A stretch of DNA of 64,000 bases from Clostridium thermosuccinogenes (GTDB lineage: Bacteria > Bacillota > Clostridia > Acetivibrionales > DSM-5807): positions 2,009,665 through 2,073,664 of the forward strand of contig NZ_CP021850.1 in the NCBI RefSeq assembly GCF_002896855.1, written 5' to 3'. Within the stretch, counting starts at the first letter, position 1. The number at the start of each line of letters is the position of its first letter. The notes beneath the pieces are model-generated. The model saw nothing but the letters and a program-made list of their open reading frames with translations, was not told the origin of the DNA and searched no databases. The position numbers and the translations under genes were made by a program. Positions 1 through 64,000 of the stretch are shown here, piece by piece.

Positions 1-43
1 TGTGAAAGCTGGAATATTGTCTCTCAAAAAGCTATGATATATA

Positions 44-1396
44 TGGTGGTGCCTCTGAAGGGGGTACATATATGCGTGGCTTTAAACATTTGAGTCAGGA
101 AGAAAGAAATATAATTGAACAAAGGTTAATCAGCAGGAAATCATTCAAAAGCATAGCACGCGAGCTTGGAAAGGACCCAACCACGATATCCAAGGAAGTG
201 AAGAACCATATCCAATTTAGGAAAACCGGCTGTTATGGAAGAGTGTTCAATGATTGTAAACATCGTATTGGTTGCCCTGTTAAGCATCTTTGCGGCAGTT
301 TGCGTTGTAGCCGTTATTGTCGCGCTTGCAAGTCTCGCATGTGTTCATCACTATGTCATGAGTATCAACAGGAAATTTGTCCCAAGCTTTCGAAGCCGCC
401 CTATGTTTGTAATGGTTGTGAAGACAAACAGTCTTGTACATTAGAGAAGAGGATTTATTCTGCAACACATGCACAAAGAGAATACGAGACAGTACGCTCT
501 GAGTGCCGTCAGGGTTTACAAATCACTGAAGAAGAAGCGATAAGATTGGATTCCATTATTAGCCCGCTGCTAATTAAAGGCCAGTCACTCCACCATATAT
601 GCATTAACCATGCTGATGAAATCATGCTCGATGAACGCACACTCTACAACTATGTGGACAAGGGTATCTTTACAGCAAAAAATATCGATATGCCAAGAGT
701 TGTACGTATGGGCAGACGTAAAAAGGGAAAAGACCAGTTCAAAGTGGATAAAAAATGCCGAATAGGCCGAACTTATCAAGACTTTCTTAAATTTATGCAA
801 GAGCATCCGGACCTTCCCGTAGTGGAAATGGACACGGTAATAGGAAGAATAGGCGGCAAAGTCCTGCTGACACTGCATTTTACTGTCCCACAGCTCATGC
901 TCGCATTCATTAGAGATGCTAATACCTCCCAATCTGTCATTGATATCTTTGATCAGCTTTACCTGGAACTAGGCCCGGATACCTTCCGCAAATTGTTCCC
1001 GGTATTACTTTGTGACAACGGCAGTGAGTTCTCGAATCCGTCCGCTATTGAATTCGATTCACATGGGCAACGCAGAACCTGTGTATTCTACTGTAATCCG
1101 CTGGCTCCTTACCAGAAAGGCGCAGCAGAAAACAACCATGCTTTGATTAGACGCATTATCCCAAAGGGTACTTCTCTTGATGAGTTTACTCAGCGGGACA
1201 TAACTCTTATGATGAACCATATCAACTCGTACAGTCGACTGAATCTCGGGGATAAAACCCCTTATTGGGCTTTTGGATTGCTCTACGGGGAAGAAATATT
1301 AAGAAGGATGAATGTAGAACTCATCCCGACAGATAATGTCACCCTGCATTCATCCCTTCTTAAGAAATAAATATTAAATAACCAGAGGCACCACCA
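44..1396 (+). mobile_element. IS30-family insertion sequence (minimum extent)
   Basis: A 14-bp perfect inverted repeat flanks the transposase gene: TGGTGGTGCCTCTG at 44-57 and its reverse complement at 1383-1396. Similarity continues outwards only imperfectly, so the true tips may lie a few tens of bases further out and the left tip may be near or beyond the window edge. IS30 elements make very short target duplications, and none could be fixed by eye. Confidence 0.7.
72..1370 (+). CDS. IS30-family transposase
   Basis: Cut-and-paste transposase of the IS30 family, 432 aa, close to the upper end of the family's usual length. Residues about 5-45 form the N-terminal helix-turn-helix seen in this family (LSQEERNIIEQRL...ARELGKDPTTISKEV). 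Residues 54-122 hold 13 cysteines, probably a metal-binding DNA-recognition region. The catalytic DDE triad is readable: D254 in VEMDTV, D315 in LLCDNGSEF and E353 in KGAAENNH. The frame is intact, with no frameshift or stop, so the element may still be active. It is flanked by matching inverted repeats. Family assignment is firm; the exact IS name is not known. Confidence 0.95.
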   Translation: MRGFKHLSQEERNIIEQRLISRKSFKSIARELGKDPTTISKEVKNHIQFRKTGCYGRVFNDCKHRIGCPVKHLCGSLRCSRYCRACKSRMCSSLCHEYQQEICPKLSKPPYVCNGCEDKQSCTLEKRIYSATHAQREYETVRSECRQGLQITEEEAIRLDSIISPLLIKGQSLHHICINHADEIMLDERTLYNYVDKGIFTAKNIDMPRVVRMGRRKKGKDQFKVDKKCRIGRTYQDFLKFMQEHPDLPVVEMDTVIGRIGGKVLLTLHFTVPQLMLAFIRDANTSQSVIDIFDQLYLELGPDTFRKLFPVLLCDNGSEFSNPSAIEFDSHGQRRTCVFYCNPLAPYQKGAAENNHALIRRIIPKGTSLDEFTQRDITLMMNHINSYSRLNLGDKTPYWAFGLLYGEEILRRMNVELIPTDNVTLHSSLLKK

Positions 1397-1837
1397 GCCA
1401 CAACTCTATAAGCATTTACAAACAGGGTGGAAATTACTCTTGCAAAAAGTTAGTTAATCTTCACACCTCTAGTTTGATATACCCAAAAAAGGGCTGGCTT
1501 TGTTCCTCTACTTCATATTTTAACCTATTATTGACTGAAAAGCATTAAAAATTTGCCTAAATAAACTAATCCAAAACCCGCTGAATTACTATTTTTCTCA
1601 ATGATAACAGCATCCATGGAATTTACTTTTGCAAAGTGGAAATTACCTTTTCAATTGACCTGAATTTTATTTTTAATAGAATACATTGGTATTACCATCG
1701 GGCAATCAATATCTTCATCTGGATTAATCCAGTACATATTCCGGAGCAAAATCCATTTATTTCATAGGAAGGTCTGGACATCCTGCTCTCATTAAAGTAT
1801 TATGTAATCAAACTATGACTATAGGACGGGTGATTTC
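1397..1837. other. Non-coding stretch with possible IS debris
   Basis: No credible gene in about 440 bases. It holds an 11-bp direct repeat GTGGAAATTAC at 1427-1437 and 1636-1646, each next to a TTGCAAA-like tract (TCTTGCAAAAAG after the first, TTTTGCAAA before the second). Repeated end-binding sites of this kind occur at the termini of some insertion sequences, so this may be the remains of another element. No transposase fragment is visible. The promoter for the following gene must lie here, but no convincing one was picked out. Confidence 0.4.
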
Positions 1838-2611
1838 ATGATAAAAGTGATTGCGATAGGAAACAGCTTTTCTGTAGATGCGGTTGAATACTTGAGGGAT
1901 ATTGCTGCAGCCGGCGGTGTAGACATGCTGGTGGGCAACTTGTATATAGGGGGATGCAGCCTTAAGACCCATTGGAATAATGCCTGCAGTGACGCTAAAG
2001 CATATATTTATTACAGGTTTGATAAAAACACCAGAGAAGAAACATCCGATGTTTCTATTAGAGAAGCGCTGGAAAGCGAAGAATGGGATATCGTAACAAT
2101 GCAGCAGGCAAGCTATGATAGCGGTGTGTACGGCACATATGAACCATACCTTTCAAATTTGTCGAGATATGTGAGGAATATTCGGCCGATGGCTGAACAG
2201 GTTATCCATCAGACATGGGCATACGAAATTGACAGTGACCATGAAGGTTTTTTAAATTACAATAAGGATCAATTGATAATGTTTAATGCCTTAAAGGATG
2301 CTTACAGCAAGGCTGCAAAATCACTGGGGGCACGGATTATACCCTGTGGTGAGGCAATTCAGAAAGCGAGGGCATCTCATCTGTTTGATTATGCCAACGG
2401 AGGAAAATCCCTCTGCAGAGATGGTTTTCATGCCAGCATACCTCAGGGCAGATATTTGCTGGGTGCTGTTTGGTACGAGTTTCTGACGGGAAAAAGCATA
2501 CTGGAAAACCCCTTCGTGCCTTATGATGAAAATACCTCATCTTCCCCTACTTTGGAAGAACTGGCTGTGCTGAAGCAATGCGCCCATGAAGCGGTTTTGC
2601 AGTATAGATGA
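1838..2611 (+). CDS. SGNH/GDSL-type protein (DUF4886-like)
   Basis: Probable cytoplasmic SGNH-hydrolase-fold protein, 257 aa, resembling the DUF4886 family. The N-terminal IGNSFSVDA block supplies the nucleophile serine. A middle TMQQASYDSG segment and a C-terminal RDGFHAS motif (Asp...His) complete the expected catalytic pattern. There is no signal peptide or membrane segment. The start ATG follows a GGACGGG ribosome site at about 1824-1830. The substrate is unknown; relatives are predicted carbohydrate or acyl esterases. It stands alone, about 100 bp before the PHP phosphatase gene on the same strand. Confidence 0.75.
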   Translation: MIKVIAIGNSFSVDAVEYLRDIAAAGGVDMLVGNLYIGGCSLKTHWNNACSDAKAYIYYRFDKNTREETSDVSIREALESEEWDIVTMQQASYDSGVYGTYEPYLSNLSRYVRNIRPMAEQVIHQTWAYEIDSDHEGFLNYNKDQLIMFNALKDAYSKAAKSLGARIIPCGEAIQKARASHLFDYANGGKSLCRDGFHASIPQGRYLLGAVWYEFLTGKSILENPFVPYDENTSSSPTLEELAVLKQCAHEAVLQYR

Positions 2612-2714
2612 TTTTAATACTGCCAGGCTAAGCTGTATCTATTACAAAAGTGAAGAGATTTGTGGTACAATATATAGGTTGTTGTTATATTAATTGAGAT
2701 GGAGTGAATGTAAT

Positions 2715-3524
2715 ATGTTTGACTGCCATGTCCACAGCAGTTTTTCTGGTGACAGTGAAATGCCGGCGGAAGCCGCATGTGAAAAAGCTATAGAAGTAGG
2801 CTTAGATGGAATTGCCTTTACCGACCATACGGACATTGATTTCCCTGGTTCTGATTTTGATTTTATGATTGACTATGACGAATATTTTGAGTTCATGGAT
2901 AAATTAGCAAAAAAGTACGAAGGTCGGCTTAAAGTTTTAAAAGGCATAGAAGCTGGAATTCAACCTCATGTAATGGATGATACTTCAAAGATCATCAAAA
3001 ATTATGACTTTGATTTTGTGATCGGTTCCATCCATGTTGTCGATGGAAAAGATACGTACAAACCTTCATATTTTGAGGGATTAAGCAAGCATGAGGCTTA
3101 CTCAAAGGATTTGAAGGCTATTGCCTGGATGGTGAAGGAATTTGACGATTTTGATATAGCCGGGCATTTTGACTATATAATCAGAAAAGCTCCTTATGAA
3201 GACAGGAATTTGAGATACTGCGAATTCTCAGATATCTTTGATGAGATTTTCAAAAGCCTGATAGCCAAGGGAAAAGGCTTTGAAGTCAATACATCCTCTT
3301 TCCGGGAGTATAAAGGAATTATCACCCCGGTGTATGATATAGACATATTGAAACGTTATCACGAGCTGGGCGGTGAAATAATCACTTTTGGTTCCGATTC
3401 CCACACCACTGAGTATTTAGGCTATAAATTTGATTTCTATAAATGTGTGCTTCAAGAGATCGGATTCAAGTATGTAGCTCATTATGAAAAGAGAAAACCT
3501 GTGTTTGAAAAGATAGATGCTTAA
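2715..3524 (+). CDS. Histidinol-phosphatase, PHP family (HisJ-like)
   Basis: PHP-domain phosphoesterase, 269 aa, the size of HisJ-type histidinol-phosphatases, which release phosphate from L-histidinol phosphate. Metal-binding motifs run in order: HVH at residues 5-7, TDHTD, GSIHVVDG, AGHFDYI and GSDSHT near the C-terminus. I chose ATG 2715 because GGAG at 2701-2704 sits 10 bases upstream; an upstream in-frame TTG at 2694 has no such site. No other his genes are nearby, so the substrate is inferred from the family. A strong terminator follows at 3561. Confidence 0.85.
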   Translation: MFDCHVHSSFSGDSEMPAEAACEKAIEVGLDGIAFTDHTDIDFPGSDFDFMIDYDEYFEFMDKLAKKYEGRLKVLKGIEAGIQPHVMDDTSKIIKNYDFDFVIGSIHVVDGKDTYKPSYFEGLSKHEAYSKDLKAIAWMVKEFDDFDIAGHFDYIIRKAPYEDRNLRYCEFSDIFDEIFKSLIAKGKGFEVNTSSFREYKGIITPVYDIDILKRYHELGGEIITFGSDSHTTEYLGYKFDFYKCVLQEIGFKYVAHYEKRKPVFEKIDA

Positions 3525-3560
3525 CGGGGATAAAAAGGCACCTTTTCAAGGAGTTCAGAT

Positions 3561-3606
3561 AAATACTGCACTAAAGGCTTAAACCTTTGGTGCAGTATTT
3601 GTTTTC
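3561..3606 (+). terminator. Intrinsic terminator after the PHP phosphatase gene
   Basis: A 17-pair stem, AAATACTGCAC then a T-G wobble then AAAGG, with loop CTTAAA and its complement ending at 3600, is followed by a GTTTTCGTTT tract. It lies between convergent genes and could also stop the mnmA transcript arriving from the other side, although the U-tract on that strand is weaker. Confidence 0.85.
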
Positions 3607-3675
3607 GTTTCTCCAACTTGAAAAAATAATATGCAGCTTAACTAATCACATGTCTAAATATTTTCCTTATGTTTG

Positions 3676-4758
3676 TCAGCTTTCTATAACTCCGCCTCCG
3701 ACAACTGTATCACCATCATAGAACACGACTGACTGTCCCGGAGTGATAGCTCTTTGAGGCTGGTCAAACACCACTTTTACCCTGCCGGAATCATAAGGCA
3801 TGATCAAGGCATCGGCTTCCTTTGCCGAATATCTTATTTTAGCTTTCACTCTCATCTCGCCTTCGAGCTTTTCTATGGAAATGAAATTTAAATCTCCGGC
3901 AATTAGGGTATCGGAAAAGACTTCGGTCTCATCCCCCAGGATAACCCTGTTGTTTTTTGCGTCAATTCCTACAACATAAACCGGTTTTCCAAAGCTGATT
4001 CCCAAACCTTTTCTTTGTCCTACGGTGTAATATACTATACCTTTGTGCTTTCCCAGCACATTCCCCTTGGTATCTACAAAATCCCCGGGCTTAATTTCAG
4101 CATCGGTATTTTCCCTTATAAACCTGCCGTAATCATTATCATCCACGAAGCAGATTTCCTGGCTGTCAGGCTTGGTTGCCACTGTCAGTCCAATTTCCCT
4201 GGCAATCTTTCTGACATCCTCCTTGTTATAATCCCCTATGGGAAAAAGGGTTCTCGATAGCTGGTCCTGGGTAAGATTATAAAGGGCATAAGTTTGATCC
4301 TTCCTGTCGGTCACCGACTTTTTCAGGAGGAATCTTTTTTTCCCTTCATCATATTCAATTTTGGCATAATGGCCTGTGGCAACATAATCTATGCCCATCG
4401 ATACGGCTTTATTCAGCATGGCTTCAAACTTTACATGTCTGTTGCAAGCAATGCATGGATTGGGGGTGCGTCCTTTGAGATACTCATCCTTGAAATACTC
4501 TATAACGCTGTCATTGAAAACTTCCTTGAAATTCAGTACATAGTAAGGTATCCCCAGCCTATTGGCAACCCTTCTCGCATCATCCACAGCAGACAGGGAG
4601 CAGCATCCTCCCTCCGTCCTTTTGAGTTCTTCATCCATATCAGGCCATATCTGAAGGGTTGCACCAATTACATCATAACCTTTTTCCAATAATATAGCGG
4701 CAGCTACTGAACTATCAACGCCGCCGCTCATACCAACCATAACCTTCTTTTTAGTCAT
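3676..4758 (-). CDS. mnmA: tRNA-uridine 2-sulfurtransferase MnmA
   Basis: Installs the 2-thio group on wobble uridine 34 of tRNAs for Lys, Glu and Gln; 360 aa, normal length. The PP-loop motif MSGGVDSS is at the N-terminus. The two catalytic cysteines are in [12 protein letters not shown] and SQEICFV, and the [11 protein letters not shown]-terminal barrel motif is present. The start at 4758 gives the usual [13 protein letters not shown] beginning and has GAGGAG 10 bases upstream; an ATG at 4776, directly after the iscU stop, is the alternative. It is last in the rrf2-iscS-iscU-mnmA operon, so its sulfur donor is almost certainly the adjacent IscS. Confidence 0.97.
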
Positions 4759-4778
4759 GCCGGCTAAACTCCTCATTT

Positions 4779-5234
4779 TTAATCCTCGTCCAGTTCTTCA
4801 TCGTGGTGGTGATGTATGTCATCACATCTTCTGCCACAGGCATTGTTTGCATCACTGCTGTCCTTCAAGCCGTTTTTTACCATGTAGTCATCGATGGCTG
4901 CTCTTATTGCTTCCTCGGCAAGGTTTGAACAGTGCATCTTTACTGGCGGAAGCCCATCCAGAGCATCAGCGACTGCTTTGTTGGTAATCTTCAGGGCTTC
5001 TTCAATGGTCTTCCCTTTTACAAGCTCCGTAGCCATGCTGCTGGTAGCAACAGCCGCACCACATCCGAAGGTTTTGAACTTGGCATCCTTGATTACGCCG
5101 TTTTCTATCTTAAGATACATTTTCATTATATCTCCGCATTTCGGATTTCCAACCTGACCTACTCCGTCTGCGTTTTCTATTTCTCCTACATTTCTTGGAT
5201 TTGTAAAGTGGTCCATTACTTTTTCACTATACAT
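4779..5234 (-). CDS. iscU: Fe-S cluster scaffold IscU/NifU-like with His-rich tail
   Basis: Scaffold on which [2Fe-2S]/[4Fe-4S] clusters are built from IscS-derived sulfur. The three ligand cysteines are C33 (NPKCGD), C58 (FGCGAA) and C102 (KMHCSNLAE), and the conserved Asp is D35. The protein has 151 aa; the IscU core ends near residue 122. After it comes an acidic tail with a CGRRC pair (C133, C137) and four consecutive histidines (141-144), probably an extra metal site. It starts 2 bp after iscS and ends 2-20 bp before mnmA, so it is translationally close to both. Confidence 0.96.
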
Positions 5235-5236
5235 TT

Positions 5237-6418
5237 TTATTCCCCTTTCACGGCTTTTTCATATAATGGAGACATCTCCCTAAGCCTATTTACTATGTCC
5301 GGCAGAACCTCCATCAGGTAATCAATATCTTCATCCGTATTTTCCTCACCAAAGGTAATCCTCAAAGAACCATGAGCTATCTCATGGGGCAAACCTATTG
5401 CAAGCAGCACATGGGACGGGTCTAAGGATCCGGAAGTACATGCCGAACCGCTGGAGGCTGCGATGCCTTTCATATCCAGCATGAGCAGCAGTGATTCTCC
5501 TTCTATGAACTCAAAAGAGAAATTGACATTGCCCGGAAGCCTCTTTTCTCTATGACCGTTCAATTTAACAAACGGTATTTTTTTCATTACTTCATCTATG
5601 GTTCTGTCCCTTAAGGCTATAAGCTTTTTATTATATTCCTCGAGATTTGCTGTGGCCAGTTCAATAGCTTTTCCCATGCCTACAATGTTTGCAACACTTT
5701 CAGTGCTTGCTCTTCTGCCTCTTTCCTGAGCGCCTCCATGAATGAAAGAGTTGATTTTTGTTCCCTTTCTTATATAAAGGGCTCCAACCCCTTTGGGTCC
5801 ATAAAATTTATGGGCGGAAAGGGATAAAAGGTCAACATTGAGCTCTTCTACATTTATTGGAATATTGCCGACAGCTTGTACCGCATCGGTATGAAAATAA
5901 ATGCCCTTTTCCCTGGCGATTTTGCCGATTTCAGCTATAGGCTGAATAGTGCCTATCTCGTTATTGGCAAACATGATAGTAATGAGGATTGTGTTAGGTT
6001 TTATGGCATCCCTGACCTGTTCCGGCGTGACCAGACCGTCCTTGTCCACAGGCAGGTATGTAACCTCAAAACCGTCGCTTTCCAGGTACTGGCATGTATG
6101 AAGCACAGCATGGTGCTCAATGGCTGTTGTAATTATATGGTTGCCCTTATGCCTGTTGGTATAGGCAATGCCTTTTATAGCCCAGTTGTCGGCTTCAGTG
6201 CCGGAACCGGTGAAGAATATCTCCTGGGGTTTGGCTCCCAGTGCGGCAGCAACCTTGTCTCTGGCCTCATCGATGGCCTTCTTGCTTTCACGGCCTATGG
6301 AATATATAGAAGAAGGATTGCCATACTTTTCTGTAAAATATGGAATCATTTCTTCAAGAACTTCAGGTTTTACAGCAGTTGTAGCTGCATGATCCAAATA
6401 TACAGATCTGTTTCCCAT
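5237..6418 (-). CDS. iscS: Cysteine desulfurase IscS/NifS
   Basis: PLP enzyme converting cysteine to alanine plus enzyme-bound persulfide for Fe-S assembly and tRNA thiolation. It has 393 aa. The PLP lysine is K204 in [10 protein letters not shown], the persulfide cysteine C327 in [10 protein letters not shown], and the C-terminal DPSHVL segment is typical of the IscS/NifS class I group. The ATG has AAGGAG upstream. It follows the Rrf2 regulator gene by 193 bp and precedes iscU by 2 bp. It is a separate gene from the second desulfurase at 23.2-24.4 kb, which partners ThiI. Confidence 0.96.
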
Positions 6419-6611
6419 AGTTATTACTCCTTAGAACTTGATTAAAATTCAGTGTATTATCATTCAGGCAGCTTAGTCTATTATTCCATAGATCAAACTG
6501 CTTATTTGCATCGGCAGATACTTTATTTTATATAAAGCACGCTACTGATATTTTTTCCCTGCTCTGATTTGTTTAAACAACAATTTCTACTAAATTTATA
6601 GGATTTCTTGT

Positions 6612-7061
6612 CTAGATATAATACATATAGTTGTCCTTGTTGTTAAGCTTATTATACTCCTGAACAAGATCCTTGAGACTGATGGAATCAACAGCCTCAT
6701 TTATTTTGTCCCTCATCTTTTCCCATATTAGCTTTGTAACGCAGTTATCCGCCCTTGTACAGCTTTGGGCATTTTCCTCCAGCACGCAATCCACAGGAGC
6801 AAGTGAACCTTCCAGAGCGCGAAGTATAGAACCTATGGATATTTCTTCGGGTTTCCCGGCCAGATAATATCCACCCTGTGCTCCTCTGACGCTTTTTACA
6901 AGCCCGGATTTTTTTAATGTTGCAAATAACTGTTCAAGGTAATTCTCTGAGATTTCTTGCCTTTCAGCTATGCTTTTCAATGAAACCTGACCTTCCGACG
7001 AGTGGATTGCAATGTCCAGCATAGCCTTAACCCCATATCTTCCCTTGGTTGATAGCTTCAT
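6612..7061 (-). CDS. iscR: Rrf2-family regulator, IscR-like
   Basis: Winged-helix repressor/sensor of the Rrf2 family, 149 aa, first gene of the iron-sulfur operon. The N-terminal MKLSTKGRYGVKAMLDIA and the RGAQGGYYLAG wing are diagnostic. Three cysteines, C92, C101 and C107, match in number and place the Fe-S cluster ligands of IscR, with a longer first gap (8 residues instead of 5). This argues for an Fe-S-sensing IscR type rather than the CymR type, which lacks them. GGAGG lies 9 bases before the ATG. The perfect palindrome just upstream is the obvious autoregulatory operator. Confidence 0.92.
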   Translation of the reverse strand: MKLSTKGRYGVKAMLDIAIHSSEGQVSLKSIAERQEISENYLEQLFATLKKSGLVKSVRGAQGGYYLAGKPEEISIGSILRALEGSLAPVDCVLEENAQSCTRADNCVTKLIWEKMRDKINEAVDSISLKDLVQEYNKLNNKDNYMYYI

Positions 7062-7079
7062 TTAAACAATCCTCCAATT

Positions 7080-7096
7080 CCAAGTATATTACTTGG
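7080..7096. promoter_or_regulatory. Palindromic operator for the Rrf2 regulator
   Basis: Perfect 7-3-7 inverted repeat CCAAGTA-TAT-TACTTGG between the predicted transcription start and the ribosome site of the Rrf2 gene. Position and symmetry fit a repressor roadblock. The half-site resembles CymR/Rrf2-type boxes. Confidence 0.7.
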
Positions 7097-7114
7097 TTTT
7101 AACAATAATAGATT

Positions 7115-7138
7115 AGCACTATGACAAATAAATGTCAA
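7115..7138 (-). promoter_or_regulatory. Promoter of the rrf2-iscS-iscU-mnmA operon (-35 and spacer)
   Basis: On the minus strand TTGACA (7133-7138) is followed after 17 bases by TAATCT (about 7110-7115), a consensus -35 with a weaker -10. A second dyad, TGACA-6-TGTCA, overlaps the -35 element. Confidence 0.6.
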
Positions 7139-7189
7139 TAAAAATGCTAATAATTTCTGCAAGGTGTCGGAAAGTCTTGTAACTCTTGA

Positions 7190-7468
7190 TTAAAACAGAG
7201 GAGTATAGCTCCTGGAAGTCAGAATTCTTTCAATTTCATCAATGCTTTTTCCCATAGCGTTTATCAAAAGAATACCATAGTTGTCCCTTGAGCCGGTATT
7301 CATCTGCTGAAAGTTGTTGGAGGTTATATGAGATAACTGGAAAGACCTGCCTGAATATATCATCGCATCAATCGGATATTTGTATCCTTCCAGGTCTACC
7401 ACCTGGTATCCTCTGCTCCTTAAAGCATTCTTTATATCATCTAGGCCTTGTTGAACTGCTATAACTAT
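7190..7468 (-). CDS. YkuS-like protein (UPF0180 type), apparent AUA start
   Basis: Small protein of about 92 aa similar to the YkuS/UPF0180 family, function unknown. Readable family features are the IAVQQGLDDIKNALRSRGYQVV start, the DAMIYSG strand and the YGILLINAMGKSIDEIERIL segment. The only standard start in frame is GTG at 7477, but that codon lies inside the ribosome site GGGAGG (7477-7482). The codon at ideal distance (8 bases) is ATA at 7468, and starting there gives an N-terminus like that of the family. The start is therefore uncertain, with AUA the best-placed candidate. Confidence 0.7.
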   Translation of the reverse strand: MVIAVQQGLDDIKNALRSRGYQVVDLEGYKYPIDAMIYSGRSFQLSHITSNNFQQMNTGSRDNYGILLINAMGKSIDEIERILTSRSYTPLF

Positions 7469-7658
7469 AGAAAACACCTCCCGGCTTTATGTATAATATT
7501 TGAAAAATTACATTTATAGTATCTTCACCCTTAGGTATTTTATACAGTTACACTTGAACCAGGCTTTTTATGGACTGGCTTATTTGCATCAAGAGTTATA
7601 ATTGAATACTGCAGGAAAAGAGAAATTGATTTATAAAGGTACTGCTGTAGCGACAAAT

Positions 7659-7686
7659 GGCCATAGGAAGAAAACTTCCTATGGCC
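7659..7686 (-). terminator. Hairpin downstream of larA
   Basis: Perfect 12-bp stem GGCCATAGGAAG, loop AAAA, 31 bp beyond the larA stop. The following minus-strand tract ATTTGTC is only moderately U-rich, so it may be a weak terminator or an mRNA-stabilising structure. Confidence 0.55.
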
Positions 7687-7717
7687 GTCATGCTTTGATT
7701 TTCCAGACTCTACAAAT

Positions 7718-8968
7718 CTATGCTTTGACATAAGGAAGGGTTGAACCTCCATAGGGCATGAGCAAAACTTTTGCATCCTGACCCAACTCATTAAAGGCTG
7801 ATTCCAATGCTTCGCTTATGTCATCAAAGGGCTCCATAAAGAGCTTCCTGACAAAATCTTTTTCCAGATCGGATACCAGGTATATTTTTGCCTTTTTCTG
7901 TACGAGGGCTATTGCAGCTGCCTTGTGTCCGCCCAGTTCGAAATTCTTCTGTATATCGCTTATCATGCTGTCCGGAGAATCAGCATTAAGAAGCCATCTT
8001 TCAAAGACCTCTTCTCCTAAGCCTTCAGTGCAGGATGCCAGCAAAATCACAATGCCTCCATCTCTTACGGCATGTTTTGAATTATCCAGGGCTTTCTGAG
8101 CCTGGTACAAATTAATATCCTTAGGATAACCTCCCGGTGTGGTTATGACGATATCGGCCTTTTGAGGTATTTCCACTTTATATAAGCTGTCAAGAAATTT
8201 GCATCCTTCCCTGTGAGCGTGCACATGGTGTCCGGCAACGGCTTTGATTATGTTTTTCTTTTCATCCAGAACCACATTCAATATGAAATCTATAGGTACG
8301 AACTGCACAACCTCTTCGATATCAAGGCGGACAGGATTATCATCCATAGCTCCGGCTCTGGCCTCATTCTTTACCATTGCGCTGTGATTGGCCTGGATTG
8401 CAGCCCTGGTAGAAACGCCAGGCATTATCGCCTTTGCTCCTCCGCTGTATCCGGCAAAGTAATGAAATTCGATATTGCCCAGGCATATTCTTCTATCGGC
8501 TTTTGCTACGGCACTGAAAATATCTACCGGAGTGCCTCTGGATGTTACACCCATATGCACAAAATCCGAGGGGTCACTGTCTACACACTGAACCTTATTG
8601 TATACATCTTCTCCCACCAGATATTTTTTTTCTTCCTCCGTATGTTTTCTATGGCTTCCCAAAGCAAATACCACAGTTATGTCTTCATATTTTACCCCTG
8701 CTTCCCTCAGCTCTTCCAGAATCAATGGAAGCACGATTTTGCTTGGCATTGGCCTTGTAATATCGCTGGTAATTATAGCGACTTTTTCACCCGGCTTTAT
8801 TATTTTGGACAGACGATCTGTGCCAATCGGGTTGTCCAGTGCCCTTTTTACTTCATCGGCCCCTGTAAGCTTGATATCCACATGGTTTTGCCTCAATTCC
8901 ATAAGGATGTTTTCATCATTAATGTCAAATTCTTTATATGTCCTCCCATACCCATACTTAAAATGCAT
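7718..8968 (-). CDS. larA: LarA-family nickel-pincer racemase (lactate racemase-like)
   Basis: Member of the LarA family, 416 aa, enzymes that racemise or epimerise 2-hydroxyacids with a nickel-pincer cofactor tethered to a lysine. Key residues align with Lactobacillus LarA: H106 and H109 in ALGSHRKHT, H169 in IEFHY, the cofactor lysine K179 in GYSGGAKA, and H195. GGAGGG precedes the ATG. The cofactor genes larB, larC and larE are absent nearby, so they must be elsewhere. The family covers many substrates, so lactate is only one possibility. Confidence 0.88.
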   Translation of the reverse strand: MHFKYGYGRTYKEFDINDENILMELRQNHVDIKLTGADEVKRALDNPIGTDRLSKIIKPGEKVAIITSDITRPMPSKIVLPLILEELREAGVKYEDITVVFALGSHRKHTEEEKKYLVGEDVYNKVQCVDSDPSDFVHMGVTSRGTPVDIFSAVAKADRRICLGNIEFHYFAGYSGGAKAIMPGVSTRAAIQANHSAMVKNEARAGAMDDNPVRLDIEEVVQFVPIDFILNVVLDEKKNIIKAVAGHHVHAHREGCKFLDSLYKVEIPQKADIVITTPGGYPKDINLYQAQKALDNSKHAVRDGGIVILLASCTEGLGEEVFERWLLNADSPDSMISDIQKNFELGGHKAAAIALVQKKAKIYLVSDLEKDFVRKLFMEPFDDISEALESAFNELGQDAKVLLMPYGGSTLPYVKA

Positions 8969-9051
8969 TGTAAATCATCCCTCCAAAATTGTTGAAATCT
9001 TATTTTGCACAGCAAATAAAGCCTTTGCAGCTCTTTATCTGCCAGCACATT

Positions 9052-9210
9052 CTACTTCTTTCTGTTAATGACCAGGAAAAAATATATACATATCGCCGCG
9101 TAAATAATAGTGCTAAATCCCAGATGATACTGCAGCACAAATATATTAATCAGCAGCAGAATAAAACCTATCAGCATTATCCAGGCAAAAATGCGTCTTT
9201 TTATATCCAT
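9052..9210 (-). CDS. Small two-helix membrane protein
   Basis: Unrecognised 52-aa membrane protein. After MDIKRRIF come two hydrophobic segments (about 9-25 and 32-48) separated by LQYHLGFS, then a basic end INRKK. The start at 9210 is chosen because GGAGGAG lies 5 bases upstream; the open frame extends further up without a ribosome site. It sits upstream of larA on the same strand with an 83-bp gap and may be co-transcribed with it. No function is claimed. Confidence 0.6.
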   Translation of the reverse strand: MDIKRRIFAWIMLIGFILLLINIFVLQYHLGFSTIIYAAICIYFFLVINRKK

Positions 9211-9270
9211 GTAGACTCCTCCAAATATTAACTGATGAACATTATATAATAAAAATATACTGTTGTAAAA

Positions 9271-9312
9271 ATAAAAAAGCAGCAATTTATAAACTAAATT
9301 ACTGCTTTTATT
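9271..9312 (-). terminator. Terminator of the mannoside operon
   Basis: On the minus strand the stem AAAAGCAG...CTGCTTTT, reinforced by AATTTA/TAAATT inside, is followed by TTTTTTATTTTT, directly beyond the mannose-6-phosphate isomerase stop. Confidence 0.85.
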
Positions 9313-9322
9313 TTATACAATG

Positions 9323-11068
9323 CTATCTTATGGTGGCCACAATTACACGCAATGTCTCTTTTTTAGGGGATTCGACAATAAACTTTTTAACATGGGCGGG
9401 AATTACAAAGGTTTCACAGTAATGCATTGTTTTTGGTTCCCAACTCCCATCAACGCTTTTGATAAAAGCTTCCGTACCTTCCACAAGGTTAATTACGGCA
9501 ACAGAATCATTAAGCGTTATCTCTGCATTCTCATCAAAAGTATAACGCAGGGTATCAATCATTTCATATTCATGCAATCCTGTTCTCTCTATTAAGCAAT
9601 GTTCATCCTTATGCAATACTTTTTCCTGATGAATTAAATTGTCTAGTACCCAATTCGTATCCCGTTCCCACTTGATATTTTTCTTTCCATGATTTATATG
9701 AACCGGTCTTGGGAGACCATCAAGCCCAATTTTCCCCCAATCCCATAGCTTAAAGGTGAAGATATATGGAGTAACGCTTATTTCAAGGACATGGGTATCC
9801 TTGCCTGAGCAGTGTACAGTTCCTGCCGGAATTAATACATGATCATGCTTTTTTACCGGTATTTTGTTAACGTATTTTTCGGCATCAAACATGATCTCGC
9901 CACGGTTTGCTGCTTCAAGATCGGCAATCATTGCTTCCTTGTCGATTCCTTCCTTGAGTCCGATATATACACAGCTGTTTTCTGTGGCATCCAGGATATA
10001 ATAGCTTTCGTCCTGGGTATAGTTCTTTAACCCAAAAGTATTCTTTATATAATCCCTGGTGGGATGAACCTGTAATGATAGATTGCCACCCTCAAAGGTA
10101 TCCAGCATATCAAACCTTATGGGAAAGTCAGCGCCATAAGCATTATAAACTTTGTCACCCAGAAGTTCTCTGGGGAACAATTTTACCAGGTTCAGGGCTG
10201 GAAATACTATGGTATTTCCTCCAAAGGAAAACCTCACGCAATTTTCTTCCGGCACACCATCAAAGGACCATCCGTAGTTCTCCTCATCTCCATCGACGCC
10301 CAACATGTTTTTCATCCATTGACCGCCCCAAACGCTTTTATCAAAATAAGGCTCCATCCTGAAAGGCTCTTTCGATATCTTTTCAAAGGCGGCATAAAAA
10401 GATTTTTTATCAATAGCTTTTAATTCACTGCTTATATTAGCATCAACCCAATAATCAACTGATGCAAAATTTTCTTCTTTATGGGTATCCGCCAGTCTCC
10501 ATTCTATAAAAAACCCTATCTTGTACTTGGTTAGAACCGGGGCATCCGGATTGTTGAACAGCCAGTTGGGGCTCCCTTTACGAAATCTTAACTGAATCTC
10601 CCAACGGGTGACGTCAAAATAATAATGAACGTCAGCTTTGGCAAAAAGACTGGCGCCAACACCTATTATAAAGATAACTTCATTCTTGCTTTGCTCAAGG
10701 AGCGACTTTACCTGAGCAACTTTATTCTCATCAAAGCAGGTTTCCAGCCTGCTGTTGACCATATAGCCAAATACACGGTCGTCTGTGATGTTCTGATCAA
10801 ACATCCTATACAATTCGTCCTCTGAACGCTTGCAGGTATCCGTATCAATTAAAAGCTTATGATTTAATACTCTTAAAAGTGAAATTAAGCTTTCCTTATC
10901 AACTCCGGGATATAAATCGTAAACGAAAATTCTATTTCCTTGTTTTATTTGATTTTTGATCAATTCTGCCAGATTGCTATTGCCGACAATAACATCTTCC
11001 TTCTTATCATTGACAACAATACAGGGCCTTAAATCAAAGTTATTCTTCGATGGGTAATGGTAAGTCAT
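9323..11068 (-). CDS. Mannose-6-phosphate isomerase with N-terminal kinase-like domain
   Basis: Type I (cupin) mannose-6-phosphate isomerase interconverting mannose-6-P and fructose-6-P, enlarged to 581 aa. The cupin part (about 230-581) keeps the metal ligands Q333 and H335 (LQVHPTRD), E354 (QDESYYIL) and H419 (PAGTVHCSG). Residues 1-about 200 are an extra domain: the IFVYDLYPGVDKESL and YYFDVTRWEIQLRFRKG blocks look like a degenerate P-loop kinase-type fold, but no GxxxxGK[ST] is present, so it is probably not an active kinase of the usual kind. It is last gene of the GH38-ROK-GntR operon, 20 bp after gntR, and would feed mannose-6-P into glycolysis. Confidence 0.85.
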   Translation of the reverse strand: MTYHYPSKNNFDLRPCIVVNDKKEDVIVGNSNLAELIKNQIKQGNRIFVYDLYPGVDKESLISLLRVLNHKLLIDTDTCKRSEDELYRMFDQNITDDRVFGYMVNSRLETCFDENKVAQVKSLLEQSKNEVIFIIGVGASLFAKADVHYYFDVTRWEIQLRFRKGSPNWLFNNPDAPVLTKYKIGFFIEWRLADTHKEENFASVDYWVDANISSELKAIDKKSFYAAFEKISKEPFRMEPYFDKSVWGGQWMKNMLGVDGDEENYGWSFDGVPEENCVRFSFGGNTIVFPALNLVKLFPRELLGDKVYNAYGADFPIRFDMLDTFEGGNLSLQVHPTRDYIKNTFGLKNYTQDESYYILDATENSCVYIGLKEGIDKEAMIADLEAANRGEIMFDAEKYVNKIPVKKHDHVLIPAGTVHCSGKDTHVLEISVTPYIFTFKLWDWGKIGLDGLPRPVHINHGKKNIKWERDTNWVLDNLIHQEKVLHKDEHCLIERTGLHEYEMIDTLRYTFDENAEITLNDSVAVINLVEGTEAFIKSVDGSWEPKTMHYCETFVIPAHVKKFIVESPKKETLRVIVATIR

Positions 11069-11088
11069 AGTTTATCATCCTCATTTAA

Positions 11089-11808
11089 TCAAAGGTTTAC
11101 AAAATATCTGTATTTATCTCCGGGATAATAGCAAATTGTGTACTCAACCTCGTTATCATATTGGTCATATGCTACTCTTGTTCTTTTAAAGGTTGGAAAA
11201 CCTTGAGCAACCTCCAGTCTTTTTGCAATAACTCCTTCTGCAAGGCTTGCTTCAAGTATATCTCCCGCCCTTGTGATGTTTATGTTATATTCATTCTGCA
11301 GGAACTTGTACAAAGAGTCCTTATACAAGTCAGCGTCCAACGGCAAGTCCGTTTTTTTTAGGTAGGTTGTTGAGTAAACCAGAGGTTTATTATTTGCGCA
11401 TCTAACCCTTGTCAGCTCCAAAACAGTGGATTTAACGTCAACATTAAGATTTTTAGCAACTGTTTCACTGGCTTGAACCGGTTTTATTTCACAAAAGCTG
11501 GTTTGCATAATAATGCCATGCAATTTCATTTCATCAGAAAAGCTAATAACCCGCTTTAGCTTTTCTTCAATTTTGCCATAGGTAACAACGGTTCCTATTC
11601 CTCTCATTCGTTCCACATAGCCTTTGTTTACCAGCTCTCCGATTGCTAATCTTACAGTCATTCTACTGACGCTATACATTTCTTCCAACTGCTTTTCACT
11701 GGGAATGATTTGCCCTTGTGTATATTCGCCCTTTTCTATTGCTTGTGCAATCTGTCCGGCTATTTGCAAATATAAAGGTATCGCAGCTTTTCCTCTGTCT
11801 AATTCCAT
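11089..11808 (-). CDS. GntR/HutC-family transcriptional regulator
   Basis: 239-aa repressor with an N-terminal GntR winged helix (IPLYLQIAGQIAQAIEKGEY...IPSEKQLEEMYSVSRMTVRLAIGEL, about 10-75) and a C-terminal UTRA effector domain (about 95-235) ending CYYPGDKYRYFVNL. UTRA domains usually bind phosphorylated sugars or amino-sugars. It is encoded inside the mannoside operon, between the ROK and isomerase genes. It is the natural ligand for the GT-N4-AC operators at 15407-15430 upstream of the operon, so autoregulation is likely. Effector identity (for instance mannose-6-P) is inference. Confidence 0.92.
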   Translation of the reverse strand: MELDRGKAAIPLYLQIAGQIAQAIEKGEYTQGQIIPSEKQLEEMYSVSRMTVRLAIGELVNKGYVERMRGIGTVVTYGKIEEKLKRVISFSDEMKLHGIIMQTSFCEIKPVQASETVAKNLNVDVKSTVLELTRVRCANNKPLVYSTTYLKKTDLPLDADLYKDSLYKFLQNEYNINITRAGDILEASLAEGVIAKRLEVAQGFPTFKRTRVAYDQYDNEVEYTICYYPGDKYRYFVNL

Positions 11809-11838
11809 CTATTCTCCCTCCATAGCTTTTACCTGGAT

Positions 11839-12738
11839 TTATAGAGTGGTCAATCCTAACATTGTAAGCCTTGACGTATCACTTTCAATAATAAGATCAA
11901 CCCCCAAAGCTTTGCAGCTCTCCTTCAGCGGTGAAATAAACAAATCGCTTGAACGGCTTATATTTCCACCAATCACTAATGTATTAGCCTTAAATTGCTT
12001 CAATAAAGGCAAGAGCGCTGCAGCTAGATCATCTCCAAATTCTTTATAAGCCTGGATAGCTTCTTTGTTTCCATTTTCAGCTATCTTGCTTAATTCTAAA
12101 GGAGAAAGAGCTTGGTTGCAATACCTTAAGGCCAGCTTGTTGATTCCGCGCGCAGAAATATATTCATCAATTACCATATCCTTAAAGGGTAATGAATATA
12201 TCCATCCGTTTTCAGGGATTCCTTGTGACCGATCGGTAGATATCTGACCGTCTATCGAAAATGCGGAACCACAACCTGTACCTATGCAAACATATATCAC
12301 TCGATATCCTTGATATAAATTTCTTTTGTTCATAGCACCAAGGGCATAAGCTTCTACATCATTGACAAATTGAAAATCATTATTGCTTCTCGGTATAAAA
12401 TCATAATTTTCCTTGATGCCCAGATGGATCATCTCATCGGGAATAGATACCGAATATAAGCTCTCATACTTGGCAAGTCCTTTTATTTTGGATATGCCTT
12501 TGCCGTAATCAAAAGGACCGGGGAAAGCCATCCTGATGCTTCGGATTCTTTTATTATCGTCATGGATTTGCCCCCATATCCTACCACAAATAGTGATAAA
12601 GTGTTTTATTATTACATCCTTTTCTTTGTCAGAATTTGAAATAAAATTATAGGAATCCGAAAGAATATTTTTTCCGGTATTATAATAGCCACCCTTTATA
12701 CCTGTTCCGCCAACATCCAAGAGTATGTCATATAACAT
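11839..12738 (-). CDS. ROK-family sugar kinase lacking the zinc motif
   Basis: 299-aa ROK-type sugar kinase. The phosphate-binding LLDVGGTGIKGGYY is at the N-terminus, the catalytic-region FVNDVEAYALGA near residue 125, and the ATP-site IGTGCGSAF near 150. The canonical ROK zinc-binding cluster CxCGxxGCxE after the catalytic region is missing; SQGIPENGWIYSLPF stands in that place. The likely role is phosphorylating mannose or a related sugar released by the GH38 enzyme, before the isomerase acts. It is 15 bp after the GH38 gene and 30 bp before gntR. Substrate is inferred from the operon. Confidence 0.85.
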   Translation of the reverse strand: MLYDILLDVGGTGIKGGYYNTGKNILSDSYNFISNSDKEKDVIIKHFITICGRIWGQIHDDNKRIRSIRMAFPGPFDYGKGISKIKGLAKYESLYSVSIPDEMIHLGIKENYDFIPRSNNDFQFVNDVEAYALGAMNKRNLYQGYRVIYVCIGTGCGSAFSIDGQISTDRSQGIPENGWIYSLPFKDMVIDEYISARGINKLALRYCNQALSPLELSKIAENGNKEAIQAYKEFGDDLAAALLPLLKQFKANTLVIGGNISRSSDLFISPLKESCKALGVDLIIESDTSRLTMLGLTTL

Positions 12739-12753
12739 AATTATCCCATTCCT

Positions 12754-15207
12754 TTAAATATAAAATCCCAGCACACCTTCGTTGATTGCTTTGGCATATT
12801 CCAATGCCTGATTGCGTGACTCAAACTTATCTGTAACTACTGTATAGGTAAATTCATAGAACCCGCCAAGATCAGCTTTGAAATTGGTCTCCCAGAAATT
12901 ATTCATTATCCAGGAATACGCAGTAGAGTTTTTAAGTTCCGTATTTTTTCCATCGCATAGTTTAACCGGTGCGGCTTCTCGCTTGCCAAAGCAGATTAAA
13001 GGAGCATCCTTTATGCTTACCAATATGTCTGTGTCTTTTCCTGTTCTTAGCATGCCGTTCTGGATGAGATAAAAGTTTTGGCAAGTACCAGGAAGCTGGT
13101 CAATACCGGGACGGATAATGCAACCGGTTTTGTCCACATAGGTTTCTTTAGCTGCATCGCTGATAAAAGGCAGTGATACATAAAGATTTTCAGGCTCCCA
13201 GACGCTTTCCTTATGGAGACAAATTCTGGCTTCAATCATTGGAGCCACTTTATAAATTTTCAAATACACATAATAGAATTTTGTGCCCGGAAGCTCATAA
13301 GACAGCTTTGCAGTAACGTACACGGGACCACTCTCTACAATGGATACATCTGTAAGCTTAGAAATGCTTCTTTGTGTTGCAATGCTTGAGCGGTTTCTTC
13401 CCATTTGACGGCGCACTTCACAAGGATTGCCGTTTTTCATCGGTGTAAACTCATAAATGCCTGAAAAAGCGCCTTCAGTAACTTCACTATCGGTAATGCA
13501 TCTGCCTGTTTTTTTATCCAGAATAGAAGCAATTCCCTTTTCCTGAGAAAACTCCACTTTGTAGTAATCCGTTTCGATCAGGAACGGCGTTTCCAAATAT
13601 TCGCCTTCTATTACAATATCTTTTACTCCCTCTGCACCAATATGGGCATGGTTTCGTATTGTGCCTGCATTTCCATAGCTCTGTTTCAGCTTAACGATCT
13701 TTTCCTCTCCCGGAGCCAAATCCACAACAACCTCGACTTCATGCGCCCTGGATATTCTATGTCCCTGACATGTCAGCCTTTCCCCGGTCTTTTCATCATA
13801 GGCTTCAATCGTAGCGCTTGTATCCAGAGGAATACCATCAAAATACTCCCAGTACTCAACATATAGCTTAGCAGTTCCCTTATAACGGAAGGGATGAGGA
13901 TTGATAATTTTATATCTTTGACACTTATGGGCATCAATTGATACTTCTCCCATTTTGGAAAGAATCAAATCAAGATTTTTTGATATAGCAATATTGGCAT
14001 TTATAGCATAGGCATCCTTCTTTTTCTCCAGACATGCAACAAGAGAATCCCAAGGCTCAGATATGGAGGAGGAATATCCCCAGGTGTGCTCAGCATAAAG
14101 CATAATATTCTCCGCTGCATTTTCTAAAAGCTCTGCATTTCCCAGCCTGTTTTCCGGATCCAGTTTTTTGCAAAGGTCATACTTTCTTTGAGCCTCCCGG
14201 AATAGTTTAACCGCATTGGGAGTTGATCCGACGCCGTCAGCCCACCAATCGGTAAAATCGCCTTCATAGGTTGGAATGGAAACCTTGCTGCTTCTCAGTT
14301 GGTCAAAAAACTCATCCAATGTGGCCATCTTTATAGTGACTTTGCCGTCAAATATTTGATTCAGCTCATGTACTCTCTTTGCAATATCAGCATTTGGAGG
14401 TGCATTGTCTGAAATAACTCCTGAAACCATAATTGGAACGAAGTCATAAGGATAACCTTCTTTTTCAAGATTATCAACATACCTTAGTATTCTTTTCTGT
14501 GAAAACTCAAGCTCTTTTTTCTTTGTTTCATCCACACCTGAAGTTCTAAAGCCTCTGCTAAGTTCTTTTCGGATATCATCACTGATCATGTATGAAGTGC
14601 CTCCGTGAGGACAGAGAAACAATTCATTGCCCAGATGATAATGTTCGCTTACCCAAACGAGAACTTTATTTTTGTTTGGGCCCTGCCAATAAAAAGGTTG
14701 CTGCTTTTTATACAGCGGGAACATACCGTGGTGGGGATGGAGGGCGCAAAGAAGATTTTCTACTCCGCATTCTGAAAGTATGTCAGGGTATCCCCAGGCG
14801 TATCCATTAATATCGGCTGACATACCGCTCTTGATTTTAACTCCGATTTTTTCACCATATTTCTTTGCTTTCATTGTTCTGGAAAGCAATACTTCCTTAT
14901 CCACCAGCTCCGTCATATTGAGATAGTTTCCGGAGAGCCCGATTTCACCAGACTTCACATATTTTTCGAATTTTTCTATTTGCTCTGCTGTAGCGTTTGC
15001 ATAGAAATTTTCTACCTGCCACTGATTTTCACACTGCCATTTAAACCCTTGGCAGCCTTGTAACTTCCCGGAATGAATATCATCAAGGATATTTATGGCC
15101 TGTACTATAAAATCCTTGTGATAGTTCATTAATTTTTCCTGCCGCTCTGTGTAACCGATATCCGTGTGGGAATGATGGATTAAAAATATCGTCCAGTTTT
15201 TCATCAT
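12754..15207 (-). CDS. GH38-type alpha-mannosidase-like glycoside hydrolase
   Basis: Large glycosidase of 817 aa with the GH38 alpha-mannosidase layout: an N-terminal IHHSHTDIGYTERQEKL metal-site block, a SADINGYAWGYPD segment carrying the probable nucleophile Asp, an ADGVGSTPNAVKLFREAQ helical region, then beta-sandwich domains. There is no signal peptide, so it probably acts on imported oligosaccharides. The start at 15207 is used because AAAGGAAG lies about 5 bases upstream; an ATG at 15246 is less well placed. It is the first gene of the mannoside operon. No transporter gene is adjacent. An alternative reading is a DUF5054-like relative with another substrate. Confidence 0.82.
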   Translation of the reverse strand: MMKNWTIFLIHHSHTDIGYTERQEKLMNYHKDFIVQAINILDDIHSGKLQGCQGFKWQCENQWQVENFYANATAEQIEKFEKYVKSGEIGLSGNYLNMTELVDKEVLLSRTMKAKKYGEKIGVKIKSGMSADINGYAWGYPDILSECGVENLLCALHPHHGMFPLYKKQQPFYWQGPNKNKVLVWVSEHYHLGNELFLCPHGGTSYMISDDIRKELSRGFRTSGVDETKKKELEFSQKRILRYVDNLEKEGYPYDFVPIMVSGVISDNAPPNADIAKRVHELNQIFDGKVTIKMATLDEFFDQLRSSKVSIPTYEGDFTDWWADGVGSTPNAVKLFREAQRKYDLCKKLDPENRLGNAELLENAAENIMLYAEHTWGYSSSISEPWDSLVACLEKKKDAYAINANIAISKNLDLILSKMGEVSIDAHKCQRYKIINPHPFRYKGTAKLYVEYWEYFDGIPLDTSATIEAYDEKTGERLTCQGHRISRAHEVEVVVDLAPGEEKIVKLKQSYGNAGTIRNHAHIGAEGVKDIVIEGEYLETPFLIETDYYKVEFSQEKGIASILDKKTGRCITDSEVTEGAFSGIYEFTPMKNGNPCEVRRQMGRNRSSIATQRSISKLTDVSIVESGPVYVTAKLSYELPGTKFYYVYLKIYKVAPMIEARICLHKESVWEPENLYVSLPFISDAAKETYVDKTGCIIRPGIDQLPGTCQNFYLIQNGMLRTGKDTDILVSIKDAPLICFGKREAAPVKLCDGKNTELKNSTAYSWIMNNFWETNFKADLGGFYEFTYTVVTDKFESRNQALEYAKAINEGVLGFYI

Positions 15208-15406
15208 TTTTGCTTCCTTTCTTTTTGCATTGATTTGAAATTCCATTATTAAAATTATTATTTATTGTTGATACAGAATTATTGTTGGCATAGATGCTAT
15301 TGCACATGCTACCAGCATGGCAGGTTTGTTGCTTGTAACGGAGCTTTTAATATTGATGCAAATGTTCTAGAGAATCCAACCTTTATTATAGTTATATTAT
15401 TATAAG

Positions 15407-15430
15407 GTTATAACGTTATAACGTTATAAC
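15407..15430. promoter_or_regulatory. Triple tandem GTTATAAC operator
   Basis: Three adjacent copies of the palindrome GTTATAAC (15407-15414, 15415-15422, 15423-15430). GT-N4-AC is the core of many GntR/HutC operators. The array lies just downstream of the predicted transcription start of the mannoside operon and is the best candidate site for the encoded GntR protein. Confidence 0.75.
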
Positions 15431-15442
15431 ATTTACAATTGT

Positions 15443-15471
15443 ATGGTAGCATCTAATTTTAATGTTGTCAA
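15443..15471 (-). promoter_or_regulatory. Promoter of the mannoside operon
   Basis: Minus-strand TTGACA (15466-15471), 17-base spacer, TACCAT (15443-15448). The three operator copies follow within about 40 bases, so a bound repressor would block the polymerase. Confidence 0.6.
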
Positions 15472-15520
15472 TACAGAATGTTAAATCTTGCTTTATCAAT
15501 ATAGAAACTCTTATGAAAAG

Positions 15521-16813
15521 CTAAATTCCACTTTTTCTTCTTTCGTCCAGCCACTCCTTGATTTTGCGCTCGTACCCGTTGACCGTAGGTTTGTAATATA
15601 TTGTGCCTCTCATCTCTTCGGGAAGATATTCCTGGTTTACGATATTTCCGGGATAGTCGTGGGCATATTTGTATCCGACTCCATATCCCAGGTCCTTCAT
15701 CCCCTGAGTAACTGCGTTTCTGAGATGCATCGGCACATCACCGGTGCGCTTTGTCTCTACATCGTGCAATGCCTGGTTTATGGCAGCGTAAGCAGAATTG
15801 GATTTCGGACTGGTGGCTACCATAACAGCAGCATGGGCCAATATAATCCTTGCTTCGGGCATTCCTATCATTCTTACAGCTTCAGCAGCAGCTGTTGCTA
15901 CCACCAAGGCATTCGGATTTGCCATCCCGACATCTTCGGAAGCGCATATAATTATCCTCCGGGCGAGAAACTCCGGGTCTTCCCCGGCATATAAAGCCCT
16001 GGCAAGATAAAACACCGCCGCATCGGGATCACTGCCCCGCATGGACTTTATAAAAGCGCTGATATTGTCATAGTGCATATCTCCCGATTTGTCGAAAGTC
16101 ACAGCCCTTTTTTGCACACATTCTTCAATTACAGACATATCTATGTGAATCTTTCCGTCACTGCTGATCTCAGAAGTTATTACCGCCAGCTCAAGGGCAT
16201 TCAATGCGATGCGGGCATCCCCGTTGCATATGTTGGCAAGGTATTTTAATGCGTCATCTTCCACCTCAATATCGTATTCCCCCAAACCCCGCTCCCGATC
16301 GGTTAGCGCATTGTTCAGAAGCTTCAATATGTGCTGCTCCGAAAGGGGTTTGAGCATGAATACCGACGACCTTGAGATCAGAGCCTTGTTAACTTCGAAA
16401 AACGGATTTTCAGTGGTAGCGCCGATTAAAACTATGGTTCCGTCCTCTACATAAGGCAGCAGCGCATCCTGCTGGGATTTGTTAAAACGGTGGATTTCGT
16501 CAATAAAAAGAACCGTTTTTCCCTTGGTATTCAGCATGGGATTTTGGGTATCGGCAACAATTCTCTTTATGTCCGCCACTCCCGCCGTAACCGCGTTCAG
16601 CTTTTCAAAAGGAGTTTTCGTCGATTCTGCAATAACCCTTGCAAGGGATGTTTTTCCCGTGCCCGGGGGACCGTAAAAAATGACGGACGATATGCGGTCT
16701 GCTTTTATCATCCTGTAAAGCATTTTTCCTTTGCCGACGATTTCTTCCTGACCCACAAATTCTTCAATTGTCCTTGGTCTCATTCTATAAGCCAGAGGTT
16801 CTTTTCTTTCCAT
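15521..16813 (-). CDS. rarA: Replication-associated recombination protein RarA (MgsA)
   Basis: AAA+ ATPase of the RarA/MgsA/WRNIP1 family acting at stalled replication forks; 430 aa, normal length. Walker A GPPGTGKT is near residue 50, Walker B FIDEIHRFNKSQQDALL near 105, sensor 1 GATTENPFFEVN near 131. The C-terminal tetramerisation region carries RGSDPDAAVFYLARAL and the conserved YKYAHDYPGN block. It is encoded alone on the minus strand after the glyA terminator. The assignment is firm. Confidence 0.96.
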   Translation of the reverse strand: MERKEPLAYRMRPRTIEEFVGQEEIVGKGKMLYRMIKADRISSVIFYGPPGTGKTSLARVIAESTKTPFEKLNAVTAGVADIKRIVADTQNPMLNTKGKTVLFIDEIHRFNKSQQDALLPYVEDGTIVLIGATTENPFFEVNKALISRSSVFMLKPLSEQHILKLLNNALTDRERGLGEYDIEVEDDALKYLANICNGDARIALNALELAVITSEISSDGKIHIDMSVIEECVQKRAVTFDKSGDMHYDNISAFIKSMRGSDPDAAVFYLARALYAGEDPEFLARRIIICASEDVGMANPNALVVATAAAEAVRMIGMPEARIILAHAAVMVATSPKSNSAYAAINQALHDVETKRTGDVPMHLRNAVTQGMKDLGYGVGYKYAHDYPGNIVNQEYLPEEMRGTIYYKPTVNGYERKIKEWLDERRKSGI

Positions 16814-16927
16814 CGCACTTCTCTTCCTTGTAACATGTAGTATATGACAAATTATATTTTACCATTATAGGAGAGAGGTTTTCCATATATAAATCTTTTT
16901 TCTTTTCCGGGGAAGGTGTGCCCCCAT

Positions 16928-16958
16928 CAAAAAGGAAAAGGTGCCGTAACAGGCACCC
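16928..16958 (-). terminator. Terminator of glyA
   Basis: Minus-strand stem GGTGCC with loop TGTTAC and GGCACC (16940-16957) is followed by TTTTCCTTTTT, about 95 bp beyond the glyA stop. Confidence 0.8.
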
Positions 16959-17051
16959 CGTATAAATCATCAGTATATAAGCTATCAATTAAGCGTAGTT
17001 TTTCACCAGATTATTCTGTATAAATACTTTGTGTTGAAGAGTATAGAGCTA

Positions 17052-18287
17052 TCAGTACAATGGATACTTATTCGTGAGGGCTTTTACCCTTTCTATAACA
17101 GCTTCCTTGCTGTTGTCAAAATCCGTAAGGGCCAAGGAGATCAGATCAGCTATCTCCACCATGTCATCTTCCTTCATTCCCCTTGTGGTTACCGAAGGAG
17201 TGCCAAGGCGCAATCCGCTGGTAACGGTAGGCTTTTCGGGGTCAAAAGGAATTCCGTTCTTGTTGGCGGTTATGAACACTTCATCCAGCTTATGCTGGGC
17301 CTCTTTTCCGGTTATGCCCTTATTGCGGAGGTCTACCAGCATGAGATGGTTGTCCGTTCCCCCGGAAACCAGATTGAAGCCTTTTTCCATCAAAGCATTG
17401 GCCAGAGCTTTTGCGTTCTTTACAATTTGAGTCTGATATGCCTTAAATTCATCGGAAAGAGCTTCTTTGAAGCTTACGGCTTTTGCCGCAATCACGTGCA
17501 TCAGTGGTCCTCCCTGTATTCCGGGGAAAACAGCGCTGTTCAGTTTTTTGGAAAGCTCTTCGGTGCACAAAATCATCCCGCCCCTCGGACCGCGGAGGGT
17601 CTTGTGCGTGGTAGTGGTTACAAAATGGGCATACGGTACCGGGTTGGGATGAAGGCCGGCAGCTACCAGACCTGCAATGTGGGCCATATCCACCATCAAA
17701 TATGCTCCCACTTCATCGGCAATTTCCCTGAAAGTTTTGAAATCTAATATCCTCGGATAAGCGCTGGCACCGGCTATTATAAGCTTTGGAGAATGCTTTT
17801 TGGCCAGTTCCCTTACCTGGTCGTAATCAATCCTGCAGTCACTTTCCCTTACACCATAAGGGATTACATTATAGTACTTACCGGATATGTTCTTGGGCAT
17901 ACCGTGGCTCAGGTGGCCTCCATGGGCGAGGTTCATGCCCAACACAGTATCCCCGGGTTCCAGAACAGCAAAGAACACTGCCATGTTGGCCTGTGCTCCC
18001 GAGTGAGGCTGAACATTTGCATGCTCTGCTCCAAAAAGCTCTTTTGCCCGTTCTATTGCAAGGTTTTCAACGACATCCACATAATCGCACCCGCCGTAAT
18101 ACCTTTTTCCCGGGTAACCTTCGGCATACTTGTTTGTAAGGGGAGTTCCCAGGGCCTCCATGACTGCTTCACTTACGAAATTCTCCGAGGCGATAAGCTC
18201 TATATTATTTCTTTGGCGATTTACTTCATCCTCTATAGCCCTGGCTATATCAGGATCAACTTTTTTTATCTGATTCAAGCTGTACAT
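17052..18287 (-). CDS. glyA: Serine hydroxymethyltransferase GlyA
   Basis: PLP enzyme interconverting serine plus tetrahydrofolate with glycine plus methylene-tetrahydrofolate; 411 aa, normal length. The PLP lysine is K229 in [39 protein letters not shown] and [11 protein letters not shown] are all intact. AGGAGG lies 7 bases before the ATG. It is monocistronic, with its own terminator. The region upstream carries an unusual tandem repeat that may contain a duplicated promoter. Confidence 0.98.
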
Positions 18288-18327
18288 CTTCTATCCTCCT
18301 GTTTGTAAAATCAATGTTCCTAATGGA

Positions 18328-18379
18328 CTTTATAATAAAAAATGCTATTAATCTTTATAATAAAAAAAATGCTAGTAAT
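18328..18379. repeat. Two-copy tandem repeat in the glyA promoter region
   Basis: Exactly adjacent copies at 18328-18352 and 18353-18379 share CTTTATAATAAAAA and ATGCTA-TAAT; the second copy has two extra A. Read on the minus strand, each copy contributes TATTATAAAG, which resembles a -10 element, so the repeat may have doubled a promoter. Confidence 0.7.
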
Positions 18380-18535
18380 ATTAACGTCTTTTATTGACAT
18401 CTTTATAAAGCTGCATTTATAGCTTGTATTGATGATATTATCATGGCTTAATCAAATGCATAAATAAAAAACTTTAGCAATAAATATACATTTAATCAAA
18501 TTATAATAACTAAAAAAAGGCATGTCAACAAATTG

Positions 18536-18561
18536 TCAAAAAAGATGGAAAAATCATCTTT
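18536..18561 (-). terminator. Terminator of the AIR-synthase-like gene
   Basis: Minus-strand stem AAAGATG-ATTTTTC-CATCTTT (18541-18561) continues into TTT, giving a run of six T, about 45 bp past the stop codon. Confidence 0.75.
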
Positions 18562-18605
18562 CTGGTAAACTGTGGCCTTAAAGGTCATACTGCAGGCCTG
18601 CAGGC

Positions 18606-19586
18606 TCAAAGGACCTTATACAGCTCGTCCGAATCAGGCTGCGGTATGCACTCTTCGTGCTCGCCGGAAACCATCTTTTTATCCGGACCTGCAGTAACTT
18701 CCCCAATTATTGCAGCCGGGATACCGTTGCTTTTTAGTTTTTTCACCAGACCTTCTCCATCAGGACAGGTTATAAGCATGCAGCCGCTGGATATGAGCTT
18801 AAGGGGATCAATGTTGAAGAGCTCTGTGATTTGGGCCGTCTCCGGCTCGACAGGTATTCTCTCCCTATATACAATTACCCCTGTCCCTGAGGCTTCGGCA
18901 ACCTCCCAAAGGGCTCCAAGGACGCCTCCCTCTGTGACATCATGCATGGCATTTACACCATATTCTCCAGCGATTTTTCCTTCCTTTACAGCGCTTATCC
19001 TGTTTATGAAGGTCTTTGCCCTGTCAGCAAGCTCCTGTCCAAGTTTGCTTGCCACATATTCCTCTTTGTCGTGAGCTATGATGGCGGTTCCTTCGAGGCC
19101 GGCAGATTTCGTCAAAATTATCTGATCTCCCGGCTTTGCTCCCGAAGTGGTAACCATTTTTTCTTTAAGGACCTTTCCCACCGAAGTGCATACAATTACA
19201 CATCGGTTGACTGCCTCCGTAATCTCCGTATGTCCTCCGATTATGTCAACGTCCAAGGCAGTGGCTTCCTGGGCTATTTGACCCATAATAGTCTCTATGT
19301 CTTCTTCCGTCGTATCCGGCGGAGCAAGAAGGGTGATAAGAAGACCCAGCGGTTCTACACCACAGGAAGCTATATCATTGCAGGATACATGAACTGCCAG
19401 CCTGCCTATCTCATTCACTGCTCCGGTAATAGGATCGGTGGACAGCAAACATACATTTTCGCCGAAATCCACAGCACAGCAATCTTCGCCTATGTTAGGC
19501 CTGACCAGAATATCGGGCCTTTTTGATTTTAATTTGTCCAGTATGATTTTTTTCAAAACATCATTAGGTAGCTTTCCAACTTTCAT
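18606..19586 (-). CDS. AIR synthase-related protein (HypE/PurM-like)
   Basis: 326-aa protein of the PurM/HypE/ThiL/SelD ATP-binding superfamily. The N-terminal half has NIGEDCCAVDF, LSTDPITGAVNEIGRLAVHVSCNDIASCGVEPLGL in short blocks, and a GGHTEIT motif; the C-terminal half has AMHDVTEGGVLGALWEVAE. HypE proteins end in a reactive Pro-Arg-Ile-Cys; this one ends DELYKVL, so it is not a conventional hydrogenase maturation HypE. The physiological substrate is unknown. It lies 99 bp downstream of the DUF2225 gene on the same strand. Confidence 0.85.
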   Translation of the reverse strand: MKVGKLPNDVLKKIILDKLKSKRPDILVRPNIGEDCCAVDFGENVCLLSTDPITGAVNEIGRLAVHVSCNDIASCGVEPLGLLITLLAPPDTTEEDIETIMGQIAQEATALDVDIIGGHTEITEAVNRCVIVCTSVGKVLKEKMVTTSGAKPGDQIILTKSAGLEGTAIIAHDKEEYVASKLGQELADRAKTFINRISAVKEGKIAGEYGVNAMHDVTEGGVLGALWEVAEASGTGVIVYRERIPVEPETAQITELFNIDPLKLISSGCMLITCPDGEGLVKKLKSNGIPAAIIGEVTAGPDKKMVSGEHEECIPQPDSDELYKVL

Positions 19587-19685
19587 TTGTGTTTGCCTCC
19601 GTCATAGCCAACTTGGTATGTGTTATCCTGTAAACGTAAAAAGACAGGCAGTTCCAACCTTGCGGATACATCTGTATAAGTAGGT

Positions 19686-20378
19686 TTATTCATGCCTCCC
19701 CATCTGCTCCCTCAGCACCTGCAATTGCTCCCGGGCTGTGTTCATAAGCTTCGCATTTTTCCTTGCCTCCGGGGAGCTGATCAGCTTGCTGAACCATTTG
19801 AGTGCTTCTTCATATTCATCCAGCCTGCGGTTCAGCTCAGCAATCAGATAAATGCAGGTGAATTCATCCAGCTTGTCCAACGGAAATCTCTCATTCTGGT
19901 ATGCATCGTAATAATTTTTGAGGGAAAATTCGAGGAACTGTCTTTCTTTTTCTTTATCTCCTTTAAATCTATACAGCCAGGCTATCCTCAGGCATACTTT
20001 AGCAAATTCGCTGCAAGGAGCATTCCTTACCTGCAAATTATAAAGGGCCAGTTTGAAAGCTTCCAGGGCGCCATCTACAGTCCTTTCACCGCTAAAGCTT
20101 CTCTTTGTCCATCGTGGTTTTATCTCTTTCCTGATAATCGCGGCGCTTTTTGCTCCAATTTCTTCAAATTTGTCTTTCATCGATGAGTATCCGCAATTTT
20201 CACATACCCATACATCATAAAGCAAAGGATTTATATTTTCATAATATGTACAGAAGTCCGAGTCCCTGGATACAACCTTGCATGATCTGATCTTGACCTT
20301 TGTTACTTCAAAGTTTGAACCGCATACCGGGCAGGTGACCGACGAGTTGTATATACTGTTACTAACGCTGTTGTCCAT
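19686..20378 (-). CDS. DUF2225 family protein
   Basis: 230-aa cytoplasmic protein of the DUF2225 family, function unknown. A zinc-ribbon-like N-terminus contains CPVC near residue 15 and CENCGYSS near 54. The rest is alpha-helical, with TPR-like pairs (LALYNLQVRNAPCSEFAKVCLRIAWLYR and EEALKWFSKLISSPEARKN, cited in parts). The start ATG is the first in frame and suits the zinc motif position. It is encoded upstream of the AIR-synthase-like gene and downstream of the VanW gene, same strand. Confidence 0.85.
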   Translation of the reverse strand: MDNSVSNSIYNSSVTCPVCGSNFEVTKVKIRSCKVVSRDSDFCTYYENINPLLYDVWVCENCGYSSMKDKFEEIGAKSAAIIRKEIKPRWTKRSFSGERTVDGALEAFKLALYNLQVRNAPCSEFAKVCLRIAWLYRFKGDKEKERQFLEFSLKNYYDAYQNERFPLDKLDEFTCIYLIAELNRRLDEYEEALKWFSKLISSPEARKNAKLMNTAREQLQVLREQMGRHE

Positions 20379-20516
20379 TTAATTACCTCTTTTCTTCACT
20401 GACATTAAAATTTATTCTTATGCTTCATATCCGGTTTTATCTATGAAAGCAGAGGCTATGCCTTTCTGCAAAGAAATCAGACGGCATGGAAGAAATAAGC
20501 TTTCTTTGCATCCTGC

Positions 20517-21908
20517 CTAATCTGATTTCTTGTCTGACCCATATAGATAATTATAGTATTTTTCATTCATTTTTACCATAGCATTCACAGGTTTATATAC
20601 ATCCTCTGAAATTTTTTCCCTGCTTTTTAGCTTGCCGTTTTTATCGTATGTCTCCCGGTATAATATAACCCTAAAACCTTCTCTGGCCTTGCGTTCCACT
20701 ACTTTTTCGCCGAACGCCAGGCTGTTATCTATTTCTATTTCCTCCTTTTCAGGGGCGTATCTCTCCACTACTTTGGAAACAAGTTTTACCGTATAGTCGT
20801 TTTCCTTTTTTCCCAGTATTCTTATGACAATTTGGTTTTTTGCCACTTCTGCGCTGATGCACACAGGATAATCCTTATCGTTTTGAAATTTAAAATCTAT
20901 ATAGTCTCCGGAAATGGTGGCATCCTGACCTAAGCCTACATACAATGACGGCAGTGAATGATGGGTTCTTTCCAGCACTTTCAGCTTGGCCTTGAGTACG
21001 GAATTATATAAAGTGGTTGTAGTCTGGCACACCCCGCCTCCTATGCCGTCTATATACTCGTTTTTATATACAATCAAAGCCTCCTTGTAGCCATTTTCCA
21101 CTGTCCTGGGCCCCAAAGCCTTGTTCATTGAAAATATGTCGCCGGGCATCAATATGATTCCGTTAATTTTTTCACATGAAATTTTCACATTGTGCGTCCT
21201 GTTAACATCACTGGGATTAAAATAAGTTGTAAAGCTCGACACGACATGGTTTATTACTTTTACATCGTCATAAGTAATATCGGGTTTGAATTTATCAACT
21301 ATGAGGCTTATCTCATAAAAATCGCCGGAGGAAACCTTTTCGGAAAACAGCTTAAAATTCTTATTTATGTCCAGTACCTTGCCGGGCTCATCTTTCTTGA
21401 TGTCGATTTTGCCGTTTTCATATTTAACTTCGGCATTCCTGCCTTTTTCATCGATCTGCAGTTTGATTTCAGCCAGTTTTCTTTTCAAGAGTTCTTCATC
21501 AAACTCCAATTCGGCTATGATGCGCTTGCCTTTAAACCTTACCCGGACGATTTCATAAAGCCTTTGGAATAAATTACCTGTGCGTCCTGTTTTGTATGCC
21601 TCTTTTATGATTTCGGAGGTTGGATACTTCAAGTTTATGTCCTGCACATCGCAGGTCCAGGAATTGTCTTCATGCCTGAAGGTTATATGCTTTTTTGCAT
21701 ATTTTTCCTGAAAGATATTTTCTATAACCGAGTCCGCTTGCATTTTGTCAAGCCCACCCAGGTTGATACCTTCAAACCATACGCCATCGTATATGGTTTG
21801 AAGGTTCAGTACCCAAAAGGCAGCCAAAGCAACGGCAAAAGCCAATGCCAGGAACGTGACAGCCAGAATTATCAGCCATTTTTTTTTAAGTATAGAAGAA
21901 AACAACAT
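20517..21908 (-). CDS. VanW/G5-domain membrane-anchored wall protein
   Basis: Surface protein of about 463 aa. A basic start and one membrane segment (residues about 8-32, LIILAVTFLALAFAVALAAF) anchor it. A peptidoglycan-binding-like region (about 50-230) follows, then a VanW domain (about 235-375) with SMNKALGPRT and GGGVCQTTTTLYNSVLKA. A G5-like domain (about 380-450) with ERYAPEKEEIEIDNSL ends the protein. The start is placed at ATG 21908, where GGATGG precedes and the anchor begins; the open frame runs further up. Likely role: cell-wall attachment or remodelling, exact activity unknown. Confidence 0.85.
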   Translation of the reverse strand: MLFSSILKKKWLIILAVTFLALAFAVALAAFWVLNLQTIYDGVWFEGINLGGLDKMQADSVIENIFQEKYAKKHITFRHEDNSWTCDVQDINLKYPTSEIIKEAYKTGRTGNLFQRLYEIVRVRFKGKRIIAELEFDEELLKRKLAEIKLQIDEKGRNAEVKYENGKIDIKKDEPGKVLDINKNFKLFSEKVSSGDFYEISLIVDKFKPDITYDDVKVINHVVSSFTTYFNPSDVNRTHNVKISCEKINGIILMPGDIFSMNKALGPRTVENGYKEALIVYKNEYIDGIGGGVCQTTTTLYNSVLKAKLKVLERTHHSLPSLYVGLGQDATISGDYIDFKFQNDKDYPVCISAEVAKNQIVIRILGKKENDYTVKLVSKVVERYAPEKEEIEIDNSLAFGEKVVERKAREGFRVILYRETYDKNGKLKSREKISEDVYKPVNAMVKMNEKYYNYLYGSDKKSD

Positions 21909-22054
21909 ATTTATACCATCCGGAATATTTCTTTTAATGTCTATTATATAAATATTACAGATGGCTTTATTTATACTAGTTTGAAAGAATTCATTCAATA
22001 TATAAATTTTCCAGGCTTCCAGCCTTATGGATAAATATGCACAGCCATTTTAAA

Positions 22055-23242
22055 TCAAAGCACCTTGCCCAGCCGGATGCGCAATACTTCCCTTTCCTCC
22101 ACTGCTTTTTTAATCATATCCTCGATATTCAGGTTTGCTTCCGACTTAAGGATTTGCTCCAGCCTGGGTTTTGTCTTGGGGTGTTTTGCAACGAAAACCG
22201 TACAGCAGTCTTCATAGGGCAGGATGGAGGTATCAAAAGTGTTGATTTTTCTTGCAATTTCAATCACTTCATTTTTATCCATTCCGATAAGCGGCCTGAA
22301 CACAGGAATGCTTACTACAGCATTGGTGCAGGCAAGGCTTTGTATGGTCTGGCTTGCCACCTGCCCCAGGCTCTCTCCGGTAATCAGAGCATGGGCTCCG
22401 GTCAAGCCGGCAATCCTTTCTGAAATATCCATCATTACCCTTCTCATAATAATTGTAATCTCATCTTCCGGGCACTTATCATTAATTTCCAGCTGTATGT
22501 CGGTGAAAGGCACAATATGAAGATTTATCTCCATGCAGTATTCGGACAGGATTTTTGCCAGATCGATAACCTTTTCCCGAGCTCTCTCACTGGTGTACGG
22601 ATAGCTGTAAAAATGCACCGCTTCAATTTCCACTCCCCTTTTAGCCATCATCCATCCTGCCACCGGACTGTCAATGCCTCCTGACAGGAGCAGGACAGCC
22701 TTTCCGTTGGTGCCCATGGGCAAACCGCCATGGGCAGGGGTAATGTCCGAATAAATATATGAGTTCTCCCGGACTTCCACATGCAGGATAAAGGCGGGGT
22801 TGTTGACATCCACCGTCAAAGACGGGATGTTCTCCAGGATATATGCCCCCAATTCCCTGTTGATTTCCGGCGTATCCATGGGAAACTTCTTATTTCCCCT
22901 CTTTGTTTCCACCTTGAAGGTGGAATGCCCGTATTTTTCAGTGAGGCTTTTAGCCAGCATCAATCCATGCTTTTTAATCTCTTCAAAATCTGTATCTACT
23001 TTCATGACAGAGCTTACGGATACTATGCCGAAAACCTTAGACAGCCGTTTAAGAGCTTCATCAATATCATACTCGTCGGATTCCGGTTCTATATAAATTC
23101 TTGACTGCGACTTTATGACCTCAATTTTTCCAAGTCCGTACAGAGACCTCTTTATATTGCTTATGAGCTTTGACTCGAATACTGGTCTGTTAAGACCCTT
23201 AAGGGCTATTTCGCCGTAACGCACCAATATAATCCTCTTCAT
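22055..23242 (-). CDS. thiI: tRNA 4-thiouridine synthase ThiI
   Basis: Makes 4-thiouridine at position 8 of tRNA, and in some organisms delivers sulfur to thiamine synthesis. 395 aa, comprising an N-terminal ferredoxin-like/THUMP region (about 60-165) and a PP-loop ATPase with LLLSGGIDSPVAGW near residue 187. It lacks the rhodanese extension found in E. coli ThiI, as is usual in Firmicutes. It starts 9 bp after the partner desulfurase, the same pairing as nifZ-thiI in Bacillus subtilis, so that enzyme is the likely direct sulfur donor. Confidence 0.95.
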   Translation of the reverse strand: MKRIILVRYGEIALKGLNRPVFESKLISNIKRSLYGLGKIEVIKSQSRIYIEPESDEYDIDEALKRLSKVFGIVSVSSVMKVDTDFEEIKKHGLMLAKSLTEKYGHSTFKVETKRGNKKFPMDTPEINRELGAYILENIPSLTVDVNNPAFILHVEVRENSYIYSDITPAHGGLPMGTNGKAVLLLSGGIDSPVAGWMMAKRGVEIEAVHFYSYPYTSERAREKVIDLAKILSEYCMEINLHIVPFTDIQLEINDKCPEDEITIIMRRVMMDISERIAGLTGAHALITGESLGQVASQTIQSLACTNAVVSIPVFRPLIGMDKNEVIEIARKINTFDTSILPYEDCCTVFVAKHPKTKPRLEQILKSEANLNIEDMIKKAVEEREVLRIRLGKVL

Positions 23243-23251
23243 TTGAAGTTA

Positions 23252-24415
23252 CTACCTCCGCCTGTTTTTATGTATTTTGATTTTCGGTATTATTACCTTT
23301 AACGCATCGATGGTATCCAAAACATCCTGTTCCGTGTTCAAGGATGAGAAGCTGAACCTTATGGCTCCTTCAGCATAACATTTGTCTACATTGATTGCCT
23401 GAAGCACATGGCTCCGGGTATCTTTCCTCGAGGAGCAGGCTGATCCGGTAGATACGTATATTCCCTTCTCCTCCAGGTGGTGAAGCAGCACCTCGGCCTT
23501 CAGGTCCGGGAATGAGATGTTTAAGATATAGGGCGACGCATCCTCCGGTGAATTTACATGAAAATCATCTATTTCTTCTTCCAGTCTTTTTAAAAACAAG
23601 GATTTCAACCCGGCAACCTTTTTAAAATTCTCCTCCAGCCTTTGGAATATCATCTCCGAAGCCATTCCAAAGCCGCCAATTCCCGATACGTTTTCGGTAC
23701 CTGAGCGGATCAAGGATTCCTGGCCACCCCCGAATAATATGGGCTTCAGCCTTATGGTTTTATTTGCCCAGACCGCACCCACGCCCTTGGGGCCATGTAT
23801 TTTGTGGGAGCTTATGGACAACAGGTCAATTCCCAGCTTTTTAGGGTTCAGCTTTATTTTTCCGTAGGCTTGTATCGCATCCATATGCAATACTGTATTC
23901 CTGTTGACGGCATTCTTGATTTTTACTATTTCTTCCACCGGTTGAACCGAACCGATTTCATTATTTACCACCATTATGCTTATAAGGGCGGTATCTTCAT
24001 TTATAGCATCCCTCAATTGCTCGAGATTAATTATCCCCTTGCTGTCCACGTCCAGGTAATCCACCCTGTAGCCGTTCTCAGCCAGGTGCCTGCAGGTTTC
24101 CAGCACCGAAGGATGCTCAATTTTGGAGGTGATAACATGCCGTCCTTTCCTGGGGTTTGCACTAAGATATCCTATTATCGCGAGATTGTTGGATTCTGTG
24201 CCTCCCGAAGTAAAATACACCTCCCTGCCTTCCACCCCAAGGGAACCGGCAATTATATCCCTGGCTTTCTTTATCAGCCTTTCGGCCTCTATGCCCTTTG
24301 TATGCAGGGAGGAAGGATTTCCGTATACACTGGCATTGATATAATTTATGTAATCTATAACCTCGTCATAAGGTCTCGTCGTAGCGCTGTTATCAAGATA
24401 TATGTCCCTTTCCAT
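23252..24415 (-). CDS. Cysteine desulfurase partnered with ThiI (NifZ-type)
   Basis: Second PLP-dependent cysteine desulfurase of the window, 387 aa. The PLP lysine lies in SSHKIHGPKGVGA, the persulfide cysteine in STGSACSSRKDTRSHVL. The start at 24415 has GAGAGG six bases upstream; the frame extends to 24448 without better support. Sequence differs clearly from the IscS at 5.2-6.4 kb. Position 9 bp ahead of thiI says it feeds tRNA 4-thiolation rather than general Fe-S assembly. Confidence 0.93.
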   Translation of the reverse strand: MERDIYLDNSATTRPYDEVIDYINYINASVYGNPSSLHTKGIEAERLIKKARDIIAGSLGVEGREVYFTSGGTESNNLAIIGYLSANPRKGRHVITSKIEHPSVLETCRHLAENGYRVDYLDVDSKGIINLEQLRDAINEDTALISIMVVNNEIGSVQPVEEIVKIKNAVNRNTVLHMDAIQAYGKIKLNPKKLGIDLLSISSHKIHGPKGVGAVWANKTIRLKPILFGGGQESLIRSGTENVSGIGGFGMASEMIFQRLEENFKKVAGLKSLFLKRLEEEIDDFHVNSPEDASPYILNISFPDLKAEVLLHHLEEKGIYVSTGSACSSRKDTRSHVLQAINVDKCYAEGAIRFSFSSLNTEQDVLDTIDALKVIIPKIKIHKNRRR

Positions 24416-24571
24416 TGTCATCCTCTCTTTACTTACAAAAATCAACATTAATTATTCTAACATATAATGATTATTTTAACCATTCTAAATACAGCTTTAT
24501 ATTTAATCAGGTTTTCACAGGTATTTTTTTGTGTTAAACTGTAATATATGTAAGTAATGGGGGTATGTGTT

Positions 24572-26320
24572 TTGTTAGGTCCTTTTAGAAGAATAATAGG
24601 CTGCATTTTGACTATTGCTATGCTGGCTGCTTTGCTGCCGGCTTTTACAGCAAAGGCTTCCGACAATACGGAACCTTTTTTTGATGTTCCGGCTAAAAGC
24701 TACGCTTATGATGCGATACACAAGTTGAGGGAGCTGAATATCACCAACGGTATTGGCAACAACCAGTTCGGTTATGGAAAGACGATAACCAGAGCTGACT
24801 TTGTCACCTTCCTGGTCCGCCTGATGGGATGGGAGCTTGTATATCCTGAAGAAGGAAGCTTCAATGACAATAAGGATAAAAAGAAGCACTATTATCCTTA
24901 TATCGAAACTGCCCTGAAGGCTGGAATAATTAAAAAAGCGGAATATTTCCGGCCCAATGACAATATTTCGCGGGAAGAGATCGCTATAATGATAATAAGG
25001 ACAATCGGCCTGGAAACCCTTGCCCAGCAGCCATCTCTTTCGTATCAGCCTTTCAGCGATGTAAATAAATATAACGGATATATTAATATCGCAAAAGATC
25101 TGGGCATCGTCACCGGAATTCCGGGAAATCTCTTTGCGCCCAAGAACAACGCCAAGAGAGAAGAAGCTGCTGTCATGATGATGCGCATGTATGAGAAGTT
25201 AAATCACGGCATAAACGAGCTGCATGCCTTTTATGCCCACAATGCTTATTCCCAGAAGGAGTATATAAAAAGCTTGGATTCGGTAAGTTTTGGCTGGTGC
25301 CGCCTCGAATATGATGCCGAAAACGGGAAGGTCATACTGAATTCTTCTTCCAAAAACGAAAATGACTTCGTGCTGCCCGACGGTTTTTCCGGCGTTGTGG
25401 AATATGCGCGGCAGGAAGGAGCCTCCACCCAGCTTAATGTGTTTGCTTCCAACGACATCCGTATCAATGCTGATGAAACCCAGAAAAATATCGGCCTGGT
25501 GGAATACATCATTAAAAATCCTGACGTAAGGAAAGCTGTTATCCATGACATCGTCCAAATGCTGAATTCCGCTAAAAAAGGTGATGAAGAGGCTGCTTTT
25601 GACGGAGTGGTCATTGACTTTGAAGCTCTCGGAGGCAAGGATAACCAGGTGTTTTTAAATACATTCCTGGATGAACTGAACACCGAGCTGGACAAACACA
25701 GCAAAAAACTTTACGTTGCCGTACATCCGGTGCAAAGACCGGGAGAGGCTTATTATAATGGTTATGATTTTAAAACCATAGGTGAAATAGCCGACAAGGT
25801 GATCCTTATGGCCCATGATTATAACGCCAAATCTTTGAACGATAGCGAAATGGACATCGGCTTTACATCCACTCCCCTTACTCCCTTTGATCAGATTTAT
25901 TTTGCCTTGAAAGCGATTACAGATAAGGATACAGGGGTTCAGGACCTGAGCAAAATTTGGCTTCAGATTTCCTTCGGATCGGCTCAGTGGCAGAAGAAGG
26001 ACGGAAAGGTTATAAACCGGTATCCCTATGTTCCAACTTATCAAAAAATAAGGGATAGAATAAAGAACCTGGATAATATGCAAAATGTAGTTGTAGAATA
26101 TGCAAAATCTTATGAAAATCCTTATATAACATATTACAACCCTGACACCGGCGTCAGCAATGTTATATGGTACGAGGACAGCCGCAGCGTCACAGCGAAG
26201 GTAAACCTGGCTAAAATGTTCGGTATCCGGGGAATTTCCTTATGGAGGCTGGGAAACATACCTGATTTTGATGATGACGGAATGTATCTGGATGTTTGGC
26301 AGCAGTTGATTGAACAATAA
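24572..26320 (+). CDS. SLH-domain GH18-type glycoside hydrolase
   Basis: Exported surface protein of about 582 aa. A signal peptide (RRIIGCILTIAMLAALLPAFTAKA) is followed by three S-layer-homology repeats to about residue 215, recognisable by FFDVPAKSYAYDAI, TRADFVTFLVRLMG, REEIAIMIIRTIGL and REEAAVMMMRMYEK. A GH18-like barrel follows; its catalytic DxxDxE motif is D344 GVVIDFE351. This combination suits a wall-anchored chitinase-like or muropeptide hydrolase. TTG 24572 is preferred because GGGGG lies 8 bases upstream; ATG 24557 is the alternative. It is divergent from the thiI-partner desulfurase gene. Confidence 0.85.
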   Translation: MLGPFRRIIGCILTIAMLAALLPAFTAKASDNTEPFFDVPAKSYAYDAIHKLRELNITNGIGNNQFGYGKTITRADFVTFLVRLMGWELVYPEEGSFNDNKDKKKHYYPYIETALKAGIIKKAEYFRPNDNISREEIAIMIIRTIGLETLAQQPSLSYQPFSDVNKYNGYINIAKDLGIVTGIPGNLFAPKNNAKREEAAVMMMRMYEKLNHGINELHAFYAHNAYSQKEYIKSLDSVSFGWCRLEYDAENGKVILNSSSKNENDFVLPDGFSGVVEYARQEGASTQLNVFASNDIRINADETQKNIGLVEYIIKNPDVRKAVIHDIVQMLNSAKKGDEEAAFDGVVIDFEALGGKDNQVFLNTFLDELNTELDKHSKKLYVAVHPVQRPGEAYYNGYDFKTIGEIADKVILMAHDYNAKSLNDSEMDIGFTSTPLTPFDQIYFALKAITDKDTGVQDLSKIWLQISFGSAQWQKKDGKVINRYPYVPTYQKIRDRIKNLDNMQNVVVEYAKSYENPYITYYNPDTGVSNVIWYEDSRSVTAKVNLAKMFGIRGISLWRLGNIPDFDDDGMYLDVWQQLIEQ

Positions 26321-26391
26321 TTGGGTTTTTTGCATCTAAAATATATGGGATAATAAAGGAATCAACTATTATTAAGGATATGGTGAGATAG

Positions 26392-28185
26392 ATGTTAAGC
26401 AGAATCGAAGAAATATTGAAGAAAAGATATATGCCTTACCTTTTAATATCGGTAGTAGGACTGATTGTTTATTGCAACAGCTTTACAGCGCCTTTTACCC
26501 TGGATGATTTCGGTTCCATCACAAATAATTATGCCATAAGGAATCCTCTGGATTTCAAGGCTATATGGGAATTTTATTCCAACAGGTTCGTGCTGTACTA
26601 TACAATATCACTGAATTACTTTTTGTTTCAGAACATGCCCTTTGGATATCATGTTGTGAACTTTATTATTCATATAATCAACGGTATACTGGTATATTCC
26701 ATACTTTATCACCTGCTCGGACTGGATTATTTCAAAGACAAACTGCCCGGCAGGTACCGGAAGCTTGTCTGCACCCTTTCTGCCATAATGTTTATATGCC
26801 ATCCGGTCCAGGTAAACGCAGTTACTTATATTATACAGCGTACCGCAGCCCTGGCCGCGACGTTCTATTTTGCTGCCGTCCTGAATTATTTGAAATACAG
26901 GATATACCACAGAAAAAGGTATTTTGCATTTACCCTGCTCTTTACCGTCATCGCCATGTTTACCAAGGAAAACACCATTACTATACCATTCATGCTGATT
27001 CTAATCGAGCTCATGTTTTTCCTCAAGGACGGAAGAACAAAATGGGTAAAGAGAATAGCTGTTTTTTTGGTTCTCCTTCTGACAATACCTATTATTCCTG
27101 CGACAAACCTGTATCTTGGTGGTTACAGCCAGAGTGATCCGAATGTGGACTTCAAGGCCAGCACATCAATGGACAGGATGCACTATTTTTATACCCAGCT
27201 GAATGTCATACTCCACTATGTTCAGCAGCTGTTCATACCCTACAGGCTGAATTTTGATTACAGCAACGATTATCCCATATCTAAAACTCTTTGGGAAAAC
27301 TATTCCTACATATCCTTGATAATTCATGCCATCATTGGCATTATTGCGTTGGTGAATATAAGGAAAAACAAGCTTATTGCTTTGGGAATCCTTTGGTTTT
27401 ATATAGGCTTGTCGGTGGAATCGTCTTTTATTTCGATAAAAGATGTCTATTTTGAACACAGGCTGTATTTCCCTATCGTAGGGTTTATAATGTTTCTCAC
27501 CGGCCTCATGCTCCATGAAACCGGTAAAGAAAAGCGTCCCTATCTTTTTAAGCGTCCTATCGAATTCTTTGTTGTTGCAATGGGGTTTCTCATCGTTATG
27601 TACTCCGGAGTCACTCTGCACAGGAATTACATTTTCAGTGACGGCATACGCCTCTGGACCGATGTGACGCAAAAGGCTCCCAACAGTGACAGGGCTCATT
27701 GCGTTCTGGCTACGAATTACCTCGATTCCTATGAGCTGAGCGACAATAAACCGGCGGAATACCTGGAAGCTGCGGAAAGGGAGTTTAAAAAGGCGATAGA
27801 GCTAAACAGCAGAAATGACACTGCCCATTGCAACCTTGCCAAGGTTTATAATTTAAAAGGAGAATATGAGAAAGCCATAGAGGAGGCTAAATCCTGCAAC
27901 AGGATCAGAAAATCCAAATATGCCTATTACAATCTGGGCACAGCTTATAAAAACCTCGGCAGGACTGAAGATGCCATCGATGCATATCTTGAAGGATATA
28001 AGATAGACAACAAGGCCACTTTTATTTTGGAAGCCCTTGGAGATATTTATAGCGACATAGGCGATTATGATAATGCACGTTTCTATTATGAGGAGATAAT
28101 TAAAAATAACACTTATTCGAAAAACACCAGGATCAAGGAAAAGCTGGAGAAAATCAAGGATTTAAGCGGTGAGAGTAAACCGTGA
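26392..28185 (+). CDS. TMTC-like polytopic membrane protein with C-terminal TPRs
   Basis: 597 aa. Residues 1-about 420 hold around ten hydrophobic segments, with an early extracellular L37DDF40 acidic pair as in GT-C glycosyltransferases and eukaryotic TMTC proteins. Residues about 440-590 are TPR repeats (for example LEAAEREFKKAIELNSRN, AHCNLAKVYNLKGEYEKAIEE in parts, YYNLGTAYKNLGRTEDAIDAY). The architecture suggests transfer of a sugar from a lipid carrier to exported proteins, but donor and acceptor are unknown. It begins about 70 bp after the SLH-GH18 gene, same strand, so the two may be co-expressed. Confidence 0.75.
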   Translation: MLSRIEEILKKRYMPYLLISVVGLIVYCNSFTAPFTLDDFGSITNNYAIRNPLDFKAIWEFYSNRFVLYYTISLNYFLFQNMPFGYHVVNFIIHIINGILVYSILYHLLGLDYFKDKLPGRYRKLVCTLSAIMFICHPVQVNAVTYIIQRTAALAATFYFAAVLNYLKYRIYHRKRYFAFTLLFTVIAMFTKENTITIPFMLILIELMFFLKDGRTKWVKRIAVFLVLLLTIPIIPATNLYLGGYSQSDPNVDFKASTSMDRMHYFYTQLNVILHYVQQLFIPYRLNFDYSNDYPISKTLWENYSYISLIIHAIIGIIALVNIRKNKLIALGILWFYIGLSVESSFISIKDVYFEHRLYFPIVGFIMFLTGLMLHETGKEKRPYLFKRPIEFFVVAMGFLIVMYSGVTLHRNYIFSDGIRLWTDVTQKAPNSDRAHCVLATNYLDSYELSDNKPAEYLEAAEREFKKAIELNSRNDTAHCNLAKVYNLKGEYEKAIEEAKSCNRIRKSKYAYYNLGTAYKNLGRTEDAIDAYLEGYKIDNKATFILEALGDIYSDIGDYDNARFYYEEIIKNNTYSKNTRIKEKLEKIKDLSGESKP

Positions 28186-28301
28186 CTGTACAAGAAGGAA
28201 TGGTCAAGATCAAAGTATGCTTGCTGGAGTTAATAGAGTACCTGTTTTGTTAGAAAAAAGTATACAAATTAATGTGTCAAGAAGCCATTTTGATAAAATA
28301 A

Positions 28302-28323
28302 ACCAGCTCCGAAAGGAGCTGGT
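28302..28323. terminator. Hairpin between convergent genes, probably bidirectional
   Basis: Perfect stem ACCAGCTCC, loop GAAA, GGAGCTGGT. On the minus strand it is followed by TTATTTTAT, a good U-tract for the downstream end of the 28351-30606 gene. The plus-strand tract GTCAATATTTGTT is weaker. Confidence 0.75.
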
Positions 28324-28350
28324 GTCAATATTTGTTCCTTCTTTCGACAT

Positions 28351-30606
28351 TCAATGGGCCGAAACAGCAACATCTTTTTCAAAGGTGCTCTTTATAATAA
28401 ATTGGGAACCGTCCCACACAAAATGCTGCTCTATGTACTTACCTTTTATGTTGTCGTAATAAGTATTTATAAACCCGCTTTTTGCAAATTTCTCAAACTC
28501 TGTCGTATATCTGCTTTTTCCTCCGCTGCTGAAAATTTCACCGGTTTTTACAGGCAGCAGCTCAATTCCGTCATCTTTAATGGTAAACAGCCTGTACACG
28601 TTGCCATTGCTTGAGGCATACTGACCCAGGGCAAAATCAAGATTTCCGTCATTATTATAATCATCAAACTGCAAAAGAAAGCTGCTGTTGAATACCAAGT
28701 CCTGGCCGCCAAAGGCTTCATTCAAGTCCAACTCCGATATTGTCTTTCCGGCTTCGTCAATGAGGGAAACGACGAATTTCCCCTGCCAGTTCCAGCCTTG
28801 AAATGGCCCGGCTTCTGTTTCCTCATACTGCTTGCCGTCCACCATCCTTACCACAATCTTTTCATCTTTTGAATCCTTATCATAATCCAAGGTATTTTCC
28901 GACACAATCCCATCCATATCCCTGAGGCTCTTTTTCAGTTCCATACCATAACGGGTATACCTATACTCAACCCTTTTATGATCAGTCATATCACCGGTCC
29001 TATAATAAGCTGAAAAACTTCCGTCTTCTTTATTAAAGAGCACGAAAGATGCATTTAACGCCTGATCAACATTTGCGGACATTAGCGTGTTTCCGTCCCA
29101 TTCAAATATACAGGCTGTGGTGATTGTACCGGGAAGCTGTGTAATGATTTCTTTCACACCATCACCATCAATATCCATTTCCGCTGTAATGCCATCCACT
29201 GAGAGAAATGGCTTTGGAATGCCCTGCTCTATAATGAAGTATTCTGTCTTGGTTTCATAGCCGCTAAATGCCCCTTGAAACTTAACCATTGTTTTGTCAA
29301 AGAGGTCCAATGCCTCTGTGCAAACAAGGTCATCAGCAATGCTGTTTTTATCTGCTATGGCTCCCAGGTCATAATACTCTTTGCCTGCAAAACCCATATG
29401 AAGGTATTCATTATCGTCGGCCTTTTCATAAATGTACGCGCTTCCACCATCAACATACACACTATCCACCATATCGCCTATATGCCCTTTAATTTCCGTA
29501 GAAATTTTTTGCTCGTAGCCATCTTTGCCAAACTTTAAAGGTATGGCAGTAAGGAAGCTGAATTCAGGCTTTAGCATATCATTTAATGTTAATAAGGGAA
29601 TGTCAAATTCAGGAATGCCGAAAACATAAGGAAAGTATTCATATGCCTGGAAGTAAACCACAACGGCATTGTTCGATAAATAGAAATCCTGATCGGCTTT
29701 TATAGCATCAAAGGGATTCAGCAGTGCATAGGTCATTCCCTTCTCTTCCATCTGCTTTTTCACTTCATCGCTGATATAGGATACATAATCAATGCCATCC
29801 TTAAATAAATCCTTTAAATCGCATTCCTCTCCTGTGTTCAGATCAAAGGTATAAGAGCTTTGAAGGGTATTGCCATGAGCGCCTCCGCTGTACAGGTAGG
29901 CGGAAAACACGATGCTCAACATGCCGTTCTGGTTGTATTTGACCTGGTAATTGAAATAGGTTTCAACCTTAATACCCCTTGCGATTTCATCCTGGCCTAT
30001 GTATTTTGCAAATTCATATCCTTCTTTCTTTGCCTCTGCTGCAAGTTTTGAAAATAAGGAGTTTAACTTATGCTGCACTTCGGTGTTATCCAATCCTTTA
30101 ATCTCCGGATATTGAATAGTAAGCTTCAAGGTTTGAGTTTCTTTTACTTCCTTCTTTGTATTGATTACAATAGGATTTTCCTTGACGCTGTGTATCCTTA
30201 CATCGTTTTTAGCCTTATCCCATATTATTTTCAATCCCATATTATCGCTAAAAAAGTCCTGCCTCATGTAAGTCCTGCCGCCCACATGGGTGTATCCTCC
30301 CTGGATATAAGACTCATGGTCATCCACGGCAATTATATAATCCGAAAGGCGGATATTGATATTCCTTTCGGGCATGCGAATGATAATTTCTTGATTTTTT
30401 CCGGACCACAAGACCTCAAACCCCAGCTTTTCGGAAATAGCCCGCAGGGGCAAGAACAATTCCCCATCGATAACCTTTGCAGGCATTTCAATTGTTTCGC
30501 CGTTTACCGCAATCCTCAAGACATCCACATCGTCTGCCAAGACGACTGTACTTGCAGCCATACAGATTGTAAGAGCCAATAAAAAAACCAGTAATCTTTT
30601 ACCCAT
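28351..30606 (-). CDS. Secreted copper-amine-oxidase-N / DUF3298-like protein
   Basis: Exported protein of about 751 aa, function unknown. A signal peptide (KRLLVFLLALTICMAASTVVLA) is followed by a copper-amine-oxidase N-terminal-like domain (about 30-145: VNGETIEMPAKVIDGELFLPLR). Then comes a region like the DUF4163/DUF3298 pair found in PdaC and RsiV proteins (about 155-345, SIVFSAYLYSGGAHG). The C-terminal half contains VCBS/FG-GAP-like calcium-loop stretches, DIDGDGVKEI and DDYNNDGNLDF. ATG 30606 is favoured over GTG 30615 since AAGGTG is 8 bases upstream of it. It stands alone on the minus strand. Confidence 0.75.
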   Translation of the reverse strand: MGKRLLVFLLALTICMAASTVVLADDVDVLRIAVNGETIEMPAKVIDGELFLPLRAISEKLGFEVLWSGKNQEIIIRMPERNINIRLSDYIIAVDDHESYIQGGYTHVGGRTYMRQDFFSDNMGLKIIWDKAKNDVRIHSVKENPIVINTKKEVKETQTLKLTIQYPEIKGLDNTEVQHKLNSLFSKLAAEAKKEGYEFAKYIGQDEIARGIKVETYFNYQVKYNQNGMLSIVFSAYLYSGGAHGNTLQSSYTFDLNTGEECDLKDLFKDGIDYVSYISDEVKKQMEEKGMTYALLNPFDAIKADQDFYLSNNAVVVYFQAYEYFPYVFGIPEFDIPLLTLNDMLKPEFSFLTAIPLKFGKDGYEQKISTEIKGHIGDMVDSVYVDGGSAYIYEKADDNEYLHMGFAGKEYYDLGAIADKNSIADDLVCTEALDLFDKTMVKFQGAFSGYETKTEYFIIEQGIPKPFLSVDGITAEMDIDGDGVKEIITQLPGTITTACIFEWDGNTLMSANVDQALNASFVLFNKEDGSFSAYYRTGDMTDHKRVEYRYTRYGMELKKSLRDMDGIVSENTLDYDKDSKDEKIVVRMVDGKQYEETEAGPFQGWNWQGKFVVSLIDEAGKTISELDLNEAFGGQDLVFNSSFLLQFDDYNNDGNLDFALGQYASSNGNVYRLFTIKDDGIELLPVKTGEIFSSGGKSRYTTEFEKFAKSGFINTYYDNIKGKYIEQHFVWDGSQFIIKSTFEKDVAVSAH

Positions 30607-30809
30607 TGTTACCACACCTTTTTAAGACATATTTTTACGCATAATAATTTTAGGCGTATTTAAAGAAGAAAAAGTTCCCTTTTTGAAAATGCAATTTCCT
30701 GATGAACCAGCTAAGAAATTTCAAAGGCAGTTCCATCTTCGAGTTCATATTCACCAAATCGGAATTTGCTTTCAACATGATGGCATCTTTTTTAGATATA
30801 CTCACAAAT

Positions 30810-31329
30810 CTAAAGCCAGTCAATGCCGTTTCTTTGCAAGGCATCCAGAGCAAAACTGCTGTGCTGGGGCTTCACCCTGCAAACCTTGTAATTTGGATAA
30901 AGCAGTTTGTCGTCCCCTTCTTCCACTCCCACAGCCAGTGAGATTAGCTTTGAACCCTGCTCCAGCAATTTATTCAAAATATCGCACTGATCCGCCAGAA
31001 CGTGAATATGGGTCACCCACAGGCCTCTAACTCCCAGCAACTTTAGATAACAGATCAATTCCAGTGACATTGTCAATGAGTCCACTGAAGTACAGGACGT
31101 AAAAGGCTCATTGAATAGTACCAGTGTGTCGGAATTGATTCTATTAATCAATTCGGATAACTCCTTGAGCTCCCTTGACAATCTTCCATTATAGACTGGA
31201 ATAGAAATCATCAGAATAAAGATGCTGAAAGATACTGTCTATTTGCAAATCCTTATATGCACTATACAACCATGATGGTTGGGCATTCATGTCTGTGTCT
31301 GTTTCATAAAATAAAATATCTATACCCAT
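30810..31329 (-). pseudogene. Decayed MutS-like ATPase gene (internal deletion)
   Basis: Remains of a MutS-family protein. The 3' part (31211-30810) encodes a MutS ATPase C-terminus: ELSELINRINSDTLVLFNEPF (Walker-B-like), an LLGVRGLWVTHIHVLADQ segment and a RVKPQHSSFALDALQRNG end. The Walker A region and everything before it are missing. Just upstream, in another frame, ATG 31329 begins about 43 codons (MGIDILFYETDTDMN...) ending in a stop that overlaps the start of the 3' part. An out-of-frame deletion joining the two ends of one gene explains both. A free-standing 133-aa protein from 31211 is possible but would lack the nucleotide site. Confidence 0.65.
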
Positions 31330-31646
31330 GATCAACACCAAATCTAATAAAATAAATTAACGGCTTTGGCAATCTATGTAATTTATGTTCAATTATATAA
31401 CACTTTACTAATATGTCAATAATTTAAGGGATATGTCTTTAGGCTAGTGATTGAATTAACTTCCCTTTTTATTTTCACTTTTTAATGTTTTCTTTCTGGA
31501 ATAATAAACAGCTTTCTATGATTTTGTCATAGAAAGTTGTATTCAAATCGGAGTTCATTGAACTGATAGCTGGTAAAGCCAGGCTAAACCCAGGTATTGA
31601 ATGATAGTACTGAACTTGGCAGAACCTTATTTATCAGAACATCATG
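31330..31646. other. Intergenic region with a long hairpin
   Basis: About 317 bases, A+T-rich, no gene seen. The one clear structure is CTTTCTATGA-TTTTG-TCATAGAAAG at 31512-31536, extendable to about 14 pairs by a G-T wobble and ACA/TGT. Neither side has a strong U-tract; on the minus strand TGTTTATTATT follows, so it could be a weak terminator for the Cys-rich gene. Confidence 0.5.
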
Positions 31647-31862
31647 TCATTCTTTCTCTTTTTCATTATTATTGAAATTTTCTATCATTTCTTTTTCTTC
31701 TTGAATGTCCATGAACTCTTCCAAATAAACAGTTCTATATTCATCTATATCATCCAGGCATTTGCAACAGTTGTCGCACCTTTTCTCCGGGTCCAGGTCG
31801 CATATGTCGCATTCGCCACAATCAACGCATTCCCGGTCATACAACAAACATTCCTTGTTCAT
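31647..31862 (-). CDS. Cys-rich small protein
   Basis: Unrecognised 71-aa cytoplasmic protein. Nine cysteines crowd the first 40 residues (CLLYDRECVDCGECDICD, then RCDNCCKC), a pattern of closely spaced Cys pairs that suggests metal or Fe-S binding. The C-terminal half is an acidic helix (EEFMDIQEEKEMIENF). The start at 31862 has AAAGGAG nine bases upstream; an upstream in-frame extension has no ribosome site and would add hydrophobic residues. It lies 110 bp downstream of the yneA-like gene on the same strand, so it may belong to the SOS transcript. Confidence 0.65.
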   Translation of the reverse strand: MNKECLLYDRECVDCGECDICDLDPEKRCDNCCKCLDDIDEYRTVYLEEFMDIQEEKEMIENFNNNEKEKE

Positions 31863-31972
31863 ACTGATATACTCCTTTTTATTGCCATTATTAAGATAAA
31901 TTATAACCGGTGGGAATGCATTAGTAAACATGGTAATTCAAAAAGTATGCAGCTGATTAAGCTTTCGTACTG

Positions 31973-32260
31973 CTAACTTCCGACAGGTATCAAAAGCTTG
32001 GAGCCTGCATATATGTTGCTGCCGGATAGATTGTTTATTTCTATTATTTTATGAATGTACTCTCTCAAATCTCCGCCTGTGCTGTATTTTTCGGCAATAT
32101 TCCACAGGTTGTCCCCATGAAAAACGGTTATTTCCATATATGTAGGTTCCTTATATCCCTGTACGCTTGCGGCAAACAAGGTTGTAAGCATTATGAAGGT
32201 TATGAAGGAAATGAATAATATGAATCTCTTCTTGTTCTTCAATACATACCTTTTTCTCAT
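31973..32260 (-). CDS. yneA: LysM-domain membrane protein, YneA-like SOS division inhibitor
   Basis: 95-aa protein with a basic start, one membrane segment (about 12-32, FILFISFITFIMLTTLFAA) and one LysM domain (about 42-94, ITVFHGDNLWNIAEKYS...GSKLLIPVG). This is the architecture of Bacillus YneA, which halts division during the SOS response. GGAGG stands 7 bases before the ATG at 32260. It is transcribed divergently from lexA from a consensus promoter whose spacer is a LexA box, matching the lexA-yneA arrangement in Firmicutes. Assignment by architecture and context; sequence identity to YneA is low. Confidence 0.8.
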   Translation of the reverse strand: MRKRYVLKNKKRFILFISFITFIMLTTLFAASVQGYKEPTYMEITVFHGDNLWNIAEKYSTGGDLREYIHKIIEINNLSGSNIYAGSKLLIPVGS

Positions 32261-32278
32261 AAAACCGCCTCCACAACA

Positions 32279-32290
32279 GAACATTTGTTC
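32279..32290. promoter_or_regulatory. LexA box 1
   Basis: Perfect palindrome GAACATTTGTTC, between the yneA-like transcription start and its ribosome site. Confidence 0.85.
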
Positions 32291-32303
32291 CTTTGTTAAC
32301 TGA

Positions 32304-32332
32304 ATTATATACGAACATTAGTTCTTTGTCAA
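32304..32332 (-). promoter_or_regulatory. Promoter of the yneA-like gene with LexA box 2 in its spacer
   Basis: Minus-strand TTGACA (32327-32332), 17-base spacer, TATAAT (32304-32309): a full consensus promoter. The spacer contains CGAACATTAGTTC (32312-32324), so LexA binding would directly exclude polymerase. Confidence 0.88.
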
Positions 32333-32350
32333 TAATTTGTGAAAAAAATT

Positions 32351-32363
32351 CGAACATTAGTTT
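32351..32363. promoter_or_regulatory. LexA box 3 at the lexA promoter
   Basis: CGAACATTAGTTT, one mismatch to the symmetric box, overlapping the -35 region of lexA. It gives the expected LexA autorepression. Confidence 0.8.
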
Positions 32364-32389
32364 GATTTTTGTAAAAAATATGTTATAAT
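32362..32389 (+). promoter_or_regulatory. lexA promoter
   Basis: TTGATT (32362-32367), 16-base spacer, TGT-TATAAT (32384-32389) with an extended -10. The leader to the lexA start codon would be about 140 nt. Confidence 0.75.
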
Positions 32390-32534
32390 AAGGTAGAAAG
32401 AATGCCGAACCTGTAATTAAGCCAGGTGGTATGGCCTGCATCATTATCCGTGGGTCTGGTTACATATTGATTTACTATAAATTTTCTGGCTTATGAAAGG
32501 TTGCTATCAAATAATTCGAACTGAGGTGCAAACC

Positions 32535-33188
32535 ATGCAAAAAGATAATAAGAGTCCGCTTAATGAAAAGCAGCGGAAAATACTTGAATTTCTTAGACAG
32601 CAAATAGATGAAAAAGGGTATCCTCCTTCAGTAAGGGAAATATGCAGCGCTATGGGTTATAAATCGACCTCTACTGTACATGGTTATATCGAGCAGCTGC
32701 AAAAAAACGGTTATCTTCAGAAAGATCCTACAAAGCCCAGAGCGTTGAAGATTATATCCAATAACAAGGAAACGGAAGTTAGAAAAGAAGGCGAGTATTA
32801 TTCCAAAAAAGAGCTGGTGGATGTGCCTATAGTCGGCAAGGTTACAGCAGGACAGCCCATTCTCGCTGTTGAGAATATAGAAGACACCTTTCCAATCCCG
32901 GTGGATTTCGTACAGAATTCTACGGCATTTATGCTGAGGGTTCAGGGAGATAGTATGGTGGAAGCAGGCATATTAGACAAGGATTATGTGCTTGTTAAGC
33001 AGCAGTCAGTGGCATCCAACGGCGATATTGTTGTTGCTTTGATTGGAGATGAGGCGACGGTTAAAACCTTCTACAAAGAAAAGGATTATATCAGGCTTCA
33101 GCCGCAGAACAAATATTACGACCCCATTATCGTCAAAGAGGGCGTGTCAATTCTCGGGAAAGTGATTGGTGTTTTCAGAAAGCTGTGA
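32535..33188 (+). CDS. lexA: SOS repressor LexA
   Basis: Represses DNA-damage genes and self-cleaves when stimulated by RecA. 217 aa from ATG 32535, which has GAGGTG six bases upstream; an ATG at 32493 is in frame but unsupported. The winged helix (about 9-72) contains [24 protein letters not shown] in parts. The cleavage bond is A105-G106 in VTAGQPIL; the catalytic dyad is S140 (GDSMVEAG) and K177 (EATVKTF). Three boxes in the divergent promoter region are its expected targets. Confidence 0.98.
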
Positions 33189-33574
33189 TTCAATAAGCTT
33201 TATAGCTTATTTCTGATACGATATTGCGATATTATGCGGATTAAAGTACAGACTTAAGGCAAGGGACGGAATTGCAGTGCTTTAATCCAAGGCTTCTTGT
33301 GTAAATGTAAAGATTTAAATGACATATAGAGATTTTAAGAATAAACTAAAGAGAGTATCAAGCAGATTAATGGATTGGATAACACCGAAGTGCAGCATAA
33401 GCTCAATTTCTTATTTTCAAAGCTTACAGCAGATGCATGGAAAACTATATAGCAGAACAATCAATGACAGCATAATAAAATAGGGCCTAATAATATGGAC
33501 CCTATTTTATCATGCACAGGTAAAACTTCTGAAATGGATATATCAATTATATTGCCCATAAAAATAAATATATT
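33189..33574. other. Intergenic region between lexA and hfq
   Basis: 386 bases between converging genes, no gene recognised. Directly after lexA is a short hairpin AATAAGC-TTTATA-GCTTATT (33192-33211). A distant dyad GGATTAAAG (33238-33246) / CTTTAATCC (33280-33288) encloses 33 bases. The terminator at 33475 closes the region. Confidence 0.5.
33475..33510. terminator. Bidirectional terminator between lexA and hfq
   Basis: Stem ATAAAATAGGG-CC, loop TAATAATAT, GG, one bulged A, CCCTATTTTAT. The arms themselves end in U-rich sequence on both strands. Confidence 0.75.
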
Positions 33575-33814
33575 TTATTCTTTGTTATCGTTGAAAATCA
33601 AATTTACCATTTTCATCGGGCTTACAGTTGATATGGCATGTTTATAAACAAGCTGCTGCTTTCCTTCGCTATCCAAAACTACAGTAAAGTTGTCAAATCC
33701 TTTTACCATGCCTTTCAATTGAAAGCCGTTGGTAAGATAGATTGTAACGGGAATATGATCCTTTCTTACCTGATTCAGGAAAACATCTTGCAAATTAATA
33801 CTATTCTTAACCAC
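33575..33814 (-). CDS. hfq: RNA chaperone Hfq
   Basis: Sm-fold hexameric RNA-binding protein, 79 aa. The Sm1 region ([21 protein letters not shown]) and Sm2 YKHAIST motif are intact. The correct start is GTG at 33814, six bases after GAGGAGG and giving the usual N-terminus; the longer frame starting at 33859 has no ribosome site. It is last in the miaB-ylbF-mutS-mutL-miaA-hfq block, the classical miaA-hfq neighbour pair. Confidence 0.97.
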
Positions 33815-33912
33815 AATAATCCTCCTCTGTTTTCTGCGCTTGCATAAATATTGACACATTGTATATTAAATATATAATGAGCAATGTTTTGGTTCATCAT
33901 TTTAATATTATT

Positions 33913-34854
33913 CTATAGGAAAATTCCAAATGTTGCAAGATAATCTTTGACATTTTCCAATAATTCTAAATGTCCGTCCAGCTTGTCGACGTCAATCCAA
34001 TGGACATCAGGTATTTTTTTGAACCATGTCATCTGCCTTTTGGCATAATGTCGGGTATCCCTTTTAATAATATAAATTGCTTCGTCCAGTGAAATCTCTC
34101 CTCTTAGGTAGGAGAGGATTTCTTTGTATCCAATACCTTGCATCGCCACGGCGTTTTTGTCGTATCCCAGTTCTACCAATCTTTTGACTTCATCCACCAG
34201 GCCCTTTTCCATCATCAGGTCGACCCTCTTATTGATCCTGTCGTAAAGAATTTCCCTTTCCATTCTCAATCCAATCAGTATATATTCATATTTTACAGCC
34301 TGGGTTCTGGATAACTCCTGATGATAAGATATGGGCTTTTTGGTTTGTTCGTAAACTTCTATGGCTCTGATAACCCTCTTTACATTATTTTCGTGGATTT
34401 TTTCCGCTGCCTTCGGATCGATTTTCTTTAGTATATCATGAAGGTAACGATTGCCTTTTTCTTCGGCTTCCTTCCATAGCCTTTCCCTCAACTCCTGATT
34501 GCTTTCCGTTTCCGAAAAATTTATGTTATATATCAAGGAGTTGATGTAAAGCCCTGTGCCTCCTGCTATAATGGGAATTTTTCCCCTTTTTAATATTTCC
34601 TCAATATATTTTTCTGCCAGATCTTTAAATTTCACAACATTGAATTCTTCATCAGGATATATTTCATCAATGAGATAATGCTTTATACCCTGCCTTTCTT
34701 CCATATCCGGCTTAGCTGTTCCGATATCCATGTATCTGTATACCTGCATTGAATCTGCAGATATGATTTCAGTATCCAGCTTTTTAGCCAGATCAATTGA
34801 CAAATTTGTCTTACCGGAAGCGGTAGGTCCCAAAATGACTATCACCTTATCCAT
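33913..34854 (-). CDS. miaA: tRNA dimethylallyltransferase MiaA
   Basis: Adds the dimethylallyl group to A37 of tRNAs reading UNN codons; its product is the substrate of MiaB, encoded in the same block. 313 aa. P-loop GPTASGKT lies at the N-terminus, followed by ISADSMQVYRYMDIGTAKP and AGGTGLYINSLIY. ATG 34854 is preceded by GTGGGG; a GTG at 34866 is possible. It lies 43 bp after mutL. Confidence 0.97.
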   Translation of the reverse strand: MDKVIVILGPTASGKTNLSIDLAKKLDTEIISADSMQVYRYMDIGTAKPDMEERQGIKHYLIDEIYPDEEFNVVKFKDLAEKYIEEILKRGKIPIIAGGTGLYINSLIYNINFSETESNQELRERLWKEAEEKGNRYLHDILKKIDPKAAEKIHENNVKRVIRAIEVYEQTKKPISYHQELSRTQAVKYEYILIGLRMEREILYDRINKRVDLMMEKGLVDEVKRLVELGYDKNAVAMQGIGYKEILSYLRGEISLDEAIYIIKRDTRHYAKRQMTWFKKIPDVHWIDVDKLDGHLELLENVKDYLATFGIFL

Positions 34855-34897
34855 AATCCACCCCACAGTTGCTTCTTTAACTATATCCGTTCTTCAT

Positions 34898-37516
34898 TTA
34901 TACGATTCTTTTAAACATCTTTTCCAGTTCATATTTAGTAAGCCGTACAATTGTTGGACGTCCATGGGGGCAAGTATATGGATTTTCCAGTTTGTCCAAA
35001 TCCTCCAGTATTTTTCTTATTTCCATCTCGTCCAGCCGCTTGTTTGCTTTTACTGCAGCCTTACAAGCCATGGTGTATATCGCGTCGTCGGCGATTTTTC
35101 TGTAGTTGTCCTTGCCGGCCTTGGTTACACTGTCCACAACATCCAAAAAAACGCTTTTTACAGGCTCATCAATGCATGCAAAGGGCACGGATCTCAGTAT
35201 AATGGAATTATTGCCAAAATCCTCATAAATAAAACCCAGTTTATTGAAAAATTCTCTTTCTTCCTGCAGTAGCTTTAGCTCCTGATTGGTAACTTCTATA
35301 ACAATGGGAGCTAGCAGCTCCTGGGATAGAGATTCGTTATCCATAAACTTTTTCTTCATCGCTTCATAAGTTATACGCTCATGGGCGGCATGCTGGTCTA
35401 TAAGCATCAGCTCGTCCTTATGCTGCAAAATGATATAGGTTGAGAAAGCCTGACCAACCAACGTACACTCGCTTAAAGACATTTCAGCTTCAGGAGTCTT
35501 TTCACCATAACGGGATGACACCTCGCGGAAGGTTTCAGCATCGGAGCTTTGAAATTTAACATCCTCGTCTATGGCAAGGGATGCTTTTTCTTCATATCCT
35601 GCTTTGGCTTTTCCTATTCCGGTTTCGTTTGTCAAGGTCAAGTCTTCTTCAAATTCGTCTTCTCCGGTTGCGCTTGGAACACTTTCTACTGCTCCATGTT
35701 TTATTGATCCAGCTTCGCTTGCAGTAAATTCATTTATATCGATTTTTTGCGCTTCCCTTTCGTATGCTGTAATACCTCTTGCATTGAATCTTTCTGTTTC
35801 ACCCTTGAATGCAGAAACATCTCTTGTACCGGATTCTCCTGCTTCACCTTTGTACGCTGTAATATCTCCTACATTGGACTTATCTGCTTCGCCTTTATAT
35901 GCTGTAATATCTCCTACATTGGACTTATCTGCTTCGCTTTTATATGCTGTAATATCTCCTACATTGGACTTATCTGCTTCGTCTTTATATGCAGTAATAT
36001 CTCTTACATCCGGTTTATCTGCTTCAACTTTGTATGCTGTAATATCCCTTCCATCGGATTTATCTGCTCCGTCTTTGAATGCTGTAACTTCCCTTGCATC
36101 GATTTTCGTTGTTTCATCTTTGCAATCTGTAATTTCCCTTTCGTCGATTTCTTCTTCAGCTTTGCTTGGGAAATTATATTTTTCTCCGGGTGACTCCATC
36201 CAGGCGTTGCTTGCTGTAGTGTCTTTTGTCGAAGTTTTTTGTGCTCCGGTTATGTTTGAGAAGCTTTCTCTCGCTGCGGCTCTTCCTGTTCCGCTTTCCC
36301 ATGCCAGAGCTTCTCCTGCTATATAATTTGCTCCTTTTGTGCCCTCTATTTCATGCCGCTTTGCTTCCTCTGTCCTGGCTTCTTTTGTCCCGGTTTTTTT
36401 CTTATCCAACACCGGATTTATCCCGGAATATATATCCTGCTGCAAAAAGTCCCCATTGGCCTTTTCAAAGCCGTCGAACTTGAATATATTGCTATCCTTG
36501 CTTTCCAGGCGCACCGTCCTTATGAGGGATGTACCCAGAAGAGCGTTGTTTACTGCATGGTAAACGATTCTAAAAATCTTTTGCTCTTCGGAAAACCTCA
36601 CTTCCATTTTTGTCGGATGGACGTTTATGTCAATCAGAAGGGGATTCAATTCAATATTTAACACAATAAAAGCAAACTTGTTTTTCATCAAAAGCGTTTT
36701 ATAAGCTTCGTCGATGGCCGAGCTTACCAGCTTGCTTTTTATATACCTTCCATTGACAAATATAGTCTGATGGCTTCTTGTACCTCTTGCAATTTCTGGC
36801 TTTCCTGCATATCCGGTAACCCTTATGCCGCTTTCTTCATAATCGATCCTGACCACCTGCCGGGCAACCTCTTTGCCATATACGCTGAAAATAGTGCTTA
36901 ACAGGTCATTATTGCCAGGGGTATGAAGAACCTGGGAATGATTGCTAACCAATCTGAAGGAAATGTGAGGATTGGCAAGAGCTATCCTGCTTACCAGATC
37001 AGACACATATCCGGCTTCGGTGCTGTCCTTTTTCAAAAACTTAAACCTGGCAGGAGTATTGTAAAACAAGTCTCTGACTATAAAGGTAGTCCCTACGGGA
37101 CAGCCGGTTTGTCTCACATCCTGTACGGTTCCGCCCTGGATTTTTATATAGGTTCCGTGAGGTTTTTCCCTAACTCTCGTTGACACTTCAACGGTTGAAA
37201 CGGCTGCAATGCTTGCCAGGGCTTCGCCTCTAAAGCCCATGGTTATAATCGACTCCAGGTCGTCAGCATGCCTTATCTTGCTGGTTGCGTGCCTCTCGAA
37301 AGCAATTTCAAGATCATCCTCTTCTATGCCTGAACCGTTGTCAACTACCTTGATATAGCTTATCCCGCCGTTTTTGATCTCTATGGAAATGCTTTCAGCT
37401 CCTGCGTCTATGGAATTTTCCACCAGTTCCTTTACCACCGATGCAGGTCTTTCCACCACTTCTCCTGCAGCTATTTTATTTGCCGTGTTTTCGTCAAGAA
37501 TTATTACCTTGCCCAT
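34898..37516 (-). CDS. mutL: DNA mismatch repair protein MutL with repeat-expanded linker
   Basis: Mismatch-repair ATPase/endonuclease, 872 aa against the usual 600-680. The N-terminal GHKL ATPase (1-about 335) is intact: AAGEVVERPASVVKELVENSIDAG, VDNGSGI, GFRGEALASI. The C-terminal domain (about 680-872) keeps the endonuclease motif DQHAAHERITYE, the MACKAA block and CPHGRP. The excess length is a linker of about 340 residues (340-680) dominated by nine 15-residue tandem repeats at 461-595. The frame is open throughout. It starts 11 bp after mutS; both are likely co-translated. Function should be retained, since linkers are poorly conserved. Confidence 0.96.
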   Translation of the reverse strand: MGKVIILDENTANKIAAGEVVERPASVVKELVENSIDAGAESISIEIKNGGISYIKVVDNGSGIEEDDLEIAFERHATSKIRHADDLESIITMGFRGEALASIAAVSTVEVSTRVREKPHGTYIKIQGGTVQDVRQTGCPVGTTFIVRDLFYNTPARFKFLKKDSTEAGYVSDLVSRIALANPHISFRLVSNHSQVLHTPGNNDLLSTIFSVYGKEVARQVVRIDYEESGIRVTGYAGKPEIARGTRSHQTIFVNGRYIKSKLVSSAIDEAYKTLLMKNKFAFIVLNIELNPLLIDINVHPTKMEVRFSEEQKIFRIVYHAVNNALLGTSLIRTVRLESKDSNIFKFDGFEKANGDFLQQDIYSGINPVLDKKKTGTKEARTEEAKRHEIEGTKGANYIAGEALAWESGTGRAAARESFSNITGAQKTSTKDTTASNAWMESPGEKYNFPSKAEEEIDEREITDCKDETTKIDAREVTAFKDGADKSDGRDITAYKVEADKPDVRDITAYKDEADKSNVGDITAYKSEADKSNVGDITAYKGEADKSNVGDITAYKGEAGESGTRDVSAFKGETERFNARGITAYEREAQKIDINEFTASEAGSIKHGAVESVPSATGEDEFEEDLTLTNETGIGKAKAGYEEKASLAIDEDVKFQSSDAETFREVSSRYGEKTPEAEMSLSECTLVGQAFSTYIILQHKDELMLIDQHAAHERITYEAMKKKFMDNESLSQELLAPIVIEVTNQELKLLQEEREFFNKLGFIYEDFGNNSIILRSVPFACIDEPVKSVFLDVVDSVTKAGKDNYRKIADDAIYTMACKAAVKANKRLDEMEIRKILEDLDKLENPYTCPHGRPTIVRLTKYELEKMFKRIV
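35732..36136 (-). repeat. Nine 45-bp tandem repeats inside mutL
   Basis: Nine consecutive units of exactly 45 bp (405 bp) encode 15-residue repeats, MutL residues 461-595, with consensus DITAYKGEADKSNVG. Units 4-6 (35867-36001) are nearly identical; the outer ones are diverged (for example EITDCKDETTKIDAR and GITAYEREAQKIDIN). A degenerate tenth unit may follow (596-610). The pattern is that of a minisatellite growing from the centre by slippage or unequal recombination while keeping the reading frame. Confidence 0.95.
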
Positions 37517-37527
37517 CCTTTTCCTTT

Positions 37528-40152
37528 CTAAGGCTTTCTAGCCTTCTGCTGAAGCTTATAGAGTATATTCAAAGCATCGAGAGGTGTCAGCGTGGTTATA
37601 TCGATATTTTTTATTTCCTCCAGCACCTCATTTTCCTGCTTTGACTCGCTGCCTAAAACAGCAAACAGGTCTATCTGTCCTTCCAACGGAACTTTCATCT
37701 TTTTGAGCTTTTTTTCCTTCTTGCTGATATCGCTGTCTTCCAGCTCGTTCAATATTTCTTTGGCCCTGTCGATGATTTCCTGGGGCAATCCTGCCAGCCT
37801 TGCCACCTGTATCCCATAGCTGCCGTCTGCTCCGCCCCGGGTGATCTTTCTGAGGAAAATTATATCTTCCCCTTTTTCCTTTACGGAAATGCAGTAGTTT
37901 TTTATGCCCGTCAGTTTTCCCTCCAGTTCCGTAAGCTCATGATAATGGGTGGCAAAAAGCGTTCTGCAGCCGATTTTATTTTTGTCGCATATGTATTCGA
38001 TAACTGCCCAGGCTATGCTCAAACCATCGAAGGTGCTTGTCCCTCTGCCAATCTCGTCCAATATGAGAAGGCTTCTTGGTGTGGCATTGGCAAGTATGTT
38101 GGACACTTCCGACATTTCCACCATAAAAGTGCTCTGCCCTGCAGCAAGGTCATCAGAAGCTCCGACCCTCGTGAAAATTCTGTCGGTGATTCCGATTTTT
38201 GCGCTGCCTGCCGGCACAAAGCTCCCTATCTGTGCCATTAGGACTATTAAAGCTGTCTGGCGCATGTATGTGGATTTTCCGGCCATGTTGGGCCCGGTAA
38301 TGACAGCCAGCCGGTTATCCTTCATATCCAGAAAGGTATCATTGGGAACAAAGCTGCCCTGCCCAAGCATTTTTTCCACTACCGGATGCCGGCCGTCTCT
38401 TATATCTATCTCCTCATCGGCATCCACCACGGGTCTGCAGTAATTTTCGCTGTCTGCCACTTCTGCCAGGGAACAAAGTGCGTCTGCTTCTGCGATACCC
38501 TCTGCTGTACTTTTTATTCGTGCGACTTCCTGAGCAATCTTCCCTTTTATCTCCAGGAATATCTGGTATTCCAGATCTACGATCTTGCTTTCGGCTCCCA
38601 GAATGCTGTCTTCCATCTCTTTCAGTTCCTGGGTGATGTACCTTTCGCAATTGGCCAAGGTCTGCTTTCTGATATAGTTGTCCGGGACCAGCGAAAGGTT
38701 GGATTTGGTGACTTCAATATAATAGCCAAAAACCTTATTGAATCCAACCTTCAAATTTTTGATGCCGGTTTTTTCCCTTTCGGAGCTTTCCAAAGCCACC
38801 ACCCAGTCCTTGCCTTCTGTGGTTGCCTTTCTGAGCCTGTCCACTTCAGGGTTGTAGCCAGGCTTTATTATTCCTCCCTCTTTTATCGTTATGGGAGGAT
38901 CATCTATTATTGAGCTGTCGATCAGTTCATAAACATCTTCCAGAGTATCCATCCGCTCAAAGATTTTAACATTGAGGGGCATCGTGCAATCTTTCAGAAT
39001 GTTCTTTATATGAGGAACCTGGCCTATGGAATTTTTGAGAGCCACAAGATCCCTGCAGTTAACATTGCCCAGGATTATCTTGCCCATCAGCCTTTCTATG
39101 TCATATACCCGCTTTAAAAGCTCCCTGAGCTCCATTCGCAGCATGAACTTCTGCTTAAGCTCATCAACAGCGTCCAGCCTCTCATTGATGTCGGCAATAT
39201 TTATAAGGGGCTGTTCAATCCATTTCCTGAGCAGCCTTCCGCCCATGGAGGTCACGGTTTTATCCAGAACCCACAGCAAGGTGCCCCTTCTGCTCTTTTC
39301 CCGCATGGTTTCCGTAAGCTCCAGATTCCTTCTGGTGGACGCGTCCAGAATCATGAACTCCTCGATCTTATATGCATTCAAAGACTGTATATGATCGAGA
39401 TTGACCTTTTGAGTCTGCTCCAAATACTCCAACAGCGCTCCGACGGCATTAACCGACAGGTTGTATTCCATATTAAGTATTTCACAGTCGCCAAACTTGT
39501 CTTTTATCTTGCTGGCAGCAAACCCATATTCAAAATAGCTGTCATCAAATGCTGATATATAAAAATTGAACCTTTTTCGTATGTTTGTCAGCAAAGTCTC
39601 ATCCTGAAAAAATTCACTGTTTACGATTATCTCCGACGGAGAGAACTTTGCCAGCTCATCCGTCAGCTTGCCTATAGTGTTTCCCCAGTTGATCTGGGTT
39701 GCCAGAAACTCCCCGGTGGTAATATCCACAATGGCCAGGCTGAAATAGTATTTATACTTATATACCGAAACAAGGTAATTGTTCTTTTTCTCATCCAGCA
39801 TGGAAGAGTCTATGACGGTACCCGGGGTCACTATCCGTATCACGTCCCTCTTCACTATGCCCTTGGCCAGTGCCGGATCTTCCAGCTGTTCACAAATAGC
39901 GACCTTGTAGCCTTTGTTTATCAATTTTGATATATAGGAATCCGCAGCGTGATAAGGCACGCCGCACATGGGTGCCCTTTCAGGAAGCCCGCAGTCCTTT
40001 CCTGTGAGGGTGATTTCCAGCTCTTTGGATGCAATCTCCGCATCCTTGAAAAACATCTCATAGAAATCGCCAAGCCTGAAAAACAATATGCAGTCCTTAT
40101 ACTGTTCCTTTATATCAAGATACTGCTGCATCATTGGTGTTACTGACGCCAT
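37528..40152 (-). CDS. mutS: DNA mismatch repair protein MutS
   Basis: Mismatch-recognition ATPase, 874 aa, normal length. The N-terminus has the mismatch-binding FFRLGDFYEMFFKDA (Phe-x-Glu equivalent). The ATPase region carries Walker A GPNMAGKSTYMRQ, then DDLAAGQSTFMVEM and Walker B LLILDEIGRGTSTFDG, and ends in the THYHELTEL block and the helix-turn-helix region. It precedes mutL by 11 bp and follows ylbF by 18 bp. A second, decayed MutS-like gene lies at 30.8-31.3 kb and is unrelated to this operon. Confidence 0.98.
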   Translation of the reverse strand: MASVTPMMQQYLDIKEQYKDCILFFRLGDFYEMFFKDAEIASKELEITLTGKDCGLPERAPMCGVPYHAADSYISKLINKGYKVAICEQLEDPALAKGIVKRDVIRIVTPGTVIDSSMLDEKKNNYLVSVYKYKYYFSLAIVDITTGEFLATQINWGNTIGKLTDELAKFSPSEIIVNSEFFQDETLLTNIRKRFNFYISAFDDSYFEYGFAASKIKDKFGDCEILNMEYNLSVNAVGALLEYLEQTQKVNLDHIQSLNAYKIEEFMILDASTRRNLELTETMREKSRRGTLLWVLDKTVTSMGGRLLRKWIEQPLINIADINERLDAVDELKQKFMLRMELRELLKRVYDIERLMGKIILGNVNCRDLVALKNSIGQVPHIKNILKDCTMPLNVKIFERMDTLEDVYELIDSSIIDDPPITIKEGGIIKPGYNPEVDRLRKATTEGKDWVVALESSEREKTGIKNLKVGFNKVFGYYIEVTKSNLSLVPDNYIRKQTLANCERYITQELKEMEDSILGAESKIVDLEYQIFLEIKGKIAQEVARIKSTAEGIAEADALCSLAEVADSENYCRPVVDADEEIDIRDGRHPVVEKMLGQGSFVPNDTFLDMKDNRLAVITGPNMAGKSTYMRQTALIVLMAQIGSFVPAGSAKIGITDRIFTRVGASDDLAAGQSTFMVEMSEVSNILANATPRSLLILDEIGRGTSTFDGLSIAWAVIEYICDKNKIGCRTLFATHYHELTELEGKLTGIKNYCISVKEKGEDIIFLRKITRGGADGSYGIQVARLAGLPQEIIDRAKEILNELEDSDISKKEKKLKKMKVPLEGQIDLFAVLGSESKQENEVLEEIKNIDITTLTPLDALNILYKLQQKARKP

Positions 40153-40170
40153 CTGAAATTCCTCCTGTCG

Positions 40171-40560
40171 CTACGCATGGCTGCCACAACCGCCGCAGGA
40201 ACCGCATTTGCTGTCAGAGCATGGTTCTTCCCCTGTAATTGTGAATAATATGACATCATTGATGGTTTTCATCAGCTTGTCAAAATTCTCTTTAGCTTTC
40301 AGGAAATCGGCTGTTATGCTGTAATTTCTGATCTCTTCCTGCTTTGCTGCCAGTATGTTCTTGAGTTGTTCATGAGTACTGGTAAATTCACCATTTTGTG
40401 CAGCTCTTATAAGCTCGTCCTGAATCATTTTTTGCTCTCTCAAAAGCCTGTCGGCCTTTTTATCATTAATAACGCGCTCCTCGCACCGCCTCAAAGTTGC
40501 CATTTCCTCGGACAAAGCAATCAGCTCGCCCAGTTCCTTTGCTTTTGAAATTATATCCAT
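40171..40560 (-). CDS. ylbF: YlbF/RicF-family protein with Cys-rich tail
   Basis: Helical regulator of the YlbF/YmcA family, 129 aa. In Bacillus, RicF (YlbF) works with YmcA and YaaT in an Fe-S-containing complex that promotes mRNA processing by RNase Y and sporulation. The helical core is about 1-105; the end carries CSDSKCGSCGGCGSHA, four or five closely set cysteines suited to binding a cluster. ATG 40560 has GAGGTG seven bases upstream. It is encoded between miaB and mutS. Confidence 0.85.
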   Translation of the reverse strand: MDIISKAKELGELIALSEEMATLRRCEERVINDKKADRLLREQKMIQDELIRAAQNGEFTSTHEQLKNILAAKQEEIRNYSITADFLKAKENFDKLMKTINDVILFTITGEEPCSDSKCGSCGGCGSHA

Positions 40561-40609
40561 AAAAATGCACCTCAATAACTAATTTTTTCATGTATATGTC
40601 TGAGCAATT

Positions 40610-40618
40610 ATTATAACA
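40610..40618 (-). promoter_or_regulatory. Extended -10 promoter for ylbF-mutS-mutL
   Basis: Minus-strand TGTTATAAT, a TGn extended -10, about 45 bases before the ylbF start. No good -35 is present. It would give ylbF-mutSL a start separate from miaB. Confidence 0.5.
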
Positions 40619-40681
40619 TATTTTTCATTTTACCAGCCAAATAACCAAAGAATAAGTTTTGGCTAAAACAAACCGCTGTCC

Positions 40682-42127
40682 TTATTTCTCTATCAGGGTG
40701 CCAAAAAGGGACCAGGTTTGAACCTGTTCAATGCGCACGGTCACCAGCTTGCCGATGAGCTCTTCACGCCCTTTGAAATGTACAATTTTATCGGTGCTTG
40801 TCCTTCCGGTATAGGTCTCATCGTTGTTTTTGCTTAAACCTTCCACAAGGATTTCCACTTCTTTACCCATATATCCGTCATTTATCTCCCTGCTTATACG
40901 GTTTTGCACTTCCAGCAGCCTGTCAAACCTTCTCTTTTTTACTTCCTCCGGTACCTGATCCTCACGTTTTGCTGCTGGGGTTCCTGTTCTTTTGGAGTAC
41001 AGGAAAGTATAGGCCGAGTCAAAGCGGACTTTTTCCAGCACATCGATGGTGTCATTGAAATCTTCCTCCGTCTCTCCGGGGAAGCCCACAATTATATCGG
41101 TGGTTAGAGCTATACCAGGAACCGCATTTTTTATTCTGGCTGCAAGGTCGAGATACTGCTCCTTTGTATATTTTCTGTTCATTTCCTTTAATACCTTGGT
41201 GCTCCCAGCCTGAACAGGAAGATGCAGGTGTCGGCATACCTTTTTACAGTCCCTCATGGCCTGGATGAGCTCATCGGAAAGATCCTTCGGATGGGATGTC
41301 ATAAAACGCACCCTTTCAATGCCTTCGATCTTATCTATCTCATACAGCAGCTTGGCAAAAGAAGTGCCATCCTTCATATCCTTTCCGTAGGAGTTTACGT
41401 TCTGGCCGAGAAGGGCAATTTCCTTGTAGCCCTGTTGTCCTAACATCCTGACTTCATTAATAATATCCTCCATACTTCTGCTGCGTTCCCGGCCTCTTAC
41501 ATACGGCACTATGCAGTAAGAGCAAAAGTTGTTGCATCCGTACATTATTGTAACCCAGGCCTTTACCCCGTTTTTTCGCTCAATAGGCATACCTTCGGCT
41601 ATTGTTCCGGCAGTCTCCCAGACTTCCACCAGCGGAGAGTTGGAGCTGATCGCAGTATATAGCAATTCCGGAAATTTAAAGAGGTTATGGGTGCCGAATA
41701 TCAGGTCAACATGCCTGTATTTCTTCCTTATATGCTCGACCACTTCCGGCTGCTGCATCATACAGCCGCATACCGCAATAATTAGTTCCGGCTTTTCCTC
41801 TTTAAGGTGCTTCAAGGCCCCTAAATGCCCGTATACCTTTAATTCGGCATTTTCTCTTACACAGCAGGTGTTGTATATTATGACATCGCTGTCATTGATG
41901 TTTTCCGTTTCAGCATACCCCATCTCCCCAAGGAAGCCGGCAAGCCTTTCGGAGTCGTTCTCGTTCATCTGGCATCCAAAGGTGACCAGATGATACAGCT
42001 TTTTTCTTCCGGTCTTCAGTTCCTTCTGGTAGTTGATCTGTTTTACTTCCTCCAAAAACTGGCGCTGTCTTGTAATCTCTTCTGTCGAAACCTGTATGTT
42101 TTTTCTTTCTTCTATTCTTAAGCTCAT
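40682..42127 (-). CDS. miaB: tRNA methylthiotransferase MiaB
   Basis: Radical-SAM enzyme adding the 2-methylthio group to N6-isopentenyladenosine 37 made by MiaA. 481 aa. The N-terminal MTTase domain has ligand cysteines in FGCQMNENDSE, YNTCCVRENAE and AVCGCMMQ; the radical SAM motif is CNNFCSYC; a TRAM domain closes the protein. The start at 42127 follows GGAGG by 5 bases and removes 14 doubtful residues. It is first in the miaB...hfq block. Confidence 0.97.
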   Translation of the reverse strand: MSLRIEERKNIQVSTEEITRQRQFLEEVKQINYQKELKTGRKKLYHLVTFGCQMNENDSERLAGFLGEMGYAETENINDSDVIIYNTCCVRENAELKVYGHLGALKHLKEEKPELIIAVCGCMMQQPEVVEHIRKKYRHVDLIFGTHNLFKFPELLYTAISSNSPLVEVWETAGTIAEGMPIERKNGVKAWVTIMYGCNNFCSYCIVPYVRGRERSRSMEDIINEVRMLGQQGYKEIALLGQNVNSYGKDMKDGTSFAKLLYEIDKIEGIERVRFMTSHPKDLSDELIQAMRDCKKVCRHLHLPVQAGSTKVLKEMNRKYTKEQYLDLAARIKNAVPGIALTTDIIVGFPGETEEDFNDTIDVLEKVRFDSAYTFLYSKRTGTPAAKREDQVPEEVKKRRFDRLLEVQNRISREINDGYMGKEVEILVEGLSKNNDETYTGRTSTDKIVHFKGREELIGKLVTVRIEQVQTWSLFGTLIEK

Positions 42128-42284
42128 TATTTCCTCCAAACTAATTGAAAACTGATTTTCACAATCCATGACCTGGATTTGTGATTAGTAATAATCATAA
42201 AATATCAATAATTTGCTGCCCAAGCAAAAGTAAATACTGGCAGCTATATTTGAAATAAGCCTTTGTTTAGGGCATACATCATAT

Positions 42285-42293
42285 ATTATAGCA
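42285..42293 (-). promoter_or_regulatory. Extended -10 promoter for miaB
   Basis: Minus-strand TGCTATAAT about 160 bases before the miaB start. A TTGACA occurs farther upstream but at about 32 bases, too far to be its partner. Confidence 0.5.
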
Positions 42294-42403
42294 TAAAATT
42301 AAAATAATCCCTTCTATTTATTTGTCAAAAAAATTTTGTATGAAAAGATTATTAACTGAAACTACTCTCATGTATTCAAATAGCCATACTTATATGATGC
42401 TGA

Positions 42404-42535
42404 TGTCAAGATGAGGATGATTACTCCACTACTCCGAGGATAATTGCACAGGTAGAAAATTCTTTTGATAATGAAGTAACAACAAAAAGCAGGATTAAAG
42501 AAGGATTTGAATATACCATTGATCCATTCTACTAG
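42404..42535 (+). pseudogene. Possible 3' remnant of an unknown gene
   Basis: An open frame of 43 codons without a start codon, opening just after a TGA and ending TAG at 42533-42535, reads like the tail of a protein: DDYSTTPRIIAQVEN, then EYTIDPFY at the end. No family recognised. Chance is a real alternative. Confidence 0.25.
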
Positions 42536-42551
42536 CAGCTATGTCCCTACA

Positions 42552-44087
42552 TCAATGGTTTCTGAACATCCTGTCAAGGCTCCTGTACTGAATCGCTTCA
42601 GCCAGATGGCGTGCTTTTATGTCTTCACTTTCATCCATATCGGCGATGGTGCGGGCAACTTTTAGTATCCTTCCGTGGGCTCTGGCACTAAGACCCAGCT
42701 TATCAAAGGCATTGCGTAAGAGTGCTTTCCCTTCGCTGTCGAGCTTGCAGAATTTATTAAGCATTGCCGGCTGGAGCTGGGAATTGGAAAAGATGTTAAG
42801 ACCTTTATATCTTTCCAGCTGAATTTTCCTGGTCCTGTTAACCCTTTCCCGGATTGCGCTTGATTTTTCCCCTTCGGTGGAGCTTTCCAAATCACTGTAC
42901 TTTACCGAAGCGACTTCAATCTGTATGTCTATCCTGTCCAGGAGGGGCCCCGACAGCTTCCCCAAGTACTGATGTATCTGCCTTGGGGTGCAGGTGCATT
43001 GCTTTGATATATCCAGGAGATTTCCGCATTTACAGGGATTGGCAGCGCAAATGAGAGTGGTCTTTGCCGGATATGTAAGGCTTGAGTTAATTCTGGATAT
43101 GGTCACATAGCCATCCTCCAGCGGCTGCCTCAATACTTCCAGAGCGTCCCTGCTAAACTCGGGAAGCTCGTCCAGAAAAAGAACACCATAATGGGCAAGG
43201 CTTATCTCACCGGGCCTTGGAGTTTTACCTCCACCTATCAGGCTTATGTCCGATATGGTGTGGTGTGGACTGCGGAAAGGCCGTGTGGTGATCAAAGATG
43301 TGTTGGGAGGCAGCAAGCCAGCAATGCTGTAGACTTTGGTGACCTCCAGGGCTTCTTCAAAGGTCATCGACGGCAGTATGGAAGGGAGCCTCTTGGCGAT
43401 CATGGATTTGCCAGAACCCGGGCTTCCAATCATCAGGCAGTTATGGGCACCGGAAGCAGCCACCTCTAATGCCCTTTTGACGTTTTCCTGTCCCTTTACA
43501 TCCGCAAAATCCAGGTCATACACATGTCTGTTGTTAAAAATACTGTCAATGTCAATTATATATCTTTCTATCAATGCTTTACCTTTAAGATGATTGATAA
43601 CTTCCGACAGATGCTTTGCCGGCAGGACCTTTAACTCCTTGACCACAGCAGCTTCATTGGCATTTTCCTTAGGGAGCACAAGAAATTCTATCCCTTCATC
43701 TCTTGCTGCCAGAGCCATGGACAGAATGCCTGTTACCGGCTTTATTTCACCATCCAGGGATAGCTCCCCGATGAACATATACCTGTCCAAATCACAAACG
43801 GAGATTTGCTCTGTAGCTGATAAAATGCCAAGAGCTATGGATAAGTCGTAGGACGAACCTTCCTTTCTGAAATTCGCGGGTGAAAGATTTATCGTTATCC
43901 TTCTTGCAGGGAACTCGAAACCTGTGTTTTTTATTGCGGCCCTTACCCTTTCTTTGGATTCCCTTACGGCCGCATCACCTAGGCCGACTATGTCAAAAGC
44001 CGGTATGCCGTTGCTGATATCCGTTTCTACTTTCACAATGTAACCGTCAATGCCGGTAAGACCACAGCTATTTATTTTCGCCAGCAT
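42552..44087 (-). CDS. comM: YifB/ComM-family Mg-chelatase-like AAA+ ATPase
   Basis: 511-aa AAA+ protein. An N-terminal Lon-protease-like fold (GLTGIDGYIVKVETDISNG, ITINLSPANFRKEGSSYDL in parts) precedes a Mg-chelatase-type ATPase with GSPGSGKSMIAKRLPSILP and LFLDELPEFSRDALEVLRQPLEDG in parts. A four-cysteine CAANPCKCGNLL...CTC zinc region follows. ComM in transformable bacteria is a helicase promoting branch migration during integration of foreign DNA; in Clostridia its role is less known. It is 255 bp downstream of nrdR, same strand. Confidence 0.93.
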   Translation of the reverse strand: MLAKINSCGLTGIDGYIVKVETDISNGIPAFDIVGLGDAAVRESKERVRAAIKNTGFEFPARRITINLSPANFRKEGSSYDLSIALGILSATEQISVCDLDRYMFIGELSLDGEIKPVTGILSMALAARDEGIEFLVLPKENANEAAVVKELKVLPAKHLSEVINHLKGKALIERYIIDIDSIFNNRHVYDLDFADVKGQENVKRALEVAASGAHNCLMIGSPGSGKSMIAKRLPSILPSMTFEEALEVTKVYSIAGLLPPNTSLITTRPFRSPHHTISDISLIGGGKTPRPGEISLAHYGVLFLDELPEFSRDALEVLRQPLEDGYVTISRINSSLTYPAKTTLICAANPCKCGNLLDISKQCTCTPRQIHQYLGKLSGPLLDRIDIQIEVASVKYSDLESSTEGEKSSAIRERVNRTRKIQLERYKGLNIFSNSQLQPAMLNKFCKLDSEGKALLRNAFDKLGLSARAHGRILKVARTIADMDESEDIKARHLAEAIQYRSLDRMFRNH

Positions 44088-44308
44088 AGAAAATTACCTC
44101 TTGCTAAATAATAAATCTTCTGTGCTGCCGATTTTAAGAAGCACAATTTAAAGGCTTTGAAAGATGGATTCCACCTCATTTTAAAAATCTCAACCAAGCA
44201 TCATTCTCAATCCGCAGCACAATGTTTGCATTGATTTTGGTATAAAGTATTTTTGATATTATGTAACAACATAATAATACAATAAATTTTAAGAAGTGTA
44301 TACATTTT

Positions 44309-44335
44309 TTAGCAAAATTCTTTGTATTTTGCTAA
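44309..44335. other. Hairpin just after nrdR
   Basis: Perfect 10-bp stem TTAGCAAAAT-TCTTTGT-ATTTTGCTAA eight bases beyond the nrdR stop. On the nrdR strand it is followed by A, not T, so it is not a standard terminator. It may protect the mRNA 3' end. Confidence 0.45.
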
Positions 44336-44342
44336 GTGAGGC

Positions 44343-44810
44343 TTATTTTTCCATGCTGTTGTCTTTCAATAGCTTTTTAAGCTCGTCCATGAAGGTGTTG
44401 ACATCTTTAAACTGTCTGTAAACAGACGCAAACCTAACATATGCTACTTCATCGAGGTCTTTTAACTTGGCCATGACCATTTCTCCGATGGCCTGGGATG
44501 TTATCTCCCGCTGAAGCGAGTTATACGCCTGGCTTTCTATTTCGTCCACCAGACGTTCCAGATCTTCCGATGAGACAGGCCGTTTTTCACAGGCGCGCAT
44601 AATGCCGTTTAAAAGCTTATTCCGGTCAAAAGCCTGCCGTGTTTTATCTTTCTTTATGACCATGATAGGAAGGTTTTCTACTTTTTCATAGGTGGTAAAC
44701 CTCTTAAGGCATTTCGAACACTCTCTTCTCCTTCTTATTGCCGTGCCTTCATCAGTAGGTCTTGAATCTATAACCTTATCATCTTCATAGCCACAGTAAG
44801 GACATTTCAT
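44343..44810 (-). CDS. nrdR: Ribonucleotide reductase repressor NrdR
   Basis: Represses ribonucleotide reductase genes in response to ATP/dATP. 155 aa. The zinc ribbon uses C3, C6, C31 and C34 ([10 protein letters not shown]...[11 protein letters not shown]). The ATP-cone covers about 49-139 ([32 protein letters not shown] in parts, and [17 protein letters not shown]). Its usual place in Clostridia is near ftsZ-sigE-sigG-ylmC, as here. No NrdR box was seen in this window, so its targets are elsewhere. Confidence 0.97.
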
Positions 44811-44923
44811 CTTTACATCCTCCAGTATAAATTATAAAAGGAAGGTGATGCTGCTTTGCCGTTCGATCAAAACAACATGCCAGGACATTATACCTTTAAA
44901 CAATTTTATACCAATTTTTCATA

Positions 44924-45184
44924 TCAGTCAAAGTATTTGCGCATAAATCTCTCATCCATATCGACAAAAATTATGTCATCGCCTATTTTACTGATATGAT
45001 CCCAGGGAATGACAACTTCATCATCCTTGCCTATCATTTTAAAAATCCTTCCCGGGCCAGGTATAATTATGGCTTCAAGCCTGCCATCCTCCATATTGAT
45101 TTCCACATCACTGACAAAGCCCAGTCTTCTTCCATCGTGAAGATTTATTACTTCCTTTTTCTTTAGATCCGATGTCCGGCACAT
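44924..45184 (-). CDS. ylmC: YlmC/YmxH-family PRC-barrel protein
   Basis: 86-aa PRC-barrel sporulation-associated protein of unknown role. It has the family pattern SDLKKKEVINLHDGRRLGFVSDVEI and IPWDHISKIGDDIIFVD. The start at 45184 matches family N-termini and has AAGGGG upstream; the open frame to 45235 is spurious extension. It lies between sigG and nrdR, all on the minus strand, and is preceded by an unusual structured leader (45225-45359). Confidence 0.88.
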   Translation of the reverse strand: MCRTSDLKKKEVINLHDGRRLGFVSDVEINMEDGRLEAIIIPGPGRIFKMIGKDDEVVIPWDHISKIGDDIIFVDMDERFMRKYFD

Positions 45185-45224
45185 GCTAATACCGCCCCTT
45201 TTCCTCATCATATCACCATAAAAA

Positions 45225-45263
45225 GTGCAGTTCACGATCAGACGCTTCTAAAGCGTACTGCAC
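45225..45263 (-). other. Terminator-like hairpin in the ylmC leader
   Basis: On the minus strand GTGCAGT pairs with ACTGCAC, with an inner ACGCTT/AAGCGT stem and a 10-base bulge, followed directly by TTTTTAT. It sits about 40 bases before the ylmC start codon. It could be an attenuator or the terminator of a small RNA running through 45264-45400. Confidence 0.65.
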
Positions 45264-45310
45264 GAAATCATGGATAACGACAAAATTACCCTGCGACAAC
45301 TAAAAGAATC

Positions 45311-45359
45311 CTTAAGCCAATTCCGTCATGCCTCATGGGCGATGAAGGAATAGCTTAAG
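45311..45359. other. Long imperfect hairpin in the ylmC leader
   Basis: Three stacked stems: CTTAAGC/GCTTAAG (45311-45317 with 45353-45359), ATTCC/GGAAT (45320-45324 with 45347-45351), and CATGCC/GGC-ATG around loop TCATG. It lies upstream of the terminator-like hairpin on the minus strand. A 27-codon plus-strand frame (45270-45353) overlaps it. Confidence 0.6.
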
Positions 45360-45420
45360 CCTAGTTAATCCTTACAGTGCGCTATCGATATAAATATATG
45401 TCTATTGGCCGGAGTATATG

Positions 45421-45442
45421 AAAAAAACACCTTTCGGTGTTT
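45421..45442 (-). terminator. Terminator of sigG
   Basis: AAAACACC-GAAA-GGTGTTTTTTT on the minus strand, beginning at the sigG stop codon itself. Confidence 0.9.
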
Positions 45443-46215
45443 TATATATATTTCTTCATGTGAAGGAGAGCTGTTTTTTCCAGTCTGGAGACCTGGGCCT
45501 GGGAGATTCCTATCTCTTCGGCGACCTCCATCTGGGTCTTACCTTCGAAGAACCGAAGGTTCAGTATTAATTTTTCTCTGTCATTCAGCTTTCTCATCGC
45601 TTCCTTTAACGCGATCCCTTCTAACCAGTTCTCATCAAGGTTTTTTTCGTCCTTAACCTGATCCATTACATATATGGCATCTCCGCCGTCATGATATACT
45701 GATTCGAACAAGGATATGGGGTCCTGGATCGCGTCCAATGCAAATACCACATCCTCTTGTGAAATTTTCAGTTCTTCAGCAATTTCACTTATCGTAGGTT
45801 CTTTTGAATTCTTGTTTGTCAGATATTCTTTAGCCTGAAGGGCTTTATATGCAATATCCCTTAGAGATCTGCTGACGCGGATGGAATTGTTGTCTCTAAG
45901 ATAACGTCTGATTTCACCAATGATCATGGGAACGGCATAAGTGGAAAACTTTACATTCTGGTTTACGTCAAAATTATCGATGGCTTTGATCAGACCTATA
46001 CAGCCAACCTGGAATAGGTCATCCACATATTCTCCTCTATTATTAAATCTTTGTATAACACTCAAAACAAGTCGAAGGTTTCCTCTTATGAACTCCTCTC
46101 TTGCTGTGCTGTCTCCATTGTGCATCCTCTCAAAGAGAGCTTTTTTTTGCTCATTTGTTAATACAGGCAGCTTTGATGTGTTTACACCACAAATTTCAAC
46201 TTTATTGATCAGCAT
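45442..46215 (-). CDS. sigG: Forespore RNA polymerase sigma factor SigG
   Basis: Late forespore sigma factor, 257 aa. Nearly identical in blocks to Bacillus sigma-G: NKVEICGVNTSKLPVL at the start, LSVIQRFNNRGEYVDDLFQVG (region 2), STYAVPMIIGEIRRYLRDN, and region 4 KTQMEVAEEIGISQAQVSRLEK. ATG 46215 has GGGAGG eight bases upstream; the frame extends upstream without support. A sigma-F-type promoter lies in the gap after sigE. Its terminator overlaps its stop codon. Confidence 0.98.
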   Translation of the reverse strand: MLINKVEICGVNTSKLPVLTNEQKKALFERMHNGDSTAREEFIRGNLRLVLSVIQRFNNRGEYVDDLFQVGCIGLIKAIDNFDVNQNVKFSTYAVPMIIGEIRRYLRDNNSIRVSRSLRDIAYKALQAKEYLTNKNSKEPTISEIAEELKISQEDVVFALDAIQDPISLFESVYHDGGDAIYVMDQVKDEKNLDENWLEGIALKEAMRKLNDREKLILNLRFFEGKTQMEVAEEIGISQAQVSRLEKTALLHMKKYI

Positions 46216-46251
46216 AGAAAAAACCTCCCGGCTACTAATTTCAGTCAGTAT

Positions 46252-46280
46252 CATTATTGCCATGGAGGTCATTTTTATAC
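46252..46280 (-). promoter_or_regulatory. Sigma-F-type promoter of sigG
   Basis: Minus-strand GTATA (46276-46280), 14-base spacer, GGCAATAATG (46252-46261), matching the sigma-F pattern GYATA and GGnnAnAHTR. Forespore transcription of sigG by sigma-F is the known Bacillus logic. Confidence 0.75.
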
Positions 46281-46290
46281 TGGAAACGGG

Positions 46291-46307
46291 TGCAAAAAAT
46301 TTTTGCA
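46291..46307. other. Palindrome between sigE and sigG
   Basis: Perfect 17-bp palindrome TGCAAAAAATTTTTGCA, about 50 bp after the sigE stop. Possible terminator or stability hairpin for the sigE mRNA. Confidence 0.5.
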
Positions 46308-46355
46308 AAAGGCCTTGACAAGCCTTGAAATAGAGATGTTTGCGGCTTTTGCACG

Positions 46356-47087
46356 TCAAGTCATCCGGTTTATTTCTTTCTTAAGCCTGTTAATGATCCT
46401 CTTTTCCAGCCTGGAAATATATGACTGGGAAATACCCAGCATATCAGCCACTTCTTTTTGAGTTTTTTCCACTCCGTTTACTAGGCCGAACCTCAGTTCC
46501 ATTATCTTTTTCTCACGCATGGAGAGCTTTTTCATAGCGGCATCCAGCAGCTCCTTATCCACCTCATCTTCGATGCTCCTGTAAATGAGGTCGCTGTCGG
46601 TTCCCAATATGTCCGAGAGAAGCAGTTCGTTTCCATCCCAGTCGATATTCAGAGGTTCATCTATGGATACCTCGGTCTTAAGCCTGTTGTTGCGCCTCAG
46701 ATACATGAGAATTTCATTTTCTATGCATCGGGATGCGTATGTAGCCAATTTTATATTCTTAGAAGGATTAAAGGTGTTTATAGCCTTGATCAATCCTATC
46801 GTTCCAATGGATATGAGGTCTTCCACTCCCACCCCGGTGTTTTCAAACTTTCGGGCGATATATACCACCAGCCTCAGGTTTCGTTCTATCAGGATGGATT
46901 TGACGGCAAAATCCCTTTTTTCCAGCTTGCCCAGTAAATAGTTTTCTTCGTCAATGCTGAGAGGAGGAGGTAGTGCCTCGCTGCCTCCGATATAGAACAA
47001 GGATGAATCCGTCCTTATATTAAACTTTCTTAATAATTCGATATAGCGCAATTGGACAGCTAATCTCAATTTATTGATGATTTGCAT
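46356..47087 (-). CDS. sigE: Mother-cell sigma factor precursor pro-SigE
   Basis: Early mother-cell sigma factor made as an inactive precursor, 243 aa. The N-terminal hydrophobic/basic pro-sequence ([19 protein letters not shown]) is removed by SpoIIGA. The conserved [11 protein letters not shown] follows, then region 2 [18 protein letters not shown] and region 4 [25 protein letters not shown] 47087 has AAGGGG eight bases upstream. It is 71 bp after spoIIGA and 140 bp before sigG, the standard order. Confidence 0.98.
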
Positions 47088-47158
47088 TTCGATATCCCCT
47101 TTCATGTTCACTTCTATATCCAATGTATATTAAGCAAACTCTCTGTCTGCTTGTTTAA

Positions 47159-48061
47159 TCAGGATATTAACTCCGGACTTAACAAAGCCCTATATTTTGC
47201 GTTTTTTGAAAGTGATCTGTTGTAAATACCTATTATTACATTCTCCACCCCCTTTTTTTCTTCATTTTCTTCCAGCTCGATATAATCGGGCTTAAATCCG
47301 ATAAGCATACCGTTTTCCTTGCCCAGCGAGTTGAAAGGTATGAGCCTGAACCTTGAAAACCAATTGGATTTGGATACTATATCCGTGACACTGCTTAGGT
47401 CATTTTCTTTTGAGTTTTCAAAGATGCTTTGAATTTCAAAAGGCAGTATATCCTTTAGTGCAAGAAATTCTACAATGACTACAGGCATATTGGTCAAAGG
47501 ATCATGCAGAGAATTGCCGGTGTCAATAAGGGCGGACATATCTGCTATTTTATTTTCAAAAGCTACTTTGAGGCGCACTATAAGTTTGTCCTTGATAAGC
47601 CTGGATTGAATCTCCTCCCAGAATATCCTCCCTATAATAACCACCGTCAATATCGAAAAAATCATAAATGTCCATTTTGATGATTGCCAGTAAACGTAGA
47701 AAACACCGTTTTTTACGAAGCCGCCTGTCTTATTTAAATAAAGAAAGGAAAAGGCTGCACCGGCAAAGATAAAAGTGGACACATAAAATATGGCAAGGAT
47801 TTTAAAATATCTTCTGAAATTTTCAATAGAAAAGCTAATGGCCACCATCAAAGCGGACAGTATGACCTTTGCCATTGTGGTATAGTACACTTTGATACCG
47901 GGAAACAGTATCAGCACGACGACATAAACCGCGCCAACAAGCGCTCCCAGAAACAGACGGAGGCTTGAAGTACCAGCCTTTGAAAATCTGGCGGTTACCC
48001 ACAATATCATATAGTTCATAACTATGTTTTCCAAGAAAAGAATATCAATGTATACCTCCAA
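47159..48061 (-). CDS. spoIIGA: Sporulation aspartic protease SpoIIGA
   Basis: Membrane-embedded aspartic protease that processes pro-SigE when activated by SpoIIR. 300 aa, with five predicted membrane segments in the first 150 residues. The catalytic Asp is D180 in ALIDTGNSLHDPLT. The start is TTG 48061, seven bases after GAGGT, which gives the family N-terminus EVYIDILFLENIVMNY; the open frame to 48112 is spurious. The promoter upstream has the spoIIG-type long spacer with a Spo0A box. Confidence 0.95.
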   Translation of the reverse strand: MEVYIDILFLENIVMNYMILWVTARFSKAGTSSLRLFLGALVGAVYVVVLILFPGIKVYYTTMAKVILSALMVAISFSIENFRRYFKILAIFYVSTFIFAGAAFSFLYLNKTGGFVKNGVFYVYWQSSKWTFMIFSILTVVIIGRIFWEEIQSRLIKDKLIVRLKVAFENKIADMSALIDTGNSLHDPLTNMPVVIVEFLALKDILPFEIQSIFENSKENDLSSVTDIVSKSNWFSRFRLIPFNSLGKENGMLIGFKPDYIELEENEEKKGVENVIIGIYNRSLSKNAKYRALLSPELIS

Positions 48062-48181
48062 GGTTATTACCTCACAATCATTCTTCTCCGGCCGCTTATT
48101 CATGATTTGCATCGCGGGACGGCCAAAACCGAAAGTGGCCTTTCTATTTACTTATATTCAGGTGCTTGTATAGATATGTCT

Positions 48182-48215
48182 ATTATATTTAAATCCTTAT
48201 TAATTTTTTGTCAAA
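48182..48215 (-). promoter_or_regulatory. spoIIG-type promoter with Spo0A box
   Basis: Minus-strand TTGACA (48209-48214) and TATAAT (48182-48187) are perfect hexamers separated by 21 bases instead of 17. The B. subtilis spoIIG promoter has the same oddity (22 bases) and needs Spo0A. TTTGTCAAA (48207-48215, plus strand), a match to the 0A-box consensus, overlaps the -35. Confidence 0.8.
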
Positions 48216-48248
48216 TGGACTGGTAAACTATGGAAAATTTAATGACAA

Positions 48249-48275
48249 AAAACACCGGTTTTTAACCGGTGTTTT
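48249..48275 (-). terminator. Terminator of ftsZ
   Basis: AAAACACCGGTT-AAA-AACCGGTGTTTTTTG on the minus strand, about 35 bp after the ftsZ stop. It separates ftsZ from the spoIIGA promoter. Confidence 0.9.
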
Positions 48276-48310
48276 GTTGCAAATATGCTTGGATGAAAGG
48301 GGTATTGATT

Positions 48311-49405
48311 TTATTTAAACCTGTTTCTTCTCAGGAAAGTCGGTATGTCCAGTTCATCGCCTGAAAAAGGAGCCGGATTTACGCTGCTGCTTGATTTTTC
48401 CGCATTCAAAATGCTCTTTTCGGCTGTCTTTTCAGTTTTCTTAATAACCGGACTCTTATCAAATCCTGTAGCAATTACGGTGATGACCATTTCATCCTTA
48501 AGGTTTTCATCTATGACAGCGCCAAATATTATGTTTGCATCAGGGTCTGCAGATTTTTGGACAAGCTCTGCTGCCATATTTACTTCAAACAGGCCAAGAT
48601 CCGTACCTCCGGTGATGTTCAGGAGGACTCCCCTTGCCCCTTCTATTGAGGTTTCTAAAAGAGGGCTATGTATTGCCTGCTTGGCGGCTTCTTCAGCCCT
48701 GTTTTCGCCTGAAGCCCTGCCGATTCCCATGTGGGCCAGACCGGTGTCAAACATGATGGTCCTTACGTCTGCAAAGTCAAGGTTTACAAGGCCTGGAACG
48801 GCAATGAGGTCAGATATGCCCTGAACACCCTGCCTAAGGACATCATCAGCTATAGTAAAAGCATCCATAATGGAAGTTCTTTTTTCCGCAACCTGAAGCA
48901 GCCTGTCATTGGGTATTGTAACCAGAGTATCCACGGAAGCTTTGAGGTTTTCAATTCCCCTTTCGGCATGCTGCATACGCTTCCTGCCTTCAAACATGAA
49001 GGGCTTGGTTACTACTCCTACAGTCAGAATTCCCATCTCTTTGGAAATCTGCGCAACGACGGGTGCGGCTCCGGTTCCTGTACCACCGCCCATTCCGGCA
49101 GTAACAAATACCATATCCGCTCCCTTCAATGCCTGGGCAATTTCATCCCTGCTCTCGTTTGCAGCCTTCTCACCTACTTCAGGATTGGCTCCCGCACCCA
49201 GACCTTTTGTAAGCTTGTCTCCAATCTGAATTTTGGTATTGGCCTTTGATAAAAACAATGCCTGCTTATCAGTATTTACTGCTATAAACTCAACTCCACG
49301 TAGTCCTGCATTTATCATCCGGTTTACGGCATTATTGCCCCCACCACCAACACCTATAACCTTTATTTGGGCAAAGTGTTCCATTTCGATATCAAACTCC
49401 AGCAA
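48311..49405 (-). CDS. ftsZ: Cell division protein FtsZ
   Basis: Tubulin-like GTPase forming the division ring, 364 aa. [17 protein letters not shown] lies at the N-terminus, the tubulin signature GGGTGTG at residues 106-112, and [11 protein letters not shown] (T7-loop region) further on. The C-terminal conserved peptide [10 protein letters not shown], which binds FtsA and SepF, is intact. It is 152 bp after ftsA and has its own strong terminator. Confidence 0.99.
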
Positions 49406-49557
49406 TTAAAGTCCCCCTTTATCATCATCTTCTGTGTACCTTACTATATATTTCTGTAAAAATAGTTTTCTGGCTTCAAAGCTTTCAAAACGAGTAAATT
49501 ACCTTTGTAAAATATCAACTCATTATTAAAATATATCGTAAAATAAAAATAATAAAA

Positions 49558-50802
49558 TTAGAACAATCGTCGGAAAAATTCGAAAACCTTTCCTAATATG
49601 CCTGTGTTCCCTGTTTTACGTCCATCGGCTTCCGATTTCTGAACCCGGGTAGTACTTTTGACGGTACTGTATTTGCTGCGTTCCGAAGCATGCTTTACAA
49701 TGCCGGCGGAGGTGATATGCTCCGGCTTGGTTATCCCGTATGCTTTATAGTTGGCCACCTTGGCAGGCAATTCAAAAACACTGCCGGCTATTTGCTCAGC
49801 GCCTTGGAGGTAGGATATACCTCCTCCGGTGAGTACAACTCCAGCGTTTAAGCTTTCATAAATCCCCGAATCGGCTATCCTGTCCCTGCAAAGGGTAAAT
49901 ATTTCAGTGACCCTTGCCTCAATGATATCAACAATTTCAGATACTTTCACGCTTTTCTTCCTGCCGGTATCCCCATCGGTAACCGAGACTTCCTGATCGT
50001 TATTTATAAGGGATGTAAGGGCAAGCTCATATTCCTTTTTCAACTTTTCTGCTTCATGAGCAGGTATTTTCAATCCTATGGAAATGTCATTGGTAATATG
50101 GTCTCCCCCGACAGGAATAGAATCATAAAATATCAATCGGTTCTTTTTAAATATCGAAACATCGGTTACGCCTCCCCCGATGTCTATCAATATTGCCCCA
50201 ATTTCCCTTTCATCACTGGTAAGGGCTATAGAAGCGGTGGCAAGAGCTTCCACAATAAATCCGTCTAATTTAATGCCTGACTTTCCAATACTTCTTACTA
50301 TGTTTTGCACCGAAGTCAGCTTTCCTGCTACCACGTCGGCATCCAACGCCAGCTTCACGCCGGTCATGCCCGTTGGGTCGAGGATTTCTTCATATCCATC
50401 CAATATGTATTGATTGGGTATTATGTCAATGATTTGCCTGTCTTGGGCAATCTCTGTATTTCCCGCCATAAACAAGAGTCTTTCCACATCATGGGAAGTC
50501 ACCTCGTGATCTTCATTGGATATGGATATCTCATTCAAGGTCTTGATTATATCAACATGAGCTCCGGAAATATTGATATATGCGGATTCTACCTTTAGTT
50601 GGGCCATGTTTTCGGCCTGACGGATAGAATTTGCTATCGATCCGGCTGTGCTTTCGAGATCTACGATAACTCCCTTTTTAACACCGCTGCAGGGTGCCAC
50701 TCCCCTTCCCAGCGTCTCTATTTTATTACCTTCCTTTAATCGTCCTATTAACGTACATACTTTTGTTGTGCCTATATCTATTCCGACAACTATGTCAGCC
50801 AC
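49558..50802 (-). CDS. ftsA: Cell division protein FtsA
   Basis: Actin-like membrane tether for FtsZ, 414 aa. ATP-binding blocks VVGIDIGTTKVCTLIG and ILIDIGGGVTDVSIF are present, as is the FtsA-specific 1C domain. The C-terminal amphipathic helix GKVFEFFRRLF serves for membrane attachment. It is encoded 41 bp after sbp and before ftsZ in the division cluster. Confidence 0.98.
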   Translation of the reverse strand: MADIVVGIDIGTTKVCTLIGRLKEGNKIETLGRGVAPCSGVKKGVIVDLESTAGSIANSIRQAENMAQLKVESAYINISGAHVDIIKTLNEISISNEDHEVTSHDVERLLFMAGNTEIAQDRQIIDIIPNQYILDGYEEILDPTGMTGVKLALDADVVAGKLTSVQNIVRSIGKSGIKLDGFIVEALATASIALTSDEREIGAILIDIGGGVTDVSIFKKNRLIFYDSIPVGGDHITNDISIGLKIPAHEAEKLKKEYELALTSLINNDQEVSVTDGDTGRKKSVKVSEIVDIIEARVTEIFTLCRDRIADSGIYESLNAGVVLTGGGISYLQGAEQIAGSVFELPAKVANYKAYGITKPEHITSAGIVKHASERSKYSTVKSTTRVQKSEADGRKTGNTGILGKVFEFFRRLF

Positions 50803-50843
50803 TTATCCAACCCCCTGTAAAGGCAAAACAGCTACTAACTTTC

Positions 50844-51215
50844 CTATATATCATGTAACTCATCATCTTTAATATTATCGTTTTTTGAAGGGATATTCAA
50901 TATAATTCTACGAATTAATGCAAAGTTTAAAAACAACCTGTTTCCAAAAGCAAAAATAGCTGCAAGATATAACTGAATTCCCAACTGATCTCCTATATAT
51001 GCCAGCATGGAAGCCAATATGGCATTACCAAAAAAGCCGGTTAAGAATATCCTCATATTGAACTTTCCCTGCAGCGAAGAAGCAATACCTCCAAAAACGG
51101 AATCCAGAGCCGCCAGGATGGCAACGGCAACATAGTTGGAATACTGGCTGGGTATGTTATATGGGACGAAAACCCCGGCAATAATGCCGATTATCAATCC
51201 TAAAATAGGTATCAT
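50844..51215 (-). CDS. sbp: Small basic membrane protein (Sbp, DUF1290)
   Basis: 123-aa protein of the DUF1290/Sbp family, almost always encoded beside ftsQ-ftsA; role unknown. Three or four membrane segments (PILGLIIGIIAGVFV, VAVAILAALDSVFGGIAS, IFLTGFFGNAILASMLAYIG). GGAGG lies seven bases before the ATG. Confidence 0.93.
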   Translation of the reverse strand: MIPILGLIIGIIAGVFVPYNIPSQYSNYVAVAILAALDSVFGGIASSLQGKFNMRIFLTGFFGNAILASMLAYIGDQLGIQLYLAAIFAFGNRLFLNFALIRRIILNIPSKNDNIKDDELHDI

Positions 51216-51243
51216 ATTTCAACCTCCATTTAACTTACAAGTG

Positions 51244-52089
51244 TCAATTATTGGGTATGAAGCTTGGATTTTTGCTTAAAGTGAAATCTAGGCGGCCTTT
51301 TTCATCCTTTCTTATGTTCTTCTGCAGGATCTCTTTCATGAAATCAATCCTATAGCCAAGTTCTCTCAGGTCCCCAAGATTTACGATAATCCTGGAATCA
51401 TAGAAAAGACAGATATTTTCTGCATCTTTAACATCAAAATAATCAACCTGCGGAAGAAGCTTAAATTCGCTTTTTTCATCGGATTTACTTAATTCATTTA
51501 TCAGATCCACCGCAAGCAAAAAGTTTTCCTCAACTTCAAATTCCAGTGCTTGTCCCAATTTATAGCCTTCAAATTTCAAGCCCTTTATAAGAGGCAGTGA
51601 TTTTGTGTTTTCCCCGTTAAAGGTTTCCAAAACACATGCCTCGTTATCCACAAGAAGGTAAGTGCCATAAAAGGGCACTACTGCAAAGGGCACTCTTTCT
51701 TGAATACTCATTTCTATTTTATCAGGCAGAACATATTTTACAACTATATCTTTTATATAAGGATGATCTTTTTTTACGGCATCCTCCGCAGCACCATACC
51801 GGAAAGAAAGAATATCATCAAGGCTGCTTCCTATTGCCTTAAAACCGTTAATTCCGGTACGAAGGCCGGAAGCAATTATGATGTCTTCTTCGCTATAGCG
51901 CTCGCTACCATTCACAGCTATGCTTTTTACTTCAAACAATGGCGAAAGGGCGAGCAGTATTAGTATGACCGAGAGCATGCCCGATAAAAATATAAACTCC
52001 AGAAAGAAGAGAAATTTTTCAGTTTTTTTCTTCTTTTTAGATTTGATCTCCTTCCTTTTATATTCAGCATCCATCCCTTGTGGCTTCAA
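51244..52089 (-). CDS. ftsQ: Cell division protein FtsQ/DivIB
   Basis: Division protein with one membrane helix, 281 aa. A very basic cytoplasmic tail (EIKSKKKKKTEK) precedes the helix (about 25-50), then a POTRA domain (FEVKSIAVNGSERYSEEDII) and the beta domain. TTG 52089 is chosen because GGAGG lies exactly seven bases upstream; TTG 52110 is the frame limit. It is 28 bp before sbp and 76 bp after the murA stop. Confidence 0.93.
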   Translation of the reverse strand: MKPQGMDAEYKRKEIKSKKKKKTEKFLFFLEFIFLSGMLSVILILLALSPLFEVKSIAVNGSERYSEEDIIIASGLRTGINGFKAIGSSLDDILSFRYGAAEDAVKKDHPYIKDIVVKYVLPDKIEMSIQERVPFAVVPFYGTYLLVDNEACVLETFNGENTKSLPLIKGLKFEGYKLGQALEFEVEENFLLAVDLINELSKSDEKSEFKLLPQVDYFDVKDAENICLFYDSRIIVNLGDLRELGYRIDFMKEILQKNIRKDEKGRLDFTLSKNPSFIPNN

Positions 52090-52165
52090 TTCTCTTCCTC
52101 CGCATATCAAAGGTTTCTCTTTTGTTTAAATGTATAATACCGTATAAATACCTGCCGCACCAGGT

Positions 52166-53119
52166 TCATGTATCAATTCTCTTTATATCGGCGCCTATCA
52201 TCCTGAGCTTTTCTTCAAGGTTTTCATAACCCCTGTCTATATGCTTTACACCACTTATCACTGTTTCGCCATTGGCCACCAGTCCGGCCAGCACCAGAGC
52301 AGCCCCTCCCCTTAAATCCCGGGCAGTTACATTAGCTCCGGTGAGCTGCTTTACACCTTTTATTACGGCAATTCTTCCCTCAAGCTTTATATTGGCTCCC
52401 ATCCTCAAGAGCTCTTCCACATGCTTGTATCTGTTTTCGAAAACGGTTTCCACTATGATGCTGGTACCTCTGGCAACAGTAAGCAGGGCTACCATTTGTG
52501 CCTGCATGTCGGTAGGAAAACCCGGATATGGCAAGGTCCTAATAATATCGACGGCCTTTGGCTTTGCAGGCCCTGATACATGTATTGTGTTCTTTTTGAC
52601 ATTTATTCTGCAACCACAATCCCTCAGGTTTGAAATCACTGCGCTTAAGTGCTCCGGGATTACATTTCTCAGCAGTACATCCCCACCGGTTATTGCAGAT
52701 GCAACCATATATGTACCTGCAACTATTCTGTCAGGTATTATTGTATGCTCTGTATCTTTTAATTTCCTGTTGCTTCCGCTTATTCGTATAACGCTGGTAC
52801 CTGCTCCGGAAACCGAAACTCCAATGGAATTCAGAAAGTTTTGCAAATCAACAATTTCCGGCTCCTTTGCAGCATTTCTTATGTAAGTATCTTCTTCAGC
52901 AAAAACTGATGCCAGCATTATATTCTCTGTGGCGCCCACACTGGGGTAATCCAGTTGAATTTCGCATCCTCTTAACCGTTCTGCTTCGCAGTAAATGAAG
53001 CCTCTTTGAGCGTCATTTATTTTGGCGCCCATACTTCTCAGCGCTTTCAAATGAAGATCTATAGGCCGCGGGCCTATTTCACACCCACCTGGGTGGGTTA
53101 TACTTCGGGCAAAAGTCAC
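52166..53119 (-). pseudogene. murA: 5'-truncated UDP-GlcNAc 1-carboxyvinyltransferase (MurA)
   Basis: 317 residues of a MurA that is normally about 418. The catalytic Cys loop is present (HPGGCEIGPRPIDLHLK), as are LDYPSVGATENIMLA, PGFPTDMQAQMVAL and DLRGGAALVLAGLVA. About 100 N-terminal residues are missing, including the substrate-binding Lys-Asn pair of the KNAALP motif. An in-frame TGA lies two codons before the first possible start (GTG 53119), and no MurA-like sequence is seen in any frame of the 690 bp upstream. GTG 53119 has no ribosome site. The fragment is unlikely to be active, so the cell must have another murA. Confidence 0.8.
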
Positions 53120-53806
53120 AAATCATATAAAGCTTGCAAATTCATGTTGGATACATTAATAATTGTACCACTCCCTCCATCTTCTATCAATTATATATGT
53201 TTATTTTGAAAACATAAAATATTTCCGGGAAAGGCGCTTAAATCCACCTGGAAAATAATACTACATTACAGCAAGAAAAACAATGGCTTTAATGCTCCCA
53301 CAACTTCCATAATGAAGCTTAAATCCATTTTTAAATCCACCTGTTGAAGCTATAAGGACATTGAAGAAATTTACGAGTCATTTTGCCGCATTCCGAGATA
53401 AAAGGCGCTTGCCATCGTTCTCCGTGTTATACACACTGATAAAGTATGATTAATTTTTCCGATATATCCTGAAAATTATGAAGAATTTTGGAAAAGATTA
53501 ATATATTATTTATGTTTTGTTTATATTTGATTTACGGGAAATCAATAAGTTATGGATAAAATATTTATAATAAAGGCTATCACAGCATGATTTGGAAATA
53601 TAAGGAATGTATCATGAGAGAAAATATAGACAGAAATTTAATATTAAGTTCAATATTTTAAGTGTGAGGAAGTTTTTTCAAAGCAAATCGTGCTAATAGT
53701 ATATAGCCGGGCAAGGAGGAATGTTTCCATAGAAAATATCTGTGTATATAATAAGACCTATATGCTATAATTGATATGATTTTAACAGACAAGCATAGAG
53801 GTATAT
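53120..53806. other. Gene-free region between truncated murA and murT
   Basis: 687 bases, A+T-rich, no gene seen on either strand. Short copies of TTAAATCCACCTG occur near 53238 and 53330. The rest of the division/murein cluster (murG, ftsW, mraY and so on), usual upstream of murA, is absent, so this is probably a rearrangement junction. The murT promoter lies at the right end. Confidence 0.6.
53763..53771 (+). promoter_or_regulatory. Extended -10 promoter for murT-gatD
   Basis: TGCTATAAT 36 bases before the murT start codon. The -35 region (TGTATA) is poor. Confidence 0.5.
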
Positions 53807-55216
53807 ATGAATATTCGATTGGTTTTTACAGTAATAGTATCCAAGTTAATAATGAAAGCTTGCAGGCTTTTCAAGCTGGGAGGTACCAGCCTTCCCGGAG
53901 AAATCGCGAGGAAGATATACCCGGGTATTGTGAGCGAGATAACAAAAGGTTTCAATATCATAATGGTTACAGGTACGAACGGAAAAACTACCACTACCAA
54001 GATTATCGGGCAAGTCCTTGCGGAAAACGGTATTGATTTTATAACCAACAAATCCGGGGCAAACCTTGTTGACGGCGTGACGACAACATTTATTGATTCC
54101 GTAAGCATAACAGGCAAGAGCGCAATTAAAACCGCATTAATTGAAATGGATGAAGCTGCCTTTGACAAAATGACGAATTACGTTGAGCCGGACGTGCTGG
54201 TGGTGACTAATTTTTTCAGGGACCAGCTGGACCGTTATGGAGAGCTGTACACTACCCTGAATAGAGTTAAGTCAGGCATTATCAAATCTCCAAAGACAAA
54301 GCTTGTCCTTAATGCGGATGATTCGCTGTGCGCTTCCCTGGGCAGGGATACCGGGCACGAGGCAATATATTTCGGAATGGCCTGTGAAGCTTGGGAGAGC
54401 ATTGAAAAGGATAAAAACTCCGATGCGGCTTATTGCCTGTATTGCAAAACCAGGTATGAGTATGACTTTCATGTTTACGGACATCTCGGCGGTTTCAGGT
54501 GTCCCAACTGCGGGTATGAAAGGCCTGTTACTCAGGTGACCTGCACGAAGGTTGATGAACTGACATCTTCCAGTTCCCATATGCATTTTGCGGTAAATGA
54601 CAGCCATAGCTTGAAGGAGGAAGAATCTGAAGTTTACAGTTCCAAGGTCAATCTTCCGGGGATGTACAACATATATAATGCTTTGGCAGCAATTGCCTGC
54701 GGACATCTTTTAAATCTTCCTGTCCATAACACGATTAAAGCGCTGGGAAGCTTTGAGAGCGGATTTGGAAGAATGGAGAGCATTGCCGTCGGCAATAAGA
54801 ACATAAAGCTTATATTGGTGAAGAATCCTACAGGCTTTAATCAGGTGCTGAATTACCTTCTTACTGAAAACAGTAATATACAGCTTGCATTTATCATTAA
54901 TGACAAAATTGCTGACGGAACCGATGTTTCATGGCTTTGGGACGTGGATTTTGAAAAGCTGCAAGGTATGGAAGACAAGCTTGACAATATTTACACCTCC
55001 GGGCTGAGAGCTGAGGATATGGCATTAAGGCTCAAATATGCCGGCCTATATACCAATAAAATCAGCATAATCAAGTCTTATGAGGAGTTGATAAACATAG
55101 GCTTGAATAGGACTGAGGATGGCAGCAGTTTTTACATTTTGCCCACTTATACCGCCATGCTGGAAATCAGGAAGCTTCTTAAGAAAAAATTTCATCTTAA
55201 GGATTTTTGGAAATAG
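53807..55216 (+). CDS. murT: Lipid II isoglutaminyl synthase, subunit MurT
   Basis: Mur-ligase-like subunit which, with GatD, amidates the alpha-carboxyl of D-Glu in lipid II. 469 aa. The P-loop GTNGKTTTT is at 56-64. A zinc ribbon inserted in the central domain uses C210, C213, C232 and C235 (CLYC, CPNC). The C-terminal DUF1727 domain docks GatD. AGAGG lies five bases before the ATG. gatD follows after 45 bp. Confidence 0.96.
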   Translation: MNIRLVFTVIVSKLIMKACRLFKLGGTSLPGEIARKIYPGIVSEITKGFNIIMVTGTNGKTTTTKIIGQVLAENGIDFITNKSGANLVDGVTTTFIDSVSITGKSAIKTALIEMDEAAFDKMTNYVEPDVLVVTNFFRDQLDRYGELYTTLNRVKSGIIKSPKTKLVLNADDSLCASLGRDTGHEAIYFGMACEAWESIEKDKNSDAAYCLYCKTRYEYDFHVYGHLGGFRCPNCGYERPVTQVTCTKVDELTSSSSHMHFAVNDSHSLKEEESEVYSSKVNLPGMYNIYNALAAIACGHLLNLPVHNTIKALGSFESGFGRMESIAVGNKNIKLILVKNPTGFNQVLNYLLTENSNIQLAFIINDKIADGTDVSWLWDVDFEKLQGMEDKLDNIYTSGLRAEDMALRLKYAGLYTNKISIIKSYEELINIGLNRTEDGSSFYILPTYTAMLEIRKLLKKKFHLKDFWK

Positions 55217-55261
55217 CATAAGATCTGGGTTTTTAATTTTTGATATCAGCGGAGGATGCTT

Positions 55262-56017
55262 ATGTATGAATTAAATATATGTCACCTGTACCCTGATTTA
55301 TTAAATCTGTACGGTGACAAGGGCAATATAATTACCTTAAGCAAAAGATGTGAATGGAGAGGTATAAAGGCGAACATCATCAACCTCTCTTTAGGTGATG
55401 CCTTCATTCCTGAAAACTATGATATAGTATTCCTGGGTGGTGGCCAGGATTATGAGCAGCAGATAATCCAGGAGGATTTGTTGAAAATAAAAGGCATAGA
55501 AATAAAAAATGCCATTTACAACGACAAGGTATTTTTGGCCATATGCGGAGGTTATCAAATACTGGGACAGTATTACAGGACATGGGACAATAAGGAGATA
55601 GAACTGCTGGGCGCACTGAACCTTTGGACAATAGGAGGAAAAGAAAGATTCATAGGAAATTTGGTTTTTGAATGCGAAGCTCTGAAATCAGAAAATTCTG
55701 ACGGTATGGTAGTAGGCTTTGAGAATCATTCGGGAAGAACCTATCTCGGAAATGATGTAAAACCGCTGGGAAGGGTAATCAATGGGAAAGGAAACAACGG
55801 AGAAGACGGAGGTGAAGGGGCCGTCTATAAAAATGTCTATTGCTCCTATTCTCATGGCAGCCTGCTGCCCAAAAATCCTGCCCTTGCTGATCATTTGATT
55901 TCAACGGCTCTTAAGCAAAAGTACAAGGACTTTATGGGGCTCCAGCCTATCGACAATACCCTGGAGAACCTGGCCCATGATACCATGCTGAACAGGATAA
56001 TAAACAGCAAGGGATAG
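55262..56017 (+). CDS. gatD: Lipid II isoglutaminyl synthase, glutaminase subunit GatD
   Basis: Class-I glutamine amidotransferase supplying ammonia to MurT; 251 aa. The catalytic cysteine is C95 in AICGGYQILG and the histidine lies in YSHGSLLPKN. LYGDKGNIITL and FLGGGQDYEQ are also family features. ATG 55262 has GGAGG six bases upstream; ATG 55256 overlaps that site. It follows murT and precedes an LTA-synthase-type gene by 40 bp, apparently one operon. Confidence 0.96.
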   Translation: MYELNICHLYPDLLNLYGDKGNIITLSKRCEWRGIKANIINLSLGDAFIPENYDIVFLGGGQDYEQQIIQEDLLKIKGIEIKNAIYNDKVFLAICGGYQILGQYYRTWDNKEIELLGALNLWTIGGKERFIGNLVFECEALKSENSDGMVVGFENHSGRTYLGNDVKPLGRVINGKGNNGEDGGEGAVYKNVYCSYSHGSLLPKNPALADHLISTALKQKYKDFMGLQPIDNTLENLAHDTMLNRIINSKG

Positions 56018-56057
56018 TTAAGTTGAATACGCTTATATTTTGAAAGGGGTCATTTTC

Positions 56058-57956
56058 TTGAAACCAATTTTAAACAATGGAAAAGCTAATTTAAATATTA
56101 ATATTGAGATCATAGAGCCTCAAAAAGCTCTGTATTGGATCGCTTTTTTTGCAGGGTTCCTGATCAAGCTGACTTATTTTAATTATTCCGTCGGTTTGAA
56201 TTTCGGAAGTATATTGACATCGCCAAACAGCCGTATGTTCATATCAACTTTTTTCTTTCTTTTGCTTGTTGCAGCCATAGTATTTGTACTGTTTAACAAG
56301 AAGAGATATATTGCTCTGCTGGTTGTAGATGTGCTCATTACGATTTTGCTGGTGGCTGATATCCTTTATTTCCGCTATTACCGCTGCCCTATTACCCTGC
56401 CGGTTCTAGCGCAAATAAGCCTTGTGGCTCCTGCCGGGGATAGCATAAATGTGCTGTTAAATCCGACGGATGTCATTCTCATATTGGAAATTCCGGTGCT
56501 CCTTCGCTTGCTGTTTTTGTTCAGAAAGTCCGGCGTAAAAAGCATCCCCTTCCCCACCAGGTTGGTTACGGGGGTTCTTGTCGCTGCAATATCCATAGGT
56601 GCATTGCGCTTGTTCTATAAGAACTCAGATATCCCCATGTTCAATTATGACAGGAATTATGTCGCCAAGGAGCTTGGCATACTTTATTTTCATGTGCATG
56701 ACGTACAGGCTTATGTGAATGAAAATATACTTACCAATAAAGTATTGACAAAAGAGGACAAGCAGCTTATAGAAGAATTTTACGCAAATAAATCCAAGGT
56801 GCCCAAAACTGATAACTATCATGGCATTGCCCAGGGTAAAAACCTTATAATGATGCAGCTTGAGTCTTTTCAGGCCTTTTTACTCAACCGGGAAATTGAC
56901 GGAAGGGAGATCACACCCAACCTTAACAAACTGCTGAAAGAAAGCGTATTTTTTGAAAATTTCCATTACCAGGTTGGGGGCGGAAATACTTCCGATGCGG
57001 AATTCCTGTCCAACAACTCCCTTTACCCGGCACAACAAGGTGCGGTTTATTTCCGGTATCCTGGGAACACATATCATTCCCTTCCTAAATTATTGAAGAA
57101 ACAGGGTTATGATACCTATGTGTTCCATGCTTATCATCCCAGCTTCTGGAACAGAGCGAACATGTACAAGGCCGTAGGCTTCGACAAGTTCTACAGCAGC
57201 GGTGATTTTATAACACCCGCAGAAGAAATTGAAGGCTGGGGCTTGGGAGATAAATCCTTTCTGCTGCAGTCCCTGGAAAAGATTGATAAATCAAAACCTT
57301 TTTACAGCTTTATGATCACTCTGTCCAGCCACTACGCTTATGGATCTTTTGAAGATAACGATGAATTCGATGTCGGTGAATATGAAGGAACCACATTCGG
57401 AAATTACATTAAAGCCGCCCATTACGTAGATAGCGCCATCGGGGGCTTTTTGGAGGAGCTTAAAAAGCAAGGCTTGTATGATAATACCCTGTTGGTTTTC
57501 TATGGGGACCATCATGCTTTCCCCAAGGACAAATCGGAAGATATGCAGCATTTCTTGGGGATTGACGACAGTGAATTCGAATGGCTGAAGTATCAGAAGG
57601 TTCCTCTTATCATCCACTATCCCGGTTTGAAAAACGGTGAGGTTATGGATATTACCGGAGGTCAGATAGATATACTGCCGACAGTGGCAAACCTTATGGG
57701 ATTTGAAGTTCCCTATGCCATGGGCAAGGATTTGCTGAATTCAGAGGAAGGATATGCTATACTTAGAGGCGGTTCATATATTACCGATTCATATATATAC
57801 ATCAGCAACCTGGGAGAAGCCTTCGATAAAAAGACCGGGCGTAAACTGGAAGAAAAGGAGTACGAAAAGGACTTCGAGAGGTTTGAAAAGGAATTGGAGG
57901 TTTCGGATACCATACTGCACAAAAACGCCTTTAAATACAAATTAAATATAAATTAA
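56058..57956 (+). CDS. LTA synthase-type sulfatase (copy 1)
   Basis: Membrane phosphoglycerol transferase family, 632 aa: five N-terminal membrane segments (to about 195) and an extracellular sulfatase-like domain. Catalytic residues as in LtaS: E269 (MQLESFQ), the nucleophile T311 (GGGNTSDAEF), D484 and H485 (YGDHHAF). TTG 56058 is preferred as AAAGGGG is eight bases upstream; TTG 56040 overlaps it. It is third in murT-gatD-LTA synthase, closed by a strong terminator. It is close to copy 3 (60.5 kb) in sequence and should make or modify a glycerophosphate polymer. Confidence 0.9.
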   Translation: MKPILNNGKANLNINIEIIEPQKALYWIAFFAGFLIKLTYFNYSVGLNFGSILTSPNSRMFISTFFFLLLVAAIVFVLFNKKRYIALLVVDVLITILLVADILYFRYYRCPITLPVLAQISLVAPAGDSINVLLNPTDVILILEIPVLLRLLFLFRKSGVKSIPFPTRLVTGVLVAAISIGALRLFYKNSDIPMFNYDRNYVAKELGILYFHVHDVQAYVNENILTNKVLTKEDKQLIEEFYANKSKVPKTDNYHGIAQGKNLIMMQLESFQAFLLNREIDGREITPNLNKLLKESVFFENFHYQVGGGNTSDAEFLSNNSLYPAQQGAVYFRYPGNTYHSLPKLLKKQGYDTYVFHAYHPSFWNRANMYKAVGFDKFYSSGDFITPAEEIEGWGLGDKSFLLQSLEKIDKSKPFYSFMITLSSHYAYGSFEDNDEFDVGEYEGTTFGNYIKAAHYVDSAIGGFLEELKKQGLYDNTLLVFYGDHHAFPKDKSEDMQHFLGIDDSEFEWLKYQKVPLIIHYPGLKNGEVMDITGGQIDILPTVANLMGFEVPYAMGKDLLNSEEGYAILRGGSYITDSYIYISNLGEAFDKKTGRKLEEKEYEKDFERFEKELEVSDTILHKNAFKYKLNIN

Positions 57957-58103
57957 ACTGGTATTTTGAATTTATAGCCGGTGCAAATTTTTATTGACAA
58001 GCATTATTGATGGCGAAGTTATGAGTAAAAGTGCAGCTTCGATAATGGATTATTAAATTAAATTATTAATTAATATGATGATAAAGACTATGGTAAAAGG
58101 AAA

Positions 58104-58137
58104 AGACCGCTTGATTGCAAAAGCGGTCTCTCTTTTT
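58104..58137. terminator. Bidirectional terminator between two LTA-synthase-type genes
   Basis: AGACCGCTT-GATTGCAA-AAGCGGTCT followed by CTCTTTTT on the plus strand. The minus strand reads TTTTCCTTTT after the same stem, so it can also end the convergent gene. Confidence 0.9.
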
Positions 58138-58210
58138 AAACCTTCATTTTAAGTTAAGGTTTCATTATAAACTTTTTAGGACTTCAATTTAAGCTTTCGT
58201 TTTCAGTAAT

Positions 58211-58259
58211 TTTCTAAAAGCTTAACTTCTAAATGCTTATCTTCTAAATGTTTACTTCT
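58211..58259. repeat. Short tandem repeat, unit CTTCTAAATGYTTA
   Basis: Three to four imperfect units of 14-15 bp in a row: TTTCTAAAAGCTTAA, CTTCTAAATGCTTAT, CTTCTAAATGTTTA and a partial CTTCTA. Just beyond the stop of the minus-strand gene. Confidence 0.65.
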
Positions 58260-58284
58260 ATACCCTGATGTTCATAAGGCTTCA

Positions 58285-60117
58285 TTACTTTTTAAAATTA
58301 TGGCTGTAATAATACTCCACGTTCAGGAAATCCTTCCACAGCTTTTCATTATCCGGAGTCAACTCTTTCTTAAACTCTCCGTTTTCTTTAAAGTACACCT
58401 TATTGATAACATCAAACTTTTTCTTAATATCGGACAGGTATTGCATATATTCATTTCCTTGCCATCCTATATAATCGAACAGCTCAGCCATCAGAAAATT
58501 GGGACTAATAGAGTTTCCTGTCCCGGTGAAATCCCTTTTAAAAATGCTTTTTGCTTTATCATTAGCCCAGATTATATATGGAGTCTGGTAATAGTTTTTA
58601 AATCCTTCCACAGTGGATAAATCCAGGTTTATACCCAGCATGTCATATCCATAATGGTCTTCACCGAGCCATGGGTTGTGATCTCCGAATATAATCAGTA
58701 TGACAGGCTCTTCTTCTTTTCTGAAATAATCCACAATTTTTTTGATGGCCTGGTCAGTCTTATATATTCCCGACAGATAATTATTGATGATGTTGTACGT
58801 ACCTTCATCATAGGATGCTTTTTTCTTCAGGTAATCATCCTTTACCAGCCTTTCAGTGGAATAAGGGCCATGATTCTGATAAGTGACGGAAAAATTAAAA
58901 TAAGGCTGACGGTTTTTAACGCTGTTTTCATACCCTTCAATTATATAGTCAAAAAAATTCATGTCCGCAAGATATACTTCCTGGATATATCTGTACTTGT
59001 TGTCGTAGTGGTCATAGGAATCAAAACCAAGGTACTCGTTGATGTTGCGTCTGTTATAAAAGGAACCGGTGATCGGGTGCATGGCTTCCGTCCTGTATCC
59101 CTGCTCTTTCAGATACCATACAAAAGAGTTGGTATCTCTGTAATACTTGGGATGAGTGTTAAAGCCGGTAAGAAATGCCCTTTCGGTGTTTACGGTACCA
59201 CCGGCAAAAATGTTTGTAACCAGGTTGCCATGCAGGGATTCCTTTTGAAGCTCATGAAAGTTCGCATACACATCGATGCTCAAATCAACGCCATCAAACT
59301 GGGAAAAATCGTTATAAGCTTCCAGCATTATGGAAATGATATTTACCTTCTGTTCTTCCGGGATGTCCTGATAGCTATATTTTGACAGCTCCTCTGCTGC
59401 CTTTTTCTCATCGTACCCTTCCGGCGGTACCTCCCGTGCGCTCTTTATGCTATATATAAAGGGATATACAAAGCCTTTTGACCGAAACTGTTCCGATTCT
59501 ATCCATATGTTTATCAGGCTCTTATCCCCCACCGCCTCGTATATCTTGGGATTAAAGTAAAAGTTCCGGAAGGTGAAAAATCCGATAAGGCAAAAGGAAA
59601 CCAATAGGGATATCCTGACCTTAAAGGAGTGGATTTTCTGCCCGAAAAACAGCTTTAAAATCACAGTAATCACCATCAAGCCTATTATGAGTATTATCAT
59701 CTTCAGGCTAAGGCGGATATTATATTTTTTAGCCATTACCAACGACTCACTGAACAATTTTATGTCAACAAAAGTGAAAGGGTCATCCCTGTACATCAAT
59801 TTAAATTTATTTACCATGGACAGGATTACAAAAATAAATCCGGTCAGAGAAAAAGCTGCCCACAGCCTGTTAAATATCAAATATGAGAGATACATAAAGA
59901 AAAAAATGGGAATAAAGTTCATGAAAATCAGCATGGTTCCCTTGAAATAGCTTTTAAACATGTCCATATCAAATATACCGCTGGAAAAGGCAAAAGTTAT
60001 GGACATTATGAGAAAGCTCAGTACAACTGTGATTGCAAAAGTAAGCACGTATTCCGGAATGCTACCCAATTTTGATTTTGCCTTATTTGATTTCTCGCCT
60101 TTAAACATGCGTATCAA
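58285..60117 (-). CDS. LTA synthase-type sulfatase (divergent copy 2)
   Basis: 610-aa membrane phosphoglycerol transferase-like protein, clearly more diverged than copies 1 and 3. Five membrane segments (to about 185), then a sulfatase domain with E266 (IMLEAYND), probable nucleophile T311 (GGTVNTERAF), QNHGPYS and D479-H480 (FGDHNPW). TTG 60117 is preceded by GGAG at 8 bases. Convergent with copy 1 and divergent from copy 3. It may act on a different acceptor, such as glycolipid priming or a branch; that is inference. Confidence 0.85.
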   Translation of the reverse strand: MIRMFKGEKSNKAKSKLGSIPEYVLTFAITVVLSFLIMSITFAFSSGIFDMDMFKSYFKGTMLIFMNFIPIFFFMYLSYLIFNRLWAAFSLTGFIFVILSMVNKFKLMYRDDPFTFVDIKLFSESLVMAKKYNIRLSLKMIILIIGLMVITVILKLFFGQKIHSFKVRISLLVSFCLIGFFTFRNFYFNPKIYEAVGDKSLINIWIESEQFRSKGFVYPFIYSIKSAREVPPEGYDEKKAAEELSKYSYQDIPEEQKVNIISIMLEAYNDFSQFDGVDLSIDVYANFHELQKESLHGNLVTNIFAGGTVNTERAFLTGFNTHPKYYRDTNSFVWYLKEQGYRTEAMHPITGSFYNRRNINEYLGFDSYDHYDNKYRYIQEVYLADMNFFDYIIEGYENSVKNRQPYFNFSVTYQNHGPYSTERLVKDDYLKKKASYDEGTYNIINNYLSGIYKTDQAIKKIVDYFRKEEEPVILIIFGDHNPWLGEDHYGYDMLGINLDLSTVEGFKNYYQTPYIIWANDKAKSIFKRDFTGTGNSISPNFLMAELFDYIGWQGNEYMQYLSDIKKKFDVINKVYFKENGEFKKELTPDNEKLWKDFLNVEYYYSHNFKK

Positions 60118-60534
60118 TATAATCTCTCCAAATCAATAAATTAATTTAAAATCTATTAAGTAAATATTTTTATCAAGGATGAAACATGAACTTTTTCATT
60201 CATAACCAACTCTTTGCGACAGCAAAGGGACGCGTCTAAATATAAAATCTGATAAAATCCACAGATAAATGCACTGTCATGGTTGCTCACCAATAGTTAA
60301 TATTCTATCAACCAGAGAGCATGGATGTCAAATTGTATATTGATACCTGTCCTGTTTAAATAAGGCATTTTCTGCCGTTATATTATGCTGGCGCTATCCT
60401 TTTATTGAATAATTTTAAATAACTGCATTTACAGACAAGCTTTAAAATAGTACAGTATAATATGGATAAACAGTGAATTACCTATTTTATTATGAATTTC
60501 GTATGAATCAACTGAAGTAATGGGGGAATTTTAA
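60118..60534. other. Divergent promoter region between LTA-synthase-type genes
   Basis: 417 bases, no gene seen. A TATAAT at about 60457 lies some 75 bases before the copy 3 start; no good -35 is paired with it. No other structure was recognised. Confidence 0.45.
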
Positions 60535-62442
60535 TTGCAGAATATCAAGCATGTTCAAAATAAAGACAAAAAATCTTTTTCCAGGCCGGTTGCTTTGGCA
60601 GAAGCGCTTTATATCCTATTCTTTATCGGAGCTATATCATTGAAGAGCATATACTTCCATATAACAACAAAAATTACCCGTAAACCCTATTTTACATCCG
60701 GCAATGCTATTATGGCGATTTCAACCTTTGGCATTGCAGTGATTATTGCAGGCTTGGTGCTCCTTGTTTTCAATAAAAGACGAAAGGGCGCTCTGATTTT
60801 TTTGAATCTTTTTCTGTCCGCATTGCTTTTTGCTGACACTCTGTATTACAGATATTATTCCAACCCTATAACCATACCTGTGTTATACCAGATGGGTCTG
60901 GTGAGCGCTGTTCAGGACAGCATTACAAGCCTGATTAAGCCGAAAGATATAATATATGCCTTGGATTTGCCATTTTTGCTTATGTACATAGTATTTATGA
61001 GGGTGTATTTCAGAAGTGCTGTTTTAAAGCTTGATATCAGAAAGAAGCTTATATCCTCTTTTGCCGTGATTCTGTCAGGCTTTGTTATATTCCTCGCATG
61101 TTATCTTAAAGTTGACAGAAGCAGCTTCATATATGATAATGTCAACCCTGTAAAAAAACTGGGCATATTGTACTTTCACACCTTTGACTCAAAAAGGTTT
61201 CTGGTCGATCACTTTTTTGTCAATAAGGTTCTTAACTCCAAAGACAGAATGCGCCTTGACGATTTTTATGCTTCCAGGGTATCGGAAAGTAAGGAGTATG
61301 AAGGTATCGCCCAGGGTAAAAATCTTCTAATTGTTCAGGTGGAAGCATTTCAGGAGTTTGTCGTGGGAAAATCCGTGAACGGCAAAGAAATCACGCCCAA
61401 TATGAATAAGCTTATCCAGGAGAGCTTTTATTTTGACAATATATACTATCAGGTGGCCGGCGGAAACACTTCCGATGCGGAGTTTCTGCTTAACGCTTCC
61501 CTGTATCCGGCCAAGGAAGGGGCTGTGTACTTCAGGTATCCCACCAACAGCTTTCATACCCTGCCCAAGATCCTTAAAGAGCAGGGATATACTTCCTACG
61601 TGTTCCACGCAAACAACCCGAACTTCTGGAACAGGATGCTGATGTACAAGTCCCTCGGATTTGATAAGTTTATCAGCTACGATGATTATACCATCGACGA
61701 GTTTGTAGGTTGGGGAGGCTGGGCTTTGAGCGACGCATCCTTTTTCCGCCAGTCCCTGCGTAAAATAGATACCTCAAAGCCTTTTTACGGTTTCATGATA
61801 ACTCTGTCAAGCCACCATCCTTACACTTATTTTAACGAGAATTACAAGGAATTTGACGCGGGAGAGTATGAGGGCACCTATCTAGGGAGGTATTTAAAAG
61901 CCATAAACTATGCGGACAAGGCTTTGGGAATGCTTATAGACGATCTTAAAGAACAGGGATTATATGAAAACACCCTAATCGTTATTTTCGGAGATCATTA
62001 TGCCATTCCCCGGGATCAGTCGGCGGAACTCATGAAGTTCATGAATGTTCAGTACAGTGATTTCCAGTTCAGAAAGCTGCAAAAGGTTCCTCTGATCATT
62101 CACTGTCCCGGAATGACGGAAGGTGTCAAAAGATCGGTTGTCGGAGGCGAAATTGACATCATGCCCACTCTAGGAAACCTGATGGGCTTTGATACATCTT
62201 ATGCCATGGGTAGAGACCTTTTGAATACTGAAACAGGATATGCACTTTTAAGAAACGGTTCGGTCATAACTGAAGATTACATCTATCTCAGCGATCTGGG
62301 AGAAGCTTATGACATCAACACAGGAGAAGTCCTTGATAAAACCGTTTATGAAGATGAAGTAAAGAAACTGCAGGAAGAGATGTACATCTCGGACTTAATA
62401 TTGCAAAAGGATGCCTTTGAGACCTACAGGATACAGAAATAA
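60535..62442 (+). CDS. LTA synthase-type sulfatase (copy 3)
   Basis: 635 aa, same layout and many identical blocks as copy 1 (GNTSDAEFL, AVYFRYP, FMITLSSH, EYEGTYLG). Catalytic residues E270, T312, D487 and H488 are intact. Five N-terminal membrane segments. The TTG start has GGGGG eight bases upstream. It is transcribed alone from its own promoter region, so copies 1 and 3 may be used under different conditions. Confidence 0.9.
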   Translation: MQNIKHVQNKDKKSFSRPVALAEALYILFFIGAISLKSIYFHITTKITRKPYFTSGNAIMAISTFGIAVIIAGLVLLVFNKRRKGALIFLNLFLSALLFADTLYYRYYSNPITIPVLYQMGLVSAVQDSITSLIKPKDIIYALDLPFLLMYIVFMRVYFRSAVLKLDIRKKLISSFAVILSGFVIFLACYLKVDRSSFIYDNVNPVKKLGILYFHTFDSKRFLVDHFFVNKVLNSKDRMRLDDFYASRVSESKEYEGIAQGKNLLIVQVEAFQEFVVGKSVNGKEITPNMNKLIQESFYFDNIYYQVAGGNTSDAEFLLNASLYPAKEGAVYFRYPTNSFHTLPKILKEQGYTSYVFHANNPNFWNRMLMYKSLGFDKFISYDDYTIDEFVGWGGWALSDASFFRQSLRKIDTSKPFYGFMITLSSHHPYTYFNENYKEFDAGEYEGTYLGRYLKAINYADKALGMLIDDLKEQGLYENTLIVIFGDHYAIPRDQSAELMKFMNVQYSDFQFRKLQKVPLIIHCPGMTEGVKRSVVGGEIDIMPTLGNLMGFDTSYAMGRDLLNTETGYALLRNGSVITEDYIYLSDLGEAYDINTGEVLDKTVYEDEVKKLQEEMYISDLILQKDAFETYRIQK

Positions 62443-62513
62443 ACTTGATTGGATGCTTTTCATGGCTTGTGGCAGATGGTATAATGTTTAATAACTTTCA
62501 GTATTCAAATAAG

Positions 62514-62567
62514 ACAGGAAAGCTCCGCCCTCTATTAGTATTCAATACTTCAGGGCATCTTTCCTGT
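62514..62567. other. Nested hairpin upstream of the DUF362 gene
   Basis: Three nested stems: ACAGGAAAG/CTTTCCTGT (62514-62522 with 62559-62567), GCCCT/AGGGC (62527-62531 with 62552-62556) and AGTA/TACT at the tip. No U-tract follows on the plus strand. It lies about 50 bases before the next start codon, so it may be a leader structure or an atypical terminator of the preceding gene. Confidence 0.55.
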
Positions 62568-62615
62568 TGTAAGTATATAAAAAAAATATAGCAAAATATA
62601 AGGAGGATAGTCTTT

Positions 62616-63698
62616 ATGAGTTCAAAGGTATTGTTTTCATCGGTGAAATATGAAAGATATGACCCGGATGTCACTTTGCCTGCAAAGTTCGGAAGGCTGA
62701 TAGACAGTATGAATATGCAGGATGTGGTAAAGGGAAAGCTTACAGTAATTAAAATGCATCTTGGAAGAAATATAGGATACTCAACCATCCATCCCCTTTT
62801 TGTAAAAATACTTGTGGACAAGTTGAAGAGCTATGGCGCAAAGGTATTTATAACGGATCAGGAAATAAGCGGAGCCAAAAACAGAGGGTATACCGAGGAC
62901 TATTTTGGTGTTCCTGTGGTATATGCTTGCGGGGTCACCGGGAAATATTATTATGAAAAAGAAGTGGATTTCAAGACTTTTAAAAATGTCGATGTGGCAG
63001 GAAACATCCATGATGCGGAAGTAATGATAAATCTCTCCCACGTAAAGGGCCATGGAGCCTGCGGTTATGGAGGAGCCTGCAAAAACATCGCCATGGGATG
63101 CGTTACCGACAGGACAAGAGCTCAAATACATGGTCTCGAAGGTGGTCTGGAATGGAATGAGGAATTATGCATCCACTGCGAACAGTGCGTAGTAAACTGC
63201 AACCATTATGCCAATAGTTTTGACAAGGAAGGCAAGTATAACATAAATTACCATCACTGCACCTTCTGCCAGCACTGTGCCAAGGTATGCCCGACATCAG
63301 CCATAAAGGTAACCGATGACAAGTACCAGGACTTCCAGATAGGCATGGCAATCTGCACTGAGACGGTATTAAAGACTTTTAAACCCGGACATGTATTCTA
63401 CATAAATTTCCTTACCAACATAACGGCTTTATGCGACTGCTGGGGTCTCACAACCCCTTCCCTTGTGCCGGACATAGGCATTATGGCTTCTGAGGATATA
63501 GTTGCCATCGAAAGGGCATCCATTGATTCCATAAAGGTTGAAAATCTCATAATGGATGGGGTGCCACAAGGCATGGAGCTGGGTACCACAGGACATCTTT
63601 TTGAAAGGCTCCATGGAAAAAATCCTTATATCCAGTTAAATGAACTGGAAAAGAGGGGTCTCGGAACCCAGGAGTATTTTATTGAGGAAATCAAGTAA
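62616..63698 (+). CDS. DUF362 protein with ferredoxin-type [4Fe-4S] domain
   Basis: 360-aa cytoplasmic protein of the DUF362 family. The N-terminal DUF362 part contains LSHVKGHGACGYGGACKNIAMG in short blocks. Two [4Fe-4S] motifs follow (about 188-230): CIHCEQCVVNC and CTFCQHCAKVCP. The last part repeats DUF362 sequence (LCDCWG...DIGIMASEDIVAIERASID). AGGAGG is nine bases before the ATG. Probably an electron-transfer or cluster-carrying protein; the partner is unknown. It has its own terminator. Confidence 0.9.
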   Translation: MSSKVLFSSVKYERYDPDVTLPAKFGRLIDSMNMQDVVKGKLTVIKMHLGRNIGYSTIHPLFVKILVDKLKSYGAKVFITDQEISGAKNRGYTEDYFGVPVVYACGVTGKYYYEKEVDFKTFKNVDVAGNIHDAEVMINLSHVKGHGACGYGGACKNIAMGCVTDRTRAQIHGLEGGLEWNEELCIHCEQCVVNCNHYANSFDKEGKYNINYHHCTFCQHCAKVCPTSAIKVTDDKYQDFQIGMAICTETVLKTFKPGHVFYINFLTNITALCDCWGLTTPSLVPDIGIMASEDIVAIERASIDSIKVENLIMDGVPQGMELGTTGHLFERLHGKNPYIQLNELEKRGLGTQEYFIEEIK

Positions 63699-63807
63699 AG
63701 CCTATGATTTGAAGGTGGATGGGCATGCTGTCCTTAAAGTAAGGCATCATGCCAACAGTTTCTCCGACACATAAGTTGTATCGGAGGAGATGCTTCAAAG
63801 ACATGCT

Positions 63808-63846
63808 AAAACCCCGGCATAATATAAAATTGCCGGGGTTTTTAAC
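63808..63846. terminator. Terminator after the DUF362 gene
   Basis: ACCCCGGCA ... TGCCGGGGT stem with an A+T loop, followed by TTTTAAC. It lies between converging genes and has A before it, so it can act in both directions. Confidence 0.88.
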
Positions 63847-63851
63847 TAAGC

Positions 63852-64000
63852 TCAGTCAAGCTCCCGGGAATAATCTAAAATCCTGCCAAGGGTCCTTTCA
63901 AAGCATCTTTGGACTTCTTCAAAATCTATATTAGTTATATAGTATGTTTCCAGTTCATCATGCAGAGCCTTGGACTTGCTTATGGTCTTAATGGCTCTGT
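63852..64000 (-). CDS. 3' end of an unidentified gene (cut by the window edge)
   Basis: The last 49 codons of a minus-strand gene, ending TGA at 63852-63854. The product end reads AIKTISKSKALHDELETYY, then a helical stretch ending LGRILDYSRELD. No family recognised. It ends six bases from the shared terminator, which supports it being real. Confidence 0.7.
   Translation of the reverse strand, partial: RAIKTISKSKALHDELETYYITNIDFEEVQRCFERTLGRILDYSRELD

Follow-up and report, generated by a model that had tools for sequence, protein, structure and literature searches.

An in-frame minisatellite in the MutL linker of Clostridium thermosuccinogenes: probably turnover of repeats in a tolerant spacer and not a mutation switch

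Within the 64,000-nucleotide stretch of the Clostridium thermosuccinogenes genome analysed here (the window; contig NZ_CP021850.1, positions 2,009,665 to 2,073,664), the mismatch repair gene mutL carries a tract of 45-bp tandem repeats, which raises the question of whether this tract acts as a reversible mutation switch, as proposed in a sequence-only reading of this DNA, or reflects the way in which the linker of the protein evolves. As detailed below, we consider it probable that the tract, an in-frame minisatellite in a linker predicted to be disordered, reflects recurrent turnover of repeats in a tolerant spacer and not a mutation switch. Comparisons involved 58 genomes of the same order contributing one MutL each (among them one of C. 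thermosuccinogenes, the only one from its family) and a non-random sample of 82 MutLs from outside the order, while arrays were called at a TRF score of at least 80.

The genetic context is that of a mismatch repair locus, with the gene order MutS (40152–37528), MutL and MiaA (34866–33913), and all three products contain domains above the Pfam cut-offs. HATPase_c_3, DNA_mis_repair and MutL_C score well over the cut-off in MutL (Table 1), as expected for a GHKL ATPase with its transducer domain, and the AAGEV and GFRGEAL motifs are invariant among 21 aligned MutL rows. At the other end of the protein, a DQHA(x)2E(x)4E motif is accompanied by CPHGRP (residues 849–854), as in endonuclease-type MutLs, i.e., those without MutH. 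The DQHAAHE and CPHGRP motifs, together with the clamp-type glutamine of QELLAP (cf. QEMIVP in the clamp-binding motif of B. subtilis; PMC6393296), are kept throughout the same 21-row alignment. Judged by these motifs, MutL of C. thermosuccinogenes appears to be a normal-looking endonuclease-type protein, and the earlier statement that its ATPase and endonuclease motifs are intact was borne out. Two open antisense ORFs on the + strand over the array (35571–36326 and 35747–36193) were set aside as genes, as they found no support.

Table 1. Features of mutL in C. thermosuccinogenes (positions in the window) and repeat arrays in the MutL linkers of other members of the order.
Feature	Residues	Position	Strand	Basis or detail
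mutL	872 from ATG (open frame 879)	34898..37516	-	ORF list; Pfam HATPase_c_3, DNA_mis_repair, MutL_C
ATPase and transducer domains (MutL N-terminal)	1–326	36539..37516	-	Pfam 25–119 and 211–326; AlphaFold2 mostly confident
Linker motif FKFDGFEKANGDFLQQDI	345–362	36431..36484	-	order-wide F-K-F...[YF]xQ[QE]x[LIF]; FLQQDI = 357–362
Decayed upstream units	402–446 (starts 402, 417, 432)	36179..36313	-	in-phase matrix scan, p = 3e-4 vs codon shuffles
Nine in-frame 45-bp units	461–595	35732..36136	-	sequence, self-comparison
Near-identical core units 4–6	506–550	35867..36001	-	42–44 of 45 nt alike
Decayed downstream units	596–640	35597..35731	-	45-nt self-shift p = 7e-4; unit at 596 p = 0.014
MutL C-terminal dimerisation/endonuclease domain	687–828	35033..35458	-	PF08676, E = 9e-42
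Endonuclease motif DQHAAHERITYE	707–718	35363..35398	-	sequence; D707 and H709–R714 invariant (21-row alignment)
Clamp-binding-type motif QELLAP	732–737	35306..35323	-	sequence; Q732 invariant (21-row alignment)
Linker array of L106				pentapeptide ESNTA/VELNT; 14.7 copies of 15 bp
Linker array of L097				LKSEGIDSKDILDGN; x3.3 at 99%, three almost perfect copies
Linker array of L090				unit KDEVIN
Linker array of L010/L134				unit QTFGQTQGNPIHAH

The sequence-only reading had described nine in-frame units of 45 bp (15 residues), and their ORF, coordinates, length and count were all confirmed. At a shift of 15 residues, the best linker stretch yielded 75 matches out of 120, whereas none of 10,000 shuffled linkers gave more than 23, so that units with a length that is a multiple of 3 bp recur beyond chance within one ORF, as is characteristic of an in-frame intragenic minisatellite. 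The central copies had been called almost identical, which holds for units 4–6 only: these core units share a 43-bp exact repeat at a spacing of 45 bp, whereas the other six share 26–37 of 45 nucleotides with the core units and among themselves. This combination of a near-identical core and diverged edges supports the tandem duplication that had been read as recent. Elsewhere in the genome, no protein-level copies of the repeat were found, and DNA matches were limited to 19–32 bp, i.e., chance level. Pentapeptide arrays in relatives and raised matches at shifts of 5, 10 and 20 residues had also hinted that the core unit might have an underlying period of 5 residues, but this idea was dropped because the consensus unit showed no significant signal (p = 0.26). 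The window contains other short tandem repeats at 58212–58260 (15 bp, 3.3 copies) and 57931–57957 (11 bp, 2.5 copies).

It is extremely unlikely that the recorded repeat number is wrong through misassembly. Tandem repeats are a known source of assembly errors (PMC6868369); nevertheless, the genome consists of one contig of 4.73 Mb and, since the units are not identical, with strong divergence in the outer ones, these 405 bp of distinguishable copies should be easy to assemble. A miscount could be conceived for units 4–6 only.

Differences between adjacent units across units 1–9 are spread about evenly over the three codon positions (30/25/26), which suggests that constraint on the sequence of the repeat is weak. 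This spread argues against a fixed functional repeat, in which every 15-residue unit would be a selected binding site for multivalent docking of the clamp, MutS or another partner. Retention of a DITAYKxEADK pattern in copies 3–6, and the presence of 54 charged residues out of 135 and nine aromatic residues in the nine-unit array, would be compatible with such sites. However, the outer units are decayed, no structure is predicted for the array, and the unit is missing from every relative, so that we deem selected binding sites very improbable.

Since faint older copies were detected on both flanks (Table 1), the array appears to have once comprised more than nine units, spanning roughly residues 402–640; the same scan picked up nothing in stretches of the ATPase and C-terminal domains that served as controls. 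The earlier bounds of 461–595 are thus right for the nine units but not as the ends of the array, as decayed units lie beyond them on both sides. Without residues ~402–640, the linker would measure about 120–130 aa, which is inside the range of relatives.

Modelling with AlphaFold2 (21-row alignment) assigned a pLDDT below 50 to residues 345–677, almost without secondary structure, while the flanking domains were mostly well modelled. The array is hence predicted to sit in a disordered spacer between the ATPase and endonuclease domains. This linker of ~359 aa is the longest of the 58 in the order (mean ~167 aa), and the open frame of 879 is likewise the longest; the other open frames measure 595–795 aa, meaning that the earlier comparison of 872 aa with about 650 aa was correct in its first number but slightly low for the clade in its second. 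Over 140 distinct MutLs, linker length has a median of 152 aa and extremes of 67 and 359 aa, with N- and C-terminal domains recognisable throughout. Two MutLs from another family of the class (L146, 840 aa, and L147, 820 aa) have acidic and hardly repetitive linkers of 292–320 aa, so length also arises without arrays. Like the C. thermosuccinogenes linker, the arms of MutL homologues elsewhere (~100 aa in E. coli MutL, PMC6902014; ~160 aa in yeast Mlh1 and ~290 aa in Pms1, PMC6393296) join an ATPase domain to a C-terminal domain, are disordered and vary in length. The C. thermosuccinogenes linker differs from the E. coli and yeast arms in that its extra length is a recognisable tandem array.

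These properties bear directly on the proposed reversible switch, in which changes in copy number or frame of the array would turn mismatch repair off and on. There is published precedent for mutL repeats as mutability switches, i.e., the 6-bp repeats in mutL of Salmonella and E. coli, and a catalogue of short repeats in both mutL and mutS covers more than 100 species (PMC2955026). Moreover, the long exact repeat in the core would permit slippage or recombination. The likeness extends to the presence of a tandem repeat within the mutL coding sequence, whereas the enterobacterial repeat consists of 6 bp x3, with loss of a copy inactivating MutL (PMC2955026), and the array described here consists of 45-bp linker units whose changes in length are apparently tolerated. 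Neither of two marks of a phase-variable switch, a repeat change that inactivates MutL and a short slippery tract that shifts the frame, is apparent here: gain or loss of whole units adds or removes multiples of 45 bp, which preserves the frame within a linker predicted to be disordered, and the slippery tracts of mutL (one A7, one T7 and one (AT)4) all lie outside the array. Both alternative reading frames run into stops inside the array, so a frameshift there would be a plain null mutation, which the array does nothing to promote. The enterobacterial 6-bp repeat acts in the ATP-binding fold, while the array is found in the linker. Finally, linker length varies widely among MutLs with intact domains, and shortening the E. 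coli MutL linker by 40% produces no mutator phenotype (PMC6902014). The reversible on/off mutator was thus not upheld, and we judge such a switch to be highly improbable.

Clear tandem arrays were found in 10 of the 58 MutL linkers of the order, compared to none of the 82 from outside it. Their units differ (examples in Table 1), are unrelated to that of C. thermosuccinogenes and are always in frame. No unit like DITAYKGEADKSNVG was present in the other MutLs of the order, similarity to the linkers of relatives was not above shuffle expectation, and the sister MutLs have array-free linkers of 173 and 130 aa. The lineage specificity that the sequence-only reading had proposed to check by comparing relatives was thereby established. 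On a tree constructed without the linker, the array trait required nine gains or losses, at least eight of which are forced by well-supported branches, and where congeners have low-complexity linker text in common, its quantity and periodicity vary between them. Because of these nine changes and the differences between congeners, arrays can be said to arise and vanish on the time scale of genera, and the C. thermosuccinogenes array, having no related unit, is a lineage-specific instance of this turnover.

Whether MutL linkers are special repeat hot spots was addressed with the disordered N-terminal region of IF-2 from the same order, scored in 22 of 50 frames, i.e., those reaching far enough upstream. 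Thirteen of the 22 scored regions contained arrays at a TRF score of at least 80, a 36-bp unit reaching 16.7 copies. Six IF-2 proteins of related genomes (L192, L196, L200, L204, L207 and L208) have 36-bp in-frame arrays of ~11 to 17 copies that are 88–94% alike. The IF-2 arrays are larger than any MutL array, and the hot-spot idea was rejected on the basis of these 22 regions. The IF-2 arrays resemble the mutL array in being in frame, in occupying a disordered region of a housekeeping protein and in differing between related species, while being larger and more frequent than mutL arrays. Since the disordered region of IF-2 carries even larger arrays, repeat turnover is not peculiar to mismatch repair, and housekeeping proteins of this order seem, from these sequences, to expand generally by tandem duplication in their disordered parts. 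The IF-2 of C. thermosuccinogenes itself, however, carries no array at a TRF score of at least 80, and in a 448-kb sample of its genome that covers infB, no tandem repeat other than the mutL array reached such a score inside a long ORF. In C. thermosuccinogenes, the array is therefore more than mere background, which is a point against the reading preferred here.

Not all of the linker varies freely. About 31 residues into it, [YF]xQ[QEKN]x[LIFM] occurs in 50 of the 58 MutLs of the order (against a mean of 2.3 and a maximum of 7 for shuffled linkers), often preceded by F-K-F, while the rest of the linker around it is unalignable among the MutLs of the order (L083–L140). Outside the order, the motif was not above chance (5 of 82 MutLs; shuffles mean 1.9, maximum 6). 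Its Q-x-x-[LIF] spacing only loosely resembles that of clamp-binding peptides. Since eukaryotic MLH1 carries a conserved linker motif (PMC10325900), and since in yeast MutL-alpha a 20-residue linker stretch with a critical tyrosine in Pms1 outweighs linker length (PMC6393296), the F-K-F...[YF]xQ[QE]x[LIF] motif may, by analogy, be the functional part of the linker, possibly for docking. A different conserved stretch resembling NPRxDFFxxMxAKTYR was seen by eye near the linker start of Oscillibacter-type MutLs (L029, L034, L055, L060, L073 and L074), suggesting that linker motifs are clade-specific.

Tuning of linker length, which the sequence-only reading had also raised, may be conceived as a quantitative role. 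Such a role would have copy number set the reach of the MutL arms, and hence roadblock bypass or nicking distance, and vary under selection. In E. coli, shortening the linker from 100 to 60 residues left mutation avoidance intact in vivo but abolished roadblock bypass, with loss of incision beyond roadblocks, in vitro (PMC6902014). In yeast, shortening of the disordered region impairs diffusion and nuclease activity, and repair is ablated when both linkers of Mlh1-Pms1 are shortened; the yeast data also indicate that linker sequence can matter, which goes against the view of a free spacer (PMC6393296). Likewise, copy number of the in-frame repeat tract in E. coli tolA alters phenotype, contraction occurring largely by RecA at 6.9e-5 (about 7e-5; PMC3477136). 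As in mutL, this is a tract in a single gene that changes copy number without breaking the frame, although tolA variation was seen between strains and in culture, whereas the mutL array is known from one genome, and units and proteins are unrelated. Moreover, having the longest linker of 58 could hint at selection for length, which counts against a neutral spacer. Nevertheless, no set linker length is conserved, since linkers of 67–359 aa all go with recognisable N- and C-terminal domains and the sisters have only 130–173 aa, and we therefore find selected tuning of reach rather unlikely. The bolder version, a contingency-like length dial in which copy number varies within populations and sets MutL reach, giving graded and reversible repair without loss of function, and which evolved several times in the order with different repeats, appears very improbable.

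We thus return to an in-frame minisatellite in a tolerant spacer as the preferred reading. A 45-bp stretch would have been duplicated in tandem several times within the C. thermosuccinogenes lineage, via replication slippage or unequal recombination, with units 4–6 being the newest and the oldest units having decayed to the barely recognisable flanks. Because disorder is predicted for the spacer and its sequence is largely unconstrained, whole-unit changes would be tolerated provided that the folded domains and the short motif at the linker start stay in place, and this tolerance would in turn allow arrays to be repeatedly born, mutated and lost across the order. The lengthened arms would still allow MutL to form a dimer around DNA, and any effect on its reach would be no more than quantitative. 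We infer the slippage or recombination mechanism, the near-neutrality of the changes and the unchanged state of repair from these patterns.

The mutL array is a further case of a known kind of feature, i.e., the in-frame intragenic minisatellite, and the presence of larger arrays in IF-2 of the same order is a warning that repeats in repair genes need not be mutator switches. The survey separates a conserved short motif, which is probably functional, from a freely varying spacer. Finally, the order constitutes a natural series of MutL linker lengths, in which the same folded domains are joined by arms of roughly 80 to 360 residues, and which offers a way to ask if linker length affects repair in endonuclease-type MutL.
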